Below are positions 1 through 64,000 of a stretch of 64,000 bases of DNA, piece by piece. This DNA is from Halobacteroides halobius DSM 5150 (lineage in GTDB: Bacteria > Bacillota > Halanaerobiia > Halobacteroidales > Halobacteroidaceae), in the NCBI RefSeq assembly GCF_000328625.1, contig NC_019978.1:620001-684000 (forward strand). Direction: 5' to 3'. The number at the start of each line of letters is the position of its first letter. Position 1 is the first letter of the stretch. The position numbers and the translations under genes were made by a program. The notes beneath the pieces are model-generated. The model was not told where the DNA came from and ran no database searches. It saw nothing but the letters and a program-made list of their open reading frames with translations.

Positions 1-111
1 TATTTAGTTACTCAACAAATAGAAAAAGATTGTCGGTTTGATGTAGTAGCTATACTGCAAAATGAGGAGCAACAAGAAATTGAATTGATTAGGAATGCTT
101 TTTTAGTTTAG
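1..111 (+). CDS. yraN: YraN family (UPF0102) protein, C-terminal fragment
   Basis: Only the last 36 codons lie in the window; the start is upstream of base 1. The visible end contains CRFDVVAI followed by an acidic stretch and a closing NAF-like sequence. This fits the C-terminus of the UPF0102/YraN family, predicted to have a restriction-endonuclease-like fold and unknown cellular role. It stops 10 bases before comM, and its last codons overlap the comM SD (AGGAGGGG), so the two are almost certainly co-transcribed. yraN lies next to comM/dprA in many Firmicutes. The family call rests on a short fragment plus context. Confidence 0.7.
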   Translation, partial: YLVTQQIEKDCRFDVVAILQNEEQQEIELIRNAFLV

Positions 112-121
112 GAGGGGTAGT

Positions 122-1648
122 GTGTTAGCCAAAACAGCTAGTAATGCTGTATTAGGGATAGAAGGATATTTAGTAGAGGTTGAAGTAGATTTATCACAAG
201 GTTTGCCAGCATTTAATATTGTTGGTCTACCAGACACTGCAGTTAGAGAAGCTAAGGAGAGGGTTAAAGCGGCTATTAAAAATTCAGGTTTTGAGTTTCC
301 GGTTAAAAGGATTACAGTTAATTTGGCTCCAGCAGATATAAAAAAACAGGGTCCAGCCTTTGATTTACCAATTGCTGTGGGGCTATTAGCAGCTGTAGGC
401 AGGGTGTCACAAGAGAGATTGAGTGATTATGCTCTAATAGGTGAATTATCTTTAGATGGTCGGATAAGAAGTGGCCAAGGGATCTTACCTATGGTTTTAT
501 CGGCCAAGAGAGCAGGGAAAAAAGGGGTTATACTAGCAAAAGAAAATGCTGCTGAAGCCTCAGTAGTTGATGGTTTAGAGATTATTCCTATTAATAATTT
601 AAAGCAAACAGTACGCTACTTAAATGGTCAGTTAGACGTAGATCAAGTGAAAATTGATTTATTTACCAGCAAGCAATCTAGCCATCCACTTGATTTTAGT
701 GATGTTAAAGGCCAAGAGCATGCTAAAAGAGCTTTAGAAGTGGCTGCAGCGGGAGGACATAATGTATTGATGGTAGGGCCACCAGGTTCTGGAAAGAGCA
801 TGTTAGCTAAAAGGTTACCAACTATTTTGCCGCCTTTAAGTAGACAAGAAGCTATTGAAGTAACTAAAGTTTTTAGTGTTATAGGTAAGTTATCACGGCC
901 ATTAATCACTAAACGTCCCTTTAGGAGCCCTCACCATACTATTTCAGATGCAGGGTTAATTGGTGGAGGTAGAATTCCAAAGCCTGGGGAGGTAAGCTTG
1001 GCCCATCAGGGGGTATTATTTTTAGATGAATTACCTGAATTTAAAAAGAGTGTATTAGAAGTGTTACGCCAGCCTTTAGAAGAAGGTGAAGTAACTATTT
1101 CAAGATCATTAACCACTTTAGAATATCCAGCTCAGTTTATGTTAATAGCTGCCATGAATCCTTGTAAGTGTGGTTATTATGGTGATCCAACTAAAGAGTG
1201 CACTTGTACATCTACTGAGATAAGGAGATATTTAAATAAAGTCTCTGGTCCATTAATGGATAGAATAGATATTCATTTAGAATTACCAAGGTTAAAAGTA
1301 GATGAATTAATTGAAAATAAAGCTAAGGAAAGTTCATCTAAAATAAAAGAAAGAGTAGTTAAAGCAAGAAGGAAACAATTGAAGCGTTTTAAGGAAGAAA
1401 GAATTACTCATAATGCTCAAATAAATAGTTCTTTACTAAAAGAATACTGTAATTTAAGTGGATCAGCTACTGTATTGTTAAAGGATGCCATTTCTAGATT
1501 AAATTTAAGTGCTAGAGCTTATGATCGAATCTTAAAGTTAGCAAGGACAATAGCTGATCTAGCAGCTGAAGAAGAAATAAATTCTAATCATATTGCTGAG
1601 GCAATTCAGTATCGAAATCTAGATCGTAAATATAGTACTGGTCTTTAG
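122..1648 (+). CDS. comM: ComM/YifB family Mg-chelatase-like AAA+ ATPase
   Basis: 508 aa, the usual family length, starting at GTG 10 bases after yraN with AGGAGGGG just upstream. The N-terminal part (about residues 20-140) is the Lon-protease-like ChlI domain. The AAA+ module has Walker A GPPGSGKS at 219-226 and Walker B VLFLDELPEF near 300. A Cys-rich insert CKCGYYGDPTKECTC lies near 347-361, with a C-terminal Mg_chelatase_C region after it. In Gram-negative naturally transformable bacteria ComM is a hexameric helicase promoting branch migration during recombination. The nearby dprA fits a DNA-uptake or recombination role, but function in this lineage is inferred. Confidence 0.93.
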   Translation: MLAKTASNAVLGIEGYLVEVEVDLSQGLPAFNIVGLPDTAVREAKERVKAAIKNSGFEFPVKRITVNLAPADIKKQGPAFDLPIAVGLLAAVGRVSQERLSDYALIGELSLDGRIRSGQGILPMVLSAKRAGKKGVILAKENAAEASVVDGLEIIPINNLKQTVRYLNGQLDVDQVKIDLFTSKQSSHPLDFSDVKGQEHAKRALEVAAAGGHNVLMVGPPGSGKSMLAKRLPTILPPLSRQEAIEVTKVFSVIGKLSRPLITKRPFRSPHHTISDAGLIGGGRIPKPGEVSLAHQGVLFLDELPEFKKSVLEVLRQPLEEGEVTISRSLTTLEYPAQFMLIAAMNPCKCGYYGDPTKECTCTSTEIRRYLNKVSGPLMDRIDIHLELPRLKVDELIENKAKESSSKIKERVVKARRKQLKRFKEERITHNAQINSSLLKEYCNLSGSATVLLKDAISRLNLSARAYDRILKLARTIADLAAEEEINSNHIAEAIQYRNLDRKYSTGL

Positions 1649-1675
1649 TATAGGAAAAATAAAATCAATTAAGTA

Positions 1676-1701
1676 AGAAGGCTCCTTGCAAGGAACCTTC
1701 T
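1676..1701 (-). terminator. Hairpin terminator after the distal tiny-protein pair
   Basis: Arms AGAAGGCTCCTT and AAGGAACCTTCT pair with one mismatch around a GC loop. Read on the minus strand the hairpin follows the stop of the tiny gene at 1710-1790 by about 9 bases and leads into a T-rich run. It lies between convergent comM and the tiny gene, so it may act in both directions, but the T-rich side favours the minus strand. Confidence 0.7.
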
Positions 1702-1709
1702 AAAGATTA

Positions 1710-1790
1710 TCAATTAATGCCACCCAAAATTAATAAAACAAGAATTAAGAAAGTCACATAAGGTCCATCTCCACCATTGTAGTCACCCAT
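1710..1790 (-). CDS. Tiny hydrophobic protein, YjcZ/tiny-TM sporulation type (copy A2)
   Basis: 26 codons reading MGDYNGGDGPYVTFLILVLL and then ILGGIN. The head is short, hydrophilic and Gly-rich, followed by one hydrophobic helix. The layout resembles Bacillus YjcZ-type tiny transmembrane proteins linked to sporulation, but that is a match of architecture, not of proven homology. A purine-rich SD (GGGGGTGGAAAAAG) precedes the ATG. It is the second gene of a two-gene unit, with a near copy at 2064-2147: both begin MGDYNGGDGPYVTFLIL. It is too short for routine gene calling. Confidence 0.72.
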   Translation of the reverse strand: MGDYNGGDGPYVTFLILVLLILGGIN

Positions 1791-1810
1791 CTTTTTCCAC
1801 CCCCCTTATA

Positions 1811-1828
1811 TTAAGTTATATAACTTAA
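1811..1828. repeat. 18-bp perfect palindrome (copy A) at the end of a tiny gene
   Basis: TTAAGTTATATAACTTAA is a perfect inverted repeat overlapping the stop codon of the tiny gene at 1825-1914. The same palindrome occurs at the same place in the second unit (2172-2189). It could be a protein-binding site or simply part of the duplicated segment. Confidence 0.85.
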
Positions 1829-1914
1829 ATAACACCTAAGACTAACAAAATAACAATTATAAATAAAATGCCACCATAATCTTCACCAAAGCCACCATTT
1901 TCATAGTCTCCCAT
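1825..1914 (-). CDS. Tiny hydrophobic protein, YjcZ-like (copy A1)
   Basis: 29 aa: MGDYENGGFGEDYGG followed by the hydrophobic tail ILFIIVILLVLGVI. The SD GGGAGGTG sits about 6 bases before the ATG. It is the first gene of the distal pair, with 34 bases between its stop and the start of the next tiny gene. Its last 15 residues (YGGILFIIVILLVLG plus VI) are identical to those of the gene at 2186-2275, while the heads differ, so the tail is the conserved part. A membrane-inserted spore or coat role is inferred from shape alone. Confidence 0.72.
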   Translation of the reverse strand: MGDYENGGFGEDYGGILFIIVILLVLGVI

Positions 1915-2008
1915 TAAACACACCTCCCAAATAATAGTAATTTGATCTTTTTATACGATAAAAAATATGGTATCTTAAGAGGGATAGACTATTTTATAGT
2001 ATTGGAAA

Positions 2009-2045
2009 AGACCAGAAGGTTCCAGCAGATAAAGCCTTCTGGTCT
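2009..2045 (-). terminator. Terminator after the proximal tiny-protein pair
   Basis: A perfect 11-bp stem (AGACCAGAAGG / CCTTCTGGTCT) encloses a 15-base loop, followed on the minus strand by TTTTCC. It lies 18 bases past the stop of the tiny gene at 2064-2147, separating the two duplicated units into probable independent transcripts. Confidence 0.8.
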
Positions 2046-2063
2046 AAGATTAATAGTCAATAA

Positions 2064-2147
2064 TTATTGCCAGCCACCGCCTAAAATTAATAAGATAAGA
2101 ATTAAGAAAGTAACGTAAGGTCCATCGCCACCATTGTAGTCACCCAT
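2064..2147 (-). CDS. Tiny hydrophobic protein, YjcZ/tiny-TM type (copy B2)
   Basis: 27 aa: MGDYNGGDGPYVTFLILILL then ILGGGWQ. It has a strong SD (AAGGAGGTG) about 7 bases before the ATG. It is nearly identical to the product of 1710-1790, differing by V to I and at the C-terminus, so it is a duplicate. It is the second gene of the proximal pair and is followed by the hairpin at 2009-2045. One hydrophobic helix fills most of its length. Confidence 0.75.
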   Translation of the reverse strand: MGDYNGGDGPYVTFLILILLILGGGWQ

Positions 2148-2171
2148 CTTTTTCACCTCCTTAATTTTATA

Positions 2172-2189
2172 TTAAGTTATATAACTTAA
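2172..2189. repeat. 18-bp perfect palindrome (copy B)
   Basis: TTAAGTTATATAACTTAA, identical to the copy at 1811-1828 and again overlapping the stop of the first tiny gene of its unit. Exact conservation in both copies means either a recent duplication or selection on the site. Confidence 0.85.
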
Positions 2190-2275
2190 ATAACACCTAA
2201 GACTAACAAAATAACGATTATAAATAAAATGCCACCATAATCTTCACCAAGTCCAGCTTCTTCATAACCTCCCAT
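2186..2275 (-). CDS. Tiny hydrophobic protein, YjcZ-like (copy B1)
   Basis: 29 aa: MGGYEEAGLGEDYGG followed by ILFIIVILLVLGVI. The SD TAGGAGGTG lies upstream. The C-terminal membrane segment is identical to that of 1825-1914, whereas the head has changed (YEEAGL against YENGGF). It is the first gene after the sigma-K-like promoter at 2406-2433, which supports mother-cell expression. As with the other three, the family name rests on architecture: a Gly/acidic head and a single hydrophobic tail. Confidence 0.72.
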   Translation of the reverse strand: MGGYEEAGLGEDYGGILFIIVILLVLGVI

Positions 2276-2405
2276 AGAGTACACCTCCTAACTGGATACT
2301 ATTTAAATCAAACTGTTTAATACGATTTAAGATTGATAAGATAAGGGCTAAGAAATAATATTAGTTTATTAAATTTTCTAAGCACCTCCTTATCAATTTC
2401 TGGTA

Positions 2406-2433
2406 TATTCTATGCAGGTAGTAGATTTTTTGT
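2406..2433 (-). promoter_or_regulatory. Sigma-K-like (mother-cell) promoter candidate for the tiny-protein cluster
   Basis: On the minus strand the sequence reads AC, then 17 bases, then CATAGAATA. This fits the sigma-K consensus AC-N16/17-CATAnnnTA at every defined position. It lies about 130 bases before the tiny gene at 2275. The same bases can also be read as a weak vegetative promoter (TTAACA, 18 bases, TAGAAT). No expression data are available. Confidence 0.45.
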
Positions 2434-2477
2434 TAAAAATAATTTGAAATGTAAAAAAATATAATATAAGCCAAAAA

Positions 2478-2507
2478 AAGATCCCCCGTTTAAACCGAGG
2501 GATCTTT
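2478..2507 (-). terminator. Terminator after the CBM25 / Mn-catalase pair
   Basis: Arms AAAGATCCC and GGGATCTTT form a 9-bp stem. On the minus strand the hairpin is followed by a run of T (complement of the A tract at 2473-2479). It starts 5 bases after the stop of the CBM25-like gene. Confidence 0.85.
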
Positions 2508-2512
2508 AGACC

Positions 2513-2809
2513 TTAGTAGATATCATAACTCCAATCTTGGTGATTATTATTATCCCAATTATTTGCAGAATCTTTAAAACAGAAGTTAAATTGTTCTCCA
2601 TTCTGTACTTCTAATTGAGCAGTCCAATAACCATTACTGCCTGGTTGCATCTCTATATCAGTTATATTCTGCCAGTTTGCACTAGAGCTAGTACCAGCAT
2701 GAATGTAAAGTTTTTCTGCACCATTTTTAGCTAATTTGCCATTATAGCTAACTGTTACTATATCTCCAGTGTGAATTGGCTTTGGTGCGATATTTACTTC
2801 TTTTTTCAA
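2513..2809 (-). CDS. Stand-alone carbohydrate-binding domain protein (CBM25/CBM26-like)
   Basis: 98 aa from a TTG start (2807-2809), chosen because AAAGGAGG lies 7 bases upstream; longer upstream reading would run into the catalase gene. It reads as one starch-binding-type beta-sandwich: VTVSYNGKLAKNGAEKLYIH, then GYWTAQLEV, then FNFCFKDSANNWDNNN, all typical of CBM25/26 modules of amylases. There is no catalytic domain and no signal peptide, so it is presumably cytoplasmic or in the forespore/mother cell. It starts 25 bases after the manganese catalase stop and shares its terminator. The ligand (glycogen or starch-like glucan) is inferred from the fold family. Confidence 0.8.
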   Translation of the reverse strand: MKKEVNIAPKPIHTGDIVTVSYNGKLAKNGAEKLYIHAGTSSSANWQNITDIEMQPGSNGYWTAQLEVQNGEQFNFCFKDSANNWDNNNHQDWSYDIY

Positions 2810-2834
2810 TTTGTTTCCTCCTTTAAGGTCAAGT

Positions 2835-3536
2835 TTATTGAACTGGTGTAGTCTCTTGTTTTTGACGTGGGCTCTCAAAACTAGGGGCAGTAGGATTAGG
2901 ATTATCAAAGTACTTGCCCGGAGTCGATAGATCAAAGTATAACTTAGAGTCTTCTGTAACCCCGAAATCATCATTAGATGACCTTTGATTATTTTGTACT
3001 TTATTTAAAGCTTCCCTAAATAAAGCATTATGAGCTTCTTCTCTATTCAATAAAAAATCAATAGTATCTCTAACACCTTGATCATCGATTTGACGGTGTA
3101 AATACTCATAGACAACTTTTGCTCTTTGTTCTGCTGCAATATTAGAGAGGATATCTGCTGCAATATCTCCTGTAACATTAACGAAGTTTCCAGTAAAAGG
3201 AGAGCCAGAAGCATTAGCTAACATAGGAGATAGACCTCCTAGAACTTGGCCCTCTATTTGTCCGACATTATCTTTAGTATTAGTCATTTCATGTCCATTT
3301 AACATATTAATAGTTTGGGCGACCATTTCTGCATGACTAAATTCTTCAGCGGCGATATCTAAAAAAAGGTCTTTAATTTCCGGGTCCTGAATCCGAAAGC
3401 TTTGTGCAAAGTACTGTAAACCAGCTTTTAACTCTCCATTACCTCCGCCAAGTTGTTCTTGTAACATAGAGGCATAAGCGGGATTTGCTTGATCAACTTT
3501 AACTTCATGTAATAATTTTTTATTGTGACTAAACAT
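2835..3536 (-). CDS. Manganese catalase family protein (CotJC-like)
   Basis: 233 aa; begins MFSHNKKLLHEVKVD, the characteristic start of the non-haem manganese catalase family. Four-helix-bundle metal ligands are visible: Glu35, Glu65 and His68 (EEFSHAEM), Glu136 (AAEQRAK) and His169 (REEAHN). The likely reaction is dismutation of H2O2 to water and oxygen by a di-manganese centre. The family includes the Bacillus spore-coat protein CotJC, but no cotJA or cotJB is adjacent. It leads a two-gene minus-strand unit with the CBM25-like gene. The SD AAGGAG precedes the ATG. Confidence 0.9.
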   Translation of the reverse strand: MFSHNKKLLHEVKVDQANPAYASMLQEQLGGGNGELKAGLQYFAQSFRIQDPEIKDLFLDIAAEEFSHAEMVAQTINMLNGHEMTNTKDNVGQIEGQVLGGLSPMLANASGSPFTGNFVNVTGDIAADILSNIAAEQRAKVVYEYLHRQIDDQGVRDTIDFLLNREEAHNALFREALNKVQNNQRSSNDDFGVTEDSKLYFDLSTPGKYFDNPNPTAPSFESPRQKQETTPVQ

Positions 3537-3836
3537 AATTTCAACTCCTTCTTAGTATTCTATAAATTAGTATTTGAATATAACTTAGAGATAATACTGG
3601 AAAAAGAACTCAATGAAGTAAATCGTTTATAAGGACAAATTATTTAAATACATATTTACTCTATTACCAACTAATACTAAAGGTATATAACGATAAAATA
3701 AGGGATTAAAATGGATACAAAAGATAAAAAGTTAATTAAAAGTATTAATCGGTGATACTTTTTTAGTTAATTTAAATAGAGGTAGAATTAGTTTTAAAGG
3801 TAGATTAATAGGTCATTAAAATAGGAGGGTTTAATT
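3537..3836. other. 300-bp divergent intergenic region between Mn catalase and dprA
   Basis: Very AT-rich (roughly 75 percent by eye), holding the start regions of two divergent transcripts. I found no convincing promoter pair on either side and no ORF with an SD. The only structured element is the hairpin at 3738-3764. The SD for dprA (AGGAGGG) is at its right edge. Confidence 0.6.
3738..3764 (+). terminator. Terminator-like hairpin upstream of dprA
   Basis: AAAAGTAT and ATACTTTT form an 8-bp stem around a 9-base loop (TAATCGGTG), followed by more T. Its weak A/T stem makes strength doubtful. It could end a short plus-strand transcript or act in a dprA leader. Confidence 0.35.
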
Positions 3837-4967
3837 ATGGAGGAGAAATTATATTGGGTTTGGCTAACTAAAATCCCAGGATTAGGACCTAGAAGAATAA
3901 AAAAGTTAGTAGATTATTTTAAAGATGCTAAAGGAATTTGGAATGCTGGTAGAGAAGACCTTAATAGTGTAAAAGGTATTGGTAGTTCTACTAGTATAAA
4001 GATTATAGAATCTAAAGCTAGATTTAATTTTAAAAGAGAATTGCAACAGTTAAAGAAATTTAAAGTAAAGGTTGTAACCTTAAGCGATAAATGTTATCCT
4101 AAATTATTAAAGGAAATCTATGACCCACCTCCTGTATTGTATTATAAGGGAGATATTTCTAGTTTAGAAAAACCTTGTATTTCTATTGTAGGTTCCCGCA
4201 AGTGTACATCTTATGGTCAAAGAATAGCCAATAGACTAGGGCAAAGGTTAGCTGAAATTGGGGTTTCAGTTACTAGTGGTTTGGCCCGAGGAATAGATAC
4301 TGCTAGTCATCAAGGGGCTGTAAGAACAGGTAGTACAGTTGCTATATTAGGTTCAGGTTTAGATAACATGTATCCACCTGAAAATAGAGGATTGGCAAAG
4401 AAAATAATGAATAATGGTAGTCTATTAACACCTTTTTCTTTAGGGACTAAACCCCAAGCAGGTAATTTTCCGGTTAGAAACCGGATCATTAGTGGTTTGT
4501 CATTAGGAACAATAGTAGTTGAAGCTGCTCAAAAGAGTGGATCTTTAATTACAGCTAACTTAGCTTTAGAGCAAGGGAGAGAAGTATTTGCTATTCCTGG
4601 TGATATTACTAAATCTCAGAGTAAAGGTACTAATAATTTAATTAAGAGTGGAGCAAAGTTAGTACAAAGTTTAGAAGATATTTTAGACGAGTTATCTTTC
4701 AAAATAAATTTTACAAGTAATAGACCAAAAAATAATTCGCAAATTATAAATGAGAAGACTTTAAAGTCCTTAGCTCCGCAAGAGAAACAAGTATACCAAC
4801 AGCTTTCTATTAATCCTCAGCAGTTTGAGTCTATAGTAGCTAAACTCAATTTAAATTCTGGTCAATTAAATTCAGTTTTGTTAGAGCTTGAAGTTAAAGG
4901 GTTAGTAGAGCAATTACCTGGTAGAAAGTTCAAATTGAATAAGTATCACAAGGAAAGGAGTATTTAA
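3837..4967 (+). CDS. dprA: DNA-processing protein DprA/Smf
   Basis: 376 aa. An N-terminal HhH/SAM-like region (LTKIPGLGPRRIKKLVDYF) precedes the Rossmann-like DprA domain: SIVGSRKCTSYG near 115, SGLARGIDTASHQGA, LGSGLDNMYPPENR, FPVRNRIISGLS and EAAQKSGSLITANLALEQGR. A C-terminal winged helix follows (about 315-370). DprA loads RecA on incoming single-stranded DNA during natural transformation. ATG start with AGGAGGG. It heads the dprA-smg-topA run, 6 bases before smg. With comM nearby, a recombination or uptake role is plausible; competence itself is not shown. Confidence 0.96.
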   Translation: MEEKLYWVWLTKIPGLGPRRIKKLVDYFKDAKGIWNAGREDLNSVKGIGSSTSIKIIESKARFNFKRELQQLKKFKVKVVTLSDKCYPKLLKEIYDPPPVLYYKGDISSLEKPCISIVGSRKCTSYGQRIANRLGQRLAEIGVSVTSGLARGIDTASHQGAVRTGSTVAILGSGLDNMYPPENRGLAKKIMNNGSLLTPFSLGTKPQAGNFPVRNRIISGLSLGTIVVEAAQKSGSLITANLALEQGREVFAIPGDITKSQSKGTNNLIKSGAKLVQSLEDILDELSFKINFTSNRPKNNSQIINEKTLKSLAPQEKQVYQQLSINPQQFESIVAKLNLNSGQLNSVLLELEVKGLVEQLPGRKFKLNKYHKERSI

Positions 4968-4973
4968 TATCAA

Positions 4974-5444
4974 ATGAACTCTAATGTATACGAAATAATT
5001 AGTCAATTAGTGAGAAAAATGTTAAATAAAGAGCAAGAAATTACAGATGAAGAGAGATTAATTAGTACTTTACAAGAAGAAGGATATAAGTTAGAAGATA
5101 TAAACCAGGCTTTTGAATTTATTTTTTCTTCTTCAGACATAATAGATATATCTAAGGATAAAGAACATAAACAAAGAATACTTGATTTTAGAGAAAGATT
5201 TAAATTTAATTTAAATGTACAAGGAATTATAATTAAACTTAATTCTTTAGACCTGCTTTCTAATGAAGAATTAGAAACAATTATAACTAAATCAGTTTCT
5301 CACCACAAAATCAGGTTAGATGTATTAGATTTTTGGGAGATTTTAGAAGAAATAATTGATGATGAATTTAGATTAGCTACATTAGTTGAAAAAATTCCTG
5401 AGTTTAAGATCATAAATGCTGGAAATCAAGAATATGTTCATTAA
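4974..5444 (+). CDS. smg: Smg family (DUF494) protein
   Basis: 156 aa, helical and acidic. It begins VYEIISQLVRKM and has the DUF494 feature LISTLQEEGYKLEDINQAFEF. The family lies between dprA (smf) and topA in both E. coli and many Firmicutes, exactly as here. No biochemical function is established. It starts 6 bases after the dprA stop; the SD (AAAGGAG) lies inside the end of dprA. Identification relies on position plus the conserved N-terminal half. Confidence 0.8.
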   Translation: MNSNVYEIISQLVRKMLNKEQEITDEERLISTLQEEGYKLEDINQAFEFIFSSSDIIDISKDKEHKQRILDFRERFKFNLNVQGIIIKLNSLDLLSNEELETIITKSVSHHKIRLDVLDFWEILEEIIDDEFRLATLVEKIPEFKIINAGNQEYVH

Positions 5445-5475
5445 ATAAAGTGATTTAAAGATGGAGGGGTGGAAA

Positions 5476-7542
5476 TTGGCTAAAGATAAGAATCTAGTGA
5501 TTGTAGAATCACCTGCTAAAGCAAAAACAATTAGCAAATTTTTGGGTTCAGATTTTACTGTAGAAGCATCAATGGGGCATGTCATAGACTTACCCAAAAG
5601 TCAATTAGGTGTTGATGTAGAAAATAATTTTGAGCCTAAATATATTACTATTCGAGGAAAAGGGAAAACATTACAAAAATTAAAGAGAAAAGCTAAAAAG
5701 AGTAAGGAAGTATTATTAGCAACTGACCCTGATCGAGAAGGGGAGGCTATTTCTTGGCATTTGGCCCGTGCTTTAAAGATGGATGAAGAGAGTGATTGTC
5801 GCATAGAATTTAATGAGATTACTAAATCAGCAGTACAAGATGCTTTAGAAGAACCACGAAGGATTGATCAAGATAGGGTAGATGCTCAACAAGCAAGAAG
5901 GGTTTTAGATAGGTTAGTGGGATATAAATTAAGTCCTTTATTATGGAAGAAAGTAAAGAAGGGTTTAAGTGCTGGTCGAGTTCAATCTGTTGCTGTTAGA
6001 ATTATTTGTGAGAGAGAAGAAGAAATTAAAGCATTTGAACCACAAGAATATTGGACTTTAGATACTAAACTTAAAGATAAGAACAAAGGTCAATTTAAAG
6101 CTAAATTATATAGAATTAATAATAAAAAATTTGCATTAGGTAGTAAACAAGAGACAGACCAGGTGATTTCAGAACTAAAAGAAGAAGATTTAAAAGTTTC
6201 TAAGATTAAGGAAGGGAAGAGAAGAAGGAACCCATCACCTCCATTTACTACTAGTAGTCTTCAGCAACAAGCCTCTAATTATCTACACTTTAGTACAAAA
6301 AAGACAATGTATTTAGCTCAACAACTTTATGAAGGAATTGATTTAGGCGCTGAAGGAACAGTAGGTTTAATCACCTATATGCGAACTGATTCTACTAGAA
6401 TTTCTAAGGAAGCTCAAGCCAATACTAGAGATTATATAGCTGATAATTTAGGAGATAAATATCTGCCTGATACTCCTAAAAAGTATAAGGCTAAATCTGG
6501 AGCACAAGATGCTCACGAGGCAATTAGACCAACATCTGTATTTAAAACTCCCCAAAAAGTGAAACAGTATTTAGGTAAACAGCAATATAAATTGTATAAG
6601 TTAATTTGGGAGCGGTTTGTTGCTAGTCAAATGAAACCTGCTGTATATAAAACCTTACGAGTTAATATTAAAGGAGAAAAATACTGGTTAAGGGCCAATG
6701 GCTCTCAACAAGTTTTCCCTGGCTTTTTAAAAGTTGATACGAGTAAACAGCAAAAGAAAGATAAAGAGCTACCTAGTCTTGAAGAAGGAGCGAAGATTGA
6801 TATAGTTGAACTACTCCCTGACCAACACTTTACTAAACCTCCTGCTAGATATAGTGAAGCTAAATTAGTTAAAACTTTAGAAAAAAAGGGAATTGGGCGT
6901 CCTAGTACTTATGCGGCTATAGTTGGGACAATAGAAAAGAGAGGTTATGTAACGAAAGAAAATAAGCGTTTTAAACCTACTGAATTAGGAGAGATAGTTA
7001 ATGGATTATTAGTAGAACATTTCCCTAATGTAACTAATGTTAAGTTTACTGCTCAATTAGAAGCTGATTTAGATAGAATTGAAGCAGGTAAAAATGATTG
7101 GATTGAGGTATTAAAAAGCTTTTATAGTCCTTTTTCTGATCGTCTAGAAGAAGCTAAGGAGAATATGGAACAAGTACAATTAGAAGAAAAGGAAACAGAT
7201 GTTATTTGTGAAAAATGTGGTAATAATATGGTGATCAAACATGGTCGCTATGGTAAGTTTTTAGCTTGCCCTGGTTTTCCTGATTGTAAGAATACAAAAC
7301 CTTTATTAGATAAAGTAGGAGTAAAGTGTCCTGAGTGTAAAGATGGAGATGTAGTAAAAAGAAAGAGCAAAAAGGGTAGAACTTTTTATGGATGTAGTAA
7401 TTATCCAGATTGTGAGTTTATGACATGGCATCAACCTGTAGAAAAGAAATGTCCTGAATGTGGAAAATTTTTAGTAGAAAAACGAACCAAGAAAGAAACT
7501 AAGCGGTATTGTATTAATTCAGATTGTGATTATGAAGAATAA
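5476..7542 (+). CDS. topA: DNA topoisomerase I (type IA)
   Basis: 688 aa from TTG 5476. This start is preferred over ATG 5461 because the SD GGAGGGG (5463-5469) would fall inside the reading frame if translation began at the ATG. The Toprim domain comes first (LVIVESPAKAKTI, later DPDREGEAISWH). The catalytic Tyr is in LITYMRTDS at about residue 301. Three C-terminal four-Cys zinc modules follow (CEKCG..CPGFPDC, CPECK..CSNYPDC, CPECG..CINSDC). It relaxes negative supercoils. trmFO and xerC, which follow topA in Bacillus, are absent. Confidence 0.97.
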   Translation: MAKDKNLVIVESPAKAKTISKFLGSDFTVEASMGHVIDLPKSQLGVDVENNFEPKYITIRGKGKTLQKLKRKAKKSKEVLLATDPDREGEAISWHLARALKMDEESDCRIEFNEITKSAVQDALEEPRRIDQDRVDAQQARRVLDRLVGYKLSPLLWKKVKKGLSAGRVQSVAVRIICEREEEIKAFEPQEYWTLDTKLKDKNKGQFKAKLYRINNKKFALGSKQETDQVISELKEEDLKVSKIKEGKRRRNPSPPFTTSSLQQQASNYLHFSTKKTMYLAQQLYEGIDLGAEGTVGLITYMRTDSTRISKEAQANTRDYIADNLGDKYLPDTPKKYKAKSGAQDAHEAIRPTSVFKTPQKVKQYLGKQQYKLYKLIWERFVASQMKPAVYKTLRVNIKGEKYWLRANGSQQVFPGFLKVDTSKQQKKDKELPSLEEGAKIDIVELLPDQHFTKPPARYSEAKLVKTLEKKGIGRPSTYAAIVGTIEKRGYVTKENKRFKPTELGEIVNGLLVEHFPNVTNVKFTAQLEADLDRIEAGKNDWIEVLKSFYSPFSDRLEEAKENMEQVQLEEKETDVICEKCGNNMVIKHGRYGKFLACPGFPDCKNTKPLLDKVGVKCPECKDGDVVKRKSKKGRTFYGCSNYPDCEFMTWHQPVEKKCPECGKFLVEKRTKKETKRYCINSDCDYEE

Positions 7543-7560
7543 GCATAGGAGGGATTTAAG

Positions 7561-8088
7561 ATGATGGAAGCAACAACAGTAATTGCTGTTAAGGATGATG
7601 ATCAAGTAGCTCTAGCGGGTGATGGTCAAGTTACAATGAAACATACTGTTATGAAGCATGGAGCTAATAAGATTAGGCGTCTTCATAATGAAGAAGTATT
7701 AGCAGGATTTGCTGGTACAGCAGCTGATGCATTTACTTTATTTGAAAAATTTGAAGGGAAGTTAGAGGAATTCCATGGTAATTTAAGACGCGCTGCAGTT
7801 GAATTGGCTAAAGAGTGGAGAACAGATAAAATGTTAAGAAAGCTAGAAGCTTTATTAATTGTTGCTAATGAAGAATCATTATTAGTTGTGTCAGGAACAG
7901 GGGATGTAATTGAGCCTGATGATGGTGTAACAGCAATTGGTTCAGGAGGTTCTTATGCGTTAGCTGCTGCTCGTGCTTTTATTCAATCATCTGATTTGAC
8001 AGCTTCACAGATAGCTAAAAAATCATTAGAGATTGCATCAGATATATGTATTTATACTAATGATAATATTACGGTAGAAGAAATATAA
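7561..8088 (+). CDS. hslV: ATP-dependent protease proteolytic subunit HslV (ClpQ/CodW)
   Basis: 175 aa. The proteasome-beta-like N-terminus [20 protein letters not shown] is preceded by four residues (MMEA). The nucleophile is therefore probably Thr5, exposed by removal of a short propeptide; many HslV proteins begin Met-Thr-Thr. The body keeps [12 protein letters not shown] and [16 protein letters not shown]. It forms a dodecamer capped by HslU and degrades proteins in the cytoplasm. It starts 12 bases ahead of hslU's translated unit and lies in the conserved hslVU-codY order of Firmicutes. SD TAGGAGGG. Confidence 0.96.
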
Positions 8089-8100
8089 GGGGGCTTAAAA

Positions 8101-9483
8101 ATGGAAGATTTAACTCCACGTGAGATAGTTAAGAAATTGGATAAATACATTGTTGGACAAAATGAAGCAAAAAAGTCAGTTGCAATTGCATTAAGAAATA
8201 GATATCGGCGTAAGAAATTAACAGTTGATTTAAGAGAGGAAGTAATCCCTAAAAATATTTTAATGATTGGCCCAACTGGAGTTGGAAAGACAGAAATAGC
8301 TCGTAGATTAGCTAAATTAGCTCAAGCTCCATTTATTAAAGTAGAAGTGAGTAAATTTACAGAAGTAGGTTATATGGGCCGCGATGTAGAATCAATGGTT
8401 AGGGATTTAGTGCGGACTGCTATGCGGATGATCCAGCAAGAAAAAATGAAAAATGTAGAAGAAAAAGCAGTCAAGTTAGCAGAAGAAAGAATTCTTGATG
8501 CACTATTACCTATGCCTAATAAACAGGATAATAATCCATTGCAAAATCTATTTGGTGAGTTTCAAGATAATGATACCCAAAATGATGAGCCAGACGAAAG
8601 AATTAAGCGTAGTCGTAATAAGCTACTAAAGAAGTTAAGATCAGGTGAGTTAGAGGAACGGATGATTGAGATCGAAGTAGAACAAAGCAACTCACAAATG
8701 GTTGAGGTTTTTTCTGGAGCTGGGGTAGAGGAATTAGGATTTAACTTTCAGGATATCTTTGGTGGTATGTTACCTAATCAAAAGGAGACAAAGAAAGTAT
8801 CCGTTAAAGAAGCAAGAGAAATACTAAAAGAAAAGGAAGCAAAAAAGTTAATAGATATGGATAAAGTTAGTCAAGAGGCTATAGAAAGGGTAGAACAAGC
8901 GGGGATTATATTCTTAGATGAGATTGATAAAATAGCTGGTAAAGAATCTGGTTCTAATCCTGACGTATCCCGGGAAGGAGTCCAACGTGATATTCTACCT
9001 ATTGTAGAAGGTTCAACGGTTAATACTAAATATGGTTCAGTAAAGACAGATCATATTTTATTTATTGCTGCTGGAGCATTTCATGTTGCTAATCCAACTG
9101 ATTTGATTCCTGAATTACAGGGAAGATTCCCAATTAGAGTAGAATTAAATAGTTTATCAAAAGATAACTTTAAAGAAATTTTAGTTGCACCAGAGAATGC
9201 ACTAACTAAACAATATAAAGCTTTGTTAGCTACAGAGGATTTAGATATTGAATTTACTGAAGGAGCAATTGATGAATTAGCAGAGATTGCTTTTAGGGTA
9301 AATGAACAAACTGAAAATATAGGAGCTCGAAGATTACATACTATTGTAGAAAAGTTATTAGAAGAATTATCTTTTACAGCACCAGAACTTGAGCAAGATA
9401 TAATTGAGATCGATCGAGAGTATGTTAAAGATAAGTTAGATGATGTAGTAGAAGATAAGGATTTAAGTAAGTATATACTTTAA
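8101..9483 (+). CDS. hslU: ATP-dependent protease ATPase subunit HslU (ClpY)
   Basis: 460 aa AAA+ unfoldase. It begins [20 protein letters not shown], with Walker [10 protein letters not shown] near residue 58, the family-specific GYMGRDVES pore-loop motif, and Walker [11 protein letters not shown] near 270. Between them lies the charged I-domain (about 110-250). Sensor and arginine-finger regions ([17 protein letters not shown]) are present. The C-terminus ends DLSKYIL, the tail that inserts into HslV. SD AAGGGGG; 12 bases after hslV. The two form one protease and are certainly co-transcribed. Confidence 0.97.
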
Positions 9484-9494
9484 AGTAATTTTAT

Positions 9495-9523
9495 TTGAAA
9501 TAAAAAACAAGTTTGTGTATAAT
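9495..9523 (+). promoter_or_regulatory. Sigma-A-type promoter for codY
   Basis: TTGAAA (9495-9500), an exact 17-base spacer, then TATAAT (9518-9523). It lies directly after the hslU stop and about 50 bases before the codY start, so codY can be expressed independently of hslVU. Confidence 0.8.
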
Positions 9524-9571
9524 TTAGATACCAGATGTGATAGAGAAGATGTTATTAAGGGGGACTTATTG

Positions 9572-10351
9572 ATGGATAGATTACTTACTAAAACCCGAAA
9601 GATAAATAGATTAATCCAATCCTCTGCAGGAAAATCAGTAGATTTTGAAGAAATGGCTAATGTACTAAGAGAATCTATAACTGCAAATGTTTATTTGGTT
9701 GATGAGCAGGGTAGGATATTAGGTCATAGCTTAGTTGATGAATTTGAATGTGATATAATGTTACAAGAAGTAATTAATCAAAATCATTTTCCTAGTGAAT
9801 ATAATGACTGGTTACTTGGTATTTATCATACTCAATCTAACTATGAACAAAAGCATGGTGCTTGTGTCTTTACTGATGATAAAGATTGTCTTTTCAAGCA
9901 AAAATTAACTACTATTGTGCCAATTAATGGTGGAGGAGAACGATTAGGGACTTTAATTTTAGCTAGATTTGATAAAGAATTTGAGTCAAGTGATTTATTA
10001 TTGGCTGAATATGGAGCTACTGTAGTAGGTATGGAAATTTTAAGATTAAAGAGTGATAAAAGAGAGAAAGCAGCCCGAAAGAAAGCAGCAGTTCAGATAG
10101 CATTAGATACTTTATCTTATTCTGAATTAGAAGCTGTTGAACATATCTTTGCAGAACTTGATGGTACAGAAGGTTTATTAGTAGCTAGTAAGATTGCTGA
10201 TAGAGTAGGAATCACTCGTTCAGTAATTGTTAATGCTTTACGAAAATTTGAAAGTGCAGGAGTAATTGAATCTAAATCTTTAGGAATGAAAGGCACGCAC
10301 ATTAAGATTTTAAATGATTATTTATTAGAAGAGCTTGACGATTTAAATTAG
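9572..10351 (+). CDS. codY: GTP-sensing pleiotropic transcriptional repressor CodY
   Basis: 259 aa, the standard CodY length, from ATG 9572 ([20 protein letters not shown]) with AAGGGGG about 8 bases upstream. An in-frame ATG at 9515 overlaps the promoter -10 and is rejected. An N-terminal GAF domain, which in the family senses branched-chain amino acids, is followed by a linker helix. A winged HTH completes it ([20 protein letters not shown] near 208-230, then [18 protein letters not shown]). CodY represses nitrogen, stationary-phase and often motility genes when nutrients are rich; the flagellar operon begins just downstream. Confidence 0.96.
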
Positions 10352-10358
10352 TTGATTT

Positions 10359-10385
10359 AGGGTGTGGGAAGCCACGCCCTATTTT
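10359..10385 (+). terminator. Terminator after codY
   Basis: Stem AGGGTGTGG / CCACGCCCT (one G-T pair) with a GAAG tetraloop, followed by ATTTTTATG. It starts 8 bases after the codY stop, separating the hslVU-codY transcript from the flagellar operon. Confidence 0.85.
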
Positions 10386-10396
10386 TATGTTTGTTT

Positions 10397-10426
10397 TTGA
10401 ATTTTGTTAATTAATTTCTATATAGT
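10397..10426 (+). promoter_or_regulatory. Candidate sigma-A-type promoter of the flagellar operon
   Basis: TTGAAT (10397-10402), 18 bases, TATAGT (10421-10426). It would give a leader of about 155 bases before flgB. No good sigma-D promoter (TAAA / GCCGATAT) was seen in this gap. The match is fair, not decisive. Confidence 0.4.
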
Positions 10427-10541
10427 AAAAAAGAAACATTTATGTAGTAAACGGATTTATGATATTAATTGCTTTTATTTCATATACAATAATAACTCTT
10501 GAATTTTAGATTATATTTTTTGCAGGAATTTTAAATAAGAA

Positions 10542-10548
10542 TGTCGAA
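10542..10548 (+). promoter_or_regulatory. Candidate Spo0A (0A) box upstream of flgB
   Basis: TGTCGAA in the context AATGTCGAATTT matches the core 0A box. It lies 40 bases before the flgB ATG, downstream of the candidate promoter, where binding would be expected to block transcription. A 7-base match alone occurs by chance; the location is what makes it notable. Confidence 0.35.
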
Positions 10549-10588
10549 TTTTTAAATGAAGGTACTTTGATTAAAAGGAGGGGACTAG

Positions 10589-10993
10589 ATGGATCTTTTT
10601 GGACAGAACTTTGATTTATTACAGAAGTCATTAGATGGCTTATCTACTCGTCATAAAGCAATCTCTAGTAATATTGCTAATGTAGATACACCAGGTTATA
10701 AAAGAAGAAAAGTTAACTTTAAAGAACAATTAACTAAAGCATTAGATGGTAATAATAATTTAGCAATAACAGATAAAAGTCATATATCTTTAAATAGTAG
10801 AAGCATAAGTTCTGTAGAGCCTAAAGTTAGTATTGAAGAGGATACTAAAATAAGAAGTGATGGCAATAATGTTAGTATAGATGCTGAAATGGCTAATTTA
10901 GCTAAGAATACATTAGAGTATCAGGCTACAATTAAACAACTATCTAATCAATTTGGTCGATTGAATCTTGTGATAAAAAAAGGAGGTAAATAA
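10589..10993 (+). CDS. flgB: Flagellar proximal rod protein FlgB
   Basis: 134 aa. The N-terminal rod/hook signature SSNIANVDTPGYKRR lies near residues 28-43, and the C-terminal heptad region (AKNTLEYQATIKQLSNQF) packs in the axial structure. FlgB forms part of the rod outside the membrane, exported by the flagellar type III system without a cleaved signal. It is the first gene of the operon, after a 237-base regulatory gap, with SD AAAAGGAGGGG. Two bases separate it from flgC. Confidence 0.95.
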   Translation: MDLFGQNFDLLQKSLDGLSTRHKAISSNIANVDTPGYKRRKVNFKEQLTKALDGNNNLAITDKSHISLNSRSISSVEPKVSIEEDTKIRSDGNNVSIDAEMANLAKNTLEYQATIKQLSNQFGRLNLVIKKGGK

Positions 10994-10995
10994 TA

Positions 10996-11421
10996 GTGAG
11001 TTTGTTTAGAGGAATTAATATTAGTGCTTCCGGTTTAACAGCTCAGAGATTAAGAATGAATATTGTTTCTAGTAATATTGCTAATGTTAATACTACTCGA
11101 ACAGAAGAAGGTGGGCCTTATCAACGGAAAATGCCAGTTTTCAAATCTCGATTAGAAGATGAAATGGGAATGTTAAAAGAGGATGGGCCAACAGGAACTG
11201 GAGTGGTGGTTGAAGAGATTAAAGAGAGTAAAAAGGCTCCTAAGTTAGTTTATAATCCTCAACATCCAGATGCTAATGAAGCTGGTTATGTGAAAATGCC
11301 TAATATAAATATTGTCTCCGAAATGACAGATATGATATCGGCTACTAGATCGTATGAAGCAAATGTAACTGCTTTAAATTCAGCCAAGCAGATGGCAAAA
11401 AGTGCTTTAAAATTAGGTTAA
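10996..11421 (+). CDS. flgC: Flagellar basal-body rod protein FlgC
   Basis: 141 aa starting at GTG (SLFRGINISASGLTAQRLRM). The rod motif SSNIANVNTTRTEEGGPYQRK and the C-terminal signature MTDMISATRSYEANVTALNS mark it as FlgC. It is a rod subunit next to FlgB. It begins 2 bases after the flgB stop, and its SD AGGAGGT lies in the end of flgB, so translation is probably coupled. Confidence 0.96.
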   Translation: MSLFRGINISASGLTAQRLRMNIVSSNIANVNTTRTEEGGPYQRKMPVFKSRLEDEMGMLKEDGPTGTGVVVEEIKESKKAPKLVYNPQHPDANEAGYVKMPNINIVSEMTDMISATRSYEANVTALNSAKQMAKSALKLG

Positions 11422-11437
11422 AGAGGAGGGGGACTAG

Positions 11438-11737
11438 ATGGATATTAATAATGTTTCCAATCATAAATTAAATATTATTAATAATAAAGATTTAAAAACT
11501 GATAATCAGAAAAAGGATTCATCTTTTTCAAATGTACTACAAAAATCATTACAAGATGTTAATAAGCTACAACATCAAGCTAATCAAGCTAGTAAAGATT
11601 TAGCTTTAGGAAAAACAGATAATATACATAATGTAATGATAGCAGCCCAGAAAGCTAAATTATCTTTAAGTTTAACAACTAGTGTGAGAAATAAAGTAGT
11701 TGATGCCTATAAGGAGATTATGAGGATACAAGTCTGA
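11438..11737 (+). CDS. fliE: Flagellar hook-basal body complex protein FliE
   Basis: 99 aa. The FliE signature is in the C-terminal half: SFSNVLQKSLQDVNKLQHQA, then LALGKTDNIHNVMIAAQKA and RNKVVDAYKEIMRIQV. FliE links the MS ring to the rod and is the first exported substrate. ATG start with AGAGGAGGGGG, 16 bases after flgC. Length is typical. Confidence 0.95.
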   Translation: MDINNVSNHKLNIINNKDLKTDNQKKDSSFSNVLQKSLQDVNKLQHQANQASKDLALGKTDNIHNVMIAAQKAKLSLSLTTSVRNKVVDAYKEIMRIQV

Positions 11738-11770
11738 TGGAAGGGATATTAGTAGGATTGAGGTGGAAAT

Positions 11771-13315
11771 ATGGTTGAGAGTCTTTCGGAGATAAAAGAA
11801 CAGCTACAACAGCTATGGGTAAAAATGGATAAAAAAACTAAAATAATAATAGGTATTTCAGTATTAGCTACTATGATAGGAATAATAGGTTTAGTAGGTT
11901 GGGCAGGGCAACCAGCATATAAAGTTTTATTTAATAATCTAGCAAGTAAAGATGCAGGAGCAATAATTAATAAGTTGAAAGAAAAACAAGTTCCATATAA
12001 ACTAGAGAATCAAGGAGCAGCTATTTTAGTTCCTCAACAGCGAGTTTATCAACTTAGATTAGAGTTAGCTAGTAATGGTTTGCCTTCTGGTGGAGTTACT
12101 GGATTTGAGTTATTTGACCAGACTCAAATAGGAACTACTGATTTTGCTCAAAAGGTCAATTATATGAGAGCTTTATCTGGTGAATTATCTAGAACTATTA
12201 GACAATTTAATAATATTAGTTATGCTAAAGTAAAGATCACTCCAGCTAAAAATAGTATTTATACAGAAAGAGTACAACCAGCTAAGGCGTCAGTGCTTCT
12301 AAAATTGGATGGATATCAACAGTTATCAACTAAACAAGTAAAATCTATTGCTAACTTAGTAGCTGGTAGTGTAAAAGGATTGCAGCCTAATAAAGTAACT
12401 ATAGTTGATACAGCTGGAAACTTATTATCAGCTAAATTAGAATCTAAAAAAGGTAGTGCAACAACTTATAATCAACTAGAACTACAAAGTCAATTTGAGG
12501 GCGAAATAGAAAAAGATTTAAATATAATGTTAACTAAAGTTTTAGGAATGAATAATTTTGTAGTACGAGTTAATGCTAACCTGAATTTTAGCCAACGTAG
12601 TTTTAAAAGTACTAAGTACTCTCCTGTTGTAGATGACAGGGGAATTGTTCGTAGTAAGCAAACAAAAGAGGAAAGTGAAAAGGGAATTAGTAGTAGTCCA
12701 GAAGGAGTTCCAGGTACTACCTCTAATTTGCCACAATATAAAGTAACTGACCAGGAGCAACAAAGTCGAGAGAGTTCAGAAGAAATAATAAATTATGAAA
12801 TTAATAAAAAGATAGAAAAATATGTTCAATCTCCTGGTGACTTAGAACGATTATCTGTTTCAGTGATTGTTAACCAAAAATTAAATCAACAAAGAAAGAA
12901 TATGATTACTGAAGCTATTTCAGCTGCAGTAGGCTATAATAAGCAACGTGGGGATGAGATTAAAGTTGTGGGAATGAAATTTGATAATAGCTTAGAGCAG
13001 CAAATGAATCAACAGATCAATGCTCAAAATTCTCAACGAGAGACTTTATTGATGACTTTAGCAATTATAGTAGGTGCTTTAATTTTAATTGTATTATTTT
13101 TAATATATAGAAGAGGTCAAGATGATGAGCAAGATATCACACCAGGTCAAGAGGTTGATTATGTTGCAGGAGATGAAGTCAATGAAACTGCTGCTTCTGA
13201 AGAATTAGATCCACAAGAACAAGAAATAAGAAAGTTACAGCAAGAAATACGTGAGTTAGCAGTTGATCAGCCTGAGGAGATAGCAGAATTATTAAAAGGT
13301 TGGCTAGAAGAGTAA
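11771..13315 (+). CDS. fliF: Flagellar MS-ring protein FliF
   Basis: 514 aa. The first membrane helix is near residues 24-45 (IIIGISVLATMIGIIGL). Large periplasmic-type ring-building domains follow, with YKVLFNNLASKDAGAIINKL and VNYMRALSGELSRTI. The second membrane helix is near 420-445 (LLMTLAIIVGALILIVLFLI), and the acidic cytoplasmic tail ends EEIAELLKGWLEE, which binds FliG. About 26 copies form the membrane ring on which C-ring and export gate assemble. It ends 20 bases before fliG. Confidence 0.97.
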   Translation: MVESLSEIKEQLQQLWVKMDKKTKIIIGISVLATMIGIIGLVGWAGQPAYKVLFNNLASKDAGAIINKLKEKQVPYKLENQGAAILVPQQRVYQLRLELASNGLPSGGVTGFELFDQTQIGTTDFAQKVNYMRALSGELSRTIRQFNNISYAKVKITPAKNSIYTERVQPAKASVLLKLDGYQQLSTKQVKSIANLVAGSVKGLQPNKVTIVDTAGNLLSAKLESKKGSATTYNQLELQSQFEGEIEKDLNIMLTKVLGMNNFVVRVNANLNFSQRSFKSTKYSPVVDDRGIVRSKQTKEESEKGISSSPEGVPGTTSNLPQYKVTDQEQQSRESSEEIINYEINKKIEKYVQSPGDLERLSVSVIVNQKLNQQRKNMITEAISAAVGYNKQRGDEIKVVGMKFDNSLEQQMNQQINAQNSQRETLLMTLAIIVGALILIVLFLIYRRGQDDEQDITPGQEVDYVAGDEVNETAASEELDPQEQEIRKLQQEIRELAVDQPEEIAELLKGWLEE

Positions 13316-13335
13316 ATGATAAAGGAGGAAAATGG

Positions 13336-14340
13336 ATGCAGGGAGAACTATCAGGTAAACAAAAGGCTGCTATCTTAATGATTTCTTTAGGTCAAGATGC
13401 TTCGGCAGAGGTTTTTAAGCATTTAAATGATGATGAAATTGAAGAATTGACCTTAGAGATTGCTAATTTAAATAAGGTACCAGCTGATGTTAAAGAAGAA
13501 ATACTAGGGGAATTTCATCAAATGTGTGTAGCATATGATTATATTAGTCATGGTGGTATGGATTATGCTAAAGAAGTATTAGAGAAGGCTTTAGGAGAGT
13601 CAGAAGCTAATAATGTAATTGATCGTTTAACTGCTTCTTTACAAGTAAGACCTTTTGATCAATTAAGAAAGACTGATCCTGATCAGATTTTAAACTTTAT
13701 TCAAAATGAACACCCACAGACTATTGCTTTAATTTTAGCTTATTTAGATTCAGAACAAGCAGCGAGTGTTATGTCTGGGTTAGCACAAGATAAGCAGACT
13801 CAAGTTGCTAAGAGAATTGCTTTAATGGAACGCACTTCTCCAGATGTAATTAGAGAAGTAGAGCGGGTTTTAGAACAGAAGTTATCTTCTCTAATGACTA
13901 ATGAATATTCTCAAGCTGGAGGGATTGATTCTATTGTAGAGATCTTGAATTTATCTGATCGAGGAACAGAAAAAACAATTTTAGAGCAATTAGGTAGTGA
14001 TGATCCTGAATTAGCAGATGAAATTAAACAAAAGATGTTTGTTTTTGAGGATGTTACTTTACTTACTGATCGTGATATTCAAAGAATGTTACGGGAAGTT
14101 GAGAATGATGATTTAGCGTTAGCCTTAAAAGCAGCTAGTGATGAAGTAGCTGATAAGATCTTTAGTAATCAATCTAAGCGAGCAGCAGAAATGCTAAGAG
14201 AAAATATTGACTACTTAGGTCCAGTTAGAATTAGTGATGTAGAAGAAGCACAACAAAAAATTGTTAATGAAATTAGAAGACTAGAAGAAGAAGGTGAGAT
14301 TGTAATTGACCGCGGAGGGGGAGATGAGGTAATTGAGTAA
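13336..14340 (+). CDS. fliG: Flagellar motor switch protein FliG
   Basis: 334 aa from ATG 13336 (MQGELSGKQKAAILMISLGQ), chosen because AAAGGAGG lies 7 bases upstream. The N-domain contacts FliF. The middle domain has the EHPQ motif (NEHPQTIALILAYL). The C-terminal torque helix carries the alternating charges seen in TDRDIQRMLREVENDDLALA. It forms the rotor face that meets MotA. Its stop overlaps the fliH start by 8 bases. Confidence 0.97.
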   Translation: MQGELSGKQKAAILMISLGQDASAEVFKHLNDDEIEELTLEIANLNKVPADVKEEILGEFHQMCVAYDYISHGGMDYAKEVLEKALGESEANNVIDRLTASLQVRPFDQLRKTDPDQILNFIQNEHPQTIALILAYLDSEQAASVMSGLAQDKQTQVAKRIALMERTSPDVIREVERVLEQKLSSLMTNEYSQAGGIDSIVEILNLSDRGTEKTILEQLGSDDPELADEIKQKMFVFEDVTLLTDRDIQRMLREVENDDLALALKAASDEVADKIFSNQSKRAAEMLRENIDYLGPVRISDVEEAQQKIVNEIRRLEEEGEIVIDRGGGDEVIE

Positions 14341-15085
14341 TGTTATTAAATCTAATCAAGTTAAGTCTGGCAAGAAATTTAATTTTACTAAAGCTCCTCA
14401 ACGAGAGCAATCTCAAAATGAATCTTTAGCTAATGAATCAAAAATGCAAGCTGAGCAAATAGTAATTGAAGCTAAGAAAGAAGCTGAACAAATAATTGAT
14501 GATGCTAAAGAAGAAGCTAGACAAATTAAGCAGCAGGCTAAGCAAGAAGTTGAAGCTAAAGTAGAAGCTGCTGTAGCTGATGCTAAAGAAGAGGGATATC
14601 AAGCAGGATTTAACCAGGGCCAAGCTAAGGCCCAAGATGAGGTGACTGATAGAGTTAATCACCTTATAGATAATATAAATGCAGAGGTTAATAAAGTTTC
14701 TAAATTATTAGACAAAGAATTATCTACTTATAAAGTAGAGATGATTCAACTAGCAATAGCTATTAGTAAGCGAGTTATTAGACAGGAGCTTACTTTAAAT
14801 TCTAAAGCAGTCAAGGCTATAGTAGAAGATACTCTTAGTTTAATAGATGATGATACAGGAATAAAAGTGAGGGTTAACCCTAGTGATTTAGAGGTTTTAG
14901 ATGGTGCTCAAGAAGAGTTAGTAGTTGCTAATGGACGGCTAGATACGATCCAGTTAGTTGCTGATCAAAGTATTGAATTAGGAGGCTGTATTATAGAGAC
15001 AGATTTTGGTGGGATTGATGCTACTATTTCTTCACAGTTAGCAGAGATTGAAAATAAGTTATTGGAAGTGGGAGAAAGTGACTAA
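14333..15085 (+). CDS. fliH: Flagellar assembly protein FliH
   Basis: 250 aa beginning at TTG 14333, inside the end of fliG, with GGAGGGGG about 10 bases upstream. A long charged coiled coil occupies about residues 30-90 (AKKEAEQIIDDAKEEARQI), with Gly-spaced residues after it (EEGYQAGFNQGQAKAQDEV). The compact C-terminal domain resembles V/F-ATPase E/delta subunits. FliH holds the ATPase FliI at the export gate and restrains its activity. It overlaps fliI by 8 bases. Confidence 0.88.
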   Translation: MSNVIKSNQVKSGKKFNFTKAPQREQSQNESLANESKMQAEQIVIEAKKEAEQIIDDAKEEARQIKQQAKQEVEAKVEAAVADAKEEGYQAGFNQGQAKAQDEVTDRVNHLIDNINAEVNKVSKLLDKELSTYKVEMIQLAIAISKRVIRQELTLNSKAVKAIVEDTLSLIDDDTGIKVRVNPSDLEVLDGAQEELVVANGRLDTIQLVADQSIELGGCIIETDFGGIDATISSQLAEIENKLLEVGESD

Positions 15086-16400
15086 ATTATGGAATATTGA
15101 TAATTTATTAGATACAGTAGAGCAAACATCTTTAATCAAAAGATTTGGTAAGGTTAAGCAGGTAGTAGGCTTAACTATTGAGTCACAAGGGCCAACAGTA
15201 CAATTAGGTGAATTATGTTTGATCGAAACTAATTCTAATTCAGAAATGATTAAAGCTGAAGTTGTAGGTTTTAAGGATACTAGTGTATTATTAATGCCTT
15301 TAGGAGATATGAAAGGAATTGGCCCTGGTTGTAAAGTCTTTGCTACTGGTGAATCATTACAGATTGAGGTCAGTGATGAATTATTAGGGACAGTATTAGA
15401 TGGTTTAGGCCACCCTGTTTCAGAAGAGAAGTTAGATGTTACAGGAGAGAAGTATCCTGTCGATAATGATCCGCCTGATCCTTTAGCAAGACAAAGAATT
15501 AGCGAACCATTATCCTTAGGAGTAAGAAGTTTAGATGGATTATTAACTTGTGGCAAAGGCCAAAGAATGGGTATTTTTGCTGGAAGTGGTGTTGGTAAGA
15601 GTACTTTATTAGGTATGATAGCTCGTAATACTGATGCTGATATTAATGTAATTGCTCTGATAGGTGAGCGAGGTAGAGAGGTACGAGAGTTTATTGAAGA
15701 AAGCCTTGGCCCAGAAGGTTTAAAGAAATCTGTAGTAATAGTAGCAACTTCTGACCAGCCAGCTTTAGTACGTTTAAAAGGTGCTATGGTAGCAACTAGT
15801 ATAGCTGAATATTTTCGTGATCAAGGTAATGATGTAATGTTAATGATGGATTCTGTAACACGTTTTGCAATGGCTCAACGAGAAGTAGGTTTAGCAGTTG
15901 GTGAGCCACCTGCTACTAGAGGATATACTCCTTCTGTATTTGCTTTATTACCTAAATTATTGGAAAGATCAGGGGCAGGAGAAGTAGGAACAATCACGGG
16001 CTTATATACTGTGTTAGTAGAAGGTGATGATATGAATGAACCAATTGCTGATGCTGTGCGAGGAATTTTAGATGGACATATTGTATTATCTAGGGATTTA
16101 GCAGCCCAAAATCATTATCCAGCAATAGATATTTTAGAGAGTGTAAGCAGGGTAATGGATGAGATTGCAAGTGCAGAACATAAAGAAGCAGCTGGAAAAT
16201 TAAGAGAAGTATTAGCTACCTATGAAGAGTCTAAAGATTTAGTTAATCTTGGTGTTTATGAGGCAGGAAGTGACCCTCAATTAGATTATGCTTTAGATAA
16301 ATTAGAAGCAGTTAATAATTTTTTACAGCAAGGAGTTAAGGAGACAAATAGTTACCAAGAGACAGTAAATTGGCTAACTAAAATTTTTGCTGGAGAGTGA
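15078..16400 (+). CDS. fliI: Flagellum-specific ATPase FliI
   Basis: 440 aa from GTG 15078, chosen because it gives the usual length and overlaps the fliH stop (GTGACTAA) with a GGGAGA SD. A TTG 30 bases earlier is possible. F1-beta-like: Walker A GSGVGKST near 168, GERGREVREFIEESLG, Walker B VMLMMDSVTRFAMAQRE, and GEPPATRGYTPSVFALLPKL. It hydrolyses ATP to unfold and hand over type III export substrates as a FliH-bound hexamer. Confidence 0.97.
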   Translation: MTKLWNIDNLLDTVEQTSLIKRFGKVKQVVGLTIESQGPTVQLGELCLIETNSNSEMIKAEVVGFKDTSVLLMPLGDMKGIGPGCKVFATGESLQIEVSDELLGTVLDGLGHPVSEEKLDVTGEKYPVDNDPPDPLARQRISEPLSLGVRSLDGLLTCGKGQRMGIFAGSGVGKSTLLGMIARNTDADINVIALIGERGREVREFIEESLGPEGLKKSVVIVATSDQPALVRLKGAMVATSIAEYFRDQGNDVMLMMDSVTRFAMAQREVGLAVGEPPATRGYTPSVFALLPKLLERSGAGEVGTITGLYTVLVEGDDMNEPIADAVRGILDGHIVLSRDLAAQNHYPAIDILESVSRVMDEIASAEHKEAAGKLREVLATYEESKDLVNLGVYEAGSDPQLDYALDKLEAVNNFLQQGVKETNSYQETVNWLTKIFAGE

Positions 16401-16405
16401 TATGA

Positions 16406-16855
16406 GTGAAGGAGTTTGAATTTAGGCTACAATCTTTGTTAGATTTAAGAGAGCAAGAGGAACAGCTTCTCCAAAAAAAATTATTTGAAATAAAACAGAA
16501 GTATAATCAAGTAAAAGAAGAGATTAAAAGGTTAGCAGATAATAAAAAAGAGTGGCAAGAAAAAATAGAAGTTAAAACTCAACAAGGGGTTAGAGCACAA
16601 AATTTACTTAGATATCGAAATTATATCGAATATTTAGAATCAGAAATTGAAGAACTAGAGCTTCAACTTGATCATTGGTCTCAAAAGTTAGATGAGTGCC
16701 AACAGAAGTTATTAGATAAAGTGAAGGAAAGAAAGACAGTATCCAAATTAAAAGAGAAAGAGTATGAAAAACACTGGCAAGAGCTTCTACAAAAAAGGCA
16801 GAAGATAAATGATGAAATAGCTAATAATAATTTTAATCATCAAAGTAGTTTCTAG
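16406..16855 (+). CDS. fliJ: Flagellar export protein FliJ
   Basis: 149 aa starting at GTG 16406 (KEFEFRLQSLLDLREQEEQ). It is nearly all coiled coil, with heavy E/K/Q content and the sequence RYRNYIEYLESEIEELE typical of FliJ. It sits inside the FliI ring and couples it to FlhA. It begins 5 bases after fliI, and the order fliI-fliJ is universal. The sequence is low in unique motifs, so position carries much of the call. Confidence 0.88.
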   Translation: MKEFEFRLQSLLDLREQEEQLLQKKLFEIKQKYNQVKEEIKRLADNKKEWQEKIEVKTQQGVRAQNLLRYRNYIEYLESEIEELELQLDHWSQKLDECQQKLLDKVKERKTVSKLKEKEYEKHWQELLQKRQKINDEIANNNFNHQSSF

Positions 16856-16877
16856 CTAGAACAGCAGGAGGGCTGAA

Positions 16878-17420
16878 ATGAAGAAGATTTTTTTCGCACT
16901 TATAATATTAATTGTATTAGCAGGTTTAACATTATACTTATTAGATTTTTTCAAAGTGTTTACTTTTGCCCAGTTACAGCAAGAGAGTTTAGAACAATTA
17001 GAAAAAATCCCTGCAGTTAAAGAATATATGGTTTCTAAGAAGAAAAATAATGAATTGCAGGACAATTTAGAGAAAGTTAGAATAAAATTAAGTGAAATGA
17101 AAGAAAAAAATAAACAATTATTAAACCAATTACAAAATAAGGAACAAGATATTAAGCAATTGCAGGGCCAAATTAAAGAATTAGAAAAAAGACTTAGGTC
17201 AGTTAAACAACAGCAAGAAGAATATACTAAAAAGATTGAAAGATTAGTAGGAATCTATAGTGAAATGGAACCTAGTAAAGCTGCTGATATACTACCTAAA
17301 CTAAAGACTACAGTCACTGTTGATATTTTAAAGCAGATAGACCAAGAAATAGCAGCTGAGATTCTAGGGGCGATGCCAACAGATATTGCTGTTAGTATTT
17401 CAAGTCAATTATCTGATTGA
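16878..17420 (+). CDS. MotE/YlxF-like flagellar protein (MgtE N-like domain)
   Basis: 180 aa. It has an N-terminal membrane helix (residues 3-22), then a long coiled coil (about 50-125), then an MgtE intracellular N-like domain: YSEMEPSKAADILPKL, IDQEIAAEILGAM, AVSISSQLSD. Same position and architecture as Bacillus YlxF and the MotE chaperone family, which in some bacteria stabilises the stator component MotC or assists motor assembly. The exact role here is unknown. SD CAGGAGGG, 22 bases after fliJ. Confidence 0.8.
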   Translation: MKKIFFALIILIVLAGLTLYLLDFFKVFTFAQLQQESLEQLEKIPAVKEYMVSKKKNNELQDNLEKVRIKLSEMKEKNKQLLNQLQNKEQDIKQLQGQIKELEKRLRSVKQQQEEYTKKIERLVGIYSEMEPSKAADILPKLKTTVTVDILKQIDQEIAAEILGAMPTDIAVSISSQLSD

Positions 17421-17440
17421 AAGGAGGTGAGATATAAAGT

Positions 17441-18706
17441 ATGGCAACAAGTCAAGTGGTTAATTTATCGAATTCTAGCGCTAATAGTCAAATAAAATCT
17501 AAGTCAACAGTCCAAAAAGGTGAAAGTAAACTTAAAGATATTTTTTCTTCCTCTTTAGAAGATAAGCTAAAATTAGCCTTAAAAGGAGAAGAAAAAAAGG
17601 AGAAGACAAGTCTGGAAGGCTTAGAAGGACTATTAAGCTTATTACAAAATTTATCTCCTAAATTAAAGCAGCAACTAGTGAAGGGTTCAGCAGACGAAAA
17701 CTTAATAAAGAATTTAACAAAACAGATAAAATCATTATTAAACAACTCAGCTTCTAAAAGTGGATTTAATAAATTACAACCTCAATTAAAATCATTACTA
17801 AAAGGAATGGAAGAAGTTGACCAAAAGTTTAAATTAAATGCTAATTCTAAGCATGAAGTTGTAAAAATAAAGAAGCTACTAACTAAATTGGCTGGTCAAA
17901 TAAGAGACGATAGTTTAAAGAAACAATCTAATGTAAGCCAAACTTCTTTAGGTGATGATATTAAGTTAGCTAAGGTTAAGTATCAAAATAGACAAGATAA
18001 TAAAGTAAAACAAAATAAGCAACGAGGAGCTCAAAATAGTAAGTCCCAATCAAATAACTCTAAATTATCTGTTAATAGTAAGCAAAAACAATCTCTTAAG
18101 CTACAAGATAATAATGTAAATATAACTAATAAGGGTCAAATTAATGTGGAGTCTGCTAAAGGACAATCTGATAATCAAGCTAATGTAGAGTTTGCTACTA
18201 ATCCTAAGCTAAATAAAACTCAATCTTTGCAAAGTAGTTCTAAGACTTCAACGAGCAAAGGAACAAACTTTAATAATATTTTGAAACAGATAACAGAGAA
18301 GACTAATATTTTTGCTAATAAGCAAGGAGAAAAAATTACTTTACAACTAAAGCCAGAATCTTTAGGTAGATTGCAGATAAAATTAGGCTATAAAGATGGA
18401 GCTATGACTGCTAGAATATTAGCTGAAAATAGTAATGTAAAAGAATTGTTAGATGCTAATTTAGCTAAACTAAAGTCTGCTTTAGAACAAAGAAATATGC
18501 AGGTAGATGATTTTAATGTTTTAATAGACCAAGAAGGGGAAGATTTAGGTCAGGGCCAATTTGGAAGCAGTGACCAAGAATTTGAGTTTCAGCAAGAGGA
18601 AGAAAGAGAAGAGTTTAATTTATCCTTAGAAAAATCAGACGAGATTGAGGGAGAAGATAATAAGGAAGAAACAATTAATGATGATACAGTTGATTATATG
18701 GTTTAA
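17441..18706 (+). CDS. fliK: Flagellar hook-length control protein FliK
   Basis: 421 aa. The N-terminal two thirds are low-complexity, rich in Asn, Gln, Ser and Lys, as expected for the FliK ruler region. The conserved C-terminal substrate-switch domain begins near residue 285: EKITLQLKPESLGRLQIKLG, then LAENSNVKELLDANLAKLKS and MQVDDFNVLIDQ. An acidic tail follows. It measures hook length and flips FlhB export specificity. SD AAAGGAGGTG, 20 bases after the MotE-like gene. Confidence 0.92.
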   Translation: MATSQVVNLSNSSANSQIKSKSTVQKGESKLKDIFSSSLEDKLKLALKGEEKKEKTSLEGLEGLLSLLQNLSPKLKQQLVKGSADENLIKNLTKQIKSLLNNSASKSGFNKLQPQLKSLLKGMEEVDQKFKLNANSKHEVVKIKKLLTKLAGQIRDDSLKKQSNVSQTSLGDDIKLAKVKYQNRQDNKVKQNKQRGAQNSKSQSNNSKLSVNSKQKQSLKLQDNNVNITNKGQINVESAKGQSDNQANVEFATNPKLNKTQSLQSSSKTSTSKGTNFNNILKQITEKTNIFANKQGEKITLQLKPESLGRLQIKLGYKDGAMTARILAENSNVKELLDANLAKLKSALEQRNMQVDDFNVLIDQEGEDLGQGQFGSSDQEFEFQQEEEREEFNLSLEKSDEIEGEDNKEETINDDTVDYMV

Positions 18707-18718
18707 AGGAGGGATAAG

Positions 18719-19129
18719 ATGGATTCAATTCAGGCGACGCAAAGTACTACTTTAACTCAACAGTCTACTTTACAACAGTCAGATTTAGGGAAAGATGAAT
18801 TTTTAAAATTATTAGTAACCCAGCTTCAGAATCAAAATCCTATGAATCCAATGAAAAATAAAGAATTTATGGGCCAAATGGCACAATTTAACTCTTTACA
18901 GCAGATGCAGAGTTTAAATACTACCATGTCTAAATTTATAAATTATCAACAGTTATCCCAGGCCGGAAATTTAGTAGGGAAGAAAGTAAAGGTTCTTGAT
19001 AGCCAAACAGGACAGACTATTACTGGAGAAGTCAAGAAGGTAAATGTAACTGATAGTGACCCTCAAATTACTGTTAATGGTAAGCGCTACTCAATGAATA
19101 GTATTCAGGAGGTATTAGCAAAGGAGTGA
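18719..19129 (+). CDS. flgD: Flagellar hook capping protein FlgD
   Basis: 136 aa. The N-terminal signature GKDEFLKLLVTQLQNQNPMN near 23-43 and PMKNKEFMGQMAQFNSLQQM are diagnostic. The C-terminal part is short, with no full FnIII-like capping domain, as in many Firmicutes. It guides FlgE polymerisation at the hook tip. SD AAAGGAGGG, 12 bases after fliK, 6 bases before the next gene. Confidence 0.95.
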   Translation: MDSIQATQSTTLTQQSTLQQSDLGKDEFLKLLVTQLQNQNPMNPMKNKEFMGQMAQFNSLQQMQSLNTTMSKFINYQQLSQAGNLVGKKVKVLDSQTGQTITGEVKKVNVTDSDPQITVNGKRYSMNSIQEVLAKE

Positions 19130-19135
19130 TTTAGT

Positions 19136-19504
19136 GTGACTAAGATTTATTCTAATCAACCATTAGTCTCTTCAACATTAAAATATAAGCAGTCAGATGT
19201 TGACTCGCAAAAAAGTTTTAAGGAAATATTGTCTAATAAGAAAGATAATAAATTACAATTTTCTAAACATGCTAAGATGAGATTGCAAAGTAGAGAATTA
19301 AATCTTAAACAAAATGATTTATCTAAGCTAGAAGAAGCAGTAGATAAAGCTAAAGAAAAAGGAGCTCAAGAATCTTTAGTGTTAGTTAGTGATAATGCTT
19401 ATATTGTGAGCATCGAAAATGATACAGTAATTACAGCTTTAGGTAAGGAAGATATGAAAGAAAATATAGTAACGAATATTGATAGTGCAATTATGATGAA
19501 GTGA
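19136..19504 (+). CDS. Flagellar operon protein of the TIGR02530 type
   Basis: 122 aa from GTG 19136. The conserved block FSKHAKMRLQSRELNLKQND followed by DKAKEKGAQESLVLVSDNAY and IVTNIDSAIMM matches a small family found between flgD and flgE in Firmicutes, often called 'flagellar operon protein'. No function is known; location suggests hook assembly. Its stop is followed by an unusual GC-richer spacer of 84 bases before flgE. Confidence 0.82.
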   Translation: MTKIYSNQPLVSSTLKYKQSDVDSQKSFKEILSNKKDNKLQFSKHAKMRLQSRELNLKQNDLSKLEEAVDKAKEKGAQESLVLVSDNAYIVSIENDTVITALGKEDMKENIVTNIDSAIMMK

Positions 19505-19588
19505 CTGGACCCAGTTTGGGAAGTCATCGGCTGTGGACTGAAAGAAGCAGCTAGAAGAACAATTGTAAATTAACAAGGAGGTTATATC
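19505..19588 (+). other. Unexplained structured spacer before flgE
   Basis: Most genes in this operon are separated by 0-30 bases; this spacer is 84. Its first 55 bases are clearly richer in G and C than neighbouring gaps. It holds a tight inverted repeat (ACTGG-AC-CCAGT, 19503-19514) and a second possible stem (GGCTG / CAGCT with one G-T pair). No ORF with SD and no riboswitch class that I recognise. The flgE SD (AAGGAGG) ends it. Confidence 0.35.
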
Positions 19589-20827
19589 ATGTTACGTTCT
19601 ATGTATTCAGGTGTTTCAGGATTAAAGGCTCATATGAGTAAGATGGATATTATCGGTAATAATATTGCTAATGTAAATACAACTGGTTATAAAGGTAGTA
19701 GGGCTACTTTTAAGTCAATGCTAAGTCAGACAATTCAAGGAGCTTCTGCTCCTCAAAACGGTCGGGGAGGTACCAACCCAATGCAGGTGGGGTTAGGTGT
19801 TTCTTTAGGTAGTATTGATAAGAATATGAGTCAGGGTAACCTAAAATCAACAGGACGCAGTTTGGATTTTGCTATTCAAGGTAATGGATTCTTTGTGCTT
19901 AGTGATGGGGCAAGTGACCTTTATACCAGAGCGGGAGCTATGAGTAGAGATAAAGAAGGTTATTTAGTTAATACAGTCAATGGTTATCGAGTGCAAGGTT
20001 GGATGGCCAACAAGCAAGGTCAGATTAGTACCAAAGGGGAGTTAGAGGATTTAACTTTAAAGCCATCTATTCCTGCTACAGCAACAGATAAAATAACTTA
20101 TAGTGGTAACTTAAATGCTAGTGCAGCTAATGGAACCACAAGAACTACCACCATTCCAGTTTATGATTCTCAAGGAAGTAAACATACAGTTGAAGTAGAG
20201 TTTGAAAAGACAGCAACTGCTAATGAGTGGGATTATACAGTAACAAGTGTTTCAGGTGCTACAATTGATGCTGGGAATACGGGAACTTTGACTTTTGATG
20301 CTAGTGGTAATTTAGATACTACTGCTGCAGCTTTTATTAATCCTGATTTAGAGATTACACCTAATAATGGAGCAGCTGCTGGTCAGACGATTAACTTAGA
20401 TTTTTCTCAGATAAATCAATTTGCAGGAGAGATGACTGCTGATGTAGATACAGTTAATGGTTCGCAAGCTGGCTCTTTAGAAGACTTTACGATTGGTCAA
20501 TCAGGTGTAATTACTGGTTTCTATGATAATGGACAACGACAAAGAATTGGTAAATTGGCTTTAGCTAATTTTAATAACCCAGCTGGATTAAGTCAAGAAG
20601 GGGATACAATGTTTAGACCTTCTAATAACTCTGGAGCAGCCAAAATTGGTGAAGCTAATAGTGGTGGATTTGGTGCTTTAAGTGCTGGTACTTTAGAGAT
20701 GTCTAATGTTGATTTGTCTCGTCAGTTTACTGAAATGATTACTGCTCAACGTGGTTTTCAGGCTAATTCTAAAGTGATTTCAACTTCTGATCAAATACTA
20801 CAGGAATTGGTTAATCTTAAAAGGTAA
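19589..20827 (+). CDS. flgE: Flagellar hook protein FlgE
   Basis: 412 aa. The N-terminus MLRSMYSGVSGLKAHMSKMD with GNNIANVNTTGYKGSRATFK is followed by FAIQGNGFFVLSDG and LYTRAGAMSRDKEGYLVN. A central variable beta-rich domain (about 150-300) comes next. The C-terminal hook signature reads GFGALSAGTLEMSNVDLSRQ plus FTEMITAQRGFQANSKVIS. It polymerises into the hook. SD AAGGAGG. In Bacillus the matching gene was long named flgG, so older labels may differ. Confidence 0.94.
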   Translation: MLRSMYSGVSGLKAHMSKMDIIGNNIANVNTTGYKGSRATFKSMLSQTIQGASAPQNGRGGTNPMQVGLGVSLGSIDKNMSQGNLKSTGRSLDFAIQGNGFFVLSDGASDLYTRAGAMSRDKEGYLVNTVNGYRVQGWMANKQGQISTKGELEDLTLKPSIPATATDKITYSGNLNASAANGTTRTTTIPVYDSQGSKHTVEVEFEKTATANEWDYTVTSVSGATIDAGNTGTLTFDASGNLDTTAAAFINPDLEITPNNGAAAGQTINLDFSQINQFAGEMTADVDTVNGSQAGSLEDFTIGQSGVITGFYDNGQRQRIGKLALANFNNPAGLSQEGDTMFRPSNNSGAAKIGEANSGGFGALSAGTLEMSNVDLSRQFTEMITAQRGFQANSKVISTSDQILQELVNLKR

Positions 20828-20833
20828 TTAATA

Positions 20834-20860
20834 CAGGGAAAGGGGAATTCCTCTTTCCTT
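20834..20860 (+). other. Short hairpin after flgE
   Basis: GGAAAGGGGAA / TTCCTCTTTCC forms an 11-bp stem with one G-T pair and almost no loop, followed by TTGTTTAT. It is terminator-like but with a weak T tract inside an operon; it may cause partial termination or protect mRNA ends after the highly expressed hook gene. Confidence 0.4.
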
Positions 20861-20888
20861 GTTTATATGCCACAAGGGGTGAGAGCTA

Positions 20889-21080
20889 ATGATTAAATTA
20901 ACCAGACTAAATGACTCTCAAATAGTAGTTAATGCTGAGTTAATTAAGACAATTGAAGCTACACCTGATACAGTAATTACTTTAACAACAGATCATCGTT
21001 TGATTGTTAAAGAAGATGTAGATCAGATAATTGATAAAGTAATTAATTTTAAACAACGGATTCACTTTAAGGTAGAATAG
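20889..21080 (+). CDS. flbD: Flagellar protein FlbD family
   Basis: 63 aa. MIKLTRLNDSQIVVNAELIK, then IEATPDTVITLTTDHRLIVK and DVDQIIDKVINFK, match the small FlbD/SwrD family. In B. subtilis SwrD raises flagellar power (torque), and the gene lies next to fliL/motAB-type genes. It is directly before motA with 15 bases between. SD AAGGGGTGAG. Length is typical. Confidence 0.88.
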   Translation: MIKLTRLNDSQIVVNAELIKTIEATPDTVITLTTDHRLIVKEDVDQIIDKVINFKQRIHFKVE

Positions 21081-21095
21081 AAATGGGGTGAAAGT

Positions 21096-21896
21096 ATGGA
21101 CTTGGATTTGGCATCGATTATAGGTTTGATTTTAGGAGTTGGATTAGTTTTATTAGGTATGTTCTTACAGGGACAAATGATAATATATGTTAGTGCCAGT
21201 TCAGCTCTGATTGTTATAGGAGGAACTTTAGGAGGAGTGGTACTAGCTTATTCTTTTAAGCATTTAAAAGATGCTTTTGCTGCTTTAAAAATTGCTTTTT
21301 CTAGTCAAGAGTATGAAGCAAGTGAAATCATATCTATCTTAGTTAGTTTTGCTGAAAAAGCTAGAAGAGAGGGTTTATTAGCTTTAGAAGAAGAGAGCAA
21401 TCAAATAGATGATGAATTTTTAAAAAAGGGAATTCAGTTAGTAGTAGATGGAACTGATCCTGAATTAGTTAAGAGTATTCTAAAGACAGAGCTTGATTTT
21501 ATGGAAGAACGGCATGGTATTAATTCAGGAGTCTTTAGTACAGCAGCTGAGTTGGCCCCTGCTTTTGGAATGATTGGTACTTTAATTGGTTTGATAGGGA
21601 TGTTAAGCCAACTAGAAAATCCTAGTCAATTAGGTGGAGGGATGGCTGTAGCTTTAATTACTACTTTCTATGGTTCAGTATTAGCTAATGTCTTTTTTGT
21701 TCCTATAGCTGAAAAACTAGCCGTAAAGAGTGAAGAAGAGATTTTGGTTAAAGAAGTGATGATTGAGGGGATTCTATCAATTCAAGCTGGAGAAAACCCA
21801 CGAATTGTAGAAGAAAAGTTAAAAGCCTTTCTAGCTCCAACTACTAGAACAGATATTGAAGAAGAAGAGGCGGTGAATGTAAATGCCGCGGGATAA
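21096..21896 (+). CDS. motA: Flagellar stator protein MotA
   Basis: 266 aa with four membrane helices: two near the N-terminus (residues 8-25 and 30-52) and two near 150-200 (LAPAFGMIGTLIGLIGML, MAVALITTFYGSVLANVFF). The cytoplasmic loop between them carries charged residues that meet FliG (EKARREGLLALEEE). It forms the ion-driven stator with MotB. Whether H+ or Na+ drives it cannot be decided from MotA; a halophile might use Na+. It overlaps the motB start by 14 bases. Confidence 0.94.
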   Translation: MDLDLASIIGLILGVGLVLLGMFLQGQMIIYVSASSALIVIGGTLGGVVLAYSFKHLKDAFAALKIAFSSQEYEASEIISILVSFAEKARREGLLALEEESNQIDDEFLKKGIQLVVDGTDPELVKSILKTELDFMEERHGINSGVFSTAAELAPAFGMIGTLIGLIGMLSQLENPSQLGGGMAVALITTFYGSVLANVFFVPIAEKLAVKSEEEILVKEVMIEGILSIQAGENPRIVEEKLKAFLAPTTRTDIEEEEAVNVNAAG

Positions 21897-22599
21897 AGAT
21901 GATAATGGAGCAGATTGGATGACTACTTATGCAGATATGGTTACTTTATTACTGGCCTTTTTTGTATTACTCTATTCTTTTTCTTCTATTAATGCTCAAA
22001 AGTTTAAAATGATGATAGAAGGTTTACAAGGGAAATTGGGTGTCTTAGAAGGTGGTAAGACTATTTCAGAATCTAAAATGATTAATGCAGGTTTGAATTC
22101 ACCTAGAATTAGTAATGAACTAAGTAATTTATACCGTCAAGTATCTAAATATATCAAAGAAAATAATTTGGAAAAAGATATTAATTTAAAGGTAGATGAA
22201 AGAGGGTTAACAATCAGATTTACAGGTCAAGTATTATTTGAATTAGGAGAGGCTAAGATTAAATCAGGTTCAAAGGATACTTTAAGTCAAATAGCTGCTT
22301 TTATTAAGAGTGTACCTAATGATGTAGTAATTGAGGGGCATACTGATAGTTTACCAATTAGTAATTCTGATTTTGCTTCTAATTGGGAGTTATCTACTAC
22401 TAGAGCTACTAATGTGATTAAATATTTTATAGAACAAAACAGTATTACTCCTAGCAGATTAGCTGCTGCAGGTTATTCAAAATATAAGCCTATAAGACCT
22501 AATAATAGCCCTCGTAATAGAGCTATGAATCGGAGGGTTGATGTAGTTATCTTAAGGATGGAAGAGGATAAGAAGAAGGAGGAAGTAATTAATGAGTGA
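21883..22599 (+). CDS. motB: Flagellar stator protein MotB
   Basis: 238 aa. A single N-terminal membrane helix carries the ion-binding Asp18 in TTYADMVTLLLAFFVLLYSF. The C-terminal OmpA-like peptidoglycan-binding domain has FELGEAKIKSGSKDTL, VIEGHTDSLPI, NWELSTTRATNVIKYF and NRAMNRRVDVVIL. It anchors the stator to the cell wall and forms the ion channel with MotA. Its start lies within the end of motA, and its end overlaps fliL by 8 bases. Confidence 0.95.
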   Translation: MPRDKDDNGADWMTTYADMVTLLLAFFVLLYSFSSINAQKFKMMIEGLQGKLGVLEGGKTISESKMINAGLNSPRISNELSNLYRQVSKYIKENNLEKDINLKVDERGLTIRFTGQVLFELGEAKIKSGSKDTLSQIAAFIKSVPNDVVIEGHTDSLPISNSDFASNWELSTTRATNVIKYFIEQNSITPSRLAAAGYSKYKPIRPNNSPRNRAMNRRVDVVILRMEEDKKKEEVINE

Positions 22600-23053
22600 T
22601 AATGAAAATAACGGTGGAGTTAATTATATTGTAATAGCTTTAATAGTCATTTTAGCAGTAGGATTAGCTATGGGAGGCTCTTATTTTATGCTGCTTAAAT
22701 TTGGTGGATTAAATGATGGTCAACAAGAAAAAACAGCTAAAACTACGGCTAAAAAGTTAGGGCCAACTACCAAATTAAATCAATTCTTAGTTAATTTATC
22801 TAATGGTAATCGGTTTATTAAAATAAATGTTGTCTTTGAAGTTAGTAATAAAGCAACAATTAAAGAGATTAAAGATCGTAATCCACAGATTAGGGATGCT
22901 ATTATATCAATACTAAGAACTAAATCATATAAAGAGATAACTTCTACTAGAGGAACTAGAAAATTAAGAACTGAAATTATGAATGATATTAATAAATTAT
23001 TACTGAAGGGTAAAATTACTAATGTTTTCTTTACTGAATTTGTTGTACAATAA
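22592..23053 (+). CDS. fliL: Flagellar basal body-associated protein FliL
   Basis: 153 aa. It has one N-terminal membrane helix (residues 11-35), a short Lys-rich linker, then the FliL domain (LNQFLVNLSNGNRFIKINVV, RNPQIRDAIISILRTKSYKE, LRTEIMNDINKLL, VFFTEFVVQ). It surrounds or supports the stator at the basal body. It overlaps motB by 8 bases and is followed by 100 very AT-rich bases before fliM. Confidence 0.94.
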   Translation: MSDNENNGGVNYIVIALIVILAVGLAMGGSYFMLLKFGGLNDGQQEKTAKTTAKKLGPTTKLNQFLVNLSNGNRFIKINVVFEVSNKATIKEIKDRNPQIRDAIISILRTKSYKEITSTRGTRKLRTEIMNDINKLLLKGKITNVFFTEFVVQ

Positions 23054-23153
23054 TATCTTATAAATTATAATTATAATATGTGTATTAATAAAATTTATAA
23101 TTATTAAGTTTAAGAATATAAATTTATTGGTTTACCAAGTAGGGGGTAGCTGT

Positions 23154-24164
23154 ATGTCATCAGATCGAGTTTTGACCCAAGATGAAATAGATGATTTATT
23201 AGAGGCTGTGTCTTCGGGGGAAGTAGAAACAAATGAGTTAAAAGAAAAAGAAGAACATAATGTTGAAGTATATGATTTTAAGCATCCTAACAAGCTATCT
23301 AAAGATCAGTTAAGAACGTTAAGGATGATTTATGAAGGTTTTGGCCGTTTAGTTAGTACTGCTATCTCGACTCAATTACGAACAATGGGTAAGATTGAGC
23401 TTGCTTCAATAGAACAGTTATCATATGATGAATTTATTCGTTCTTTACCTCAGCCTACAGTAATGTCTATCTGTGATTTTAACCCGTTTCATGGAGAATT
23501 TATTATTGAAATGAATCCTAGGGTAGCCTTTGCAATAGTAGAACGGACCTTTGGTGGAGCAGGTAATTTAGCAGATGGTGCTATTAGAGAATTTACTGAT
23601 ATTGAAGAGGTAGTACTAAAAAAAATAACCAAACGGTTTTTAGAGAGCCTTAGTGAAGCTTGGGAGAATGTTGCAGATTTAAGGCCTAGGTTAAAAGAAT
23701 TAGAATCAAATCCTCAGTTCACACAGATTGTACCAGGAAATGATATGGTTATTTTAGCAACTTTTAATACTCATATAGGTTCAACAGAAGGTTTAATTAA
23801 TATTTGTATTCCATATATTGTTTTAGAACCAATCGTTTCTAAGTTAAGTGCCCAGTATTGGTTTTCTGCTGCTAGAAACGAGTCAAATGAAGAGAGCCTA
23901 GATCAATTAAAAAAAGGATTAGGTAAGGCTCATTTACCTATTGAAGTTGAATTAGGAAGAACCAATATTAAAGTAGCAGAGTTATTAGAATTAAATGAAG
24001 GTGATGTTTTAAGATTAGATACTAAAGCAGATGAAGATTTAGTAATCAAAGTAAATGACAGACAAAAATTCACAGGGAAACCAGGAAAACTAGGAAGTAA
24101 ATTAGCAGCAGAGATTATTAATGCTATTTCTGAAGAGGAGTGGGAGGGAGAAAGTAATGGATAA
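23154..24164 (+). CDS. fliM: Flagellar motor switch protein FliM
   Basis: 336 aa from ATG 23154 (MSSDRVLTQDEIDDLLEAV), chosen over an upstream TTG at 23127 because AGGGGG sits 8 bases before it. The N-terminal peptide LTQDEIDDLLEAV is the CheY-P-binding segment. The middle CheC-like domain has RTFGGAGN. The C-terminal SpoA/FliN-like domain has VELGRTNIKVAELLELNEGD. It forms the C-ring wall. Although cheY is not adjacent, the CheY-binding peptide is intact, so a CheY should exist elsewhere. It overlaps fliY by 8 bases. Confidence 0.96.
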   Translation: MSSDRVLTQDEIDDLLEAVSSGEVETNELKEKEEHNVEVYDFKHPNKLSKDQLRTLRMIYEGFGRLVSTAISTQLRTMGKIELASIEQLSYDEFIRSLPQPTVMSICDFNPFHGEFIIEMNPRVAFAIVERTFGGAGNLADGAIREFTDIEEVVLKKITKRFLESLSEAWENVADLRPRLKELESNPQFTQIVPGNDMVILATFNTHIGSTEGLINICIPYIVLEPIVSKLSAQYWFSAARNESNEESLDQLKKGLGKAHLPIEVELGRTNIKVAELLELNEGDVLRLDTKADEDLVIKVNDRQKFTGKPGKLGSKLAAEIINAISEEEWEGESNG

Positions 24165-25290
24165 TGATGTATTATCTCAAGATGAAATTAATGCACTATT
24201 AGATGATGAAGATACAACAAATAACGGAGAAAAATCACAATTATTATCAGATTTAGCTAGGGATGCTCTAGGTGAAATAGGTAATATATCTATGGGATCA
24301 GCGGCAACAGCTTTGTATGGTTTATTAGATAAAAAAGTAGAGATTACAGCCCCTGAGGTAGAAGTTAGTACTTTAAATGAATTAATTGATAGTTATAATA
24401 GGCCTTGTGTTTTAGTTGATGTACAGTATATAGAAGGTTTAGAAGGTAGTAATCAGATGATATTAGAAGTTAAAGATGCAGCTATCATTACTGATTTAAT
24501 GATGGGAGGAGATGGTACAGAGCCTCCAGAAGGATTAGATGAGATGCATCTTAGTGCGGTAGGAGAAGCTATGAATCAAATGATGGGCTCTGCTTCTACT
24601 TCAATGTCTGATTTTTTTGCAGGAAATAAGGTTAATATTTCTCCTCCAGAAGCCGAGTTATTAGAGGTAAATGAAGAAACTTTTAGTTTAAATAATATTT
24701 CACCAGAGGATAAAGTAGTACAGATAATTTTTGATATGAAGATTGGAGATTTAATAGATAGTCAAATTGTTCAGGTTATGACTATTGATTTTGCTGAAGA
24801 GTTAGCAGAGAATTTAATGAATCCTACTCAAACTGAAGAGGAAAGTAATCAGAGTCAAAAAGAGACTCAAAAGCAACCAGAGCAACAAGCAGTTAATCAA
24901 CAAACACAACAGCGACAGCAACCAAGACCACAGTCTCAACAACAGAGACGACAACCTCAATCTCAACAACGTAATGTTGAAGTCCAAGGGGTTGAGTTTA
25001 ATGATTTAGGAAATGAACAAGATAGAGATGGAAGAAATGATATTAGTCTAATCTATGATGTTGATTTAGAGTTAACAGTTAGGTTAGGTAAGGCTGAGAT
25101 GTCTATTAAGGAGATTTTAGATTTAGGGCCTGGCTCTGTGATTGAATTAGACCGGTTAGCTGGGGAAGCAGTTGATTTGTTAGTTAATGGTAAATTGATT
25201 GCTCAAGGTGAAGTTGTTGTAATTGATGAAAACTTTGGTTTTAGAGTTACAGATATTGTTAGTTCAGAAGAGCGGTTAAAGAGATTATAG
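24157..25290 (+). CDS. fliY: Flagellar motor switch phosphatase FliY
   Basis: 377 aa from ATG 24157 (SD GGAGGGAG). An N-terminal peptide SQDEINALLDDED resembles that of FliM. A CheC-like phosphatase domain has both D/S-x3-E-x2-N motifs intact: Asp36-Glu40-Asn43 (DALGEIGN) and Ser133-Glu137-Asn140 (SAVGEAMN). A Gln-rich linker occupies about 225-280. The C-terminal FliN/SpoA domain has YDVDLELTVRLGKAEMSIKE. It builds the lower C-ring and dephosphorylates CheY-P. Confidence 0.95.
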   Translation: MDNDVLSQDEINALLDDEDTTNNGEKSQLLSDLARDALGEIGNISMGSAATALYGLLDKKVEITAPEVEVSTLNELIDSYNRPCVLVDVQYIEGLEGSNQMILEVKDAAIITDLMMGGDGTEPPEGLDEMHLSAVGEAMNQMMGSASTSMSDFFAGNKVNISPPEAELLEVNEETFSLNNISPEDKVVQIIFDMKIGDLIDSQIVQVMTIDFAEELAENLMNPTQTEEESNQSQKETQKQPEQQAVNQQTQQRQQPRPQSQQQRRQPQSQQRNVEVQGVEFNDLGNEQDRDGRNDISLIYDVDLELTVRLGKAEMSIKEILDLGPGSVIELDRLAGEAVDLLVNGKLIAQGEVVVIDENFGFRVTDIVSSEERLKRL

Positions 25291-25305
25291 ATAGGGATTG
25301 ATTTT

Positions 25306-25632
25306 ATGAATTATGTTGTAAATTTTATAAAAGTTATTGGAGCTTTAGCAGGAGTATTAGGATTGTTTTATTTAGTAGTAAGGTTATTTAAGAGAAATCA
25401 GTTTCTTAATCAGACTAACCAAATACAAGTTCTAGAAAGATGTTATTTAGATACTAACCAAGTCCTTTATCTAATAAAGGTAGCTGATAATATTTGGTTG
25501 GTTTCAGCTACTAAGGATAAAATGGAATTTATTCAACAAATTGAATTAGATACTAAAGAATTAGACCTTCAATCTAATCAGCAATTATTAAACTTTTGGC
25601 AGAAAGGTAAGGGTAAAACTGATGAAAGCTAA
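25306..25632 (+). CDS. fliO: Flagellar biosynthetic protein FliO (FliZ)
   Basis: 108 aa. It has one N-terminal membrane helix (residues 7-27), then a small cytoplasmic domain (QIQVLERCYLDTNQVLYLIK, VADNIWLVSATKDKMEF) as in FliO/FliZ. FliO helps assemble the FliP ring of the export gate. It overlaps fliP by 11 bases. In Bacillus cheY precedes this gene; here fliY is directly upstream. Confidence 0.9.
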   Translation: MNYVVNFIKVIGALAGVLGLFYLVVRLFKRNQFLNQTNQIQVLERCYLDTNQVLYLIKVADNIWLVSATKDKMEFIQQIELDTKELDLQSNQQLLNFWQKGKGKTDES

Positions 25633-26386
25633 ATATCAGTTAACCGGGATACTAATTATAGTTATTTTATTGGTAGTACAGGCAAGTGCTATAGCAGCGC
25701 CCCGATTTGAAATTCCCAGTATAAAACTTCAGGTAGGAGATGATGGTTCTCAACCACAGGAGTTAGCACTATCACTAAAGATATTATTGTTGCTAACTAT
25801 TTTAACATTAGCTCCTGCTATTTTAATATTATTAACTTCATTTACTAGAATTATTGTCGTCTTATCTTTTTTACGTCGGGCTTTAGCCACACAAAGGATG
25901 CCCCCAAACCAAGTTTTGATTGGTTTAGCAATTTTTTTAACGATTTATATTATGGCACCTGTGGGCCAAGATATTAATCAAAATGCTTTACAGCCTTATT
26001 TGGCTGAAAAGATAGACCGAGGAACGGCTTTTGATCGGACAATAAAACCATTACGTAGATTTATGTTTAAGCAAACTAGAGAGAAAGATATTGCTTTATT
26101 TGTTAATTTATCAAATTCTAAGCGTCCTAAGGGGCCTAAAGAACTATCAACTTATGTTCTAATTCCTGCTTTTATAATTAGTGAATTAAAAACTGCATTT
26201 CAAATTGGGTTTATGATTTACTTACCGTTTGTGGTAATTGATATGATTGTAGCTAGTACTTTAATGTCTATGGGAATGATGATGTTGCCTCCAGTTATGA
26301 TTTCTTTACCTTTTAAGATTTTATTATTTGTATTAGTAGATGGCTGGTACTTAGTCATAAAATCATTGGTTGAAACTTTTAAATAA
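25622..26386 (+). CDS. fliP: Flagellar export gate protein FliP
   Basis: 254 aa. A signal-peptide-like first helix (LTGILIIVILLVVQASAIAA) is followed by the diagnostic LTLAPAILILLTSFTRIIVV, FLRRALATQRMPPNQVLIGL, and near the C-terminus FQIGFMIYLPFVVIDMIVAS and SMGMMMLPPVMISLPFKILL. With FliQ and FliR it makes the helical export gate in the basal-body membrane. The start lies inside fliO. Confidence 0.97.
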   Translation: MKAKYQLTGILIIVILLVVQASAIAAPRFEIPSIKLQVGDDGSQPQELALSLKILLLLTILTLAPAILILLTSFTRIIVVLSFLRRALATQRMPPNQVLIGLAIFLTIYIMAPVGQDINQNALQPYLAEKIDRGTAFDRTIKPLRRFMFKQTREKDIALFVNLSNSKRPKGPKELSTYVLIPAFIISELKTAFQIGFMIYLPFVVIDMIVASTLMSMGMMMLPPVMISLPFKILLFVLVDGWYLVIKSLVETFK

Positions 26387-26404
26387 AATATAGGAGGAGA
26401 AGTG

Positions 26405-26674
26405 ATGGATCAATTATTAGCGATTGAATTAGGTCGAAAAAGCTTATTAACAGTTCTTAAAGTAGTTGCGCCTATGTTAGGTTTAGGAATGGCAGCTGGA
26501 TTAGCTGTTAGTATTTTTCAAGCTACAACTCAAATTCAGGAGCAGACCTTAGCTTTTATTCCTAAGATTGTAGCTGTGATGATTGCTATTATGATTTTTG
26601 GCCCGTGGATGTTAAGTACTTTACTTGATTATATGAATAACTTACTTACCAATATCCCCAATTACATTGGTTAA
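26405..26674 (+). CDS. fliQ: Flagellar export gate protein FliQ
   Basis: 89 aa, the standard length, from ATG 26405 (7 bases after AGGAGG); a GTG one codon earlier is possible. Two membrane helices are present, with the family core GRKSLLTVLKVVAPMLGLGM and SIFQATTQIQEQTLAFIPKI. Four copies join FliP and FliR in the export gate. It lies 18 bases after fliP and 14 before fliR. Confidence 0.96.
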   Translation: MDQLLAIELGRKSLLTVLKVVAPMLGLGMAAGLAVSIFQATTQIQEQTLAFIPKIVAVMIAIMIFGPWMLSTLLDYMNNLLTNIPNYIG

Positions 26675-26688
26675 TAGGAGTAAATTTA

Positions 26689-27462
26689 ATGACTGAAGAA
26701 GATTTATTATTACAAGTTTATTACTTTAGCTTAATTTTAACTAGGATAGTTGGATTATTTGTATTAGTTCCTATTTTTGGTAGTAAAGCAATTCCTAAGC
26801 GATTTAAGATTGGGTTGGCTATAATTATAACTATTATTTTAATGGGTGTGATTTCTTTACCAGAAGTTAAGGTTCCTCAATTAGGTCTATTAGTTTTACA
26901 ATTACTAACTGAGTTTACTATTGGCTTAATAATGGGGTTTATTTTATTATTAGTTTTTGTGGCAGTGCAATTAGCTGGACAGTTAATTGCCCGCAGAATG
27001 GGATTAGCTATGGCCAATATTTTAAATCCCCAAAGTGGAACTCGAGTAGCGGTAATAGGACAGTTACAAAACATAATAGCTATTCTTGTATTTCTAACTC
27101 TTAATGGCCATCATCAAATTTTGAGACTTTTAGTAACCAGCTTTGATTTAATAAACTTAGGCCAATTTAATACTTCATCTGATTTATTTGCCTTATTATT
27201 ACGATTAAATGGAGATTTGTTTCCTATGGCATTTAAAATTGCTTTACCAATTTTAGCAACATTATTTATTGTGGATTTATCTTTTGGTTTGGTAGCTAGA
27301 ACTGTACCACAATTAAATGTTTTCATGCTAGGATTACCTTTAAAGCTTTTGGTAGGATTAATAATATTAACTATTACTTTACCTAATTATATCAGTTTTT
27401 TGGAGACTACTTTTAAAAATGTATTTAAGAATATCTATGCTGTATTAAAATTAATAGGATAA
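26689..27462 (+). CDS. fliR: Flagellar export gate protein FliR
   Basis: 257 aa with about six membrane helices. Signature stretches are FSLILTRIVGLFVLVPIFGS, PKRFKIGLAIIITIILMGV, GLIMGFILLLVFVAVQLAGQ and VPQLNVFMLGLPLKLLVGLI. One FliR closes the FliP5Q4R1 gate. The SD (TAGGAG) overlaps the fliQ stop, and the gene ends 12 bases before flhB. Confidence 0.96.
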   Translation: MTEEDLLLQVYYFSLILTRIVGLFVLVPIFGSKAIPKRFKIGLAIIITIILMGVISLPEVKVPQLGLLVLQLLTEFTIGLIMGFILLLVFVAVQLAGQLIARRMGLAMANILNPQSGTRVAVIGQLQNIIAILVFLTLNGHHQILRLLVTSFDLINLGQFNTSSDLFALLLRLNGDLFPMAFKIALPILATLFIVDLSFGLVARTVPQLNVFMLGLPLKLLVGLIILTITLPNYISFLETTFKNVFKNIYAVLKLIG

Positions 27463-27474
27463 GGGGGGATAAGT

Positions 27475-28530
27475 ATGCCTGATGAAGAGAAAACGGAGGA
27501 CCCCACCCCCAAACGAAGGCAAGAAGCAAGAAAAGAAGGACAAGTAGCTCAAAGTAAAGAGTTAAATAGTGCTTTAACTTTATTATTTAGTTTTATAATC
27601 TTTTATTTTACAATGTCTAAAATGATAAAAGAAATAATTGAATTTTTAACTAAAGTATATACTCAATATTTTACTATGCAATTATCTGCTCATAATTTTC
27701 ATACTTTATTTATTGAAATAATGTTCTTTATTTTAAAGTTGGTAGCTCCAATTATGATTGGTGTAGCTGCAATTGGGGTTTTAGCTATTTACTTGCAGAT
27801 TGGTTTTTTATTTACGACTAAACCATTAAAACCTAGTTTTAGTAAACTGAATCCAATCGAAGGCTTTAAACAATTATTTTCTAAACGATCTGTAGTTGAA
27901 TTAATTAAATCATTATTTAAAATAGGAGTTATAGGTTATATATGTTATATAACTATAGCTGGAATAGTCCCTGAATTAGTTTTATTAACTCAAGGTGGAG
28001 TTGAGATAGCTTTGAATTTATTAGCAGATACTGCTTATTCTCTAGGAATGAGGGTTAGTGCTGCTTTTATAATATTAGGGATAGCTGATTTATTTTATCA
28101 AAAGTGGGAGCATACACAACAGCTGAAGATGAGTAAAAAGGAAGTAGAAGATGAACAAAAAGAACAAGACGGAAATCCAGAAGTTAAGTCTGAGCGTCAG
28201 AAGAGACAACAAGAGATGGCCCAAAGTAGGATGATGCAAGATGTGCCTGATGCTGATGTAGTAATTACTAACCCTACTCATATAGCAGTAGCTCTTAAGT
28301 TTGATATAGAGACAATGGAGGCTCCTGTAGTAGTAGCTATGGGCCAAGATGAAGTAGCTCGCAAGATAAAAGAAGTTGCCAAAGAATATGAAATTGAAAT
28401 AGTCGAAGAGAAACCATTAGCTAGAGCTTTATATAAGATGGTAGATATTGGAGATCAAATTCCTGCCGAGTTATATCAGGCAGTAGCTGGAATATTAGCT
28501 TATGTCTATAAGTTAGATAGAAAAGTGTGA
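27475..28530 (+). CDS. flhB: Flagellar export switch protein FlhB
   Basis: 351 aa. It begins MPDEEKTEDPTPKRRQEARK, the typical FlhB head, followed by four membrane helices and a cytoplasmic domain with the self-cleaving NPTH motif at about 266-269 (VVITNPTHIAVAL). Cleavage there switches export from rod/hook to filament substrates. ATG with AAGGGGGG; 12 bases after fliR. Confidence 0.97.
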   Translation: MPDEEKTEDPTPKRRQEARKEGQVAQSKELNSALTLLFSFIIFYFTMSKMIKEIIEFLTKVYTQYFTMQLSAHNFHTLFIEIMFFILKLVAPIMIGVAAIGVLAIYLQIGFLFTTKPLKPSFSKLNPIEGFKQLFSKRSVVELIKSLFKIGVIGYICYITIAGIVPELVLLTQGGVEIALNLLADTAYSLGMRVSAAFIILGIADLFYQKWEHTQQLKMSKKEVEDEQKEQDGNPEVKSERQKRQQEMAQSRMMQDVPDADVVITNPTHIAVALKFDIETMEAPVVVAMGQDEVARKIKEVAKEYEIEIVEEKPLARALYKMVDIGDQIPAELYQAVAGILAYVYKLDRKV

Positions 28531-28566
28531 AAAATGAGTGTGAGGAAAGAAAGGAGGTTTTAAGAT

Positions 28567-30639
28567 TTGGCTTCAACTTCACAAGGTTTAGTAGGGAGTA
28601 TAAGTGAGTATAATGATTTAATTTTTGCTATAGCAGTAATTATGATTGTAGTAATGTTTATTATTCCTTTACCAACTATTTTATTAGATATATTATTAAC
28701 TTTAAATATTAGTTTAGCATTGACTATATTATTAGTAGCTATGTATTTATCTGATCCTTTAGAGTTATCTGTCTTTCCCTCATTACTATTAATTGCTACT
28801 CTTTTTCGCCTAGGCTTGAATGTATCAACCACTAGATTAATCTTAAGTCAAGGGAGTGCAGGACAGGTAATAGAAGCTTTTGGTAGCTTTGTATTAGGTG
28901 GTAATTACATCGTTGGGGTAGTTATCTTTATTATTTTAGTAGTTATTCAATTTATGGTAATTACTAAAGGATCGGAGCGTGTATCAGAGGTTACAGCTAG
29001 ATTTACTTTAGATGCTATGCCTGGAAAGCAAATGAGTATTGATGCCGATTTAAGTTCTGGTTTAATCACAGAAGCGGAAGCAAGGGCCAAACGAGAAAAA
29101 ATCAGACAAGAAGCAGATTTTTATGGTGCTATGGATGGTGCCAGTAAATTTGTTAAAGGAGATGCTATTGCTGGAATTGTCATTACCTTAATTAATATTT
29201 TAGGTGGTTTGACTATTGGTGTTATTCAACAAGGAATGCCTATTACAGATGCTTTACAAACATATACTTTATTAACAGTAGGTGATGGACTAGTCAGTCA
29301 AATCCCAGCTTTATTAATCTCTACTGCGACTGGTATTGTAGTAACTCGTGCTGCTTCAGAAGGTAATTTAGGATCTGATTTTACTAAGCAGTTATTTGCT
29401 CAACCTAAGGCTTTATGGTTAGTTGCAGGTGTATTATCTATCTTAGGTATTTTAACGCCACTACCTACAATACCTTTTGTAGGATTAGCTTTATTATTTG
29501 CTGGATTAAGTTATTTATTATACGAAAATCAACAAACAGCTCAATTAGAGGAAGAATTTAAAGAAGAAGACCAAGAGGCTGAAGAATATCGAGAAGAAGA
29601 AAGTATTGCTGATTTATTACAGGTTGATCCAATGGAGCTAGAAGTCGGTTATAATTTGATTCCCTTAGTAGTGCCTGAACAAGGAGGGGATTTATTAGAT
29701 CGGGTATCAATGATTAGACGTCAGTGTGCTTTGGAGTTAGGAATTGTAATTCCTCCTATTAGAATTAGAGATAATATGCAACTTGAACCAGATTATTACC
29801 AAGTGAATTTAAGAGGGATTCAGATAGCCAGTCATGAAATTAAGGTAGATAAGTATATGGCTATGGATTCTGGGATGGCTACTGAGGAAATCCAAGGGAT
29901 AGAGACTACAGAACCTGCTTTTGATTTACCAGCTTTATGGATTGATGAAGAGCAGAAAGAAAGAGCAGAAATGTCTGGTTATACAGTAGTCGATCCTCCA
30001 TCAGTGATGGCTACTCATTTGACTGAATTAGTTAAAGACCATGCTTATGAATTATTAGGTAGACAAGAGGTTAAAGAGTTAATTGATAATGTAAAAGAAG
30101 ACTACCCAGCAGTGGTTGATGAATTAATTCCCGATTTATTATCAATTGGTCAAGTACAAAAAGTGTTACAGAATTTATTAAAAGAGAGGGTCTCTGTTCG
30201 TGATTTAGTCTCTATCTTAGAGGTTTTAGCAGACCAGGCACACAATACTCAAGATACAGATATTCTAACTGAATATGTAAGGCAAGATGCTTTATCACGA
30301 CAAATCTCTAAAAAATACAAAGATGAACAAGGTAATTTACATGTATTAACTTTAGATTCTCAGGTTGAAGAAACTATTTCTAATTCAATCGAGCAGACTG
30401 AACAAGGCAGTTATATTGCTTTAGATCCTAACTTAGCTCAACAGATTTATAATAGTTTAGCCCAGATGGTAGAGCAAATGGTAAACCAAGGCTATGACCC
30501 AATAGTACTTACATCTCCAATTTTAAGATTTCATTTTAAAGAGTTAACTGAACAAGTGGTACCTAACTTAACTGTTCTATCCTTTAATGAACTAGAATCT
30601 GATGTTAATGTGCAAAATCTAGGGGCGGTGACAATATAA
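28567..30639 (+). CDS. flhA: Flagellar export gate protein FlhA
   Basis: 690 aa starting at TTG 28567, with AAAGGAGG about 9 bases upstream. Eight membrane helices fill the first half. Key family blocks are LFRLGLNVSTTRLIL, RFTLDAMPGKQMSIDADLSS (the FHIPEP-type region), FYGAMDGASKFVKGDAIAGI, and the cytoplasmic domain with RVSMIRRQCALELGIVIPPI and LLGRQEVKELIDNV. A nonamer docks chaperone-substrate complexes. Its stop overlaps the flhF start by one base. Confidence 0.97.
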   Translation: MASTSQGLVGSISEYNDLIFAIAVIMIVVMFIIPLPTILLDILLTLNISLALTILLVAMYLSDPLELSVFPSLLLIATLFRLGLNVSTTRLILSQGSAGQVIEAFGSFVLGGNYIVGVVIFIILVVIQFMVITKGSERVSEVTARFTLDAMPGKQMSIDADLSSGLITEAEARAKREKIRQEADFYGAMDGASKFVKGDAIAGIVITLINILGGLTIGVIQQGMPITDALQTYTLLTVGDGLVSQIPALLISTATGIVVTRAASEGNLGSDFTKQLFAQPKALWLVAGVLSILGILTPLPTIPFVGLALLFAGLSYLLYENQQTAQLEEEFKEEDQEAEEYREEESIADLLQVDPMELEVGYNLIPLVVPEQGGDLLDRVSMIRRQCALELGIVIPPIRIRDNMQLEPDYYQVNLRGIQIASHEIKVDKYMAMDSGMATEEIQGIETTEPAFDLPALWIDEEQKERAEMSGYTVVDPPSVMATHLTELVKDHAYELLGRQEVKELIDNVKEDYPAVVDELIPDLLSIGQVQKVLQNLLKERVSVRDLVSILEVLADQAHNTQDTDILTEYVRQDALSRQISKKYKDEQGNLHVLTLDSQVEETISNSIEQTEQGSYIALDPNLAQQIYNSLAQMVEQMVNQGYDPIVLTSPILRFHFKELTEQVVPNLTVLSFNELESDVNVQNLGAVTI

Positions 30640-31721
30640 TGAAAGTAAAAAAATACCAAGCTGATAATATGCAGGAGGCCATGTTAAAGGTTAAATCAGA
30701 CTTAGGATCTGATGCTATTATTTTACATAGTCGTAAGTTTAAAAAGGGTGGTTTTTTTGGTTTTTTTGCTAAAAAAAAGGTTGAAGTTGTAGCTACTGTA
30801 GAGCCAGAGCCTGCAACTGATTCTAAAGATAGCAAGGAGTTAAAAGGTGAATTAGATCAAATGAAGGGGATGATGAATAATTTAATGGGGGAGATTCAAA
30901 AGAGTAAGGAAGAATCTCTTGCTGTTACAGGAAATCCCATTTTACAAAAGGTTGTAGAGGCTCTTTTAAATTTAGGGATTGATTATTCTACTGCTCAAGA
31001 TTTGGCCCGTAAGATTGTCAAAAAGACTCAGGGTCAGGTAGATGATGCAGAAAAATTACAGCAAATATTAAAGGCTGAATTTGAAAATGTAATTAATGAT
31101 ATTGAACCTATTAAATTAGAAGATGATAAAACTAAGGTAGTAGCTATGGTAGGGCCAACTGGTGTAGGAAAGACTACAACTCTAGCTAAATTAGCTGCCA
31201 ATTTTTCTTTATTGGAAGGAAAGAAAGTAGGTTTAGTTACAGCAGATACTTATCGGATTGCTGCTGTAGATCAACTAAAGACATATAGTGAGATTATCGA
31301 TTTACCTTTAGAAGTTGCTTTTACCCCCCAAGAACTAACAACAGCTATTGATAAGTATCAAGGTTATGATTTAGTATTAGTTGATACAGCAGGTAGGAGC
31401 CAAAATAATCAAATGCATATTTCAGAATTAAAGAGTTTTATTAAAAAGAGTGAAATAGATGAAGTTTATTTAGTTTTAAGTGCAACCACTAAAACTAGTG
31501 ATTTAAAGAAGATTATTAAGGTGTATACAGAGTTAGAGATTAATAAATTGATTTTAACCAAATTAGATGAAACTGATTCCTTAGGCATTGTCTTTGAAGC
31601 TGCTTTAGAAGCTAATAAACCTCTTTCTTATGTAACTGTAGGCCAAGACGTTCCAGAAGATATTAAGTTACCTGAGTCTAAAGAATTAATTGATGATATC
31701 TTAGAGGGGTTAGACTTATGA
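30639..31721 (+). CDS. flhF: Flagellar SRP-like GTPase FlhF
   Basis: 360 aa. It has an N-terminal basic B domain (MKVKKYQADNMQEAMLKVKS) and a Lys/Glu-rich linker. The NG domain has Walker [17 protein letters not shown] near 172, TADTYRIAAVDQLKTYSEI, DTAGRSQNN and LTKLDETDSLG. FlhF sets flagellar number and position together with FlhG. It starts on the flhA stop (TAATG) and ends over the flhG start (ATGA), so translation is coupled. Confidence 0.96.
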   Translation: MKVKKYQADNMQEAMLKVKSDLGSDAIILHSRKFKKGGFFGFFAKKKVEVVATVEPEPATDSKDSKELKGELDQMKGMMNNLMGEIQKSKEESLAVTGNPILQKVVEALLNLGIDYSTAQDLARKIVKKTQGQVDDAEKLQQILKAEFENVINDIEPIKLEDDKTKVVAMVGPTGVGKTTTLAKLAANFSLLEGKKVGLVTADTYRIAAVDQLKTYSEIIDLPLEVAFTPQELTTAIDKYQGYDLVLVDTAGRSQNNQMHISELKSFIKKSEIDEVYLVLSATTKTSDLKKIIKVYTELEINKLILTKLDETDSLGIVFEAALEANKPLSYVTVGQDVPEDIKLPESKELIDDILEGLDL

Positions 31722-32611
31722 AAGATCAAGCAGAAAAGCTAAGAAATTTAGTTAAGAGTAAGAAACAGAAGGAAAAAAAAGAAAAGCAAGTTAAAAAAGA
31801 GACTAGGGATCGGAATTCAGCTTCTATCTATGCTGTGACAAGTGGTAAAGGTGGAGTGGGAAAGTCTAATTTTGTAGCTAACTTGGCCCTAGGGTTACAA
31901 CAGGAAGGAAAAAAGGTGATAGTCTTTGATGCTGATTTAGGATTAGCTAATCTGGATGTTATTTTAGGAGTTACTCCTAATTATAATCTAAATCATGTTA
32001 TAAGTGGAACAAAGAGTTTAGAAGAAATTATTATAGCAGGTCCAGAAGGGTTAGCTTTAATTCCTGGTGGTTCTGGCATTGAAGACTTAGCTAATTTATC
32101 CCAATATCAAATAAATAATTTAATAGATCATTGGCATAAAATAGAAAATAAATATGATATAATATTAATTGATACAGGAGCAGGTTTATCTAATAGTGTA
32201 CTTGATTTTGTCTTAGCTGCTGATGAAGTAATTGTTATTTCAACACCTGAGCCCACATCAGTTACAGATGCTTATGGAGTTATAAAAGTAATTAATACCC
32301 ATGATGCAGATGCTAAAATAAAATTAGTTATTAATCAGGTAGATAGTCGCAATGAAGGAGAACGAATTGGAAGACGGTTATCTAATACAGCCAAAGAATT
32401 TTTAAATCAAGAGATTGATTTTTTGGGTGAATTACCGACAGATAAGGCAGTAGTTAAAGCAGTTAAGAAACGAAGGCCATTTCTTTTAGAATACCCCCAT
32501 GCTAAGATTGCAAAGAGCATTAATCAAATAGTATTAGAATTACTAGATAAAGAACCCAAGAAATCTCAAGGGATTACTGGATTTTTTAGTGATTTATTAA
32601 GTTTTAATTAA
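31718..32611 (+). CDS. flhG: MinD-like ATPase FlhG (YlxH)
   Basis: 297 aa. The N-terminal DQAEKLR fits the DQAxxLR motif with which FlhG activates FlhF GTPase. A deviant Walker A SGKGGVGKSNFVANLALGL lies near 42, then DADLGLANLDVILG and DTGAGLSNSVLDF. The C-terminal helix and short tail may bind membrane. FlhG limits flagellar number and delivers FliM/FliY to the C-ring in Bacillus. It overlaps flhF by 4 bases. Confidence 0.95.
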   Translation: MKDQAEKLRNLVKSKKQKEKKEKQVKKETRDRNSASIYAVTSGKGGVGKSNFVANLALGLQQEGKKVIVFDADLGLANLDVILGVTPNYNLNHVISGTKSLEEIIIAGPEGLALIPGGSGIEDLANLSQYQINNLIDHWHKIENKYDIILIDTGAGLSNSVLDFVLAADEVIVISTPEPTSVTDAYGVIKVINTHDADAKIKLVINQVDSRNEGERIGRRLSNTAKEFLNQEIDFLGELPTDKAVVKAVKKRRPFLLEYPHAKIAKSINQIVLELLDKEPKKSQGITGFFSDLLSFN

Positions 32612-32623
32612 AGGAGGGGTGCC

Positions 32624-33367
32624 ATGAGAGAAGGTAGAGTTATTAAAAAATTTGATGTGAGTAAAAAGTTAGAGGTTAACCAGCAAGTAGAGTGTGAATT
32701 GTTAGGTGGTAAGTATGAAGGAGAATACTCTATTAAAGTAGCTGATATAAGTGATGATCAAAATTTTATAGTTAATGCTCCTTATATTAAAGGACATCCA
32801 ATTAAATTAGCCGTTAATACAAGATTTAACATTAAGTTAAAGGATGATAATGGGATTTATATATTGCCAGTCAAGGTAACTGGTAGGCAGTTTGATGCTA
32901 CAGAATTATTATCTGTAAAGTTACGAGAACCGGTTACTAAAATTCAGGAACGCCAGTTTTTTAGACTAGAGGTCTATAAGAATTTAAATTATAGGTTAAT
33001 AGCTAATAATCAAGAGGATTTAGAAGCTAAAGGAGGTATAGATGAAATTATTGCAGGGGAGGTTAATGAATTACCTGCATTTGATAAAGAAGGAAAGGTA
33101 AGGGATATGAGTGCTGGTGGTTTGAAATTATTTACTGCTGAAAGGTTAGGGCTAAATCAAATAATAGAGATTGAGATTAATTTTATTAATGCTTCTTTTA
33201 ATACAGTGTGTGGAGAAGTAGTCAGGGTAGATAAACAGGATGCAGAGACAGAAGAAATCTATGAGGTAGGGATAGAATTTATTGAATGTCGCCGAAGACA
33301 AAGAGACCAAATTACTAAATGGTTATTTGATAAACAGAGAGAATTAAGACAAAAAGGACTTCTTTAG
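32624..33367 (+). CDS. YcgR-type PilZ domain c-di-GMP effector
   Basis: 247 aa. An N-terminal YcgR-like domain (about 20-100) precedes a PilZ domain with both c-di-GMP signatures: RQFFR (RxxxR, near 109) and DMSAGG (DxSxxG, near 161-166), then VGIEFIECRRRQRDQITKWL. Such proteins (YcgR, DgrA/YpfA) slow motors by binding MotA or the C-ring when c-di-GMP is high. It sits between flhG and cheC, where Bacillus has cheB-cheA-cheW. SD AAAGGAGGGG, 12 bases after flhG. Confidence 0.92.
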   Translation: MREGRVIKKFDVSKKLEVNQQVECELLGGKYEGEYSIKVADISDDQNFIVNAPYIKGHPIKLAVNTRFNIKLKDDNGIYILPVKVTGRQFDATELLSVKLREPVTKIQERQFFRLEVYKNLNYRLIANNQEDLEAKGGIDEIIAGEVNELPAFDKEGKVRDMSAGGLKLFTAERLGLNQIIEIEINFINASFNTVCGEVVRVDKQDAETEEIYEVGIEFIECRRRQRDQITKWLFDKQRELRQKGLL

Positions 33368-33394
33368 ATTACAATATAGTAAGAGGTGATTAAA

Positions 33395-34027
33395 ATGCCA
33401 TTGGATGATGAACTATCTGATTTAAATCCGTTAGAATTAGATGCATTAAAAGAGGTAGCAAGTATTGGGGCCGGAAATGCTGCTACCTCTTTATCTAGGA
33501 TGATTGATAGTAAGATAGAAATGAGTGTTCCTAAAGTTGATATTTTACCAGTCGCTGATGTACCTGAGATAATTGGTGGAGCAGAGAAATTAATAGCAGC
33601 TGTTTTAGTTAGAATAGAAGGTGAGATAAATGGTGGGGTTTTATTTACTTTAGATACAGCAAGTGCTAATTTATTAATTGAGTTATTAACTGGGATGGAT
33701 ATTAATATTGAAGAGGAGATGGGAGAATTAGAAGCTTCAGCTCTAAAAGAAATAGGTAATATCTTAACCGGGGCCAACCTTAATGCTTTTTCCAAAATGT
33801 TAAATATTAAAATCAAACCCCAAGTTCCTGCTTTAGCTTATGATATGTCAGGAGCGATTTTAGAAGTTTGTTTTATAGAATTAGGTCAAGTTGGTGATTA
33901 CGCTTTAGTAATTGAGACAGATTTTTTAAGTGACCTAGAAGAAGATATTAATGGAAACTTCTTTTTAATTCCTAATCCGGACTCTTTACAAGTTATCTTA
34001 AATAAACTTGGTGTATCAGATGTCTAA
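33395..34027 (+). CDS. cheC: CheY-P phosphatase CheC
   Basis: 210 aa from ATG 33395 (MPLDDELSDLNPLELDAL) with AGAGGTGA upstream. It has two phosphatase repeats. The second, Ser115-x3-Glu119-x2-Asn122 (SALKEIGN), is intact. The first reads Asp16-x3-Glu20-x2-Ser23 (DALKEVAS), with Ser replacing the conserved Asn. CheC removes phosphate from CheY-P and pairs with CheD in adaptation. It overlaps cheD by 8 bases. Confidence 0.95.
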   Translation: MPLDDELSDLNPLELDALKEVASIGAGNAATSLSRMIDSKIEMSVPKVDILPVADVPEIIGGAEKLIAAVLVRIEGEINGGVLFTLDTASANLLIELLTGMDINIEEEMGELEASALKEIGNILTGANLNAFSKMLNIKIKPQVPALAYDMSGAILEVCFIELGQVGDYALVIETDFLSDLEEDINGNFFLIPNPDSLQVILNKLGVSDV

Positions 34028-34505
34028 GAGAATAAGAGTTAGAATGGCTGATATAAAGGTAGGTCAAGCAGATGATATTATTATCACTTCCGGATTGGGT
34101 TCCTGTATTGGACTTACCTTATATGATTCTAGAACTAAAGTTGGAGGGATGGCCCATATTATGCTACCTAAATTTCCTGCTAATAAAAAGAAAGGGAATC
34201 CAGCTAAGTATGCTGATACAGCAATAGAGATGTTACTTGAACAGTTAGAATCTAAAGGAATTAATAAACGACGATTAGAAGCAAAGATGGCTGGGGGAGC
34301 ACAGATGTTTAATTTAGTTAATACCAATAGTAAAATGAGGATAGGAGCGAGGAATATCGAGGCTGTAAAAGAAGAGTTAAATAATTATAAAATCCCTTTA
34401 TTAGGATCAGAAGTAGGAGAAAACTATGGTAGAACAATGGAGTTTTATACAAAGACAGGTGAGGCAAAGATAAAAACGGTTAAGCATGATGATATAATAT
34501 TATAG
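34020..34505 (+). CDS. cheD: Chemoreceptor glutamine deamidase CheD
   Basis: 161 aa from ATG 34020 (MSKRIRVRMADIKVGQADD), within the end of cheC. The catalytic Cys is in TSGLGSCIGLTLYD, the His in GGMAHIMLP, and the CheC-contact region is AKMAGGAQMFNL. It deamidates chemoreceptor glutamines and is activated through CheC. Chemoreceptors and the CheA/CheW core are not in this window. Confidence 0.95.
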   Translation: MSKRIRVRMADIKVGQADDIIITSGLGSCIGLTLYDSRTKVGGMAHIMLPKFPANKKKGNPAKYADTAIEMLLEQLESKGINKRRLEAKMAGGAQMFNLVNTNSKMRIGARNIEAVKEELNNYKIPLLGSEVGENYGRTMEFYTKTGEAKIKTVKHDDIIL

Positions 34506-34540
34506 TTTCAAAAGCTATAAAGAGTAGGGGAGTGTTAAGC

Positions 34541-34930
34541 TTGAAGTTGTTAGCTAAGAAATTGGCCCTATTATTTTTTGTGATTGCTATAAGTGTAATT
34601 TCATTAGTCGGAATAGGTAGTAGTTTAAATTGGATCACTATTTTAAAAAGGGATTTAATCGGTGGTTTATTATTTAGTTTATTAGGGGGCGTAATTGGTC
34701 AATTAGTAGCTTATAATTTAGATAACTTTGGAATTGATGAAAATTCTAAACCTAGAGAAGAAGTAGCAGCTAGTCAAGCAGATACAGCAGATAAGAATGA
34801 GCAAAAATCTAAGATGGAATCACTTGAATTTGATACTGTAGATCAAACAGAAGAAAATGTAGTCAATATGGCTCAAGAAGACCCAGCTAAGATGGCTGAC
34901 TTAGTTAGTAATATGAGTGATCAAGACTAG
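34541..34930 (+). CDS. Uncharacterised two-helix membrane protein between cheD and sigma-D gene
   Basis: 129 aa from TTG 34541, preferred because the SD AGGGGAG (34526-34532) would overlap the alternative GTG at 34532. Two membrane helices lie near residues 7-27 and 37-60 (RDLIGGLLFSLLGGVIGQLV). An acidic cytoplasmic tail follows, with a closing ENVVNMAQEDPAKMADLVS. I do not recognise the family. Tight placement in the operon implies a motility or sigma-D-related role, but nothing in the sequence proves it. Confidence 0.75.
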   Translation: MKLLAKKLALLFFVIAISVISLVGIGSSLNWITILKRDLIGGLLFSLLGGVIGQLVAYNLDNFGIDENSKPREEVAASQADTADKNEQKSKMESLEFDTVDQTEENVVNMAQEDPAKMADLVSNMSDQD

Positions 34931-34946
34931 TAAGGAGGCAGTTTGA

Positions 34947-35726
34947 ATGGCGGGGATTAATAAATTGTCTGAAGATAAATTATGGAAAAAATATAAGCAA
35001 AATGATTCACAAGCAGCTAAAGAAGAATTAATTTTAAGATATATACCTCTAATTAAACATATTGTAGGTAAAATTATGGTCACTATTCCAGATGAATATA
35101 CTTTTGATGACTTGGTCAACTATGGTGTCTTAGGTTTAATTGATGCAATGAAGCGTTTTGATTATCAACGGGGAATAAAGTTTTCTACTTATGCGCTACC
35201 AAGGATTAAGGGTGCTATTTATGATGAGTTAAGAAGATTAGATTGGGTTCCAACTAGTATCAGAAGGCAAGCAAAGGAATTTGCTGAAGTTTTAGGCAGA
35301 TTAGAGAATAAGTTAGGCCGCTCTCCTACTGATGAGGAATTGAAAGAAGAATTAAATCTAACCAATAATGAATATAACAAACTGCTAGCCCGGATTAATA
35401 TTTCTGACAATATATCTTTAGATAAAGTTATTACCCAACAGAAAAATGGACTAAAGATTAAAGATATAATTAAGAGTGTCTCTCAAGAGGAACCTGACCA
35501 GATATTTAGTTATAATGAGACAAAAAGAATTCTAGGAGAAGCAATTGATAAGTTACCAGATAAAGAGAAATTAGTAATTAGTCTTTACTATCATGATGAT
35601 CTAACATTACAAGAAATAGGTGAGGTTATGGAGCTAACAACAGCTAGAATCTCTCAATTACATACGAAAGCTATTTTTAGATTAAGGGGGCATTTAAGTA
35701 GAAAGAAAGATTTATTATTAGGCTAA
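34947..35726 (+). CDS. fliA: RNA polymerase sigma-28 factor (SigD/FliA)
   Basis: 259 aa. Region 2 has LILRYIPLIKHIVGKIM, FDDLVNYGVLGLIDAMKRFD and GIKFSTYALPRIKGAIYDEL. Region 3 follows with RRLDWVPTSIRRQAKEF. Region 4 has YYHDDLTLQEIGEVMELTTARIS. It directs late flagellar and chemotaxis promoters and is held by FlgM until the hook is complete. SD TAAGGAGGC. It ends the main operon; a weak hairpin with T7 follows. The Bacillus equivalent is sigD. Confidence 0.96.
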   Translation: MAGINKLSEDKLWKKYKQNDSQAAKEELILRYIPLIKHIVGKIMVTIPDEYTFDDLVNYGVLGLIDAMKRFDYQRGIKFSTYALPRIKGAIYDELRRLDWVPTSIRRQAKEFAEVLGRLENKLGRSPTDEELKEELNLTNNEYNKLLARINISDNISLDKVITQQKNGLKIKDIIKSVSQEEPDQIFSYNETKRILGEAIDKLPDKEKLVISLYYHDDLTLQEIGEVMELTTARISQLHTKAIFRLRGHLSRKKDLLLG

Positions 35727-35736
35727 AATTTAATTT

Positions 35737-35758
35737 AGTGTTCTGGAGAACTTTTTTT
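35737..35758 (+). terminator. Weak terminator after sigma-D gene
   Basis: Stem GTTC-TGGA-GAAC is only 4 bp with possible outer pairs, followed by seven T. It starts about 11 bases after the stop and is probably leaky. Confidence 0.45.
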
Positions 35759-35770
35759 ATTTTTATTATA

Positions 35771-35779
35771 TGATATAAT
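35771..35779 (+). promoter_or_regulatory. Extended -10 promoter before fapA
   Basis: TGATATAAT gives TG-N-TATAAT, an exact extended -10, 43 bases before the TTG start. No clear -35 is seen, which extended -10 promoters tolerate. Confidence 0.5.
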
Positions 35780-35821
35780 AGAAATAAATGGTTAAGGTGT
35801 TATAAAGAGGGGGGCTATAAA

Positions 35822-37618
35822 TTGATTAATCAAAAGGTAAGGGTTGAGGGGGATACTAAAGAAGAAGCACTAACAAAAGCCTATCAATTAATTCAACAGC
35901 AAGTAGATAAGGAATTTGATAAAAGTAATATTTCTTTAAATCTTGTAAAAGAAGAGAAGAGACTATGGGGGTTAATGGGAACTAAGAAGGTCTATCAAGC
36001 TGTATTAAAGCTAAGGGAAGAAACTGATATTGATGGTGATTTTAATATCTTAATAAAAGAAGAGGGCATTTTTTTAGAGGTAATACAGCCTCAAGGCGAT
36101 GGAGCTGGAGTTAGCTTGGCTGCAATAGAAGAGCAAATAACAGAAAAAGAGATTATTGAAGTTGATCAAGAAGCAGTTAGTGAAGCATTAACCCTTGGTC
36201 AAGAAAAGATAAAGATTGCTGAAAGAAAGCCAGAGTTAGATCGTGATGCAGAAATAAATCTAGAGATTAGTGATGATCAATTAAAGGCTTATTTAGATTA
36301 TATTCCAGCATTAGGTGGTAAGAAATTGACAGCAGATGAAATTATAGATCAGGTCAAAGAAAGGGGCGTTATATTTGGTCTTAGAGAAGAGGAGTTTAGG
36401 GCCAAATTTAATCAAGATAAGGAATTAGAGAGCTTTTTAATAGCCCAAGGAGAAGAGCCCACTCCTGGTGAAGATGGCCAGCTTGATTTTAAATTTGACT
36501 TAGACCGTCAAGAGCAAAAGGTCAATTTAAAAGAAGACGGAACAGCAGATTTTTATAATTTGAATCGTATTGTTAATGTTGAATCTGGTGATTTGTTAGT
36601 AGAAAAAATTCCACCTGTAGAGGGGAAAGCTGGAACTTCAGTCAAGGGCCAAGAAATGCCACCTAAACCAGTTGAAGAAGCAGAAATACCTGTTGGAGAA
36701 AATGTAAGCTTAAGTGATGATGGATTATTTTTAGAGGCAGAAATGGAAGGGCAGGTTGTTTATACTAATCAAGTTGTTAGTGTGACTAAGATTCATAAAG
36801 TAAATGGTAATGTAAATTTAGAAACAGGAAATATTGATTTTAATGGTAGTGTAATAATTAATGGAAATATAGAAGATGGAATGGAAGTTAAAGCTACAGG
36901 AAATATTCATGTTAAAGGTTGTGTTTATAATGCTCAGGTGGAATCTGGGGGCCAAATCACAATAAATAAAGGTTTTATTGCTGGAGATAAAGGTTATTTA
37001 AAAGCTGAAGGTGATATTGAGGTTAAATTTGTCGAGAATGGAATAGTAGAAACTAAAGGTAGCTTAATAGTTAAACAGGCGATTATGCATAGTCAAGCTA
37101 ATGCTAGGAAGAAAGTAATAGTTGAAGAAGGTAAGGGGTTAATAGTCGGGGGAGAGATTAGAGCTGGAATTGAGATTAGTGCTAAAGAAATAGGGTCTAA
37201 TTTAGCTACTCCAACTGAAATTGGGGTTGGTGTCACTCCTCAGTTGAGAGATGAGTATAATAAGGTTAAAAGTAAATTAGAAACGAAAAAAGAAAAGTTA
37301 GAGGAGACAATAAAGAATATAAACTTATTAAATAAACAGGAGGCTAAGGGCAGACTAGAGGGAAAAAAAGAGCAGCTACTACAGCAATTAACTAACCAAA
37401 GAAATATTCTTTCCAGGAAAGTTAAGCGATTAAAGACTGAACAAAAAGAATTAACAAATAGATTAGAAGAAGATGTAAATGCAAGGGTGAAAGTCAAGAA
37501 GACTATTTACTCTGGAGTTAATATTATGATTGGAAATCAGTATAAAAAGATAAAGAAGAAAAATACGCATGTGCAGTATTATGCTGGTGATGAAGAGATT
37601 AAGTCTGCTTCTTATTAA
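35822..37618 (+). CDS. FapA family (DUF342) polymer-binding protein
   Basis: 598 aa from TTG 35822 with GAGGGGGG upstream. The N-terminal about 60 residues resemble a Jag-N domain (RVEGDTKEEALTKAYQLIQQ, KRLWGLMGTKK). The FapA region follows: DFYNLNRIVNVESGDLLVEK, then a repetitive beta-helix (GNVNLETGNIDFNGSVIING, NIHVKGCVYNAQVESGGQI). A C-terminal coiled coil (about 475-555) completes it. The family occurs widely near flagellar genes in Firmicutes; its role is unclear, with links to cell-envelope polymer binding. Confidence 0.87.
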   Translation: MINQKVRVEGDTKEEALTKAYQLIQQQVDKEFDKSNISLNLVKEEKRLWGLMGTKKVYQAVLKLREETDIDGDFNILIKEEGIFLEVIQPQGDGAGVSLAAIEEQITEKEIIEVDQEAVSEALTLGQEKIKIAERKPELDRDAEINLEISDDQLKAYLDYIPALGGKKLTADEIIDQVKERGVIFGLREEEFRAKFNQDKELESFLIAQGEEPTPGEDGQLDFKFDLDRQEQKVNLKEDGTADFYNLNRIVNVESGDLLVEKIPPVEGKAGTSVKGQEMPPKPVEEAEIPVGENVSLSDDGLFLEAEMEGQVVYTNQVVSVTKIHKVNGNVNLETGNIDFNGSVIINGNIEDGMEVKATGNIHVKGCVYNAQVESGGQITINKGFIAGDKGYLKAEGDIEVKFVENGIVETKGSLIVKQAIMHSQANARKKVIVEEGKGLIVGGEIRAGIEISAKEIGSNLATPTEIGVGVTPQLRDEYNKVKSKLETKKEKLEETIKNINLLNKQEAKGRLEGKKEQLLQQLTNQRNILSRKVKRLKTEQKELTNRLEEDVNARVKVKKTIYSGVNIMIGNQYKKIKKKNTHVQYYAGDEEIKSASY

Positions 37619-37654
37619 ATAGTCAAGTTTATTCTTGGCAAGGAGGTGTTAAGG

Positions 37655-37948
37655 TTGGTTGGCCCAATCAATCCTAAAGCATTTGTTCCTCGGTCATTAG
37701 AAGTTAGTAATCAAGAACAGACGATGAATGTACAGTATGAACAAGTAGCACAAGATTTAAAAAAACAGCATAAAAACCAACAACAAAGAGTTAATCAGTT
37801 AGAAGAAACTGAATCTAAACGGGTACGTGATGAAGAAAATAAAAAAGAGAAAAAGGATAAAAAAGACCAAGAAAAGCAAGATGATACAAAAGAGAAAGAA
37901 GATTTAGACCAAGAAACTCTTGGCAGGCATATTGATATTAAAGTTTAG
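37655..37948 (+). CDS. Small charged protein, unknown function
   Basis: 97 aa from TTG 37655 (AAGGAGG about 9 bases upstream); GTG 37646 is inside the SD and rejected. After VGPINPKAFVPRSLEVSNQ the sequence becomes a Lys/Glu/Asp/Gln-rich coil ending LGRHIDIKV. Nothing in it marks an enzyme. Similar short Pro-Ile-Asn-headed proteins sit between fapA and rpsB in related halophiles as far as I recall, but I cannot name a family. Confidence 0.7.
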   Translation: MVGPINPKAFVPRSLEVSNQEQTMNVQYEQVAQDLKKQHKNQQQRVNQLEETESKRVRDEENKKEKKDKKDQEKQDDTKEKEDLDQETLGRHIDIKV

Positions 37949-37982
37949 TGATGATTAAAATCTCTAAAACGGAGTTGATAGG

Positions 37983-38498
37983 ATGGAATATATAATTAGT
38001 AATATCGATTATATACTATTTGGAATAGGAATTATAATAATATTTATTTCTTTATTTTTAACTTATAGAGTTGATAGTGATAATGATGAATATTATATTG
38101 AATCAGAATTATTATCAAAAATTAGGGAAGTAAAAGAAGATATAGAGGAGAGTTTAGCTAATAAAGAATTTAAAGAAGTATTAGATGAGGAGATTAAACC
38201 TAATAAGTTTAATCAAGAAGTCACTTCACTAAAAAGATTAGCTAAAGATCTAGACCAGAAGGTAGAAAAAATAGCTAATAAATTAGATAGATTAGAAGGA
38301 CGATTTGATAATAGTTTCCAGAAAAAGTTTTCAACTAAGCCAAGCCAAGAAAATGACTCTGTAAAATCTAAAGAGTACAAAAAGATTAAGAAATTAGTTG
38401 ATGAAGGTTATACTCTAGCTGAAGTAGCTCAGAAGTTAGATATGGGTAATAGAGAAGTAAGACTAATTTGGAAGTTCAATTCACGGGGGTCAAAATAA
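37983..38498 (+). CDS. SwrB-like membrane protein (TM, coiled coil, C-terminal HTH-like motif)
   Basis: 171 aa. It has one N-terminal membrane helix (residues 10-28), a coiled coil (about 35-110), then an HTH-like end YTLAEVAQKLDMGNREVRLI. In B. subtilis swrB (ylxL), a single-pass protein that promotes FliP-dependent hook-basal-body assembly, lies between sigD and rpsB, just as here. The architecture and position fit a SwrB/DUF6115-type protein; sequence homology is not proven. It ends on the next start (TAATG). Confidence 0.65.
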   Translation: MEYIISNIDYILFGIGIIIIFISLFLTYRVDSDNDEYYIESELLSKIREVKEDIEESLANKEFKEVLDEEIKPNKFNQEVTSLKRLAKDLDQKVEKIANKLDRLEGRFDNSFQKKFSTKPSQENDSVKSKEYKKIKKLVDEGYTLAEVAQKLDMGNREVRLIWKFNSRGSK

Positions 38499-39001
38499 TG
38501 TTGCGACATATATTATTGGGGGTTGGGATTACATTAATTGTGGTAGCTTTAGTTTTAATGGGGGTTAATGTAGCTCAACCTTCTTTTGATAATTCTAAGA
38601 ATAGAATTAATAATAAGCGGCAAACTATAATTAAGGAAGCCAGAAAACTAGGGATGGCTTTTCCTGGTGAAAATTATCAATCAGGAATCTCTTTAGAGCA
38701 GAATATAGATTTAGAAAAGGTTATTAGTTCATTAGCAAAAGAAAAATCTAAGCAATCAAATAGTGTTAAGGATCATTTGCGAGAAATCATAATTAATATT
38801 CCACAAGGAATGAATGGTAGACAAGTAGCAGGTTTGTTAGTAAGTAAAGGTCTTTTGAAAAATAAGACTAAATTTATAAAAACATTAAATAAATTCAATA
38901 TAGAAAATAAAATTATGGCGGGGAGATATACTTTTTCTAGCCAAGCTTCCTTTATAGAGATATTATTGGTATTAATTGCTCCTAAGGAGGATATAAAATA
39001 G
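38498..39001 (+). CDS. Short YceG/MltG-like membrane protein
   Basis: 167 aa from ATG 38498, overlapping the previous stop by one base. It has an N-terminal membrane helix (residues 5-26). The C-terminal domain IIINIPQGMNGRQVAGLLVS, then GLLKNKTKFIKTLNK and IMAGRYTFSS, resembles the entry region of MltG (YceG) endolytic transglycosylases. The large catalytic part with its Glu is absent, so it is probably not an enzyme. It may bind glycan or act with the SwrB-like neighbour. Confidence 0.65.
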   Translation: MLRHILLGVGITLIVVALVLMGVNVAQPSFDNSKNRINNKRQTIIKEARKLGMAFPGENYQSGISLEQNIDLEKVISSLAKEKSKQSNSVKDHLREIIINIPQGMNGRQVAGLLVSKGLLKNKTKFIKTLNKFNIENKIMAGRYTFSSQASFIEILLVLIAPKEDIK

Positions 39002-39035
39002 GCTAATATAAGGCTTAAAAAAATAGCGATAAATG

Positions 39036-39064
39036 TTGATATTGTTATTATGGTGTGGTATACT
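39036..39064 (+). promoter_or_regulatory. Promoter of the rpsB-tsf operon
   Basis: TTGATA (39036-39041), 17 bases, TATACT (39059-39064), with TG one base before the -10 (TGGTATACT), so it is both a good -35/-10 pair and an extended -10. Predicted start near 39071 gives a leader of about 120 bases. Confidence 0.75.
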
Positions 39065-39070
39065 ACATAA

Positions 39071-39189
39071 CAGTGTGTAAAAAATGAAGATAGCACGCAC
39101 ATCTCTGGACTTTAATAAAGGTGCCCTTAGGGTCTTATTAAAGGTAGAAAGGGATGGAGGACTAAAAACCATGGAGGTGCAGTAATAAT
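39071..39189 (+). ncRNA. Structured 5' leader of rpsB (candidate S2 autoregulatory element)
   Basis: The leader holds a strong hairpin: CTTTAATAA (39110-39118) pairs perfectly with TTATTAAAG (39135-39143), topped by a second stem CCC-TTA-GGG (39124-39132). Purine-rich stretches AGGGATGGAGGA and CATGGAGGTG follow; the latter is the rpsB SD. Ribosomal-protein leaders often bind their own product. I know of no described element of this shape in Firmicutes. Confidence 0.45.
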
Positions 39190-39930
39190 ATGTCAGTAGT
39201 TACTATGAAGCAACTATTAGAAACAGGTGTTCATTTTGGACATCGAACTAGACGTTGGAATCCAAAGATGGATCCATATATTTTTACAGAAAGAAATGGG
39301 ATCTATATAGTAGATCTTGAACAAACAGTTAAGTTAACTGAGGTAGCTTATGATTTTATAAGAGATTTAGCAAGTGAAGGAAAAGAAATTTTATTTGTTG
39401 GAACTAAAAAACAAGCTAAGCAAACAATTAAGCAAGAAGCTGAAAAATGCGGTATGCCATATGTTAGTGAAAGATGGCTTGGTGGTATGTTAACTAACTA
39501 CCAAACTATTAGTAAACGAATCAGAAGATTAGAAGAGATAGAGCAAATGGAAGAAGATGGATTATTTGAAGTTTTACCTAATAAAGAAGTTATCGAATTA
39601 GAGAGAGAAAGAGATAAATTAGAGCGGTTCTTAGGTGGTGTTCGTCATATGGACGGACTACCTGATGCTATCTTTTTAGCTGACCCTCGTCAAGAGGAGA
39701 TCGCGGTAGCAGAAGCTAATAAATTAGGTATTCCAGTAGTAGCTATTGTGGATACTAATTGTGATCCTGATTTAATTGACTATGTAATTCCAGGTAATGA
39801 TGATGCTATTAGAGCGGTTAAACTATTAACTGGCATAATGGCAGATGCAGTATTAGAAGGTAAACAAGGTAATGTAGAAGAAGCTGAAGTTGAAGCTGAA
39901 GCTACTAGTGAAGAAGATACTGAAGAATAA
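39190..39930 (+). CDS. rpsB: 30S ribosomal protein S2
   Basis: 246 aa. Family blocks are [59 protein letters not shown], and [20 protein letters not shown] with [13 protein letters not shown]. The last 24 residues form a strongly acidic tail ([17 protein letters not shown]), unusual for a ribosomal protein and typical of halophile proteomes. It binds late on the 30S platform near S1. It is followed by tsf after a structured gap. Confidence 0.97.
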
Positions 39931-39934
39931 ATTT

Positions 39935-39980
39935 AAGGGCGTGGAATAAGGCGTAACTCGTCCTTATGAAGCGCCTTTTA
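39935..39980 (+). other. Long hairpin in the rpsB-tsf gap
   Basis: Outer stem AAGGGCG / CGCCTTT (one G-T pair) and inner stem ATAAGG / CCTTAT are separated by a symmetric 4x4 internal loop; a 10-base loop caps it and TTTTAA follows. The CCTTAT arm is also complementary to ATAAGG of the tsf SD (39986-39994), so an alternative fold could hide that SD. It may set the S2:EF-Ts ratio by partial termination, processing or SD control. Confidence 0.5.
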
Positions 39981-40002
39981 ACTACATAAGGAGGATTTAA
40001 TT

Positions 40003-41678
<1,676 letters not shown>

Positions 41679-41700
41679 AATTTAAAAAGGAGGTATAAAG

Positions 41701-42258
41701 ATGATTAAAGGTGTAATGAATGATACACGTAAAAAGATGGAAGAAGTACTTGAAAGTATTGAAGGAAACTTTGCTAAAATTAGGACTGGAAGAGCTAGAC
41801 CTTCTTTAGTAGAAGATATCAAAGCAGAGTATTATGGCCAGGTAACACCACTTAATCAAATGGCTCAAATTTCTGTTCCTGAGGCTCGTCAACTAGTTAT
41901 TAATCCTTATGATAATAATGCTCTTGAAGATATTGAAAAAGCAATTTTAAAGTCTGATTTAGATTTAACACCTAATACTGATGGTGATTTAATTAGAATT
42001 AATATTCCTGAATTAACTGAGGAAAGAAGAAAAAAATTAGCTAAATTAGCTGATGAAAAAGCTGAAGAAGGAAGGATAGCTATTAGAGAAGTTAGACGAG
42101 AAGCTAACAATGAACTAGAAGATCTAGAGTCTAGTGGGGAAATCTCTGAAGATAATTACCATCGTGGGTTAGATAATGTTCAACAAATAACTGACGAATA
42201 TATTAATAAAGTTGATACATTATTAGATAAGAAAAAATCAGCAATTATGAGTGTATAA
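41701..42258 (+). CDS. frr: Ribosome recycling factor
   Basis: 185 aa, standard length. Motifs include FAKIRTGRARPSLVEDI, YYGQVTPLNQMAQISVPEAR and NIPELTEERRKKLAKLADEK, then REVRREANNELEDLE. With EF-G it splits the post-termination ribosome. SD AAAGGAGGT. It begins 22 bases after pyrH and is followed by a GC-rich hairpin. Confidence 0.97.
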   Translation: MIKGVMNDTRKKMEEVLESIEGNFAKIRTGRARPSLVEDIKAEYYGQVTPLNQMAQISVPEARQLVINPYDNNALEDIEKAILKSDLDLTPNTDGDLIRINIPELTEERRKKLAKLADEKAEEGRIAIREVRREANNELEDLESSGEISEDNYHRGLDNVQQITDEYINKVDTLLDKKKSAIMSV

Positions 42259-42268
42259 CCTTTAATAT

Positions 42269-42296
42269 CCCCCTCTTTATCTGAGGGGGTTAAATT
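42269..42296 (+). terminator. Hairpin terminator after frr
   Basis: CCCCCTC (42269-42275) pairs with GAGGGGG (42283-42289) around TTTATCT, followed by TTAAATTTT. The stem is strong but the T tract is broken, so termination may be partial before uppS. Confidence 0.65.
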
Positions 42297-42346
42297 TTAT
42301 AGATTTATGGATACTAGTTTAACTGTGTAAGATAGGAGGAAAATTG

Positions 42347-43117
42347 ATGGGGCAGATTTTCGATTGGTTTAAGAATTTGTTGGTTAATTCTGAAGCTTCT
42401 GACGTGAATGTGCCACTTGATAAGCAAATTATACCTAAACATATAGCTTTGATTATGGATGGTAACGGGCGCTGGGCCAAAAAACAAGGGTACCCTCGTA
42501 GTAGGGGGCATCAAGTAGGAGTTAATACTTTAAAAAAGATTGTACAGATAGCTAGTAATTTGGGAGTTAAATACATCACTACCTATGCTTTTTCGACAGA
42601 AAATTGGCAACGGCCTCAAAAAGAAATAGATTTTTTAATGAATTTATTTAAAAAAACATTTGCTAAGGAAGCAGATAACTTTAATCAAAATAATATTAAG
42701 GTCAATATTATTGGCCGAAAAGATAGATTACCTGATTCTGTTTTAGAGCAAGTGAGAAAAATCATGAAATTAACTAGTGATAATAACGGTTTAACACTTA
42801 ATATTGCTCTAGATTATGGTGGACGGGCTGAGATAATAAAAGCAGTCAAAGAAATGATTGAAAATACTAAACAAGAAAAGTTAAGTGAAACAAGACTGGC
42901 TAATGGATTATATACTTCTAGTCAACCAGATCCTGATTTATTGATTAGGCCAGGTGGTGAAAAACGGATTAGTAATTTTCTTATCTGGCAGATAGCTTAT
43001 ACTGAATTATATTTTACAGATATTTATTGGCCAGAATTTGGAGAGGAAGAGTTTTTAAAAGCAATTAAAGAATATCAAAAACGAAATAGACGTTTTGGTG
43101 GACTTAAAGAAGAGTAG
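42347..43117 (+). CDS. uppS: Undecaprenyl diphosphate synthase (UppS)
   Basis: 256 aa from ATG 42347 (AGGAGG ends 7 bases before); a TTG one codon earlier is less well spaced. Catalytic block HIALIMDGNGRWAKKQGYPR near 31-50 with the key Asp, then SRGHQVGVNTLKKI, TYAFSTENWQRP and PDLLIRPGGEKRISNFLIWQ. It condenses eight IPP units on FPP to give C55-PP, the peptidoglycan lipid carrier precursor. The end is 8 bases before cdsA. Confidence 0.96.
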   Translation: MGQIFDWFKNLLVNSEASDVNVPLDKQIIPKHIALIMDGNGRWAKKQGYPRSRGHQVGVNTLKKIVQIASNLGVKYITTYAFSTENWQRPQKEIDFLMNLFKKTFAKEADNFNQNNIKVNIIGRKDRLPDSVLEQVRKIMKLTSDNNGLTLNIALDYGGRAEIIKAVKEMIENTKQEKLSETRLANGLYTSSQPDPDLLIRPGGEKRISNFLIWQIAYTELYFTDIYWPEFGEEEFLKAIKEYQKRNRRFGGLKEE

Positions 43118-43125
43118 GTGATAAA

Positions 43126-43932
43126 ATGCTAATCAAAAGGGTGTTAAGTACTATTTTAGGGGTTCCCTTATTAGTACTTATTTTTAAAATTGGTGGCTGG
43201 ATTTTTTTTGGATTTAATTTATTGGTTATAGCTGTAGGAATGAATGAGTATTATAAATTAGTAGAAGCTAAAGGAATTAAGGTAAATAAAATTTTAGGAG
43301 TTTTATTGGGTTGGTTATTAAATAGTGCAATTTATTTTGGCTTTAGTTCTCAACAGATTATAGCATTATTAATGTTAGGATTAGTTATAATTTTATTAAA
43401 ACAAATATTAATTAAATTAGATAAAGCAGTAATTTTAACAACTGCAACAACTTATTTTGGTGTTTTTTATATGGCCGGTCTATTTAGTTACTTAACTTTA
43501 TTATATAATTTACAATTTGAAACTTTACAGTCTTCTGCAATCATTATATGGTTACCAATTTTAGCAACATGGGTTACTGACACAGGTGCTTATTTTATAG
43601 GTAAGAGTTTAGGGCAAAATCCTCTTGCCCCTAAGATTAGTCCTAATAAGACAATTGAAGGTGCAATTGGCGGAGTAGTTAGTAGTATTTTAATTACAAT
43701 ATTATTTAGTGTGTACTTAGATTTTGGTTATTTATCTGGTATAGTATTAGGGACATTAATTGGGACCTTCGCTCAACTTGGTGATTTATCTGAGTCGGCT
43801 TTTAAAAGAGATGCCCAAATTAAGGATTCAGGTAATTTAATACCTGGTCATGGAGGATTATTGGATAGAATAGATAGTTTATTATTTGTGTTACCTGTTG
43901 CTTATTATTATTTAGAATTAGTATTGAGTTAA
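43126..43932 (+). CDS. cdsA: Phosphatidate cytidylyltransferase
   Basis: 268 aa with about seven to eight membrane helices. The C-terminal CDP-transferase signature is complete: GTFAQLGDLSESAFKRDAQI with KDSGNLIPGHGGLLDRIDS near 215-255. PLAPKISPNKTIEGAIGG is the preceding block. It makes CDP-diacylglycerol from phosphatidic acid and CTP in the membrane. SD TAGGTGA. Confidence 0.96.
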   Translation: MLIKRVLSTILGVPLLVLIFKIGGWIFFGFNLLVIAVGMNEYYKLVEAKGIKVNKILGVLLGWLLNSAIYFGFSSQQIIALLMLGLVIILLKQILIKLDKAVILTTATTYFGVFYMAGLFSYLTLLYNLQFETLQSSAIIIWLPILATWVTDTGAYFIGKSLGQNPLAPKISPNKTIEGAIGGVVSSILITILFSVYLDFGYLSGIVLGTLIGTFAQLGDLSESAFKRDAQIKDSGNLIPGHGGLLDRIDSLLFVLPVAYYYLELVLS

Positions 43933-43946
43933 TAGTAGGTGAAAAA

Positions 43947-45008
43947 ATGAAAACTACTTATAAATTGGTCCTATTCTTTTTGCTTTTAATATTAGCTAGT
44001 CTCCTTTTTTTAAATTATGTAGTTGCATATCTATTACCTTTTGTAATTGCTATTATTGTAGCTAGTTTAATTGAACCAGTAGTTAATTTTTTACAGCAAG
44101 AGGGTAAATTATCACGTGGATTAGCTGTTGCTATTGTGTTAATAATAATTATTATTTTAATCAGTTTATTATTAGCTATTTGTTTTTCTAGATTATTTGT
44201 AGAATTAGATAATTTAGTTAATAATTTACCTGACTATCAAACTATAGGTAATAAGTTTCATTGGCTAGCTAAGCAAAACAAAGAATTGAGTGAATTGATG
44301 GAGGAATGGCAGCTTTCTGATTCAATTAAAAAAGCAATTAATAGTAATTTGCAAAAGATTTATGATAGAATTAAAAAGATGATTCAGTTAGTAATTACTT
44401 CTTTATTAGAAATTGTTAAACAGCTACCGCGCTTAGTAACGATTTTATTAATTAGTTTAATTGCTACTTTCTTTATTAGTAGAGATAAAAAATTAATTTT
44501 AAAGACTTTATTAAGTCCATTTCCTAAATACTGGCGTAAAAAAATATTGCAAGTACAAGTAGAAATTATTAGTGCTGGGGTAGGATTTATCAGAGCCCAA
44601 ATGATTTTAATTTCAATTACTACTATACTTTCAATTATAGGATTAATAACTTTGCAAAGCGATTATGCTTTAGTAGCTGGTTTAGCTGCTGGAACATTAG
44701 ATTTAATCCCTATTATTGGCCCTGGTATGGTTTATACACCCTGGATAATATATAATTTAGTAATTAATAATCTTCATTTTGCTTTAGGTCTATTAATTAT
44801 CTACATAATAGTTACTATTACACGACAAGTAGCTGAAGCTAAAATAGTAGGAGAAAGTATAGGAGTTCATCCTTTGGCTACTTTGGTCTCAATGTATTTA
44901 GGTGTACAATTATTTGGAGCAACAGGTTTTTTTATTGGCCCAGCCTTAGTCATAATTTTAAAAGCAATAATTAATACAGGATTTATTTCACTAATTATTA
45001 ATGATTAG
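43947..45008 (+). CDS. AI-2E family (PerM/YtvI-type) membrane permease
   Basis: 353 aa with about seven to eight membrane helices. The family core shows IVASLIEPVVNFLQ near 35, GFIRAQMILISITTILSIIG, ALVAGLAAGTLDLIPIIGPG and GVHPLATLVSMYLGVQLFGA. Members export small molecules or act as Na+(Li+)/H+ antiporters; YtvI is sporulation-linked. The substrate cannot be deduced. It is an insertion between cdsA and dxr, which are normally adjacent. Confidence 0.85.
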   Translation: MKTTYKLVLFFLLLILASLLFLNYVVAYLLPFVIAIIVASLIEPVVNFLQQEGKLSRGLAVAIVLIIIIILISLLLAICFSRLFVELDNLVNNLPDYQTIGNKFHWLAKQNKELSELMEEWQLSDSIKKAINSNLQKIYDRIKKMIQLVITSLLEIVKQLPRLVTILLISLIATFFISRDKKLILKTLLSPFPKYWRKKILQVQVEIISAGVGFIRAQMILISITTILSIIGLITLQSDYALVAGLAAGTLDLIPIIGPGMVYTPWIIYNLVINNLHFALGLLIIYIIVTITRQVAEAKIVGESIGVHPLATLVSMYLGVQLFGATGFFIGPALVIILKAIINTGFISLIIND

Positions 45009-45025
45009 AAAACGTATATATAATA

Positions 45026-45060
45026 AAGGAGGGAAGTCGTTTTTAATAACGACATGATTT
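45026..45060 (+). promoter_or_regulatory. dxr ribosome binding site with hairpin in the spacer
   Basis: The SD AAGGAGGG (45026-45033) lies 27 bases before the dxr ATG, too far for direct use. In between, GTCGTT (45036-45041) and AACGAC (45048-45053) form a perfect 6-bp stem with a 6-base loop. Folding it leaves 9 unpaired bases between SD and ATG, the ideal distance. Confidence 0.7.
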
Positions 45061-46218
45061 ATGAAACAGATATCTATTTTAGGTTCTACAGGCTCAATTG
45101 GAACGCAAACTTTAGAGGTAATAGAGAACTTAGATGAAGAAATTTCTGTAGTAGCTATAACTGCTAATAACAGTATAGATTTATTAGTTCAGCAGGCTAA
45201 AAAATTTAAAGTTGATTATGCAGTGATTATGAACGAAGAAAAAGTTAGTCAATTAGAAAGTAAGTTAACTGGTACTACAATTACTGTTTTATCTGGTTTA
45301 GAAGGTTTAACTAAAGTAGCTACTTTAGAGCAAGTTGATTTAGTAATTAATTCAGTAGTAGGTGCAATAGGTGTTAGACCTACTTTAGCAGCAATTAAAG
45401 CAGGAAAAGATATAGGTTTAGCTAATAAGGAAACATTAGTAACAGCAGGTTCTATTGTAACTAGAGAAGCTAAGAAAAATGGAGTAAAGTTGTTACCAAT
45501 TGATAGTGAACATAATGCTATTTTTCAGGTCTTAAATGGTGAAAAATCAACTAGTATAAAAAGGTTAATTTTAACTGCTTCTGGAGGTCCATTTAGAGAA
45601 GCTACTGCATCAGAATTAAAAGAAGTTACAGTAGAGGATGCTTTAGATCATCCGAATTGGGATATGGGTGGTAAAATTACTATTGATTCAGCAACTTTAA
45701 TGAACAAAGGATTAGAAGTCATAGAAGCCCATTGGTTATTTGATCTTAGTTTTGATAAAATAGATGTTGTAGTTCATCCACAAAGTATTGTTCATTCTTT
45801 AGTAGAGTTTAAAGATCATTCTACGATAGCTGAATTGGGATTACCTGATATGAAAGTACCAATTCAATATGTATTAACCTATCCTAATAGGAAAGAAAAT
45901 AATTTAGAGAGTTTAAATTTAGCTGAAGTCAGAAAATTAACTTTTGAAGAAGCAAAGACTGATTTATTTTCTTGTTTAGAATATGCTTATCAAGCAGGTA
46001 AGGTTGGAGGAACAATGCCTGCTGTTTTAAATGCTGCTAATGAAATAGCAGTGAGTAAATTTCTAAGTCATCAACTTAAGTTTAATCAAATACCAGAGTT
46101 AATTTCTAAAGTAATCTCCAATCATCAAGTAGTTTATAAGCCTACGTTAGATCAAATTCTACAAGCAGATACTTGGGCTAGGAGTGAAGCCCAGAAAGTG
46201 GGGGATCAGATTTGTTAA
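45061..46218 (+). CDS. dxr: 1-deoxy-D-xylulose 5-phosphate reductoisomerase
   Basis: 385 aa. The NADPH-binding start MKQISILGSTGSIGTQTLEV fixes the ATG. Further motifs are GLANKETLVTAGSIVT, LPIDSEHNAIFQVL, LTASGGPFRE, TIDSATLMNKGLEVIEAHWL and VVHPQSIVHSLVEFKD. It converts DXP to MEP in the non-mevalonate isoprenoid pathway, together with ispG in this window and supplying UppS. It overlaps rseP by 7 bases. Confidence 0.97.
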   Translation: MKQISILGSTGSIGTQTLEVIENLDEEISVVAITANNSIDLLVQQAKKFKVDYAVIMNEEKVSQLESKLTGTTITVLSGLEGLTKVATLEQVDLVINSVVGAIGVRPTLAAIKAGKDIGLANKETLVTAGSIVTREAKKNGVKLLPIDSEHNAIFQVLNGEKSTSIKRLILTASGGPFREATASELKEVTVEDALDHPNWDMGGKITIDSATLMNKGLEVIEAHWLFDLSFDKIDVVVHPQSIVHSLVEFKDHSTIAELGLPDMKVPIQYVLTYPNRKENNLESLNLAEVRKLTFEEAKTDLFSCLEYAYQAGKVGGTMPAVLNAANEIAVSKFLSHQLKFNQIPELISKVISNHQVVYKPTLDQILQADTWARSEAQKVGDQIC

Positions 46219-47285
46219 CTACTATTGTTTCTTTTATAGTTGTATTAAGTATATTAGTTTTTTTTCATGAATTAGGTCACTTTTTAGTAGCAAAATATGT
46301 AGGAGTACAAGTAGAAGAATTCGCTATTGGTATGGGACCTAAGTTAATTGGTCACCAGCAAGGAGAAACTTTATATTCAATACGAATTTTACCTTTAGGT
46401 GGGTTTTGTAAAATGACTGGTGAAATGCCGGTTGATGATGAAGAAAGTGACCCAGAAGAAATTAAGTTATATCAACAAGCTGTTAAAAAAGGTAAGTGTT
46501 TATTTCAAAAGTCTGTTTTAGAACGAATATCTGTAATTACCATGGGCCCAATCATGAATTTTTTATTGGCAGCTGTATTATTTATGTTGATTTTTAATAT
46601 CTTTGGTATCCCAGTAGATACTTCTTCTTCTACTATAATTGGGCAAGTAGTTCCTGAAGGCCCTGCTTATAGAGCAGGACTTAAAGAAGGGGATAAAATT
46701 TTAGCTATAAATAATAAGCCTGTAGATGATTGGAAAGCAATGGCTAAAATAATTCACCAGCATCCTAAAGAAGAGATTAGTCTAAAGGTGCTTCGGGGCC
46801 AAGAAATATTGAATTTAAAAGTAACTCCTAGATTAGATGAAAATCGCAAAGTAGGATTGATTGGGATTATTCCAATTTTAAAAAGGGAGCCTGTTAATTT
46901 ATTCAAATCAATTATTTTAGGGATAAAACAAACTGGAATGTATATTTTTGCACTTGTTATGGGATTATGGAAGATGATTACTCAGCAAATGTCTGCTCAG
47001 GTGTCAGGGCCAGTTAAAATAGCTCAGATGGTTGGTAATGCGACTGAATCAGGAATGATGAGATTAATGCGGTTATCTGCTATAATTAGTATTAACTTAG
47101 GGATTATGAATTTATTACCATTCCCCGCTTTAGATGGAGGTAGACTAGTATTTTTAGGAGTTGAGTTAGTGCGAGGAGAACCAGTTGACCCAGAAAAAGA
47201 AGGGGTAGTTCATTTGATTGGATTTGTATTATTAATGTTATTATTTGTATTTATAATGATTAAAGATATTAAATCTATAATTTAG
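46212..47285 (+). CDS. rseP: Site-2 protease RseP/RasP (PDZ zinc metalloprotease)
   Basis: 357 aa from TTG 46212 inside the dxr end (GGGGGAT upstream). The zinc site HELGH is at residues 19-23, with a second metal motif NLLPFPALDGGRLVFLG near 297-313. A PDZ domain lies between (GQVVPEGPAYRAGLKEGDKI near 138-157). It cleaves membrane-embedded anti-sigma factors and signal peptide remnants. It follows dxr as in Bacillus. Confidence 0.96.
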   Translation: MLTTIVSFIVVLSILVFFHELGHFLVAKYVGVQVEEFAIGMGPKLIGHQQGETLYSIRILPLGGFCKMTGEMPVDDEESDPEEIKLYQQAVKKGKCLFQKSVLERISVITMGPIMNFLLAAVLFMLIFNIFGIPVDTSSSTIIGQVVPEGPAYRAGLKEGDKILAINNKPVDDWKAMAKIIHQHPKEEISLKVLRGQEILNLKVTPRLDENRKVGLIGIIPILKREPVNLFKSIILGIKQTGMYIFALVMGLWKMITQQMSAQVSGPVKIAQMVGNATESGMMRLMRLSAIISINLGIMNLLPFPALDGGRLVFLGVELVRGEPVDPEKEGVVHLIGFVLLMLLFVFIMIKDIKSII

Positions 47286-47299
47286 ATGAGGTGATATTT

Positions 47300-47704
47300 G
47301 TGGGAAAAAATAAAGACAAGTGGTTAGACCCTAACAAAGTATCAGGTCGTCACGTTGATAGATATTGTAAGATATGTGGTTCTAAAGCAACTCAAGTTCG
47401 AATCTTAAAGTATGAAAATATTTGTGAAGATTGTGTAAAAGAGCTAAAGCAAAAAAAGGGTGGTAAATATGCGTGTAAAGGTTGCGGTAAAGTAGCTCCT
47501 CAACAAGTACAGGATAATAATGGATATTGCAAAGATTGTATCTGTCGTGCCTGTGGGAAACCCGATCCTAAATTTGTACAAAAGCATGGTTTTTGTGAAA
47601 AATGTTTTGAGATAATGGGGACTAATTGTCGTAACTGTGGTAAGGAAGCTCAAGCTCAAGTTAAGAGAAATGATGGGTTATGTGATGATTGTGCAGATAG
47701 ATAG
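47300..47704 (+). CDS. Protein of four tandem CxxC-CxxC zinc fingers, unknown function
   Basis: 134 aa from GTG 47300, with GAGGTGAT 5 bases upstream; an earlier GTG (47291) lies inside that SD. It consists of four repeats of about 25-30 residues: CKIC..CEDC, CKGC..CKDC, CRAC..CEKC and CRNC..CDDC, with 13-15 residues between each pair. The first pair is followed by GS and the other three by GK. Sixteen Cys could bind four zinc ions. No enzymatic motif and no membrane segment. It lies between rseP and an HD-domain gene, 16 bases before the latter. I do not recognise a named family. Confidence 0.8.
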   Translation: MGKNKDKWLDPNKVSGRHVDRYCKICGSKATQVRILKYENICEDCVKELKQKKGGKYACKGCGKVAPQQVQDNNGYCKDCICRACGKPDPKFVQKHGFCEKCFEIMGTNCRNCGKEAQAQVKRNDGLCDDCADR

Positions 47705-47720
47705 CAGAAGGAGGGGGACA

Positions 47721-48296
47721 ATGATTGAAGAATATGTTACCTTAGAGACATTATTAACAGATAGCGTAGCTAAAAAACATCTCCCTAAGGCAGGTTATGC
47801 TCATGCAGTAGCTACTGCTGAGAATGCTTTTGAATTAGCAATAGAAGAGAATGTATGTGTTGATTTAGCTTCTAAAGCAGGGCTATTGCATGATATTGGT
47901 CATACTAGTTGGGAACACCAAGGTAAATGGGACTATGAATCTTATCGTGAGTTTGATATTCATACAATTAAAGGGGCAGAAAGAGCTCATGAATTATTAA
48001 CTTTAAAGGGAGAAGATTTAGGTAAAGCTCGTGATATTGCTTTAGCAATTTTATTTCATAGTGATTCTAGTTCAGTAAGTCAGAATGTTAAGCTGACTTT
48101 ATTACAACGGTTAATAAGCGATGCTGATGATATGGATAAACAAGAAGGTGGAGAGCATCATCGGGTTAAGATTGATTATACTGAAGCTTTACAACGAATA
48201 AGAAGATTAGATATGCTAATTTATAGACATATAAAATATAACCAAGATATCTGTGAAGAATGTGACTGGAGTAGTGAATGTAAATTGAATCATTGA
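47721..48296 (+). CDS. HD-domain metal-dependent phosphohydrolase
   Basis: 191 aa from ATG 47721 (SD AAGGAGGGGG). HD-superfamily ligands: His in KAGYAHAVATAE, His-Asp in GLLHDIGHTSWEH, further His in FDIHTIKGAERAHELL and ILFHSD, and Asp in LISDADDMD. The C-terminus carries a possible metal site, CEECDWSSEC. HD proteins cleave nucleotides or phosphate esters; substrate unknown. It is translated right after the zinc-finger protein and 17 bases before ispG. Confidence 0.85.
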   Translation: MIEEYVTLETLLTDSVAKKHLPKAGYAHAVATAENAFELAIEENVCVDLASKAGLLHDIGHTSWEHQGKWDYESYREFDIHTIKGAERAHELLTLKGEDLGKARDIALAILFHSDSSSVSQNVKLTLLQRLISDADDMDKQEGGEHHRVKIDYTEALQRIRRLDMLIYRHIKYNQDICEECDWSSECKLNH

Positions 48297-48313
48297 AACT
48301 TTGAGGTGAGAGA

Positions 48314-49360
48314 ATGAGAAGGAAAACTAAAGCAGTCGAGATAGGAGATGTTCAGATTGGAGGGAATGCTCCTGTCTCTATTCAATCAATGACTAATACT
48401 GATACTAGAAATGTAGAGAAAACAGTTGCTCAAATTAAAGAATTAGAAAAAGTGGGTTGTGAATTAATTAGAGTAGCAATTCCTGATCAAGAAGCAGCAA
48501 CTAAGGTAGATCAAATTCGGGAGTCAATTAATATTCCTTTGATTGCTGATATTCACTTTGATTACAAATTAGCCCTAGAGGTCTTAAAAAGAGGAATAGA
48601 TGGTTTGAGAATTAATCCAGGTAATATTGGAGGAGAAGATAAAGTTAGACAAGTAGCTTTAGAGGCTACTAAAAGGAAAGTACCAATTAGGGTAGGTGTT
48701 AATGCTGGTTCTTTAGGACGAGATGTACTAAAGAAGTATGGTTATCCTACTGCTGAAGCAATGGTAGAGAGTGCTTTAGAGAATATTAAAGTATTAGAAA
48801 AATTTGATTTTACAGATATTATTATTTCTCTTAAAGCTTCAGATGTGTTAATGACTCTAAAAGCTTACCAACTGATGGCCCAAGAGGTTGATTATCCTTT
48901 TCATGTAGGGATTACTGAAGCCGGAACTGTTAAATCAGGTACTATTAAATCTGCTGTAGGTATTGGTTCTATTTTAAGCCAAGGGTTAGGAGATACTATT
49001 CGTGTTTCTTTAACAGGTGATCCAAGAGAAGAAATTAAAGTAGGTTATGAAATTCTTAAATCTTTAAAATTAAGGGATAAAGGGCCAACCTTAGTTTCGT
49101 GCCCTACTTGTGGACGGTGTGAAATAGATTTAGTACAGATTGCTAATAAAGTAGAGCAAGAAGTTGCTAAATTAGATCAACCTATAGAAATAGCAGTTAT
49201 GGGGTGTGCGGTTAATGGCCCTGGTGAAGCTAGAGAAGCTGACATTGGAATTGCTGGTGGCAAAAATGAAGGATTAATTTTTAAAGAAGGAGAAATTTTA
49301 CGGAAAGTACCAGCAGATAAGTTAGTTGATGAATTGATGAATGAGGTAGAAAAATTATAA
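48314..49360 (+). CDS. ispG: 4-hydroxy-3-methylbut-2-enyl diphosphate synthase (IspG/GcpE)
   Basis: 348 aa. TIM-barrel part: VSIQSMTNTDTRNVEKTVAQ, PLIADIHFDYKLALE, GLRINPGNIGGEDKV and GVNAGSLGRDVLKKYG. The C-terminal [4Fe-4S] ligands are in SCPTCGRCEIDL and MGCAVNGPGEAREADIGIAG. It reduces MEcPP to HMBPP, the step before IspH in the MEP pathway. SD GAGGTGAGAG. In Firmicutes ispG often sits between rseP and proS, as here. Confidence 0.97.
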   Translation: MRRKTKAVEIGDVQIGGNAPVSIQSMTNTDTRNVEKTVAQIKELEKVGCELIRVAIPDQEAATKVDQIRESINIPLIADIHFDYKLALEVLKRGIDGLRINPGNIGGEDKVRQVALEATKRKVPIRVGVNAGSLGRDVLKKYGYPTAEAMVESALENIKVLEKFDFTDIIISLKASDVLMTLKAYQLMAQEVDYPFHVGITEAGTVKSGTIKSAVGIGSILSQGLGDTIRVSLTGDPREEIKVGYEILKSLKLRDKGPTLVSCPTCGRCEIDLVQIANKVEQEVAKLDQPIEIAVMGCAVNGPGEAREADIGIAGGKNEGLIFKEGEILRKVPADKLVDELMNEVEKL

Positions 49361-49386
49361 ACTAAACAATATTGGAGGTAATAATT

Positions 49387-51090
49387 ATGCGAATGTCACA
49401 AATGTATCTACCAACACTAAAAGAAACACCTGCTGATGCTGAGGTTACAAGTCATAAATTAATGTTAAGAGCAGGAATGATAAGAAAGCTTGGTTCAGGG
49501 ATCTATACATATTTACCTTTAGGTTATAAAGCAATTAGTAATTTAGAAGAAATTATTAAAGAAGAGTTAAATAAAAAAGGAGCTCAAGAACTATTATTAC
49601 CAGCTTTACAACCAGCAAGTTTATGGGAAGAGTCAGGTAGATTAGAAAATTATGGGCCAGAATTAATGAGACTTGAAGATCGTCATGCAAGAGAATTTTG
49701 TTTAGGGCCAACCCACGAAGAAGTAATTACTGATCTAGTAAGAGATGAAGTCAGATCTTATAAAGAATTACCACTTAATTTATATCAAATTCAAACTAAA
49801 TATCGAGATGAAGTTAGACCTCGTTTTGGTGTATTAAGAGGTAGAGAGTTTATTATGAAGGATGCGTATAGTTTTGATGCTGATGAAAAAGGACTAAATG
49901 AAAGTTATCAGCAAATGTATGATGCATATTGTAATATCTTTTCACGGTGTGGTTTAGAGTATAGACCAGTTTTAGCTGATACAGGAACTATTGGTGGTGA
50001 TGATTCTCATGAGTTTATGGTTTTAGCAGATGCTGGAGAAGATATTGTAGTATATTGTGAAGAATGTGATTATGCAGCTAATTTAGAACTAGCTACCGCA
50101 GATTCTAAAGTAATAGCTCAAGACGAAGAAGCAAAGGAATTAAAAGTAGTAGATACTCCTGAAGTTTCTACAATTGAAGATTTGGTTACAGAATTAGATT
50201 TAGCAGCCCATAAGATGATTAAAGCAGTATTATATCAGGTTGATGAAGAGCCAGTTTTAGCGTTAGTTAGAGGTGATTATGAAATAAATGAAGTTAAATT
50301 GGGTAATATATTAGACGTAGTTAATCTTGAATTAGCTGCTGAGGAAGTATATCAAAAGTTAGATACTGTTAAAGGATTTACGGGACCTGTTAAGCTAGAG
50401 GAGATTAAAATTGTAGCTGATGAATTAGTGATGGAGATGAGTAATGCAGTCAGTGGAGCTAACAAGTTAGACCAGCATTATCTGAATGTAAATCCTGGTC
50501 GGGACTTTAAAGTAACAACAGTAGCAGATATTAGAGAGGTTAAAGTAGGAGAAGATTGTATCCAGTGCGGTAGCCAATTAAAACAAACCCGTGGGATTGA
50601 GGTAGGTCAGGTATTTAAACTAGGAACTAAATATAGTAAAGCTTTGGAGGCAACTTTCTTAGACCAAAATGGTAAACCGCAACCATTAGTAATGGGCTGT
50701 TATGGAATAGGAGTCTCTAGAACTATTGCTGCTGCAATTGAACAAAATCATGATGAATACGGTATTAAATGGCCTAAAGCACTAGCTCCATACAATGTAG
50801 AGTTATTAGTTTTAGGAAGTGGAGAAGTAATGGAACAAGCCGAGGAATTTTATCAGCAACTAAAAGAAGAGGGAATAGAAGTTTTATTAGATGATCGAGC
50901 TGAAAGAGCAGGAGTTAAATTTAATGATGCTGATTTAATAGGAGCTCCAATAAGAGTAACTATTGGAGCTCGTTCTTTAGCAGATGGCAAGGTAGAAGTT
51001 AAATTACGTCAGACAGGTGAAGAGTTTAAAGTGGAAGTAGAAGAGTTTTTAGCTAAAATTGAAAGTTTGCTTACTGATTCAATTTATTAG
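49387..51090 (+). CDS. proS: Prolyl-tRNA synthetase (bacterial type with editing domain)
   Basis: 567 aa from ATG 49387 (GGAGGT upstream). Class II motifs: MLRAGMIRKLGSGIYTYLPL; motif 2 QIQTKYRDEVRPRFGVLRGR and EFIMKDAYSFD; motif 3 PLVMGCYGIGVSRTIAAAIE. An insertion of about 180 residues between motifs 2 and 3 (about 220-400) is the YbaK-like domain that clears Ala-tRNA(Pro). C-terminal anticodon-binding domain. It stops 12 bases before the glycosyltransferase. Confidence 0.97.
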   Translation: MRMSQMYLPTLKETPADAEVTSHKLMLRAGMIRKLGSGIYTYLPLGYKAISNLEEIIKEELNKKGAQELLLPALQPASLWEESGRLENYGPELMRLEDRHAREFCLGPTHEEVITDLVRDEVRSYKELPLNLYQIQTKYRDEVRPRFGVLRGREFIMKDAYSFDADEKGLNESYQQMYDAYCNIFSRCGLEYRPVLADTGTIGGDDSHEFMVLADAGEDIVVYCEECDYAANLELATADSKVIAQDEEAKELKVVDTPEVSTIEDLVTELDLAAHKMIKAVLYQVDEEPVLALVRGDYEINEVKLGNILDVVNLELAAEEVYQKLDTVKGFTGPVKLEEIKIVADELVMEMSNAVSGANKLDQHYLNVNPGRDFKVTTVADIREVKVGEDCIQCGSQLKQTRGIEVGQVFKLGTKYSKALEATFLDQNGKPQPLVMGCYGIGVSRTIAAAIEQNHDEYGIKWPKALAPYNVELLVLGSGEVMEQAEEFYQQLKEEGIEVLLDDRAERAGVKFNDADLIGAPIRVTIGARSLADGKVEVKLRQTGEEFKVEVEEFLAKIESLLTDSIY

Positions 51091-51102
51091 GGGGTTGGTT
51101 AA

Positions 51103-51741
51103 ATGTCTGTAACCGCAGTAATTCCTGCCTATAATGAAGAAGAGACTATTGGTGAAGTGGTCAGTAAAGTTAAAGCTCATAAATTAGTAAATAATGTAAT
51201 TGTTATTAGTGATGGATCAGAAGACAATACTGCTGCTATAGCTAGAGATACGGGAGCTGAAGTAATAGAATTAGAAAGCAATTTAGGTAAAGGAGCTGCA
51301 ATTCAAACTGGAATTGATATTGCTAAAGGGGATATCATTTTATTTTTAGATGCAGATTTGTTAAGATTAACTCTAGAGCATATTGATCAACTTTTATTAC
51401 CAGTGATTAATCAAGAAGCAGAAATGACGGTAGGGGTTTTTACTGCTGGTAGATTTACTACAGACTTGGCCCAAAAGATTACTCCTTTCCTATCTGGACA
51501 AAGAGCAGTAAAAAGTAAATTATTAGATGATATCGCTAGTTTAGAGATGACACAATTTGGAGTAGAAATTGCTTTAACACAGTATGCTAAAGAAAATAAT
51601 ATTAAGATTAAAGAGGTAGAGTTACAAGACCTAACTCATGTGATGAAAGAAGAAAAATTAGGAGTATTCAAGGGACTAAGGGCAAGACTTAAAATGTATT
51701 GGGAAATTATTAAGAATCTACCTCGCAATAAAATTAAATAA
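51103..51741 (+). CDS. Family 2 glycosyltransferase
   Basis: 212 aa. GT-A fold with VTAVIPAYNEEETIGEVVSK at the N-terminus, VIVISDGSEDNT, NLGKGAAIQTGID and the DxD-like LFLDADL near 84. A later stretch GRFTTDLAQKITPFLSGQRA resembles the acceptor region of dolichol-phosphate-mannose and glucosyl-phosphoglycerate synthase-like GT2 proteins. Neither sugar donor nor acceptor can be fixed. No membrane helix. It lies between proS and the MgtC gene. Confidence 0.85.
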   Translation: MSVTAVIPAYNEEETIGEVVSKVKAHKLVNNVIVISDGSEDNTAAIARDTGAEVIELESNLGKGAAIQTGIDIAKGDIILFLDADLLRLTLEHIDQLLLPVINQEAEMTVGVFTAGRFTTDLAQKITPFLSGQRAVKSKLLDDIASLEMTQFGVEIALTQYAKENNIKIKEVELQDLTHVMKEEKLGVFKGLRARLKMYWEIIKNLPRNKIK

Positions 51742-51761
51742 AGGGAAAGGAGTGAGCAGCA

Positions 51762-52430
51762 ATAAGTACTCAACAGATAGTATTAAGGTTAGTATTAGCT
51801 TGTTTATTAGGAGGCTTAATTGGTTTAGAAAGAGAAAGAAATTCCAGACCGGCTGGTTTTAGAACTAATATTTTGGTATCAGTTGGAGCAACATTAATAA
51901 TGATTGTTTCAATTAAGATGCGCTTGATGTTTAATAATCCTCAGGTAGACCCGGGTCGAATTGCTGCTCAGGTTGTGAGTGGAGTAGGATTTTTAGGTGC
52001 AGGAACAATTATTAGGGAAGGATTTTCTGTTAAAGGACTTACTACTGCAGCAGGTTTATGGGCAGTAGCTGGAATTGGTCTTGCTTTAGGAGCAGGATTT
52101 CATGTAAGTGCAATTACGGCTACAGGATTAGTAATTATTACGTTAACTGTGTTAAATCAGGTAGAACAAAATTTATATAATATAAATCGTAAATACACAT
52201 TAAGAATTAAAGCATTTGATCAGCCAGGAGGCTTAGGAAAAATTGGTTCAGTATTATCGGAAAATGAAGTTATAATTAAAGATGTTAGTATGGAGCAATG
52301 TTATGATGAGCCTAATATTTATATTAATTTAAGAATTAAAAAGCCAAAAAATGTAGGAAGAAACGAACTACTTACTTCTTTGACGGAATTGCAAGGTGTA
52401 ATTGAAATTGAGATTGAAAAGGTAGATTAA
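51762..52430 (+). CDS. MgtC/SapB family membrane protein with apparent AUA start
   Basis: 222 aa if read from ATA 51762. The family N-terminus is complete: VLRLVLACLLGGLIGLERER then NSRPAGFRTNILVSVGATL, then VVSGVGFLGAGTIIREGFSV and GLTTAAGLWAVAGIGLALGA. A C-terminal ACT-like domain follows (about 145-222). No ATG, GTG or TTG lies in frame between the upstream stop and TTG 51873, which would delete helix 1 and the RER motif. AAAGGAG lies 9 bases before ATA. Alternatively a one-base deletion separates GTG 51752 from the frame. Role: unclear, linked to Mg stress in some bacteria. Confidence 0.8.
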   Translation: MSTQQIVLRLVLACLLGGLIGLERERNSRPAGFRTNILVSVGATLIMIVSIKMRLMFNNPQVDPGRIAAQVVSGVGFLGAGTIIREGFSVKGLTTAAGLWAVAGIGLALGAGFHVSAITATGLVIITLTVLNQVEQNLYNINRKYTLRIKAFDQPGGLGKIGSVLSENEVIIKDVSMEQCYDEPNIYINLRIKKPKNVGRNELLTSLTELQGVIEIEIEKVD

Positions 52431-52444
52431 AGGAGAGATATAGG

Positions 52445-55400
52445 ATGACAATGGTTAATATTGAACCTGACCAGAATAATCCTTTCCGAAACGAACTGAA
52501 GCAAAGGTTAGATATTGCTGATAAGTTAATAAATAAGATAAAATTTAAAAAACTTAAAGTAGATACCACGACAAATGAGTGTAGTTTGCAATTAAAAGTT
52601 CCTCAAAGTATAGAGATTAATTCTATACTTGAGGAATTAAGTGCTGATTTCTTTGTTAAGGGAGAGTTAAAATATCAAATTGATCATTACAATCCTGATT
52701 TATCTTTACAGACTATATTAAAAGATGATTGGGAAGAGATTATCAAAGAAATTAGACAGCAATCACCTCAAGCCAATGGATGGCTTTCGTTATCTAAATG
52801 GAATATAAAAGAAGGGATATTAGAGGTTGAGGTTGAGAATCAAACAGCTATTGAGGCATTAGAAAAGAATAAATGTGATCGAATTTTAAGAAAAATTTTA
52901 GATGGAGAATATAATAAACAGGTTAAAGTCAATTTTGTTGTAGGTGATTTTAAAAATGAGTCTAATCAGTTAGCTAATGAACAGCAAAAAGAAACTAAAG
53001 CTTATATGGATAGTTTAGTTAAGAATTCAGCTGGACAAGGGCCTGCTAGGAATCGAAACTCACAAAGTACTAATTCAGTAAAGGGCCAAACAGTATGGTT
53101 AGGTAAAAAAATTAATGGTGAAGTCCAGCCATTAGATGAAATTACAGGTGAGGTTAAAAATGTAGTAGTTAAGGGCCAAATCTTTTCTGCTGATATTAGG
53201 CATTTACAAAGTGGTAGTAAGTTGATTATGTTTGATATTACTGATCATACTAATTCAATTACTGTTAAATTATTTGAAAATAAGAATGATAATTTAGCTG
53301 ATAAAGTTGCTAAAGGAGAATGGTTATTAGTAGAGGGTAATGTTGAGTTTGATACTTATGACCAAGAGCTAATGTTAAAGCCACGTAATATTATGGTTAC
53401 TTCTAATTCTAGTAAGAAGGATGAAGCTGACCAAAAAAGAGCTGAATTACACTTACATACTAAGATGAGTAGTTTGGATTCAGTCTTAGATGTAGAAGCT
53501 GCAATAAAGCAAGCAGATGATTGGGGACATTCAGCGATTGCTATTACAGACCATGGTGTAGTACAGGCTTTCCCTGATGCTTATAATGCAGCTAAAGATA
53601 AAGATATTAAGGTGATTTATGGATTAGAAGCTTACTTAGTTGATGATGGAGAACCAATTATTTTAAATCCTGTTGACCAAGATATATCTAAAGAGACATA
53701 TATTGTCTTTGATTTAGAAACAACAGGCTTTAATCCACATCATAATGAAATTATAGAAATTGGAGCAGCTAAGGTTGAAGCAGGGACTATAACTGAAAGC
53801 TACCAAACATTTGTTAATCCTAGTCAGGATATTCCTGCTAAGATTACTGAATTAACAGGGATTAATGCAGAAATGGTAGCTGATGCTCCTTCGTTAAAAG
53901 AAGCTATAACTAAGTTTTTAGATTTTATAGGGGATGCTACTTTAGTAGCTCATAATCTATCTTTTGATTTAGGATTTATTGAGGATAAATTAAGGAAATT
54001 AGATAAGCCTAAGTTAACTAATCCTGCCCTTGATACTTTGAATTTATCTCGTGCTTTATTACCTGAGCTGAAGTCTTATAAATTAAATAAATTGGCTAAA
54101 AAGTTTAATAAAAATTTAGAAAACCATCATCGAGCTTATGATGATGCTAAAGTAACAGCTGAGATACTATTAGAATTAATAGATTTAGCTAAGAATAATA
54201 AGGTTAATAATTTAACTGAAATTAATCAATTAACCAGTAAGATTGATTATAAACGAATGCATCCTTATCACACTACTATTTTAGTTAAAAATCAACAAGG
54301 CCTTAGGAATTTATACCAATTAGTATCTGAGGCCCATGTCGAGAATTTCCATCGAGTACCACGGGTTTTAAAGAGTCAGTTATTAGAAAAAAGAGAGGGC
54401 TTGATTATTGGTTCAGCATGTGAAGCAGGACAATTATATAAAGCAATTTTGCATGGTAAATCCGATGATGAATTAATTGAGTTAGCTAAATTCTATGATT
54501 ATTTAGAAGTACAACCTTTAGGTAATAATAAATTTTTATTAGAAAAAGGAGAGGTTGAATCTTTTAAGGAACTAGAAGAAATAAATCGTAAAATTTATCA
54601 ATTAGGAAACCGTCTAGGTAAGCCAGTGATTGCTGCTGGGGATGTTCATTTTCTAGATGCTAAAGATAGTGTTTATCGTAGAGTTTTAAAAGAAGGTCAA
54701 GGTTTTGATGATGCAGCTGACCAACCACCTTTATATCTAAGAACAACTGAGGAAATGTTAGCAGAATTTGATTATTTTTCTGAGGATGAAGCTTATGAAT
54801 TAGTAATTGAGAATCCGAAAGATATTTGTGAGGAAATAGAAGAAGTTGAGCCTATCCCTGATAAATTATTTACTCCAACTATTGAAGGAGCTGAAGATGA
54901 GATTAGAGAGATGGCTTATAATAAAGCTAAGAAATGGTATGGAAATCCTTTACCTGATTTAGTAGTAGATAGATTGGAGAATGAACTAGAATCAATAATC
55001 GGGAATGGTTATGCGGTAATCTATTTAATTTCTCATAAGTTAGTTAAAAAGTCGTTAAGTGATGGTTATTTAGTAGGTTCTCGAGGGTCAGTTGGGTCTT
55101 CTTTTGCTGCAACGATGACCGATATTACTGAAGTTAACCCTTTACCTCCTCATTATAGGTGTCCTGAATGTAAGGATTCTACATTCTTTACTGATGGTTC
55201 AGTAGGATTAGGTGTTGACTTGCCAGATAAAGACTGTGGTCAATGTGGTACAGAATTAATTAAAGATGGCTATGATATTCCATTTGAAGTCTTTTTAGGT
55301 TTTGAAGGAGATAAAGTTCCTGATATTGATCTTAATTTCTCTGGTGAATATCAATCTCAAGTTCATAGGTATACAGAAAAACTTTTTGGGGAAGAGTATG

Positions 55401-56743
55401 TGTATAGAGCGGGAACTATATCTACAATTGCTGACAGAACAGCATATGGTTTTGTGAAAGGACATATGGAGGATAATAATTTATCCTTACGTCAAGCTGA
55501 AATTAACCGGTTATCTTCAGGTTGTACAGGAGTAAAAAGAACAACTGGACAACACCCAGGAGGACAAATAGTTGTTCCTCAAGATAAGGAGATTTATGAT
55601 TTTACTCCAATTCAACGTCCAGCTAATGATATGGATAGTGATACATTAACAACCCACTTTGATTTTCATTCGATTCATGATAATTTACTAAAGTTAGATG
55701 TGCTAGGTCATGATGATCCAACTAGTATTCGAATGTTACAGGATCTTACAGGGGTCGACCCCCAGGAGATTCCATTAGATGATGAGGAGACGATGGGAAT
55801 TTTCTCCAGCATAGAGCCTTTAGGGGTAACTGAGGATCAAGTAGGAGTTAAGTTAGGAACTTTAGGAATTCCAGAATTCGGGACTCAATTTGTGCGCGGG
55901 ATGTTACGTGAAACAAGACCAACAACTTTTGCTGAGTTAGTGCGGATTAGTGGTTTATCTCATGGAGCAGATGTTTGGTTAAATAATGCTCAAGATTTAA
56001 TTAGATCGGGCACGGCTAAATTAGCAGAAGTTATATCAGTTCGTGATGATATTATGAATTATTTATTGCAAAAGGGAGTTGAGCCATCACAAGCTTTCTG
56101 GATTATGGAACATGTTAGAAAGGGTAAGGGATTGACAGCAGAGGAAGAGCAGGCAATGCGAGAGAACAATGTACCTAATTGGTATATTGAATCATGTAAA
56201 AAAATTAATTATATGTTCCCTAAAGCTCACGCTGCTGCTTATGTAATGATGGCCTTTCGAATTGCTTATTTTAAGGTTCATCATCCTCAAGCTTTTTATA
56301 ATACCTTTTTTACCATTAAAGCTAATGATTTTGATGCGCAAATTGTTCTACAAGGGGAAGAACATATTAAAAAGCAGATGCAAGAGATTAAAAGTAAAGG
56401 AAATGATGCTACGGCCAAAGATAAAAATACAAGAACAGTATTAGAAATTGTGATTGAAGCTTTAGCTCGGGGAATTGAGTTTGTGCCTGTAGATATTTAT
56501 GAATCCAAAGCTTATGAATTTAAGATCACAGATGATGGTCTATTACCTCCTCTAATTAGTTTAGATGGTTTAGGTAGAAGTGCAGCTAAAAGTATAGTGC
56601 AAGTACGTAAAGAGGGCGAGTTTACTTCAATAGAGAATTTAAAGAATCGGTCTGGAGCAAGTAAAACAGTAATCGAAGCTCTAAGGTTGCATGGTTCTTT
56701 AGAAGGATTACCGGAGACTAATCAACTCTCTTTATTTCAATAA
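52445..56743 (+). CDS. polC: DNA polymerase III alpha subunit, Gram-positive PolC type
   Basis: 1432 aa, typical length. In order: N-terminal domains; OB fold (near 235-320, LIMFDITDHTNSITVKLF); PHP domain near 332 (RAELHLHTKMSSLDSV, ITDHGVV); inserted DEDDh exonuclease near 418 (YIVFDLETTGFNPHHNEIIE, VAHNLSFDLGF, HHRAYDDAKVT); polymerase core near 877 (GSRGSVGSSFAATMTDITEV), zinc Cys cluster near 905 (CPECK..CGQCG), PDIDLNFSGEYQSQVHRY near 958; and a C-terminal HhH region. It is the main replicative polymerase of low-GC Gram-positives. Confidence 0.98.
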   Translation: MTMVNIEPDQNNPFRNELKQRLDIADKLINKIKFKKLKVDTTTNECSLQLKVPQSIEINSILEELSADFFVKGELKYQIDHYNPDLSLQTILKDDWEEIIKEIRQQSPQANGWLSLSKWNIKEGILEVEVENQTAIEALEKNKCDRILRKILDGEYNKQVKVNFVVGDFKNESNQLANEQQKETKAYMDSLVKNSAGQGPARNRNSQSTNSVKGQTVWLGKKINGEVQPLDEITGEVKNVVVKGQIFSADIRHLQSGSKLIMFDITDHTNSITVKLFENKNDNLADKVAKGEWLLVEGNVEFDTYDQELMLKPRNIMVTSNSSKKDEADQKRAELHLHTKMSSLDSVLDVEAAIKQADDWGHSAIAITDHGVVQAFPDAYNAAKDKDIKVIYGLEAYLVDDGEPIILNPVDQDISKETYIVFDLETTGFNPHHNEIIEIGAAKVEAGTITESYQTFVNPSQDIPAKITELTGINAEMVADAPSLKEAITKFLDFIGDATLVAHNLSFDLGFIEDKLRKLDKPKLTNPALDTLNLSRALLPELKSYKLNKLAKKFNKNLENHHRAYDDAKVTAEILLELIDLAKNNKVNNLTEINQLTSKIDYKRMHPYHTTILVKNQQGLRNLYQLVSEAHVENFHRVPRVLKSQLLEKREGLIIGSACEAGQLYKAILHGKSDDELIELAKFYDYLEVQPLGNNKFLLEKGEVESFKELEEINRKIYQLGNRLGKPVIAAGDVHFLDAKDSVYRRVLKEGQGFDDAADQPPLYLRTTEEMLAEFDYFSEDEAYELVIENPKDICEEIEEVEPIPDKLFTPTIEGAEDEIREMAYNKAKKWYGNPLPDLVVDRLENELESIIGNGYAVIYLISHKLVKKSLSDGYLVGSRGSVGSSFAATMTDITEVNPLPPHYRCPECKDSTFFTDGSVGLGVDLPDKDCGQCGTELIKDGYDIPFEVFLGFEGDKVPDIDLNFSGEYQSQVHRYTEKLFGEEYVYRAGTISTIADRTAYGFVKGHMEDNNLSLRQAEINRLSSGCTGVKRTTGQHPGGQIVVPQDKEIYDFTPIQRPANDMDSDTLTTHFDFHSIHDNLLKLDVLGHDDPTSIRMLQDLTGVDPQEIPLDDEETMGIFSSIEPLGVTEDQVGVKLGTLGIPEFGTQFVRGMLRETRPTTFAELVRISGLSHGADVWLNNAQDLIRSGTAKLAEVISVRDDIMNYLLQKGVEPSQAFWIMEHVRKGKGLTAEEEQAMRENNVPNWYIESCKKINYMFPKAHAAAYVMMAFRIAYFKVHHPQAFYNTFFTIKANDFDAQIVLQGEEHIKKQMQEIKSKGNDATAKDKNTRTVLEIVIEALARGIEFVPVDIYESKAYEFKITDDGLLPPLISLDGLGRSAAKSIVQVRKEGEFTSIENLKNRSGASKTVIEALRLHGSLEGLPETNQLSLFQ

Positions 56744-56757
56744 AGTGAGGACTATGG

Positions 56758-56786
56758 TTGCAAAAAAGAATCTAATATGCTAAAAT
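56758..56786 (+). promoter_or_regulatory. Promoter of the rimP-nusA-infB operon
   Basis: TTGCAA (56758-56763), 17 bases, TAAAAT (56781-56786), with an extended -10 TG (TGCTAAAAT). It lies 15 bases after the polC stop and predicts a leader of about 135 bases. Confidence 0.65.
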
Positions 56787-56817
56787 GGAGATGAAAATAT
56801 ATAGTTTTGGAGGGGAG

Positions 56818-56839
56818 GAGTGGGTATATTGGCCCACTC
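56818..56839 (+). other. Hairpin in the rimP leader
   Basis: GAGTGGG / CCCACTC, a perfect 7-bp stem with an 8-base loop, preceded by a purine-rich run (GGAGGGGAGGA) and followed by TTTAG. The T tract is too short for a strong terminator. NusA-operon leaders are regulated in other bacteria, so an attenuator is possible. Confidence 0.4.
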
Positions 56840-56928
56840 TTTAGTTATGTAAATTTAATAAAAATTGCTTATTATGGAAATGCTTAATATAAAGTAGAGT
56901 AAATTACAGATAAATAAGGAGGTTCAAA

Positions 56929-57387
56929 ATGGGACGTCAAGTAAAAGATATTGTTACAGAGTTAGTAAAACCTATTGTAGCCAATAAAGGATTAGAATTG
57001 GTTGACGTTGAATATCAAAAAGAAGGGGAAAATTGGATTTTAAGGATTTATATTGATAAAGAAGATGGGGTAACATTGGAGAATTGTCAAGATGTTAGTA
57101 GAGAATTAAGTACTCAATTAGATGTGGAGGATCCAATTGATCATTCTTATATGTTAGAGGTTTCATCTCCAGGAATTGATCGTCCTTTAAAGAAAGATAA
57201 GGACTTTACAAGATTTACTGGTGAATTAGTTGAAGTTTCTACATATGCTCCAGTTAATGGTAAAAAAGAATTAACTGGTGAACTATTAGGTTTAGAAGAA
57301 GATAGTATTAAACTTAAGGTAGATGATGAGGAAATTTTAATTCCACGTTCTAAAGTGGCACAAACTAAACTAGCTGTTGAAGTTTAG
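56929..57387 (+). CDS. rimP: Ribosome maturation factor RimP
   Basis: 152 aa. The N-terminal domain has VKPIVANKGLELVDVEYQKE and ILRIYIDKEDGVTLENCQDV; MLEVSSPGIDRPLKKDKDF marks the junction to an SH3-like C-terminal domain. RimP helps assemble the 30S subunit. It begins the rimP-nusA-infB unit, with nusA 38 bases later. SD AAGGAGGT. Confidence 0.95.
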   Translation: MGRQVKDIVTELVKPIVANKGLELVDVEYQKEGENWILRIYIDKEDGVTLENCQDVSRELSTQLDVEDPIDHSYMLEVSSPGIDRPLKKDKDFTRFTGELVEVSTYAPVNGKKELTGELLGLEEDSIKLKVDDEEILIPRSKVAQTKLAVEV

Positions 57388-57425
57388 ATTAATTCTCATG
57401 AATTTTGCTGGGGGAGGAATTATTA

Positions 57426-58478
57426 ATGAATATAGAGTTGATTCAAGCATTAGATGACCTGGAGAAGGATAAGGGGATTCCAAAAGATAAGTTATTAGAA
57501 GGGCTTAAAGCTGCCTTGAAGTCTGCTTATGATAAAAGTGGGTACGGGCCAAAAGATAATGCAGAGATTCAAATTGATGAAAATACTGGGGAAGTAAGGG
57601 TCTATTCTAAAAGGGAGGTTGTATTTGAGGTTGAGGAGGAGGGAGAAGAAATCTCCCTCGCCCAGGCTCGTGAAGAAAATCCTACTTGTGAAGTAGGAGA
57701 TATAATTAAAGTAGAGGTAACTCCTAGTGACTTTGGTCGTATAGCTGCTCAGACTGCAAAACAAGTTGTTATTCAACGCATTAGAGAAGCAGAACGAGAA
57801 ATTGTGTATGAAGAGTTTATTACTCAAGAAGGTGAAATTGTAACTGGGACGGTTCAACGGTGCCATGAAGGTAATGTAATAGTTGATTTAGGTCGTACAG
57901 AAGCGGTATTAATTCCTAGAGAACAGATTGATGATGAGTTTTATGAACCGAACGACAGTATTAAAGTTTATATTGTAGAAGTAGAGCAAACAACTAAGGG
58001 GCCAAATGTTTTAGTTTCTCGAACTCATCCTGGATTATTGAAGAGATTATTTGAAATAGAAGTTCCTGAGATTCAAGATGGAACGGTGGAGATTAAATCA
58101 ATTGCTAGAGAAGCTGGTGGTCGTTCTAAAATGGCAGTTTATTCTACTAATTCAGATGTGGACCCGGTAGGTTCTTGCGTTGGCCCAAATGGTTCACGAG
58201 TTAGAGTAGTTGTGAATGAATTAAATAATGAAAAGATAGATATTGTAGAGTGGAGCGATGATATTAAAGAATACGTATCAAATGCTTTAAGTCCGGCGGA
58301 AGTAATTAAAGTAGCGGCTGATGAAGAAGAGAATGTAGCTGAAGTAATAGTTCCAGATCATCAGTTATCTTTAGCTATTGGTAAACGAGGCCAAAATGCT
58401 AGATTGGCTGCAAAATTAACAGGGTGGAAGATTGATATTAAGAGTGCATCTCAATTTGAAGAAGCAGAAGTACTTTAA
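57426..58478 (+). CDS. nusA: Transcription termination/antitermination factor NusA
   Basis: 350 aa from ATG 57426 (GGGGAGGA upstream; the TTG at 57405 precedes the SD). The N-domain is acidic, starting NIELIQALDDLEKDKGIPKD. An S1 domain lies near 132-200 (EGEIVTGTVQRCHEGNVIVD). KH1 and KH2 follow, with VDPVGSCVGPNGSRVRVVVN and LAIGKRGQNARLAAKLTGWK. No extra C-terminal acidic repeats. It modulates pausing and termination. Next gene is infB, with only 24 bases between; ylxR and ylxQ, usual here, are missing. Confidence 0.96.
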   Translation: MNIELIQALDDLEKDKGIPKDKLLEGLKAALKSAYDKSGYGPKDNAEIQIDENTGEVRVYSKREVVFEVEEEGEEISLAQAREENPTCEVGDIIKVEVTPSDFGRIAAQTAKQVVIQRIREAEREIVYEEFITQEGEIVTGTVQRCHEGNVIVDLGRTEAVLIPREQIDDEFYEPNDSIKVYIVEVEQTTKGPNVLVSRTHPGLLKRLFEIEVPEIQDGTVEIKSIAREAGGRSKMAVYSTNSDVDPVGSCVGPNGSRVRVVVNELNNEKIDIVEWSDDIKEYVSNALSPAEVIKVAADEEENVAEVIVPDHQLSLAIGKRGQNARLAAKLTGWKIDIKSASQFEEAEVL

Positions 58479-58502
58479 AAAATAATATGGAGGTGTTAAT
58501 TT

Positions 58503-60437
58503 ATGGGCGTTAGAATTCATAAATTAGCTAATGAATTAGGTTTAGATAGTAAAGAATTAATAGAGATATTACAAGACTTAGGTGAAGAAGTAGATAGTCA
58601 CATGAATACGGTAAGTAAAGAAACAGCTGAAATGGTTACTGATATGGTATTTGAAGAAGAAGAAACAACAAAGGATATAATTGAAGTTGAAGATGATATT
58701 ACAGTTAAGGAATTAGCTGAAAAGATTGATATAGCTCCTAATTCTTTAATGGCAGAGTTAATTAATTTAGGAATTATGGCTACGATTAATCAAGAGCTTG
58801 ATTTTGAAACGGTAGAAGAGATAGCAGCCGAATATGGCTATCAAGTTAAAAGTATAGAAGTGGATAGTGACGATGAAGAAGATGTGTTTGGGTTAGTAAA
58901 TAATATTGAAGATGATCCAAATGATTTAGAATTAAGACCTCCGGTTATTACAGTAATGGGGCATGTTGATCATGGTAAAACTACTTTATTAGATGCAATT
59001 AGAAAAAGTAATGTAACTGCTGGAGAAGCAGGAGGAATCACTCAACATATTGGTGCTTATCAGGTTGAAGTTAATGATGAAAAGATTACTTTTTTAGATA
59101 CACCAGGCCATGAAGCATTTACTGAAATGCGGGCTAGAGGAGCTCAAGCAACTGATCTTGCTGTTTTAGTAGTAGCTGCTGATGATGGGATTATGCCTCA
59201 AACAGTAGAAGCTATTAATCATGCTCAAGCAGCTGATGTACCTATTATAGTAGCAATTAATAAAATAGATAAGCCCAATGCACAACCAGATAGAGTAAAA
59301 CAAGAATTAACACAACATGGTTTAGTAGTTGAAGAATGGGGTGGAGACACAATCAGTGTGCCAGTTTCTGCTTTAAAGCAGGAGAACTTAGATGAATTAT
59401 TAGAAATGATTTTATTAACTGCTGAAATGCAGGAATTAAAGGCTAATCCTAATCGACCTGCTAATGGAGTAATTGTTGAGGCTGAACTTGATAGAGGTCG
59501 TGGTCCAGTAGCTACTATGTTAGTTAAAAATGGTACATTAAATGTTGGAGATCCAATTGTAGCAGGTTTAGCTTATGGTAGAGTGAGAGCTATGATAGAT
59601 GATCATGGGGATAGAATAGAAAAAGCAGGGCCAGCAACTCCAGTTGAGGTACTAGGTTTATCTGATGTGCCTAGTGCAGGAGATCCAATGGAAGTTTTAG
59701 AGGATGACCAACAAGTAAGAAAGATAGCAGAAAAACGTCAAGACCAAAGAAGAGTTGAAAAGTTAGAGAGAAAAGCAGCAGTAAGTTTAGATGACTTATT
59801 TGATCAAATTCAAGACGGAGAGATTAAAGAATTAAATATACTAATTAAAGCTGATGTACAAGGAACTGTAGAAGCAGTAAGAGGTTCATTAGTTAAATTG
59901 GGTACTGATGAAGTTCAAGTAAATGTTGTTCATGGTGGTGTTGGAGCTATCTCTGAAACTGATGTTATGTTAGCTGCAGCGTCTAATGCTATTATTATTG
60001 GGTTTAATGTTCGACCAGGCAATAAAGCTCGTAGTGTAGCAGAAAAAGAAGGGGTAGATGTTAGAACTTACCGTGTAATTTATGAGGCGATTTCAGATGT
60101 TAGAGATGCCATGGAAGGATTATTAGATCCAGATTATAAAGAGGTTGTAATAGGTCGAGCTGAAGTTAGAGATACATTTAAAGTTCCTAAAGTAGGAACT
60201 ATAGCAGGGGCTTATGTAACTGATGGTAGAATAAATCGTAATGCTCAGGTAAGACTATTAAGAGATGGTAAGATAATTCAAGATGGTAAGATTGGTTCCT
60301 TAAAGCGATTTGAAGATGATGCTAGTGAAGTAGCAGAAGGATATGAGTGTGGAATTGGTATTGAAAATTATAATGATATTAAAGAAGGAGATATTTTAGA
60401 AGTTTATGAGTTTGAAGCGGTTAAAAGAACTTTATAA
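58503..60437 (+). CDS. infB: Translation initiation factor IF-2
   Basis: 644 aa, shorter than many Firmicute IF-2 proteins. Two IF2_N modules are present (residues 1-50 and about 67-115), joined to the G domain by a short acidic linker ([19 protein letters not shown]) instead of the long basic Lys/Pro/Arg linker common in Clostridia. G motifs: GHVDHGKT (153-160), [13 protein letters not shown]. The domain II-IV core ends [17 protein letters not shown]. It brings fMet-tRNA to the 30S subunit. Confidence 0.97.
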
Positions 60438-60454
60438 TATAGGAGTTGATAACA

Positions 60455-60808
60455 ATGAGTCACCATCGTCAACAGCGAGTAGCATCTTTAATAAAAAAGT
60501 TAGTTAGTGAATTATTACAAAAAGAAATTAAAGATCCTCGAATTGGTTTTGTATCAGTTACTGATGTTGAAGTTTCTGGTGACTTACGCCATGCTAAAGT
60601 ATTTGTTAGTATTTTAGATGGTGATAAGGAAGAAACAATGGAAGCTTTACAATCTGCTGAAGGGTTTGTACGAACTGAAATAGGTAATGAAATTAGATTG
60701 CGACATACTCCTGAGGTTATTTTTAGATATGATGATTCAATTGAAAAGGGAGCTAGAATCTTTGAGATATTAGAAGATATCAATCAGGATGAAACAGATG
60801 AAGAATGA
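60455..60808 (+). CDS. rbfA: Ribosome-binding factor A
   Basis: 117 aa from ATG 60455 (MSHHRQQRVASLIKKLVSEL), with AGGAG upstream. KH-like fold with KEIKDPRIGFVSVTDVEVSG, DLRHAKVFVSIL and RLRHTPEVIFRYDDSIEKGA. It is needed for 16S rRNA 5'-end processing and cold adaptation. It overlaps the nrnA start by 11 bases. ylxP, usually between infB and rbfA, is absent. Confidence 0.96.
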   Translation: MSHHRQQRVASLIKKLVSELLQKEIKDPRIGFVSVTDVEVSGDLRHAKVFVSILDGDKEETMEALQSAEGFVRTEIGNEIRLRHTPEVIFRYDDSIEKGARIFEILEDINQDETDEE

Positions 60809-61784
60809 TACAATAGCTGAGATTAAGGAACTTATATTAGACTATGATAAATTTTTAGTGACTGGTCATATTGGCCCTGATGGAGATAGTATAGGTTCAA
60901 TTTTAGCTTTAAAATTAGCTTTAGAGCAGTTAGGAAAAGTAGTTGAAGTAGTAATAGCTGATGAACTTCCTGACTGTTTCTCCTTTTTATCTTCAAGTAC
61001 CTCTATTAAAGAGTATGATACTGAATTAGAAGTAGATTTTGATCTTGTTTTTGTACTCGATTGTGGTACTTGGGATAGGATTGCAGAAGTAGAAGAATTA
61101 GTTGATGAGCAAATAATAGTTAATCTTGACCATCATAGTGATAATACTTATTTTGGGGATTATAATTTTGTTAAAGAAGTTGCAGCAACGGCAGAATTAA
61201 TTTATCACCTAATAGAAGTAACTCCTCAGTTAGATTTAAATCAAGATATAGCTACTGCTATAATAACAGCTTTAATAACTGATACTGGATCATTTCGTTA
61301 TTCTAATACAACTAGTAGGACACATCAAATTGCAGCTCAATTATTAGAGTATGATGTTGATACTGCATATATTTCTAGACAAATATTTGGGACTAATTCA
61401 TATGAAAACTTAAAGCTAAGAGGTCAACTATTACGCAATTTACAGGTTGATAAATCAGGTAAAATCGCTTGGATGAAAATTAGCCAAGAGCTATTAGATG
61501 ATGTTGGAACTACTTTAGATGATACAGCTGGAATAGTTAATTATCCTAGAAGTCTAGAGGGAGCCGAGGTAGGTTTATTATTTAAAGAACAGGCCTCCCA
61601 AGAAATTAAGGTTAGTTTACGTTCTAATTCTTATCTGCCAGTTAATGAAGTTGCTCATAAGTTTGGTGGAGGAGGGCATGCTAGGGCTGCCGGCTGTTTA
61701 ATAGAAGATACTTTAGAGCAAGCTGAAGAAAAAATAATTACAGCACTTGCTAAAGCTTTAGAGAAATATTCAGCTACTGTTTAA
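60798..61784 (+). CDS. nrnA: DHH/DHHA1 oligoribonuclease and pAp phosphatase NrnA
   Basis: 328 aa from ATG 60798 (SD AGGA about 8 bases upstream; ATG 60789 is too close to it). Metal motifs: HIGPDGDSIGS (24-34), FVLDCGTW, NLDHHSDN near 108-115, ITALITDTGSFRYSNTT. The C-terminal DHHA1 domain has GGGGHARAAGC. It degrades short RNAs, including pGpG and other nanoRNAs, and converts pAp to AMP. In many Firmicutes truB comes next; here ribF follows directly. Confidence 0.95.
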   Translation: MKNDTIAEIKELILDYDKFLVTGHIGPDGDSIGSILALKLALEQLGKVVEVVIADELPDCFSFLSSSTSIKEYDTELEVDFDLVFVLDCGTWDRIAEVEELVDEQIIVNLDHHSDNTYFGDYNFVKEVAATAELIYHLIEVTPQLDLNQDIATAIITALITDTGSFRYSNTTSRTHQIAAQLLEYDVDTAYISRQIFGTNSYENLKLRGQLLRNLQVDKSGKIAWMKISQELLDDVGTTLDDTAGIVNYPRSLEGAEVGLLFKEQASQEIKVSLRSNSYLPVNEVAHKFGGGGHARAAGCLIEDTLEQAEEKIITALAKALEKYSATV

Positions 61785-61809
61785 GTTTTTGGGGAAAGGT
61801 GGAAATTAG

Positions 61810-62727
61810 ATGGACATACTTTCTTCTCAGCAAGGTTTAGATTCAGAAGTGGTAATTACATTAGGAACTTTTGATGGAGTGCACTTGGCCCATCAAAAGA
61901 TAATAGATTATACAGTACAGAGGGCGCAGGAATTAAATTGTGCTAGTGCTTTATTTACTTTTACTTCTCATCCTTTATCTATAGTGGCTCCTAGTAAGAT
62001 TCCAGATAAATTAACAAGTTTAAAGCAAAAGAAGAAAATAATATCTAGTTTAGGTATAGAAACAATTATTGATCAAGATTTTACTTTAGAATTTGCTAGG
62101 CTTTCTTATCATGATTTTATTAAAAAATTAAATAATTATTGTACCATAAAAGAAATTATTGTGGGCCAAGATTTCAGTTGCGGTTACCAAGGAGTAGGAA
62201 CTCCTAAAAAACTGGCTAAGCTAGGAGAAAAGAAGGGTTTTAATGTACAAGTAGTACCACCAATTAAAATAGATAATCAAGAAGTAGGTAGTACTAATAT
62301 TAGGAAGTTAATTAAAAGTGGTAATCTAGTAGAGGTTAAGCAACAATTAGGCAGAAACTTTACTTTAGATGCTAAAGTAGTTAAAGGAGATCAACGGGGT
62401 AGAGAGATAGGATTTCCAACTGCTAATTTAGAACCTGTTGTTAGTTATGCCTTACCTCCTGCTGGAGTTTATGCTTGTCAAGTTAAGTTGTCTGATAAGA
62501 AATATTCAGGGATAGTTAATATAGGTTTAAGGCCTACATTTAATAAGGATGAACTATCTATTGAAGTACATCTTTTTGACTTTAATCAAAATATATATGG
62601 AGTAAGATTAGAGTTAGAACTTATAGAATGGATCAGAAGTGAAAAGAAATATGAAACTAGCCAAGAATTAGTAGCCCAAATAAAGAAAGATGTTAAGCAA
62701 GCAAAAAATATTTTAAATTACGCTTAA
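61810..62727 (+). CDS. ribF: Bifunctional riboflavin kinase / FAD synthetase
   Basis: 305 aa. The FAD-synthetase half has a nucleotidyltransferase motif GTFDGVHLAHQK near 19-30, VGQDFSCGYQGVGTPKKLAK, and GSTNIRKLIKSG. The riboflavin-kinase half has KGDQRGREIGFPTANLEP near 195, GVYACQVKLS, GIVNIGLRPTF and IEVHLFDFNQNIYG. It makes FMN and FAD from riboflavin. SD GGAAAGGTGG, 25 bases after nrnA. Confidence 0.96.
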   Translation: MDILSSQQGLDSEVVITLGTFDGVHLAHQKIIDYTVQRAQELNCASALFTFTSHPLSIVAPSKIPDKLTSLKQKKKIISSLGIETIIDQDFTLEFARLSYHDFIKKLNNYCTIKEIIVGQDFSCGYQGVGTPKKLAKLGEKKGFNVQVVPPIKIDNQEVGSTNIRKLIKSGNLVEVKQQLGRNFTLDAKVVKGDQRGREIGFPTANLEPVVSYALPPAGVYACQVKLSDKKYSGIVNIGLRPTFNKDELSIEVHLFDFNQNIYGVRLELELIEWIRSEKKYETSQELVAQIKKDVKQAKNILNYA

Positions 62728-62732
62728 TCCAG

Positions 62733-62761
62733 TTTACTTTTTTAGTTTAGTATGTTAAAAT
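62733..62761 (+). promoter_or_regulatory. Promoter of rpsO
   Basis: TTTACT (62733-62738), 17 bases, TAAAAT (62756-62761) with extended TG (TGTTAAAAT). It gives a leader of about 85 bases. Confidence 0.6.
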
Positions 62762-62787
62762 TTAATTTGGAAGCAACCATTTACTAG

Positions 62788-62843
62788 GTTAGTTATTCCT
62801 CCGGTAATTAACTTGGTAATTGGGGGTTATAGTGCTAAGGAGG
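62788..62843 (+). ncRNA. rpsO leader with anti-SD loop (candidate S15 autoregulatory element)
   Basis: GTTAGTTATT (62788-62797) and GGTAATTAAC (62803-62812) pair over 10 bp with three G-T wobbles, presenting the loop CCTCC (62798-62802). CCTCC is perfectly complementary to GGAGG of the rpsO SD (62839-62843), 36 bases downstream, so a pseudoknot could close the SD. S15 is known to autoregulate through diverse leader folds in several phyla. Confidence 0.55.
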
Positions 62844-62851
62844 TGAAAGTT

Positions 62852-63118
62852 ATGTTATCTAAAGAAAAAAGACAAGAAATTATTGAAGAGTACGGTGTAC
62901 ATGAAAATGATACTGGTTCTGCACAAGTCCAAGTTGCTTTATTAACAGCTCGAATTGACCAACTTACTGATCATTTAGAGAATAATCATCAAGATCATGA
63001 TTCTAGACGTGGTTTAATGAAGATGGTTGGTAAAAGGAAGAAGTTTTTAACTTATTTAAAAAATAATAAGATTGAAGTTTATCGTGAGCTGATTGGTAAA
63101 TTAGGACTAAGAGGTTAG
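62852..63118 (+). CDS. rpsO: 30S ribosomal protein S15
   Basis: 88 aa from ATG 62852 ([20 protein letters not shown]), with AAGGAGGTG 8 bases upstream. Conserved [20 protein letters not shown], the 16S-contact block [20 protein letters not shown] and [12 protein letters not shown] are all present. It binds the central domain of 16S rRNA early in 30S assembly. It is followed by a strong terminator and then pnp, the usual order. Confidence 0.97.
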
Positions 63119-63126
63119 TCTAGTGT

Positions 63127-63155
63127 TAAGAGCGGGAAATCCCGCTCTTATATTT
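63127..63155 (+). terminator. Terminator after rpsO
   Basis: TAAGAGCGGG / CCCGCTCTTA, a perfect 10-bp stem with loop AAAT, followed by TATTTT. It begins 8 bases after the rpsO stop, separating rpsO from pnp. Confidence 0.85.
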
Positions 63156-63234
63156 TAGGAAATGTATAATTTTCCTGAAAAAAATCAAAATATTAAATAA
63201 AGATTAGATTGTTGGAAAGGAAGGGGATAGATTT

Positions 63235-64000
63235 ATGGCACAAAAATGGTCAATGGAGCTTGGCGGTTCCAATTTAACAATTGAAACAGGAGAATTGGCT
63301 CAACAAGCTAATGGGTCAGTTTTAGTACGTTATGGTGATACCGTAGTATTAGTTACGGCAACTATGTCTGATCCAAGACCTGGAATTAATTATTTTCCTT
63401 TAATGGTTAACTATGAAGAAAGATTATATGCTGTAGGAAAGATTCCAGGAGGTTTTATTAAACGAGAGGGTAGACCGAGTGATGCGGCAACATTAACTGC
63501 AAGATTGATTGATCGTCCGTTACGTCCTTTATTTCCAGAAGGATTTAGACATGATGTTCAGGTAGTAGCTACTGTTTTATCAGTTGATTCAGATAATGCT
63601 CCAGATATTGCAGCTATGATTGGAGCTTCTGCTGCGTTAGCAATCTCTGATATTCCATTTGAAGCACCAATTGGTGGGGTTAGAGTAGGTTTGGTTGATG
63701 GAGAATATATGATTAATCCTACTATAGCACAAATGAAAGAAACTAAGATTGATTTAACGGTTGCAGGAACTGAAGAGGCAGTTATGATGGTAGAAGCTGG
63801 TGCTAATGAAGCAACAGAAGAGGAAGTAATTGAAGCTATTGAATTTGGGCATCAAACAATCAAGGAAATTGTTAAATTAGAAAAAGAAATGGTAGCTGAA
63901 ATCGGAAAAGAAAAAGCTGATGTTGAATTAGAGATTATAGATCGACCAGAAATTGAAGAAGAAGTCAAAGACTATGTTGGAGATGATTTAAAAGAAGCTT
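63235..64000 (+). CDS. pnp: Polyribonucleotide nucleotidyltransferase (PNPase), N-terminal part
   Basis: The reading frame is open to the end of the window (255 codons), so the gene is truncated by the window edge. ATG 63235 with AAGGGGAT upstream. The first RNase PH-like domain is clear: [80 protein letters not shown]. The alpha-helical linker begins at the edge. It degrades RNA 3' to 5' with phosphate. S1 and KH domains lie beyond the window. Confidence 0.97.

Follow-up and report, generated by a model that had tools for sequence, protein, structure and literature searches.

Four tiny genes in two A-B units

The window analysed here is a 64,000-nucleotide stretch of the Halobacteroides halobius DSM 5150 genome (contig NC_019978.1, positions 620,001 to 684,000). 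Four genes encoding proteins of 26-29 aa, a size below that covered by ordinary annotation, lie on its minus strand at window positions 1710-2275, arranged as two A-B units and transcribed in the order A', B', A, B:

2275-2186, minus strand: gene A', 29 aa MGGYEEAGLGEDYGGILFIIVILLVLGVI; Shine-Dalgarno site (SD) AGGAGGTG; family profile 39.5 bits
2172-2189: perfect 18-bp palindrome TTAAGTTATATAACTTAA, overlapping the A' stop codon
2147-2064, minus strand: gene B', 27 aa MGDYNGGDGPYVTFLILILLILGGGWQ; SD AGGAGGTG; family profile 47.8 bits
2045-2016, minus strand: stem-loop 3' of B', -19.1 kcal/mol, z -4.3; probable terminator or attenuator with a weak T run
1914-1825, minus strand: gene A, 29 aa MGDYENGGFGEDYGGILFIIVILLVLGVI; SD GGGAGGTG; family profile 44.6 bits
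1811-1828: perfect 18-bp palindrome TTAAGTTATATAACTTAA, overlapping the A stop codon
1790-1710, minus strand: gene B, 26 aa MGDYNGGDGPYVTFLILVLLILGGIN; SD GGGGGGTGG; family profile 43.6 bits
1701-1679, minus strand: stem-loop 3' of B, -16.3 kcal/mol, z -4.1; probable terminator with a weak T run

The two units measure 212 and 205 bp and recur with a period of 357-361 bp; a repeat search aligned one stretch of 125 nt at 90% identity and another of 78 nt at 91%. A and A' are identical over their C-terminal 20 residues, their four amino acid differences all falling in the head, and their cores differ by one silent change. B and B' share residues 1-17; across codons 11-24 they differ by one conservative substitution (I/V) besides five silent changes, after which the C-terminus differs. 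An earlier, sequence-only reading of this DNA had described two head-to-tail units of four tiny genes with recurring SDs and an 18-bp palindrome, and with conserved membrane parts set against differing heads and C-termini. The reading frames were confirmed, a strong SD precedes each of the four genes, the palindrome lies at both A-type stops, and the pattern of changes is as had been described. The same reading had placed a terminator after each copy; stem-loops do follow both B' and B, but their T runs are weak and a terminator scan listed neither of them, only a site at 2507-2477.

The palindrome occurs twice in the 2,649,255-bp genome, both times at A-type stop codons. We rejected the notion that it is a dispersed repeat, since both occurrences lie in this array. 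The RNA hairpin predicted for the A' copy is weak (-3.7 kcal/mol, z -1.7). At the A and A' stops, the palindrome may serve in mRNA 3' end protection or in translational spacing, or may simply reflect duplication.

A sigma-K-like promoter and a relic gene upstream of the array

Upstream of A', on the same strand, we found the following features:

2835-3536, minus strand: manganese catalase gene (CotJC-like), 233 aa; PF05067, E 1e-52
2513-2809, minus strand: gene for a carbohydrate-binding (CBM53/CBM25; starch-binding-domain) protein, 98 aa; PF16760, E 2e-10 on the longer frame 2513-2974
2507-2477, minus strand: clear terminator after the 98-aa CBM protein (terminator scan)
2435-2406, minus strand: sigma-K-like promoter TAACAAAAAATCTACTACCTGCATAGAATA, with -35 AACA, a 16-nt spacer and -10 GCATAGAATA
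2392-2317, minus strand: relic of a further family gene, with SD GGAGGTG kept, start codon lost and sequence broken

When the window was scanned on both strands with a matrix built from family promoters at other loci, the promoter at 2435-2406 was the top sigma-K-like site, with a score of 19.3 against 13.0 for the next. The SD of the relic stands at the usual spacing after this promoter, and its hydrophobic-core DNA is recognisable. In local alignments the relic scored 32 against B' and 33 against a copy elsewhere in the same genome (L060), each higher than all 300 random-window controls; in the repeat search, 2317-2392 also belongs to repeat family D3. The window array is one that formerly had another gene in first place, whose promoter persists and now has A'-B' next. 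The promoter probably serves A'-B', at a distance of about 130 nt from A', and A-B would be reached through read-through or a further promoter. We sought a sigma-K site directly upstream of A or A' and found none. A shared CYCTTA-N17/18-CGTATWAAA was spotted by eye.

The window proteins belong to a widespread family

A first search with one 29-aa protein already gave matches in other genomes, and the matched loci, when read, were short-gene arrays in which the SDs are good and a core is shared. The profile that defines the family (A1) was built from 33 members and is a loose one; among its matches in longer frames with E above about 1e-4, some may be due to chance. A profile search of relatives, which the sequence-only reading had suggested, found copies in 8/8 same-family genomes (this one has 8, the other 7 have 5-15 apiece), with strong matches also in several more distant families. 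Across a sample of the phylum, 97 of 398 genomes matched at E<=1e-3, the expected number of false genomes being well under one. Family genes usually occur in several copies per genome, often in tandem; matches numbered 15 in Orenia metallireducens, 9 in Desulforamulus aquiferis, 7 in Desulfofundulus thermobenzoicus and 4 in Thermincola ferriacetica. In a DNA-pattern scan of genome contigs, just part of the matches listed were true short genes. A search of the same contigs for related loci gave 277 pattern matches, of which none passed a tblastn test, probably owing to the shortness of the query. The earlier reading had missed the promoter and the decayed copy (2317-2435), as well as the further copies elsewhere in this genome and how widely the family is distributed. 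The same genome holds another tandem pair, with a textbook sigma-K promoter (L060:4911-5092; G000:C1:853916-854085).

Among 65 members, protein length was mostly 23-40 aa (median, 30 aa). The architecture combines a variable acidic head rich in Gly, Tyr and Asp, a hydrophobic core and a short Gly/aromatic tail. The core is nearly fixed at 14 residues, AFxxFLILILLxLG, and ends in G or S; the heads contain 26% Gly and 12% Tyr, carry a mean net charge of -1.8 and often begin MGDY or MGNY. Among tandem copies of the same locus, the core gave pN 0.115 and pS 0.667 (dN/dS about 0.08), and by this measure it is under strong purifying selection. The view that these proteins are under selection was thus borne out both by this ratio and by conservation elsewhere. 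Conservation in other genomes also excludes a chance origin of the four ORFs, and that they are real genes, with translation and purifying selection predicted from their sequences, is well supported.

Scans of the four window proteins and the 33 members against Pfam and NCBIfam gave nothing over cut-off. Weak matches to coronavirus NS7B, TadE and DUF3309 were set aside, as they probably reflect hydrophobic composition. No description of the family was found in a literature search that left subscription literature mostly outside its reach; the family is large and apparently unnamed. Since members contain on average 0.63 Lys/Arg, that is almost none, most would escape tryptic surveys, and the family would tend to escape gene callers too.

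Sigma-K-like promoters precede family genes in spore formers

In the regions upstream of the 65 members (21 loci), the pattern AC-N16/17-CATAnnnTA occurred before 24, against 0.4 in shuffles, and patterns for sigma-E, -F, -G and -A showed no enrichment upstream of the same members. A looser pattern, AC-N15-18-CATAnnnT, was present before 36/48 array leaders, 0/16 followers (genes close behind another copy) and 5/182 control genes in the same loci. The -10 element of leaders lay mostly 33-51 nt upstream of the start, and base counts of the family promoters gave TAACAA-(16-17 spacer)-GCATATATTA. Distant relatives showed the same trend, with sigma-K sites at 9/46 compared with 1/126 controls. The sigK gene is present in this genome. 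At the level of promoter sequence, sigma-K control of the family is indicated.

Using spoIVA (TIGR02836) as marker of spore formers, we found that all 97 family-positive genomes of the phylum sample were spoIVA positive and that 0/59 spoIVA-negative genomes were family positive (p=3e-8); among the 61 closest genomes, matches below 1e-5 were present in 19/29 spoIVA-positive and 0/32 spoIVA-negative genomes (p 7e-9), both p values ignoring kinship, so that shared ancestry inflates their significance. The family is absent from 242/339 spoIVA-positive genomes and is thus a sporulation accessory rather than a general requirement. All five genomes of the sister family in the same order (f2; G008-G012) are spoIVA positive without a convincing copy, and have either lost the family or use another tiny protein.

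Genes neighbouring the family

The manganese catalase and CBM genes lie upstream of the array on the same strand, the catalase gene within about 710 bp. Six genomes from a different family (f6) show a similar proximity, with at most about 310 bp between a manganese catalase gene and either a family gene or a longer variant whose frame, of about 75-115 aa, contains the same core; this adjacency may be one shared ancestral arrangement. The Clostridioides difficile manganese catalases CotCB and CotD are coat proteins with reduced expression in a sigK mutant (PMC3789822), and CotJC is listed among the inner-coat proteins of Moorella spores (PMC8745062). At two loci in other same-family genomes, genes for an amidase_3 protein and for a divergent polysaccharide deacetylase with a GerMN-like domain precede the array.

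Longer variants of 73-85 aa were seen at L065:6421-6678(+), L078:12234-12479(-), L043:1143-1364(-), L048:1952-2191(-) and L145:6642-6884(-). They join the family core to a tail of roughly 40-50 aa in which motifs including NTFNSYF and TANGLK recur, had no database match above cut-off and adjoin manganese catalase genes in several f6 genomes. A glutamine-hydrolysing asparagine synthetase gene lies near family genes at L059, L062 and L071 (TIGR01536 at L059), and that at L059 has its own sigma-K-like site.

A candidate set of spore-envelope microproteins

On this evidence, there is a good probability that the products of the four genes are structural microproteins of late sporulation, synthesised by the mother cell. 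The reading that fits best is that of spore-envelope microproteins, a YjcZ-like class of spore-forming bacteria outside the Bacillaceae, with location and function inferred from sequence features. After engulfment of the forespore, sigma-K would switch the genes on in the mother cell, and the hydrophobic core would insert into or pack against the outer forespore membrane or the inner coat. "Membrane" may here mean membrane associated or coat packed, since a classical transmembrane helix is longer than this core of 14 residues. The Gly/Tyr-rich acidic heads would be turned toward the coat, where they may be cross-linked, perhaps oxidatively, near a CotJC-type manganese catalase; cross-linking through Tyr is speculation. 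Tandem duplication would give both dose and head variety. Counting against this explanation are the absence of a sigma-K site of its own from A-B and the distance of the promoter from A'.

An entire group of spore components has thus probably gone unnoticed. Parts lists of the spore envelope are very incomplete outside Bacillus and Clostridioides. The family occurs in roughly one in four of the phylum genomes sampled, at up to 15 copies per genome, and matches no Pfam or NCBIfam model. For uncultured spore formers its genes are candidate markers of late sporulation, and it becomes testable why such tiny hydrophobic proteins are made in quantity under sigma-K by bacteria that form spores.

Alternative explanations

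The four genes could instead be genuine but diverged members of the YjcZ family (TIGR01732/PF09680), sharing a common ancestor with it and having a core one residue shorter. The plan is the same, both families are multicopy and form small tandem groups, sigma-K-like promoters are also found before YjcZ genes of Gottfriedia, and hhalign aligned the family with the YjcZ profile at a score of 19.0 (raw E 1.6e-4, probability 51%). However, this score was reached by 19% of controls with a shuffled core and by 57% of those with a shuffled interior. Neither TIGR01732 nor the Pfam model matched any of the four window proteins or the 33 members; TIGR01732 was listed at no family gene in the 41 relatives, out of 61, that were searched with it, and none of the 97 family-positive phylum genomes had it above cut-off. 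The reverse comparison, of the family profile with true YjcZ proteins, gave 1.4 bits or less, and by inspection of the tables the 7 YjcZ genomes and the 97 family genomes of the phylum sample do not overlap. We therefore regard descent from a common ancestor with YjcZ as unlikely, although with just 14 hydrophobic positions to compare a distant kinship keeps some probability.

The toxins of type I toxin-antitoxin systems (Fst/Ldr/Ibs-like) are likewise small and hydrophobic and occur as tandem short membrane peptides, and the window genes resemble them in size, in their single hydrophobic segment and in their tandem repeats, as well as in the stem-loops and palindrome of each unit. That the four genes encode such toxins is nevertheless very improbable. 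The family is confined to spoIVA-positive genomes and has sigma-K promoters, the SDs are strong and open, and the proteins are acidic, not basic. Sigma-70-type sites, among which an antisense promoter might lie, numbered 11 against 10.2 in shuffles, so that none stands out clearly. Least credible of all is that A and B form a two-peptide bacteriocin-like or secreted peptide pair: two different peptides do alternate in the window, but no immunity or transporter gene was seen among the flanking genes at this locus, the net charge is negative, control appears to be by sigma-K, and strict A-B alternation is seen in this genome's array alone, most others repeating one type.

Comparison with known systems

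As putative spore-envelope microproteins, the family members can be set beside three groups of tiny proteins. Those of DUF3309 (PF11752), which is mainly proteobacterial, likewise have an L/I-rich segment, and 1/33 family members was weakly similar to it (E 0.007). SpoVM is a 26-aa, amphipathic, single-copy protein of the early mother cell (sigma-E). The family is like it in size and in a possible site of action at the interface of forespore membrane and coat, but is multicopy, has sigma-K-type promoters and a uniformly hydrophobic core.

The closest likeness is to YjcZ/tiny_TM_bacill of Bacillus, with which the sequence-only reading had matched the architecture. Proteins of that family are likewise about 25-45 aa long, are encoded by numerous genes per genome, a part of them in tandem, and join a Gly-rich variable head to one strongly conserved hydrophobic segment with F at its start and G at its end. 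The YjcZ-type plan (very short, with a Gly-rich head and one hydrophobic segment ending in Gly) and the restriction to spore formers are both found in the new family. Sigma-K control, predicted for the new family from promoter sequence, is a further likeness: yjcZ of B. subtilis belongs to the sigma-K regulon (PMC517825), and sigma-K-like sites stand before most Gottfriedia YjcZ genes. Where YjcZ has the core FALIVVLFILLIIVGA, this family has AFxxFLILILLxLG, which does not follow the YjcZ consensus FALLVV(L)FILLIIVGA, and its heads are acidic. The likeness to YjcZ thus holds as an analogy, in architecture, copy number, regulon and confinement to spore formers, whereas homology failed every sequence test made. 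It is plausible, if still tentative, that the family is an unnamed superfamily of sigma-K-controlled spore-envelope microproteins that arose independently of YjcZ and plays the same role outside the Bacillaceae. If so, convergence would have led two families of separate origin to a Gly-rich head joined to a short hydrophobic plug, amplified in tandem, which would imply a general structural need at the boundary between forespore membrane and coat.

Follow-up and report, generated by a model that had tools for sequence, protein, structure and literature searches.

A putative AUA start codon for mgtC in Halobacteroides halobius and candidate near-cognate starts at mgtC in related genomes

The mgtC locus and its start site

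The window analysed here is a stretch of 64,000 nucleotides from the genome of Halobacteroides halobius, which consists of one contig of 2,649,255 bases with a single detected copy of mgtC. The gene lies between a glycosyltransferase gene and a gene which we take to be polC, the latter name being assigned from the sequence and not by a family search. The features of the locus are as follows.

51103..51741, plus strand: family 2 glycosyltransferase gene upstream of mgtC, its stop lying 20 nt before the ATA
51746..51752, plus strand: AAAGGAG, core of the Shine-Dalgarno (SD) sequence; the predicted pairing spans about 51743-51755
51752..51754, plus strand: GTG, out of frame and overlapping the SD; the start in the case of a frameshift
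51756..52430, plus strand: MgtC-family open frame from stop to stop (MgtC and ACT-like domain), stop codon included
51762..51764, plus strand: ATA, proposed start codon of mgtC, with which the starts of relatives align; SD pairing -15.2 kcal/mol
51873..51875, plus strand: TTG, first canonical codon in frame, within the conserved core
52445..56743, plus strand: downstream gene, presumably polC, with homologues 3' of mgtC in all 13 genomes of the order

The protein encoded by mgtC scores 142.2 bits against PF02308, above the gathering score of 31.4, and carries an ACT-like C-terminal domain. It falls below the cut-offs of the NCBIfam equivalogs PRK09977 (152.4 against 214 bits) and PRK15385 (109.9 against 255 bits), and a sequence search of solved structures with MgtC gave none at E 0.001. 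The mgtC frame is preceded by TGA (51753-55) and continues with the codons GCA GCA ATA AGT ACT CAA CAG ATA. It was claimed in the original prediction that no ATG, GTG or TTG stands in frame before the first helix and the RER motif of MgtC. This was confirmed, the first such codon being TTG 51873, which is itself past both elements.

The SD AAAGGAG, described earlier as lying 9 bases before ATA 51762, was also found as stated, and its predicted pairing is strong. Pairing was calculated as the duplex energy with the 16S tail GGATCACCTCCTTTCT, which occurs 5 times in the genome, and amounts to -15.2 kcal/mol at ATA 51762, -5.9 at GTG 51752 and -2.7 at TTG 51873. Along the plus strand of the window, 47 of 63,967 positions reach the value of -15.2. 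ATA 51762 is the only near-cognate codon adjoining the SD, and a second ATA five codons downstream has no SD pairing (0.1). It should be noted here that a strong SD would persist beside a freshly mutated ATG too. A shorter protein starting from TTG 51873 is highly improbable. This TTG is the first canonical codon in the frame, but its SD pairing is just -2.7, on which ground it was rejected, and about 37 residues that relatives keep would be lost, including the first helix and the RER motif.

Long open reading frames of the window (at least 80 codons, overlaps limited; n = 68) were scanned, and mgtC was the sole convincing gene to lack a canonical start among its codons 1 to 39. The minus-strand frame 63558-63851 also has none there and looks spurious. 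Weak SD pairing alone is not rare in the window, since some genes starting with ATG pair weakly; the first ATG of the frames 45058-46218 and 60774-61784 is almost without SD pairing, and the starts of these two are uncertain.

Start sites of mgtC within the order

The order is represented by 13 genomes, each with an mgtC match: the window genome and seven others in its family (with Orenia, Halonatronum and Natroniella among them), and five in a sister family that includes Frackibacter and Fuchsiella. The neighbours of mgtC are largely kept in the fetched loci, with polC downstream in all 13, the glycosyltransferase gene upstream in 11 and proS in 11. At 67 columns that are invariant in the other 12 genomes MgtC of the window departs at 2, and those genomes depart at 0 to 10. 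With a protein that is intact and conserved to about the same degree as in relatives, mgtC is unlikely to be an old pseudogene, and this candidate was set aside.

In an ungapped extension, ATA 51762 was found to match a canonical start codon in all seven other family genomes (GTG, GTG, TTG, ATG, ATG, TTG and TTG; SD pairing -10.5 to -16.2), so the earlier statement that the ATA lies at the usual start of the family holds. It had also been envisaged that relatives could have ATG at this site; the aligned codon is canonical in every one of them, but it is ATG in two only and GTG or TTG in the rest. Within the family the ATA was seen in one genome, the genus itself being represented by that genome. 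These facts agree with another explanation, in which a point mutation recently turned a canonical start into ATA in this strain, and expression of MgtC was lost or much reduced by accident, not by selection. ATA is one base away from ATG, and single ATG-to-ATA changes that lower expression arise under selection in Listeria (PMC13068326). The intact protein, conserved like its relatives, and the candidate near-cognate starts at mgtC in other lineages speak against such an accident, although a very young mutation would still be compatible with both. We regard it as unlikely.

In another alternative, the sequence near 51758 contains an error of one base or a true indel, with GTG 51752 as the start codon, or as what would be the start in a young pseudogene. 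The earlier claim that this GTG could be used if one base were deleted stood in part: the GTG exists and its frame is open across the junction (51680-51862). However, its SD pairing is just -5.9 against -15.2 at the ATA, it overlaps the strong SD, and the ATA aligns with the starts of relatives without a gap. Moreover, in three sister-family loci (L009-L011) GGAGTG serves as the SD itself, its GTG being almost without SD pairing (1.7, -1.3 and -1.3), and in a fourth (L012) a GTG near the SD meets a TAA two codons later. On these points the frameshift was rejected as the main reading, and it appears even less probable than a point mutation. Because just one genome of the genus is available to compare, a sequence error or a recent loss keeps a small share of the probability.

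In the sister family an ATT is present one codon upstream (-1) of the ATA-aligned position in all five genomes; counted by hand, it follows the SD core by 8 nt (L009-L011) or 10 nt (L012, L013). Three of the five have no canonical alternative with fair SD pairing. In L012 (Frackibacter) an in-frame TAA immediately precedes the ATT, which pairs at -13.3, and no canonical codon follows until a TTG eight codons downstream, with a pairing of -2.7. Its mgtC therefore likely starts at ATT. The sole canonical option in L011 is the GTG inside the SD (-1.3), and those in L013 are a GTG in the SD (0.8) and an ATG (-1.1). L009 and L010 are ambiguous, as a TTG just 5' of the ATT pairs at -7.4 and -7.7, the ATT itself at -10.0 and -9.7, and the TTG may be the start. 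Conservation of the ATT was considered as proof of a start and discarded as uninformative, because ATT is the favoured isoleucine codon: among 15 all-isoleucine columns of the sister family, 6 have ATT in all five genomes, the start-site column being one of these.

A stem-loop was observed just 5' of the mgtC SD in 11 of the 12 relatives in the order (L002-L005 and L007-L013). Folding energies of the 81-nt upstream segments are -18.4 to -31.6 kcal/mol in those 11, -3.9 in the window and -6.4 in L006. The stem-loop is absent from the latter two, the distance from the upstream stop to the ATA being 20 nt in the window genome. Seven of its 13 pairs are changed on both sides, a number equalled by 1 of 500 shuffles and not approached by slid versions (at most 2). 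The count of pair types is unremarkable against the shuffles (195 of 500), and covariation contributes a small term (-0.59) to the consensus fold. An Rfam search of the 13 loci returned no family at the gathering score, and a pattern search matched once, in one genome, because the pattern was too strict. Being an inverted repeat, the stem-loop might equally be an RNA element or a site in the DNA. To link its loss in the window genome with the AUA start would be speculation. In window positions 51000-52600 and in L011, a scan found no terminator, and the number of promoter-like sites was at or below chance.

Survey of homologues and control genes

Homologues of mgtC were surveyed for a canonical in-frame start near the homologous position with an SD pairing of -7 kcal/mol or lower, the threshold being our own choice. 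In the first genome set a match was present in 53 of 61 genomes, 39 of which contributed the 40 places examined. The wider set gave matches in 169 of 299 genomes, of which 22 new loci and 80 stretches were examined, the weaker rows being left out. One locus cut by a contig end (G083) and one with an internal stop (G171) were omitted, and 16 further loci were viewed and kept out of the counts because several duplicate others. It was found that 135 of 142 homologues pass the rule and 7 fail, it being understood that the 142 are not independent and that assembly errors would raise flags too. The 135 with a supported canonical start have a median SD pairing of -11.4, and 20 of them reach -15.2.

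The failing homologues are the window gene, L011, L012, L013, L026, L064 and L155. L026 (genome G043, from another family) has an ATA at -1 with a pairing of -15.2, or an ATT at -2 with -14.6, and back to its upstream stop there is no canonical codon except a GTG in the SD. L155 (genome G117, also of another family) is without a supported canonical start, and its ATA candidate pairs at -8.9. Genome G019 holds two copies of mgtC about 5 kb apart, L064 and L065, and L064 has GTA where L065 has its ATG. Since it also has no well-placed near-cognate codon (best pairing -4.8), the L064 copy may be decaying.

Three control genes from the same 13 genomes of the order, ispG, the glycosyltransferase gene and proS, gave no flag in 39 rows; their scan reached two codons further downstream than that of mgtC, and the 13 glycosyltransferase rows include 2 paralogues. 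The gene infC (L047-L059, that of the window genome being L051) was flagged in all 13 genomes, with ATT at the same position and a pairing of -13.0 to -14.2. In two of them an ATA directly 5' of the ATT scores equally. Thus, the rule does find a gene that is known elsewhere for near-cognate starts, and the infC sequences suggest that organisms of this order initiate at AUU.

Proposed low-level translation from AUA and comparison with known systems

The original prediction left the choice between an AUA start and a sequence error or young pseudogene. The first of these is now favoured by the strength of the SD, the alignment with the starts of relatives, the intact gene and the candidate near-cognate starts at mgtC of relatives, and the frameshift option proved weak. 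Like genes with AUA or AUU starts, mgtC of the window has no canonical start before its core and has a strong SD at the proper spacing (9 nt). Judging from the sequence, we consider it likely, with a probability of about 0.75, that AUA 51762 is the codon at which translation of mgtC begins, presumably giving a low level of MgtC.

It could be that the extended duplex between the SD and the anti-SD positions the ribosome at the AUA, which the initiator tRNA would accept inefficiently, resulting in a low output of MgtC. By analogy with reporters in S. aureus, the level could be about a tenth of that from AUG. Initiation may be aided by ribosomes terminating on the glycosyltransferase gene 20 nt upstream, and the output could possibly vary with the level of IF3 or the growth state. 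The rare AUA proposed here, along with the equally rare AUU that some relatives seem to use, suggests that MgtC production is held low at translation. A broader proposal is more tentative, and we would hold it with less than even confidence: that in this bacterial class mgtC has repeatedly gained an AUA or AUU start with a strong SD, mostly (in this order) with a conserved stem-loop upstream, keeping MgtC low and perhaps coupling it to IF3 or growth state. A near-cognate start at mgtC appears to have arisen in several lineages; hence dosing a membrane protein through a weak start codon may be a device that recurs.

If the AUA start is true, mgtC would join the few bacterial genes on record that begin at near-cognate codons. 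Annotation restricted to ATG, GTG and TTG would either shorten MgtC by some 37 residues or set its start at the wrong place; in Borrelia a missed AUU start can truncate the annotation of pncA (PMC13398362). In a broad literature search, mgtC was not mentioned among the matches listed. The gene shares MgtC and the ACT-like C-terminal domain with other MgtC/SapB proteins (PF02308), but its start codon is unusual.

E. coli infC starts at AUU and is autoregulated. The likeness to mgtC lies in a near-cognate start after a strong SD, seen as ATT in infC of all 13 genomes of the order. However, infC encodes IF3 and can regulate itself, whereas MgtC could at most respond to IF3. E. coli pcnB reportedly starts at AUU, an inefficient start codon that is said to hold the gene low. 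Low dosing by a poor start codon would be common to pcnB and, as proposed here, mgtC, although the gene and the codon differ.

In Listeria, reporters of rsbW rank ATG > ATA > ATT, and non-canonical starts are fixed in six core genes (PMC13068326). There, the ATA in rsbW gives reduced yet real translation, as is proposed for mgtC; but the rsbW ATA and ATT arose as selected mutants, whereas the ATA at 51762 was seen in one genome of the genus. In S. aureus, PMC13009471 describes an AUA start for infC and conserved AUA and AUU starts with extended SDs, which in poor medium yield about 10% of the output from AUG, ccpN rising to as much as 30% in rich medium. The AUA start of ccpN in S. aureus and B. 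subtilis was demonstrated by Ribo-Ret and reporters and is kept in both species (PMC13009471), whereas that of mgtC, a different gene, is predicted from the sequence and occurs in one genome of the family. By analogy with S. aureus ccpN, where an extended SD guides an AUA start and expression is low and tunable (PMC13009471), the best reading is that the AUA start would likewise keep MgtC low.
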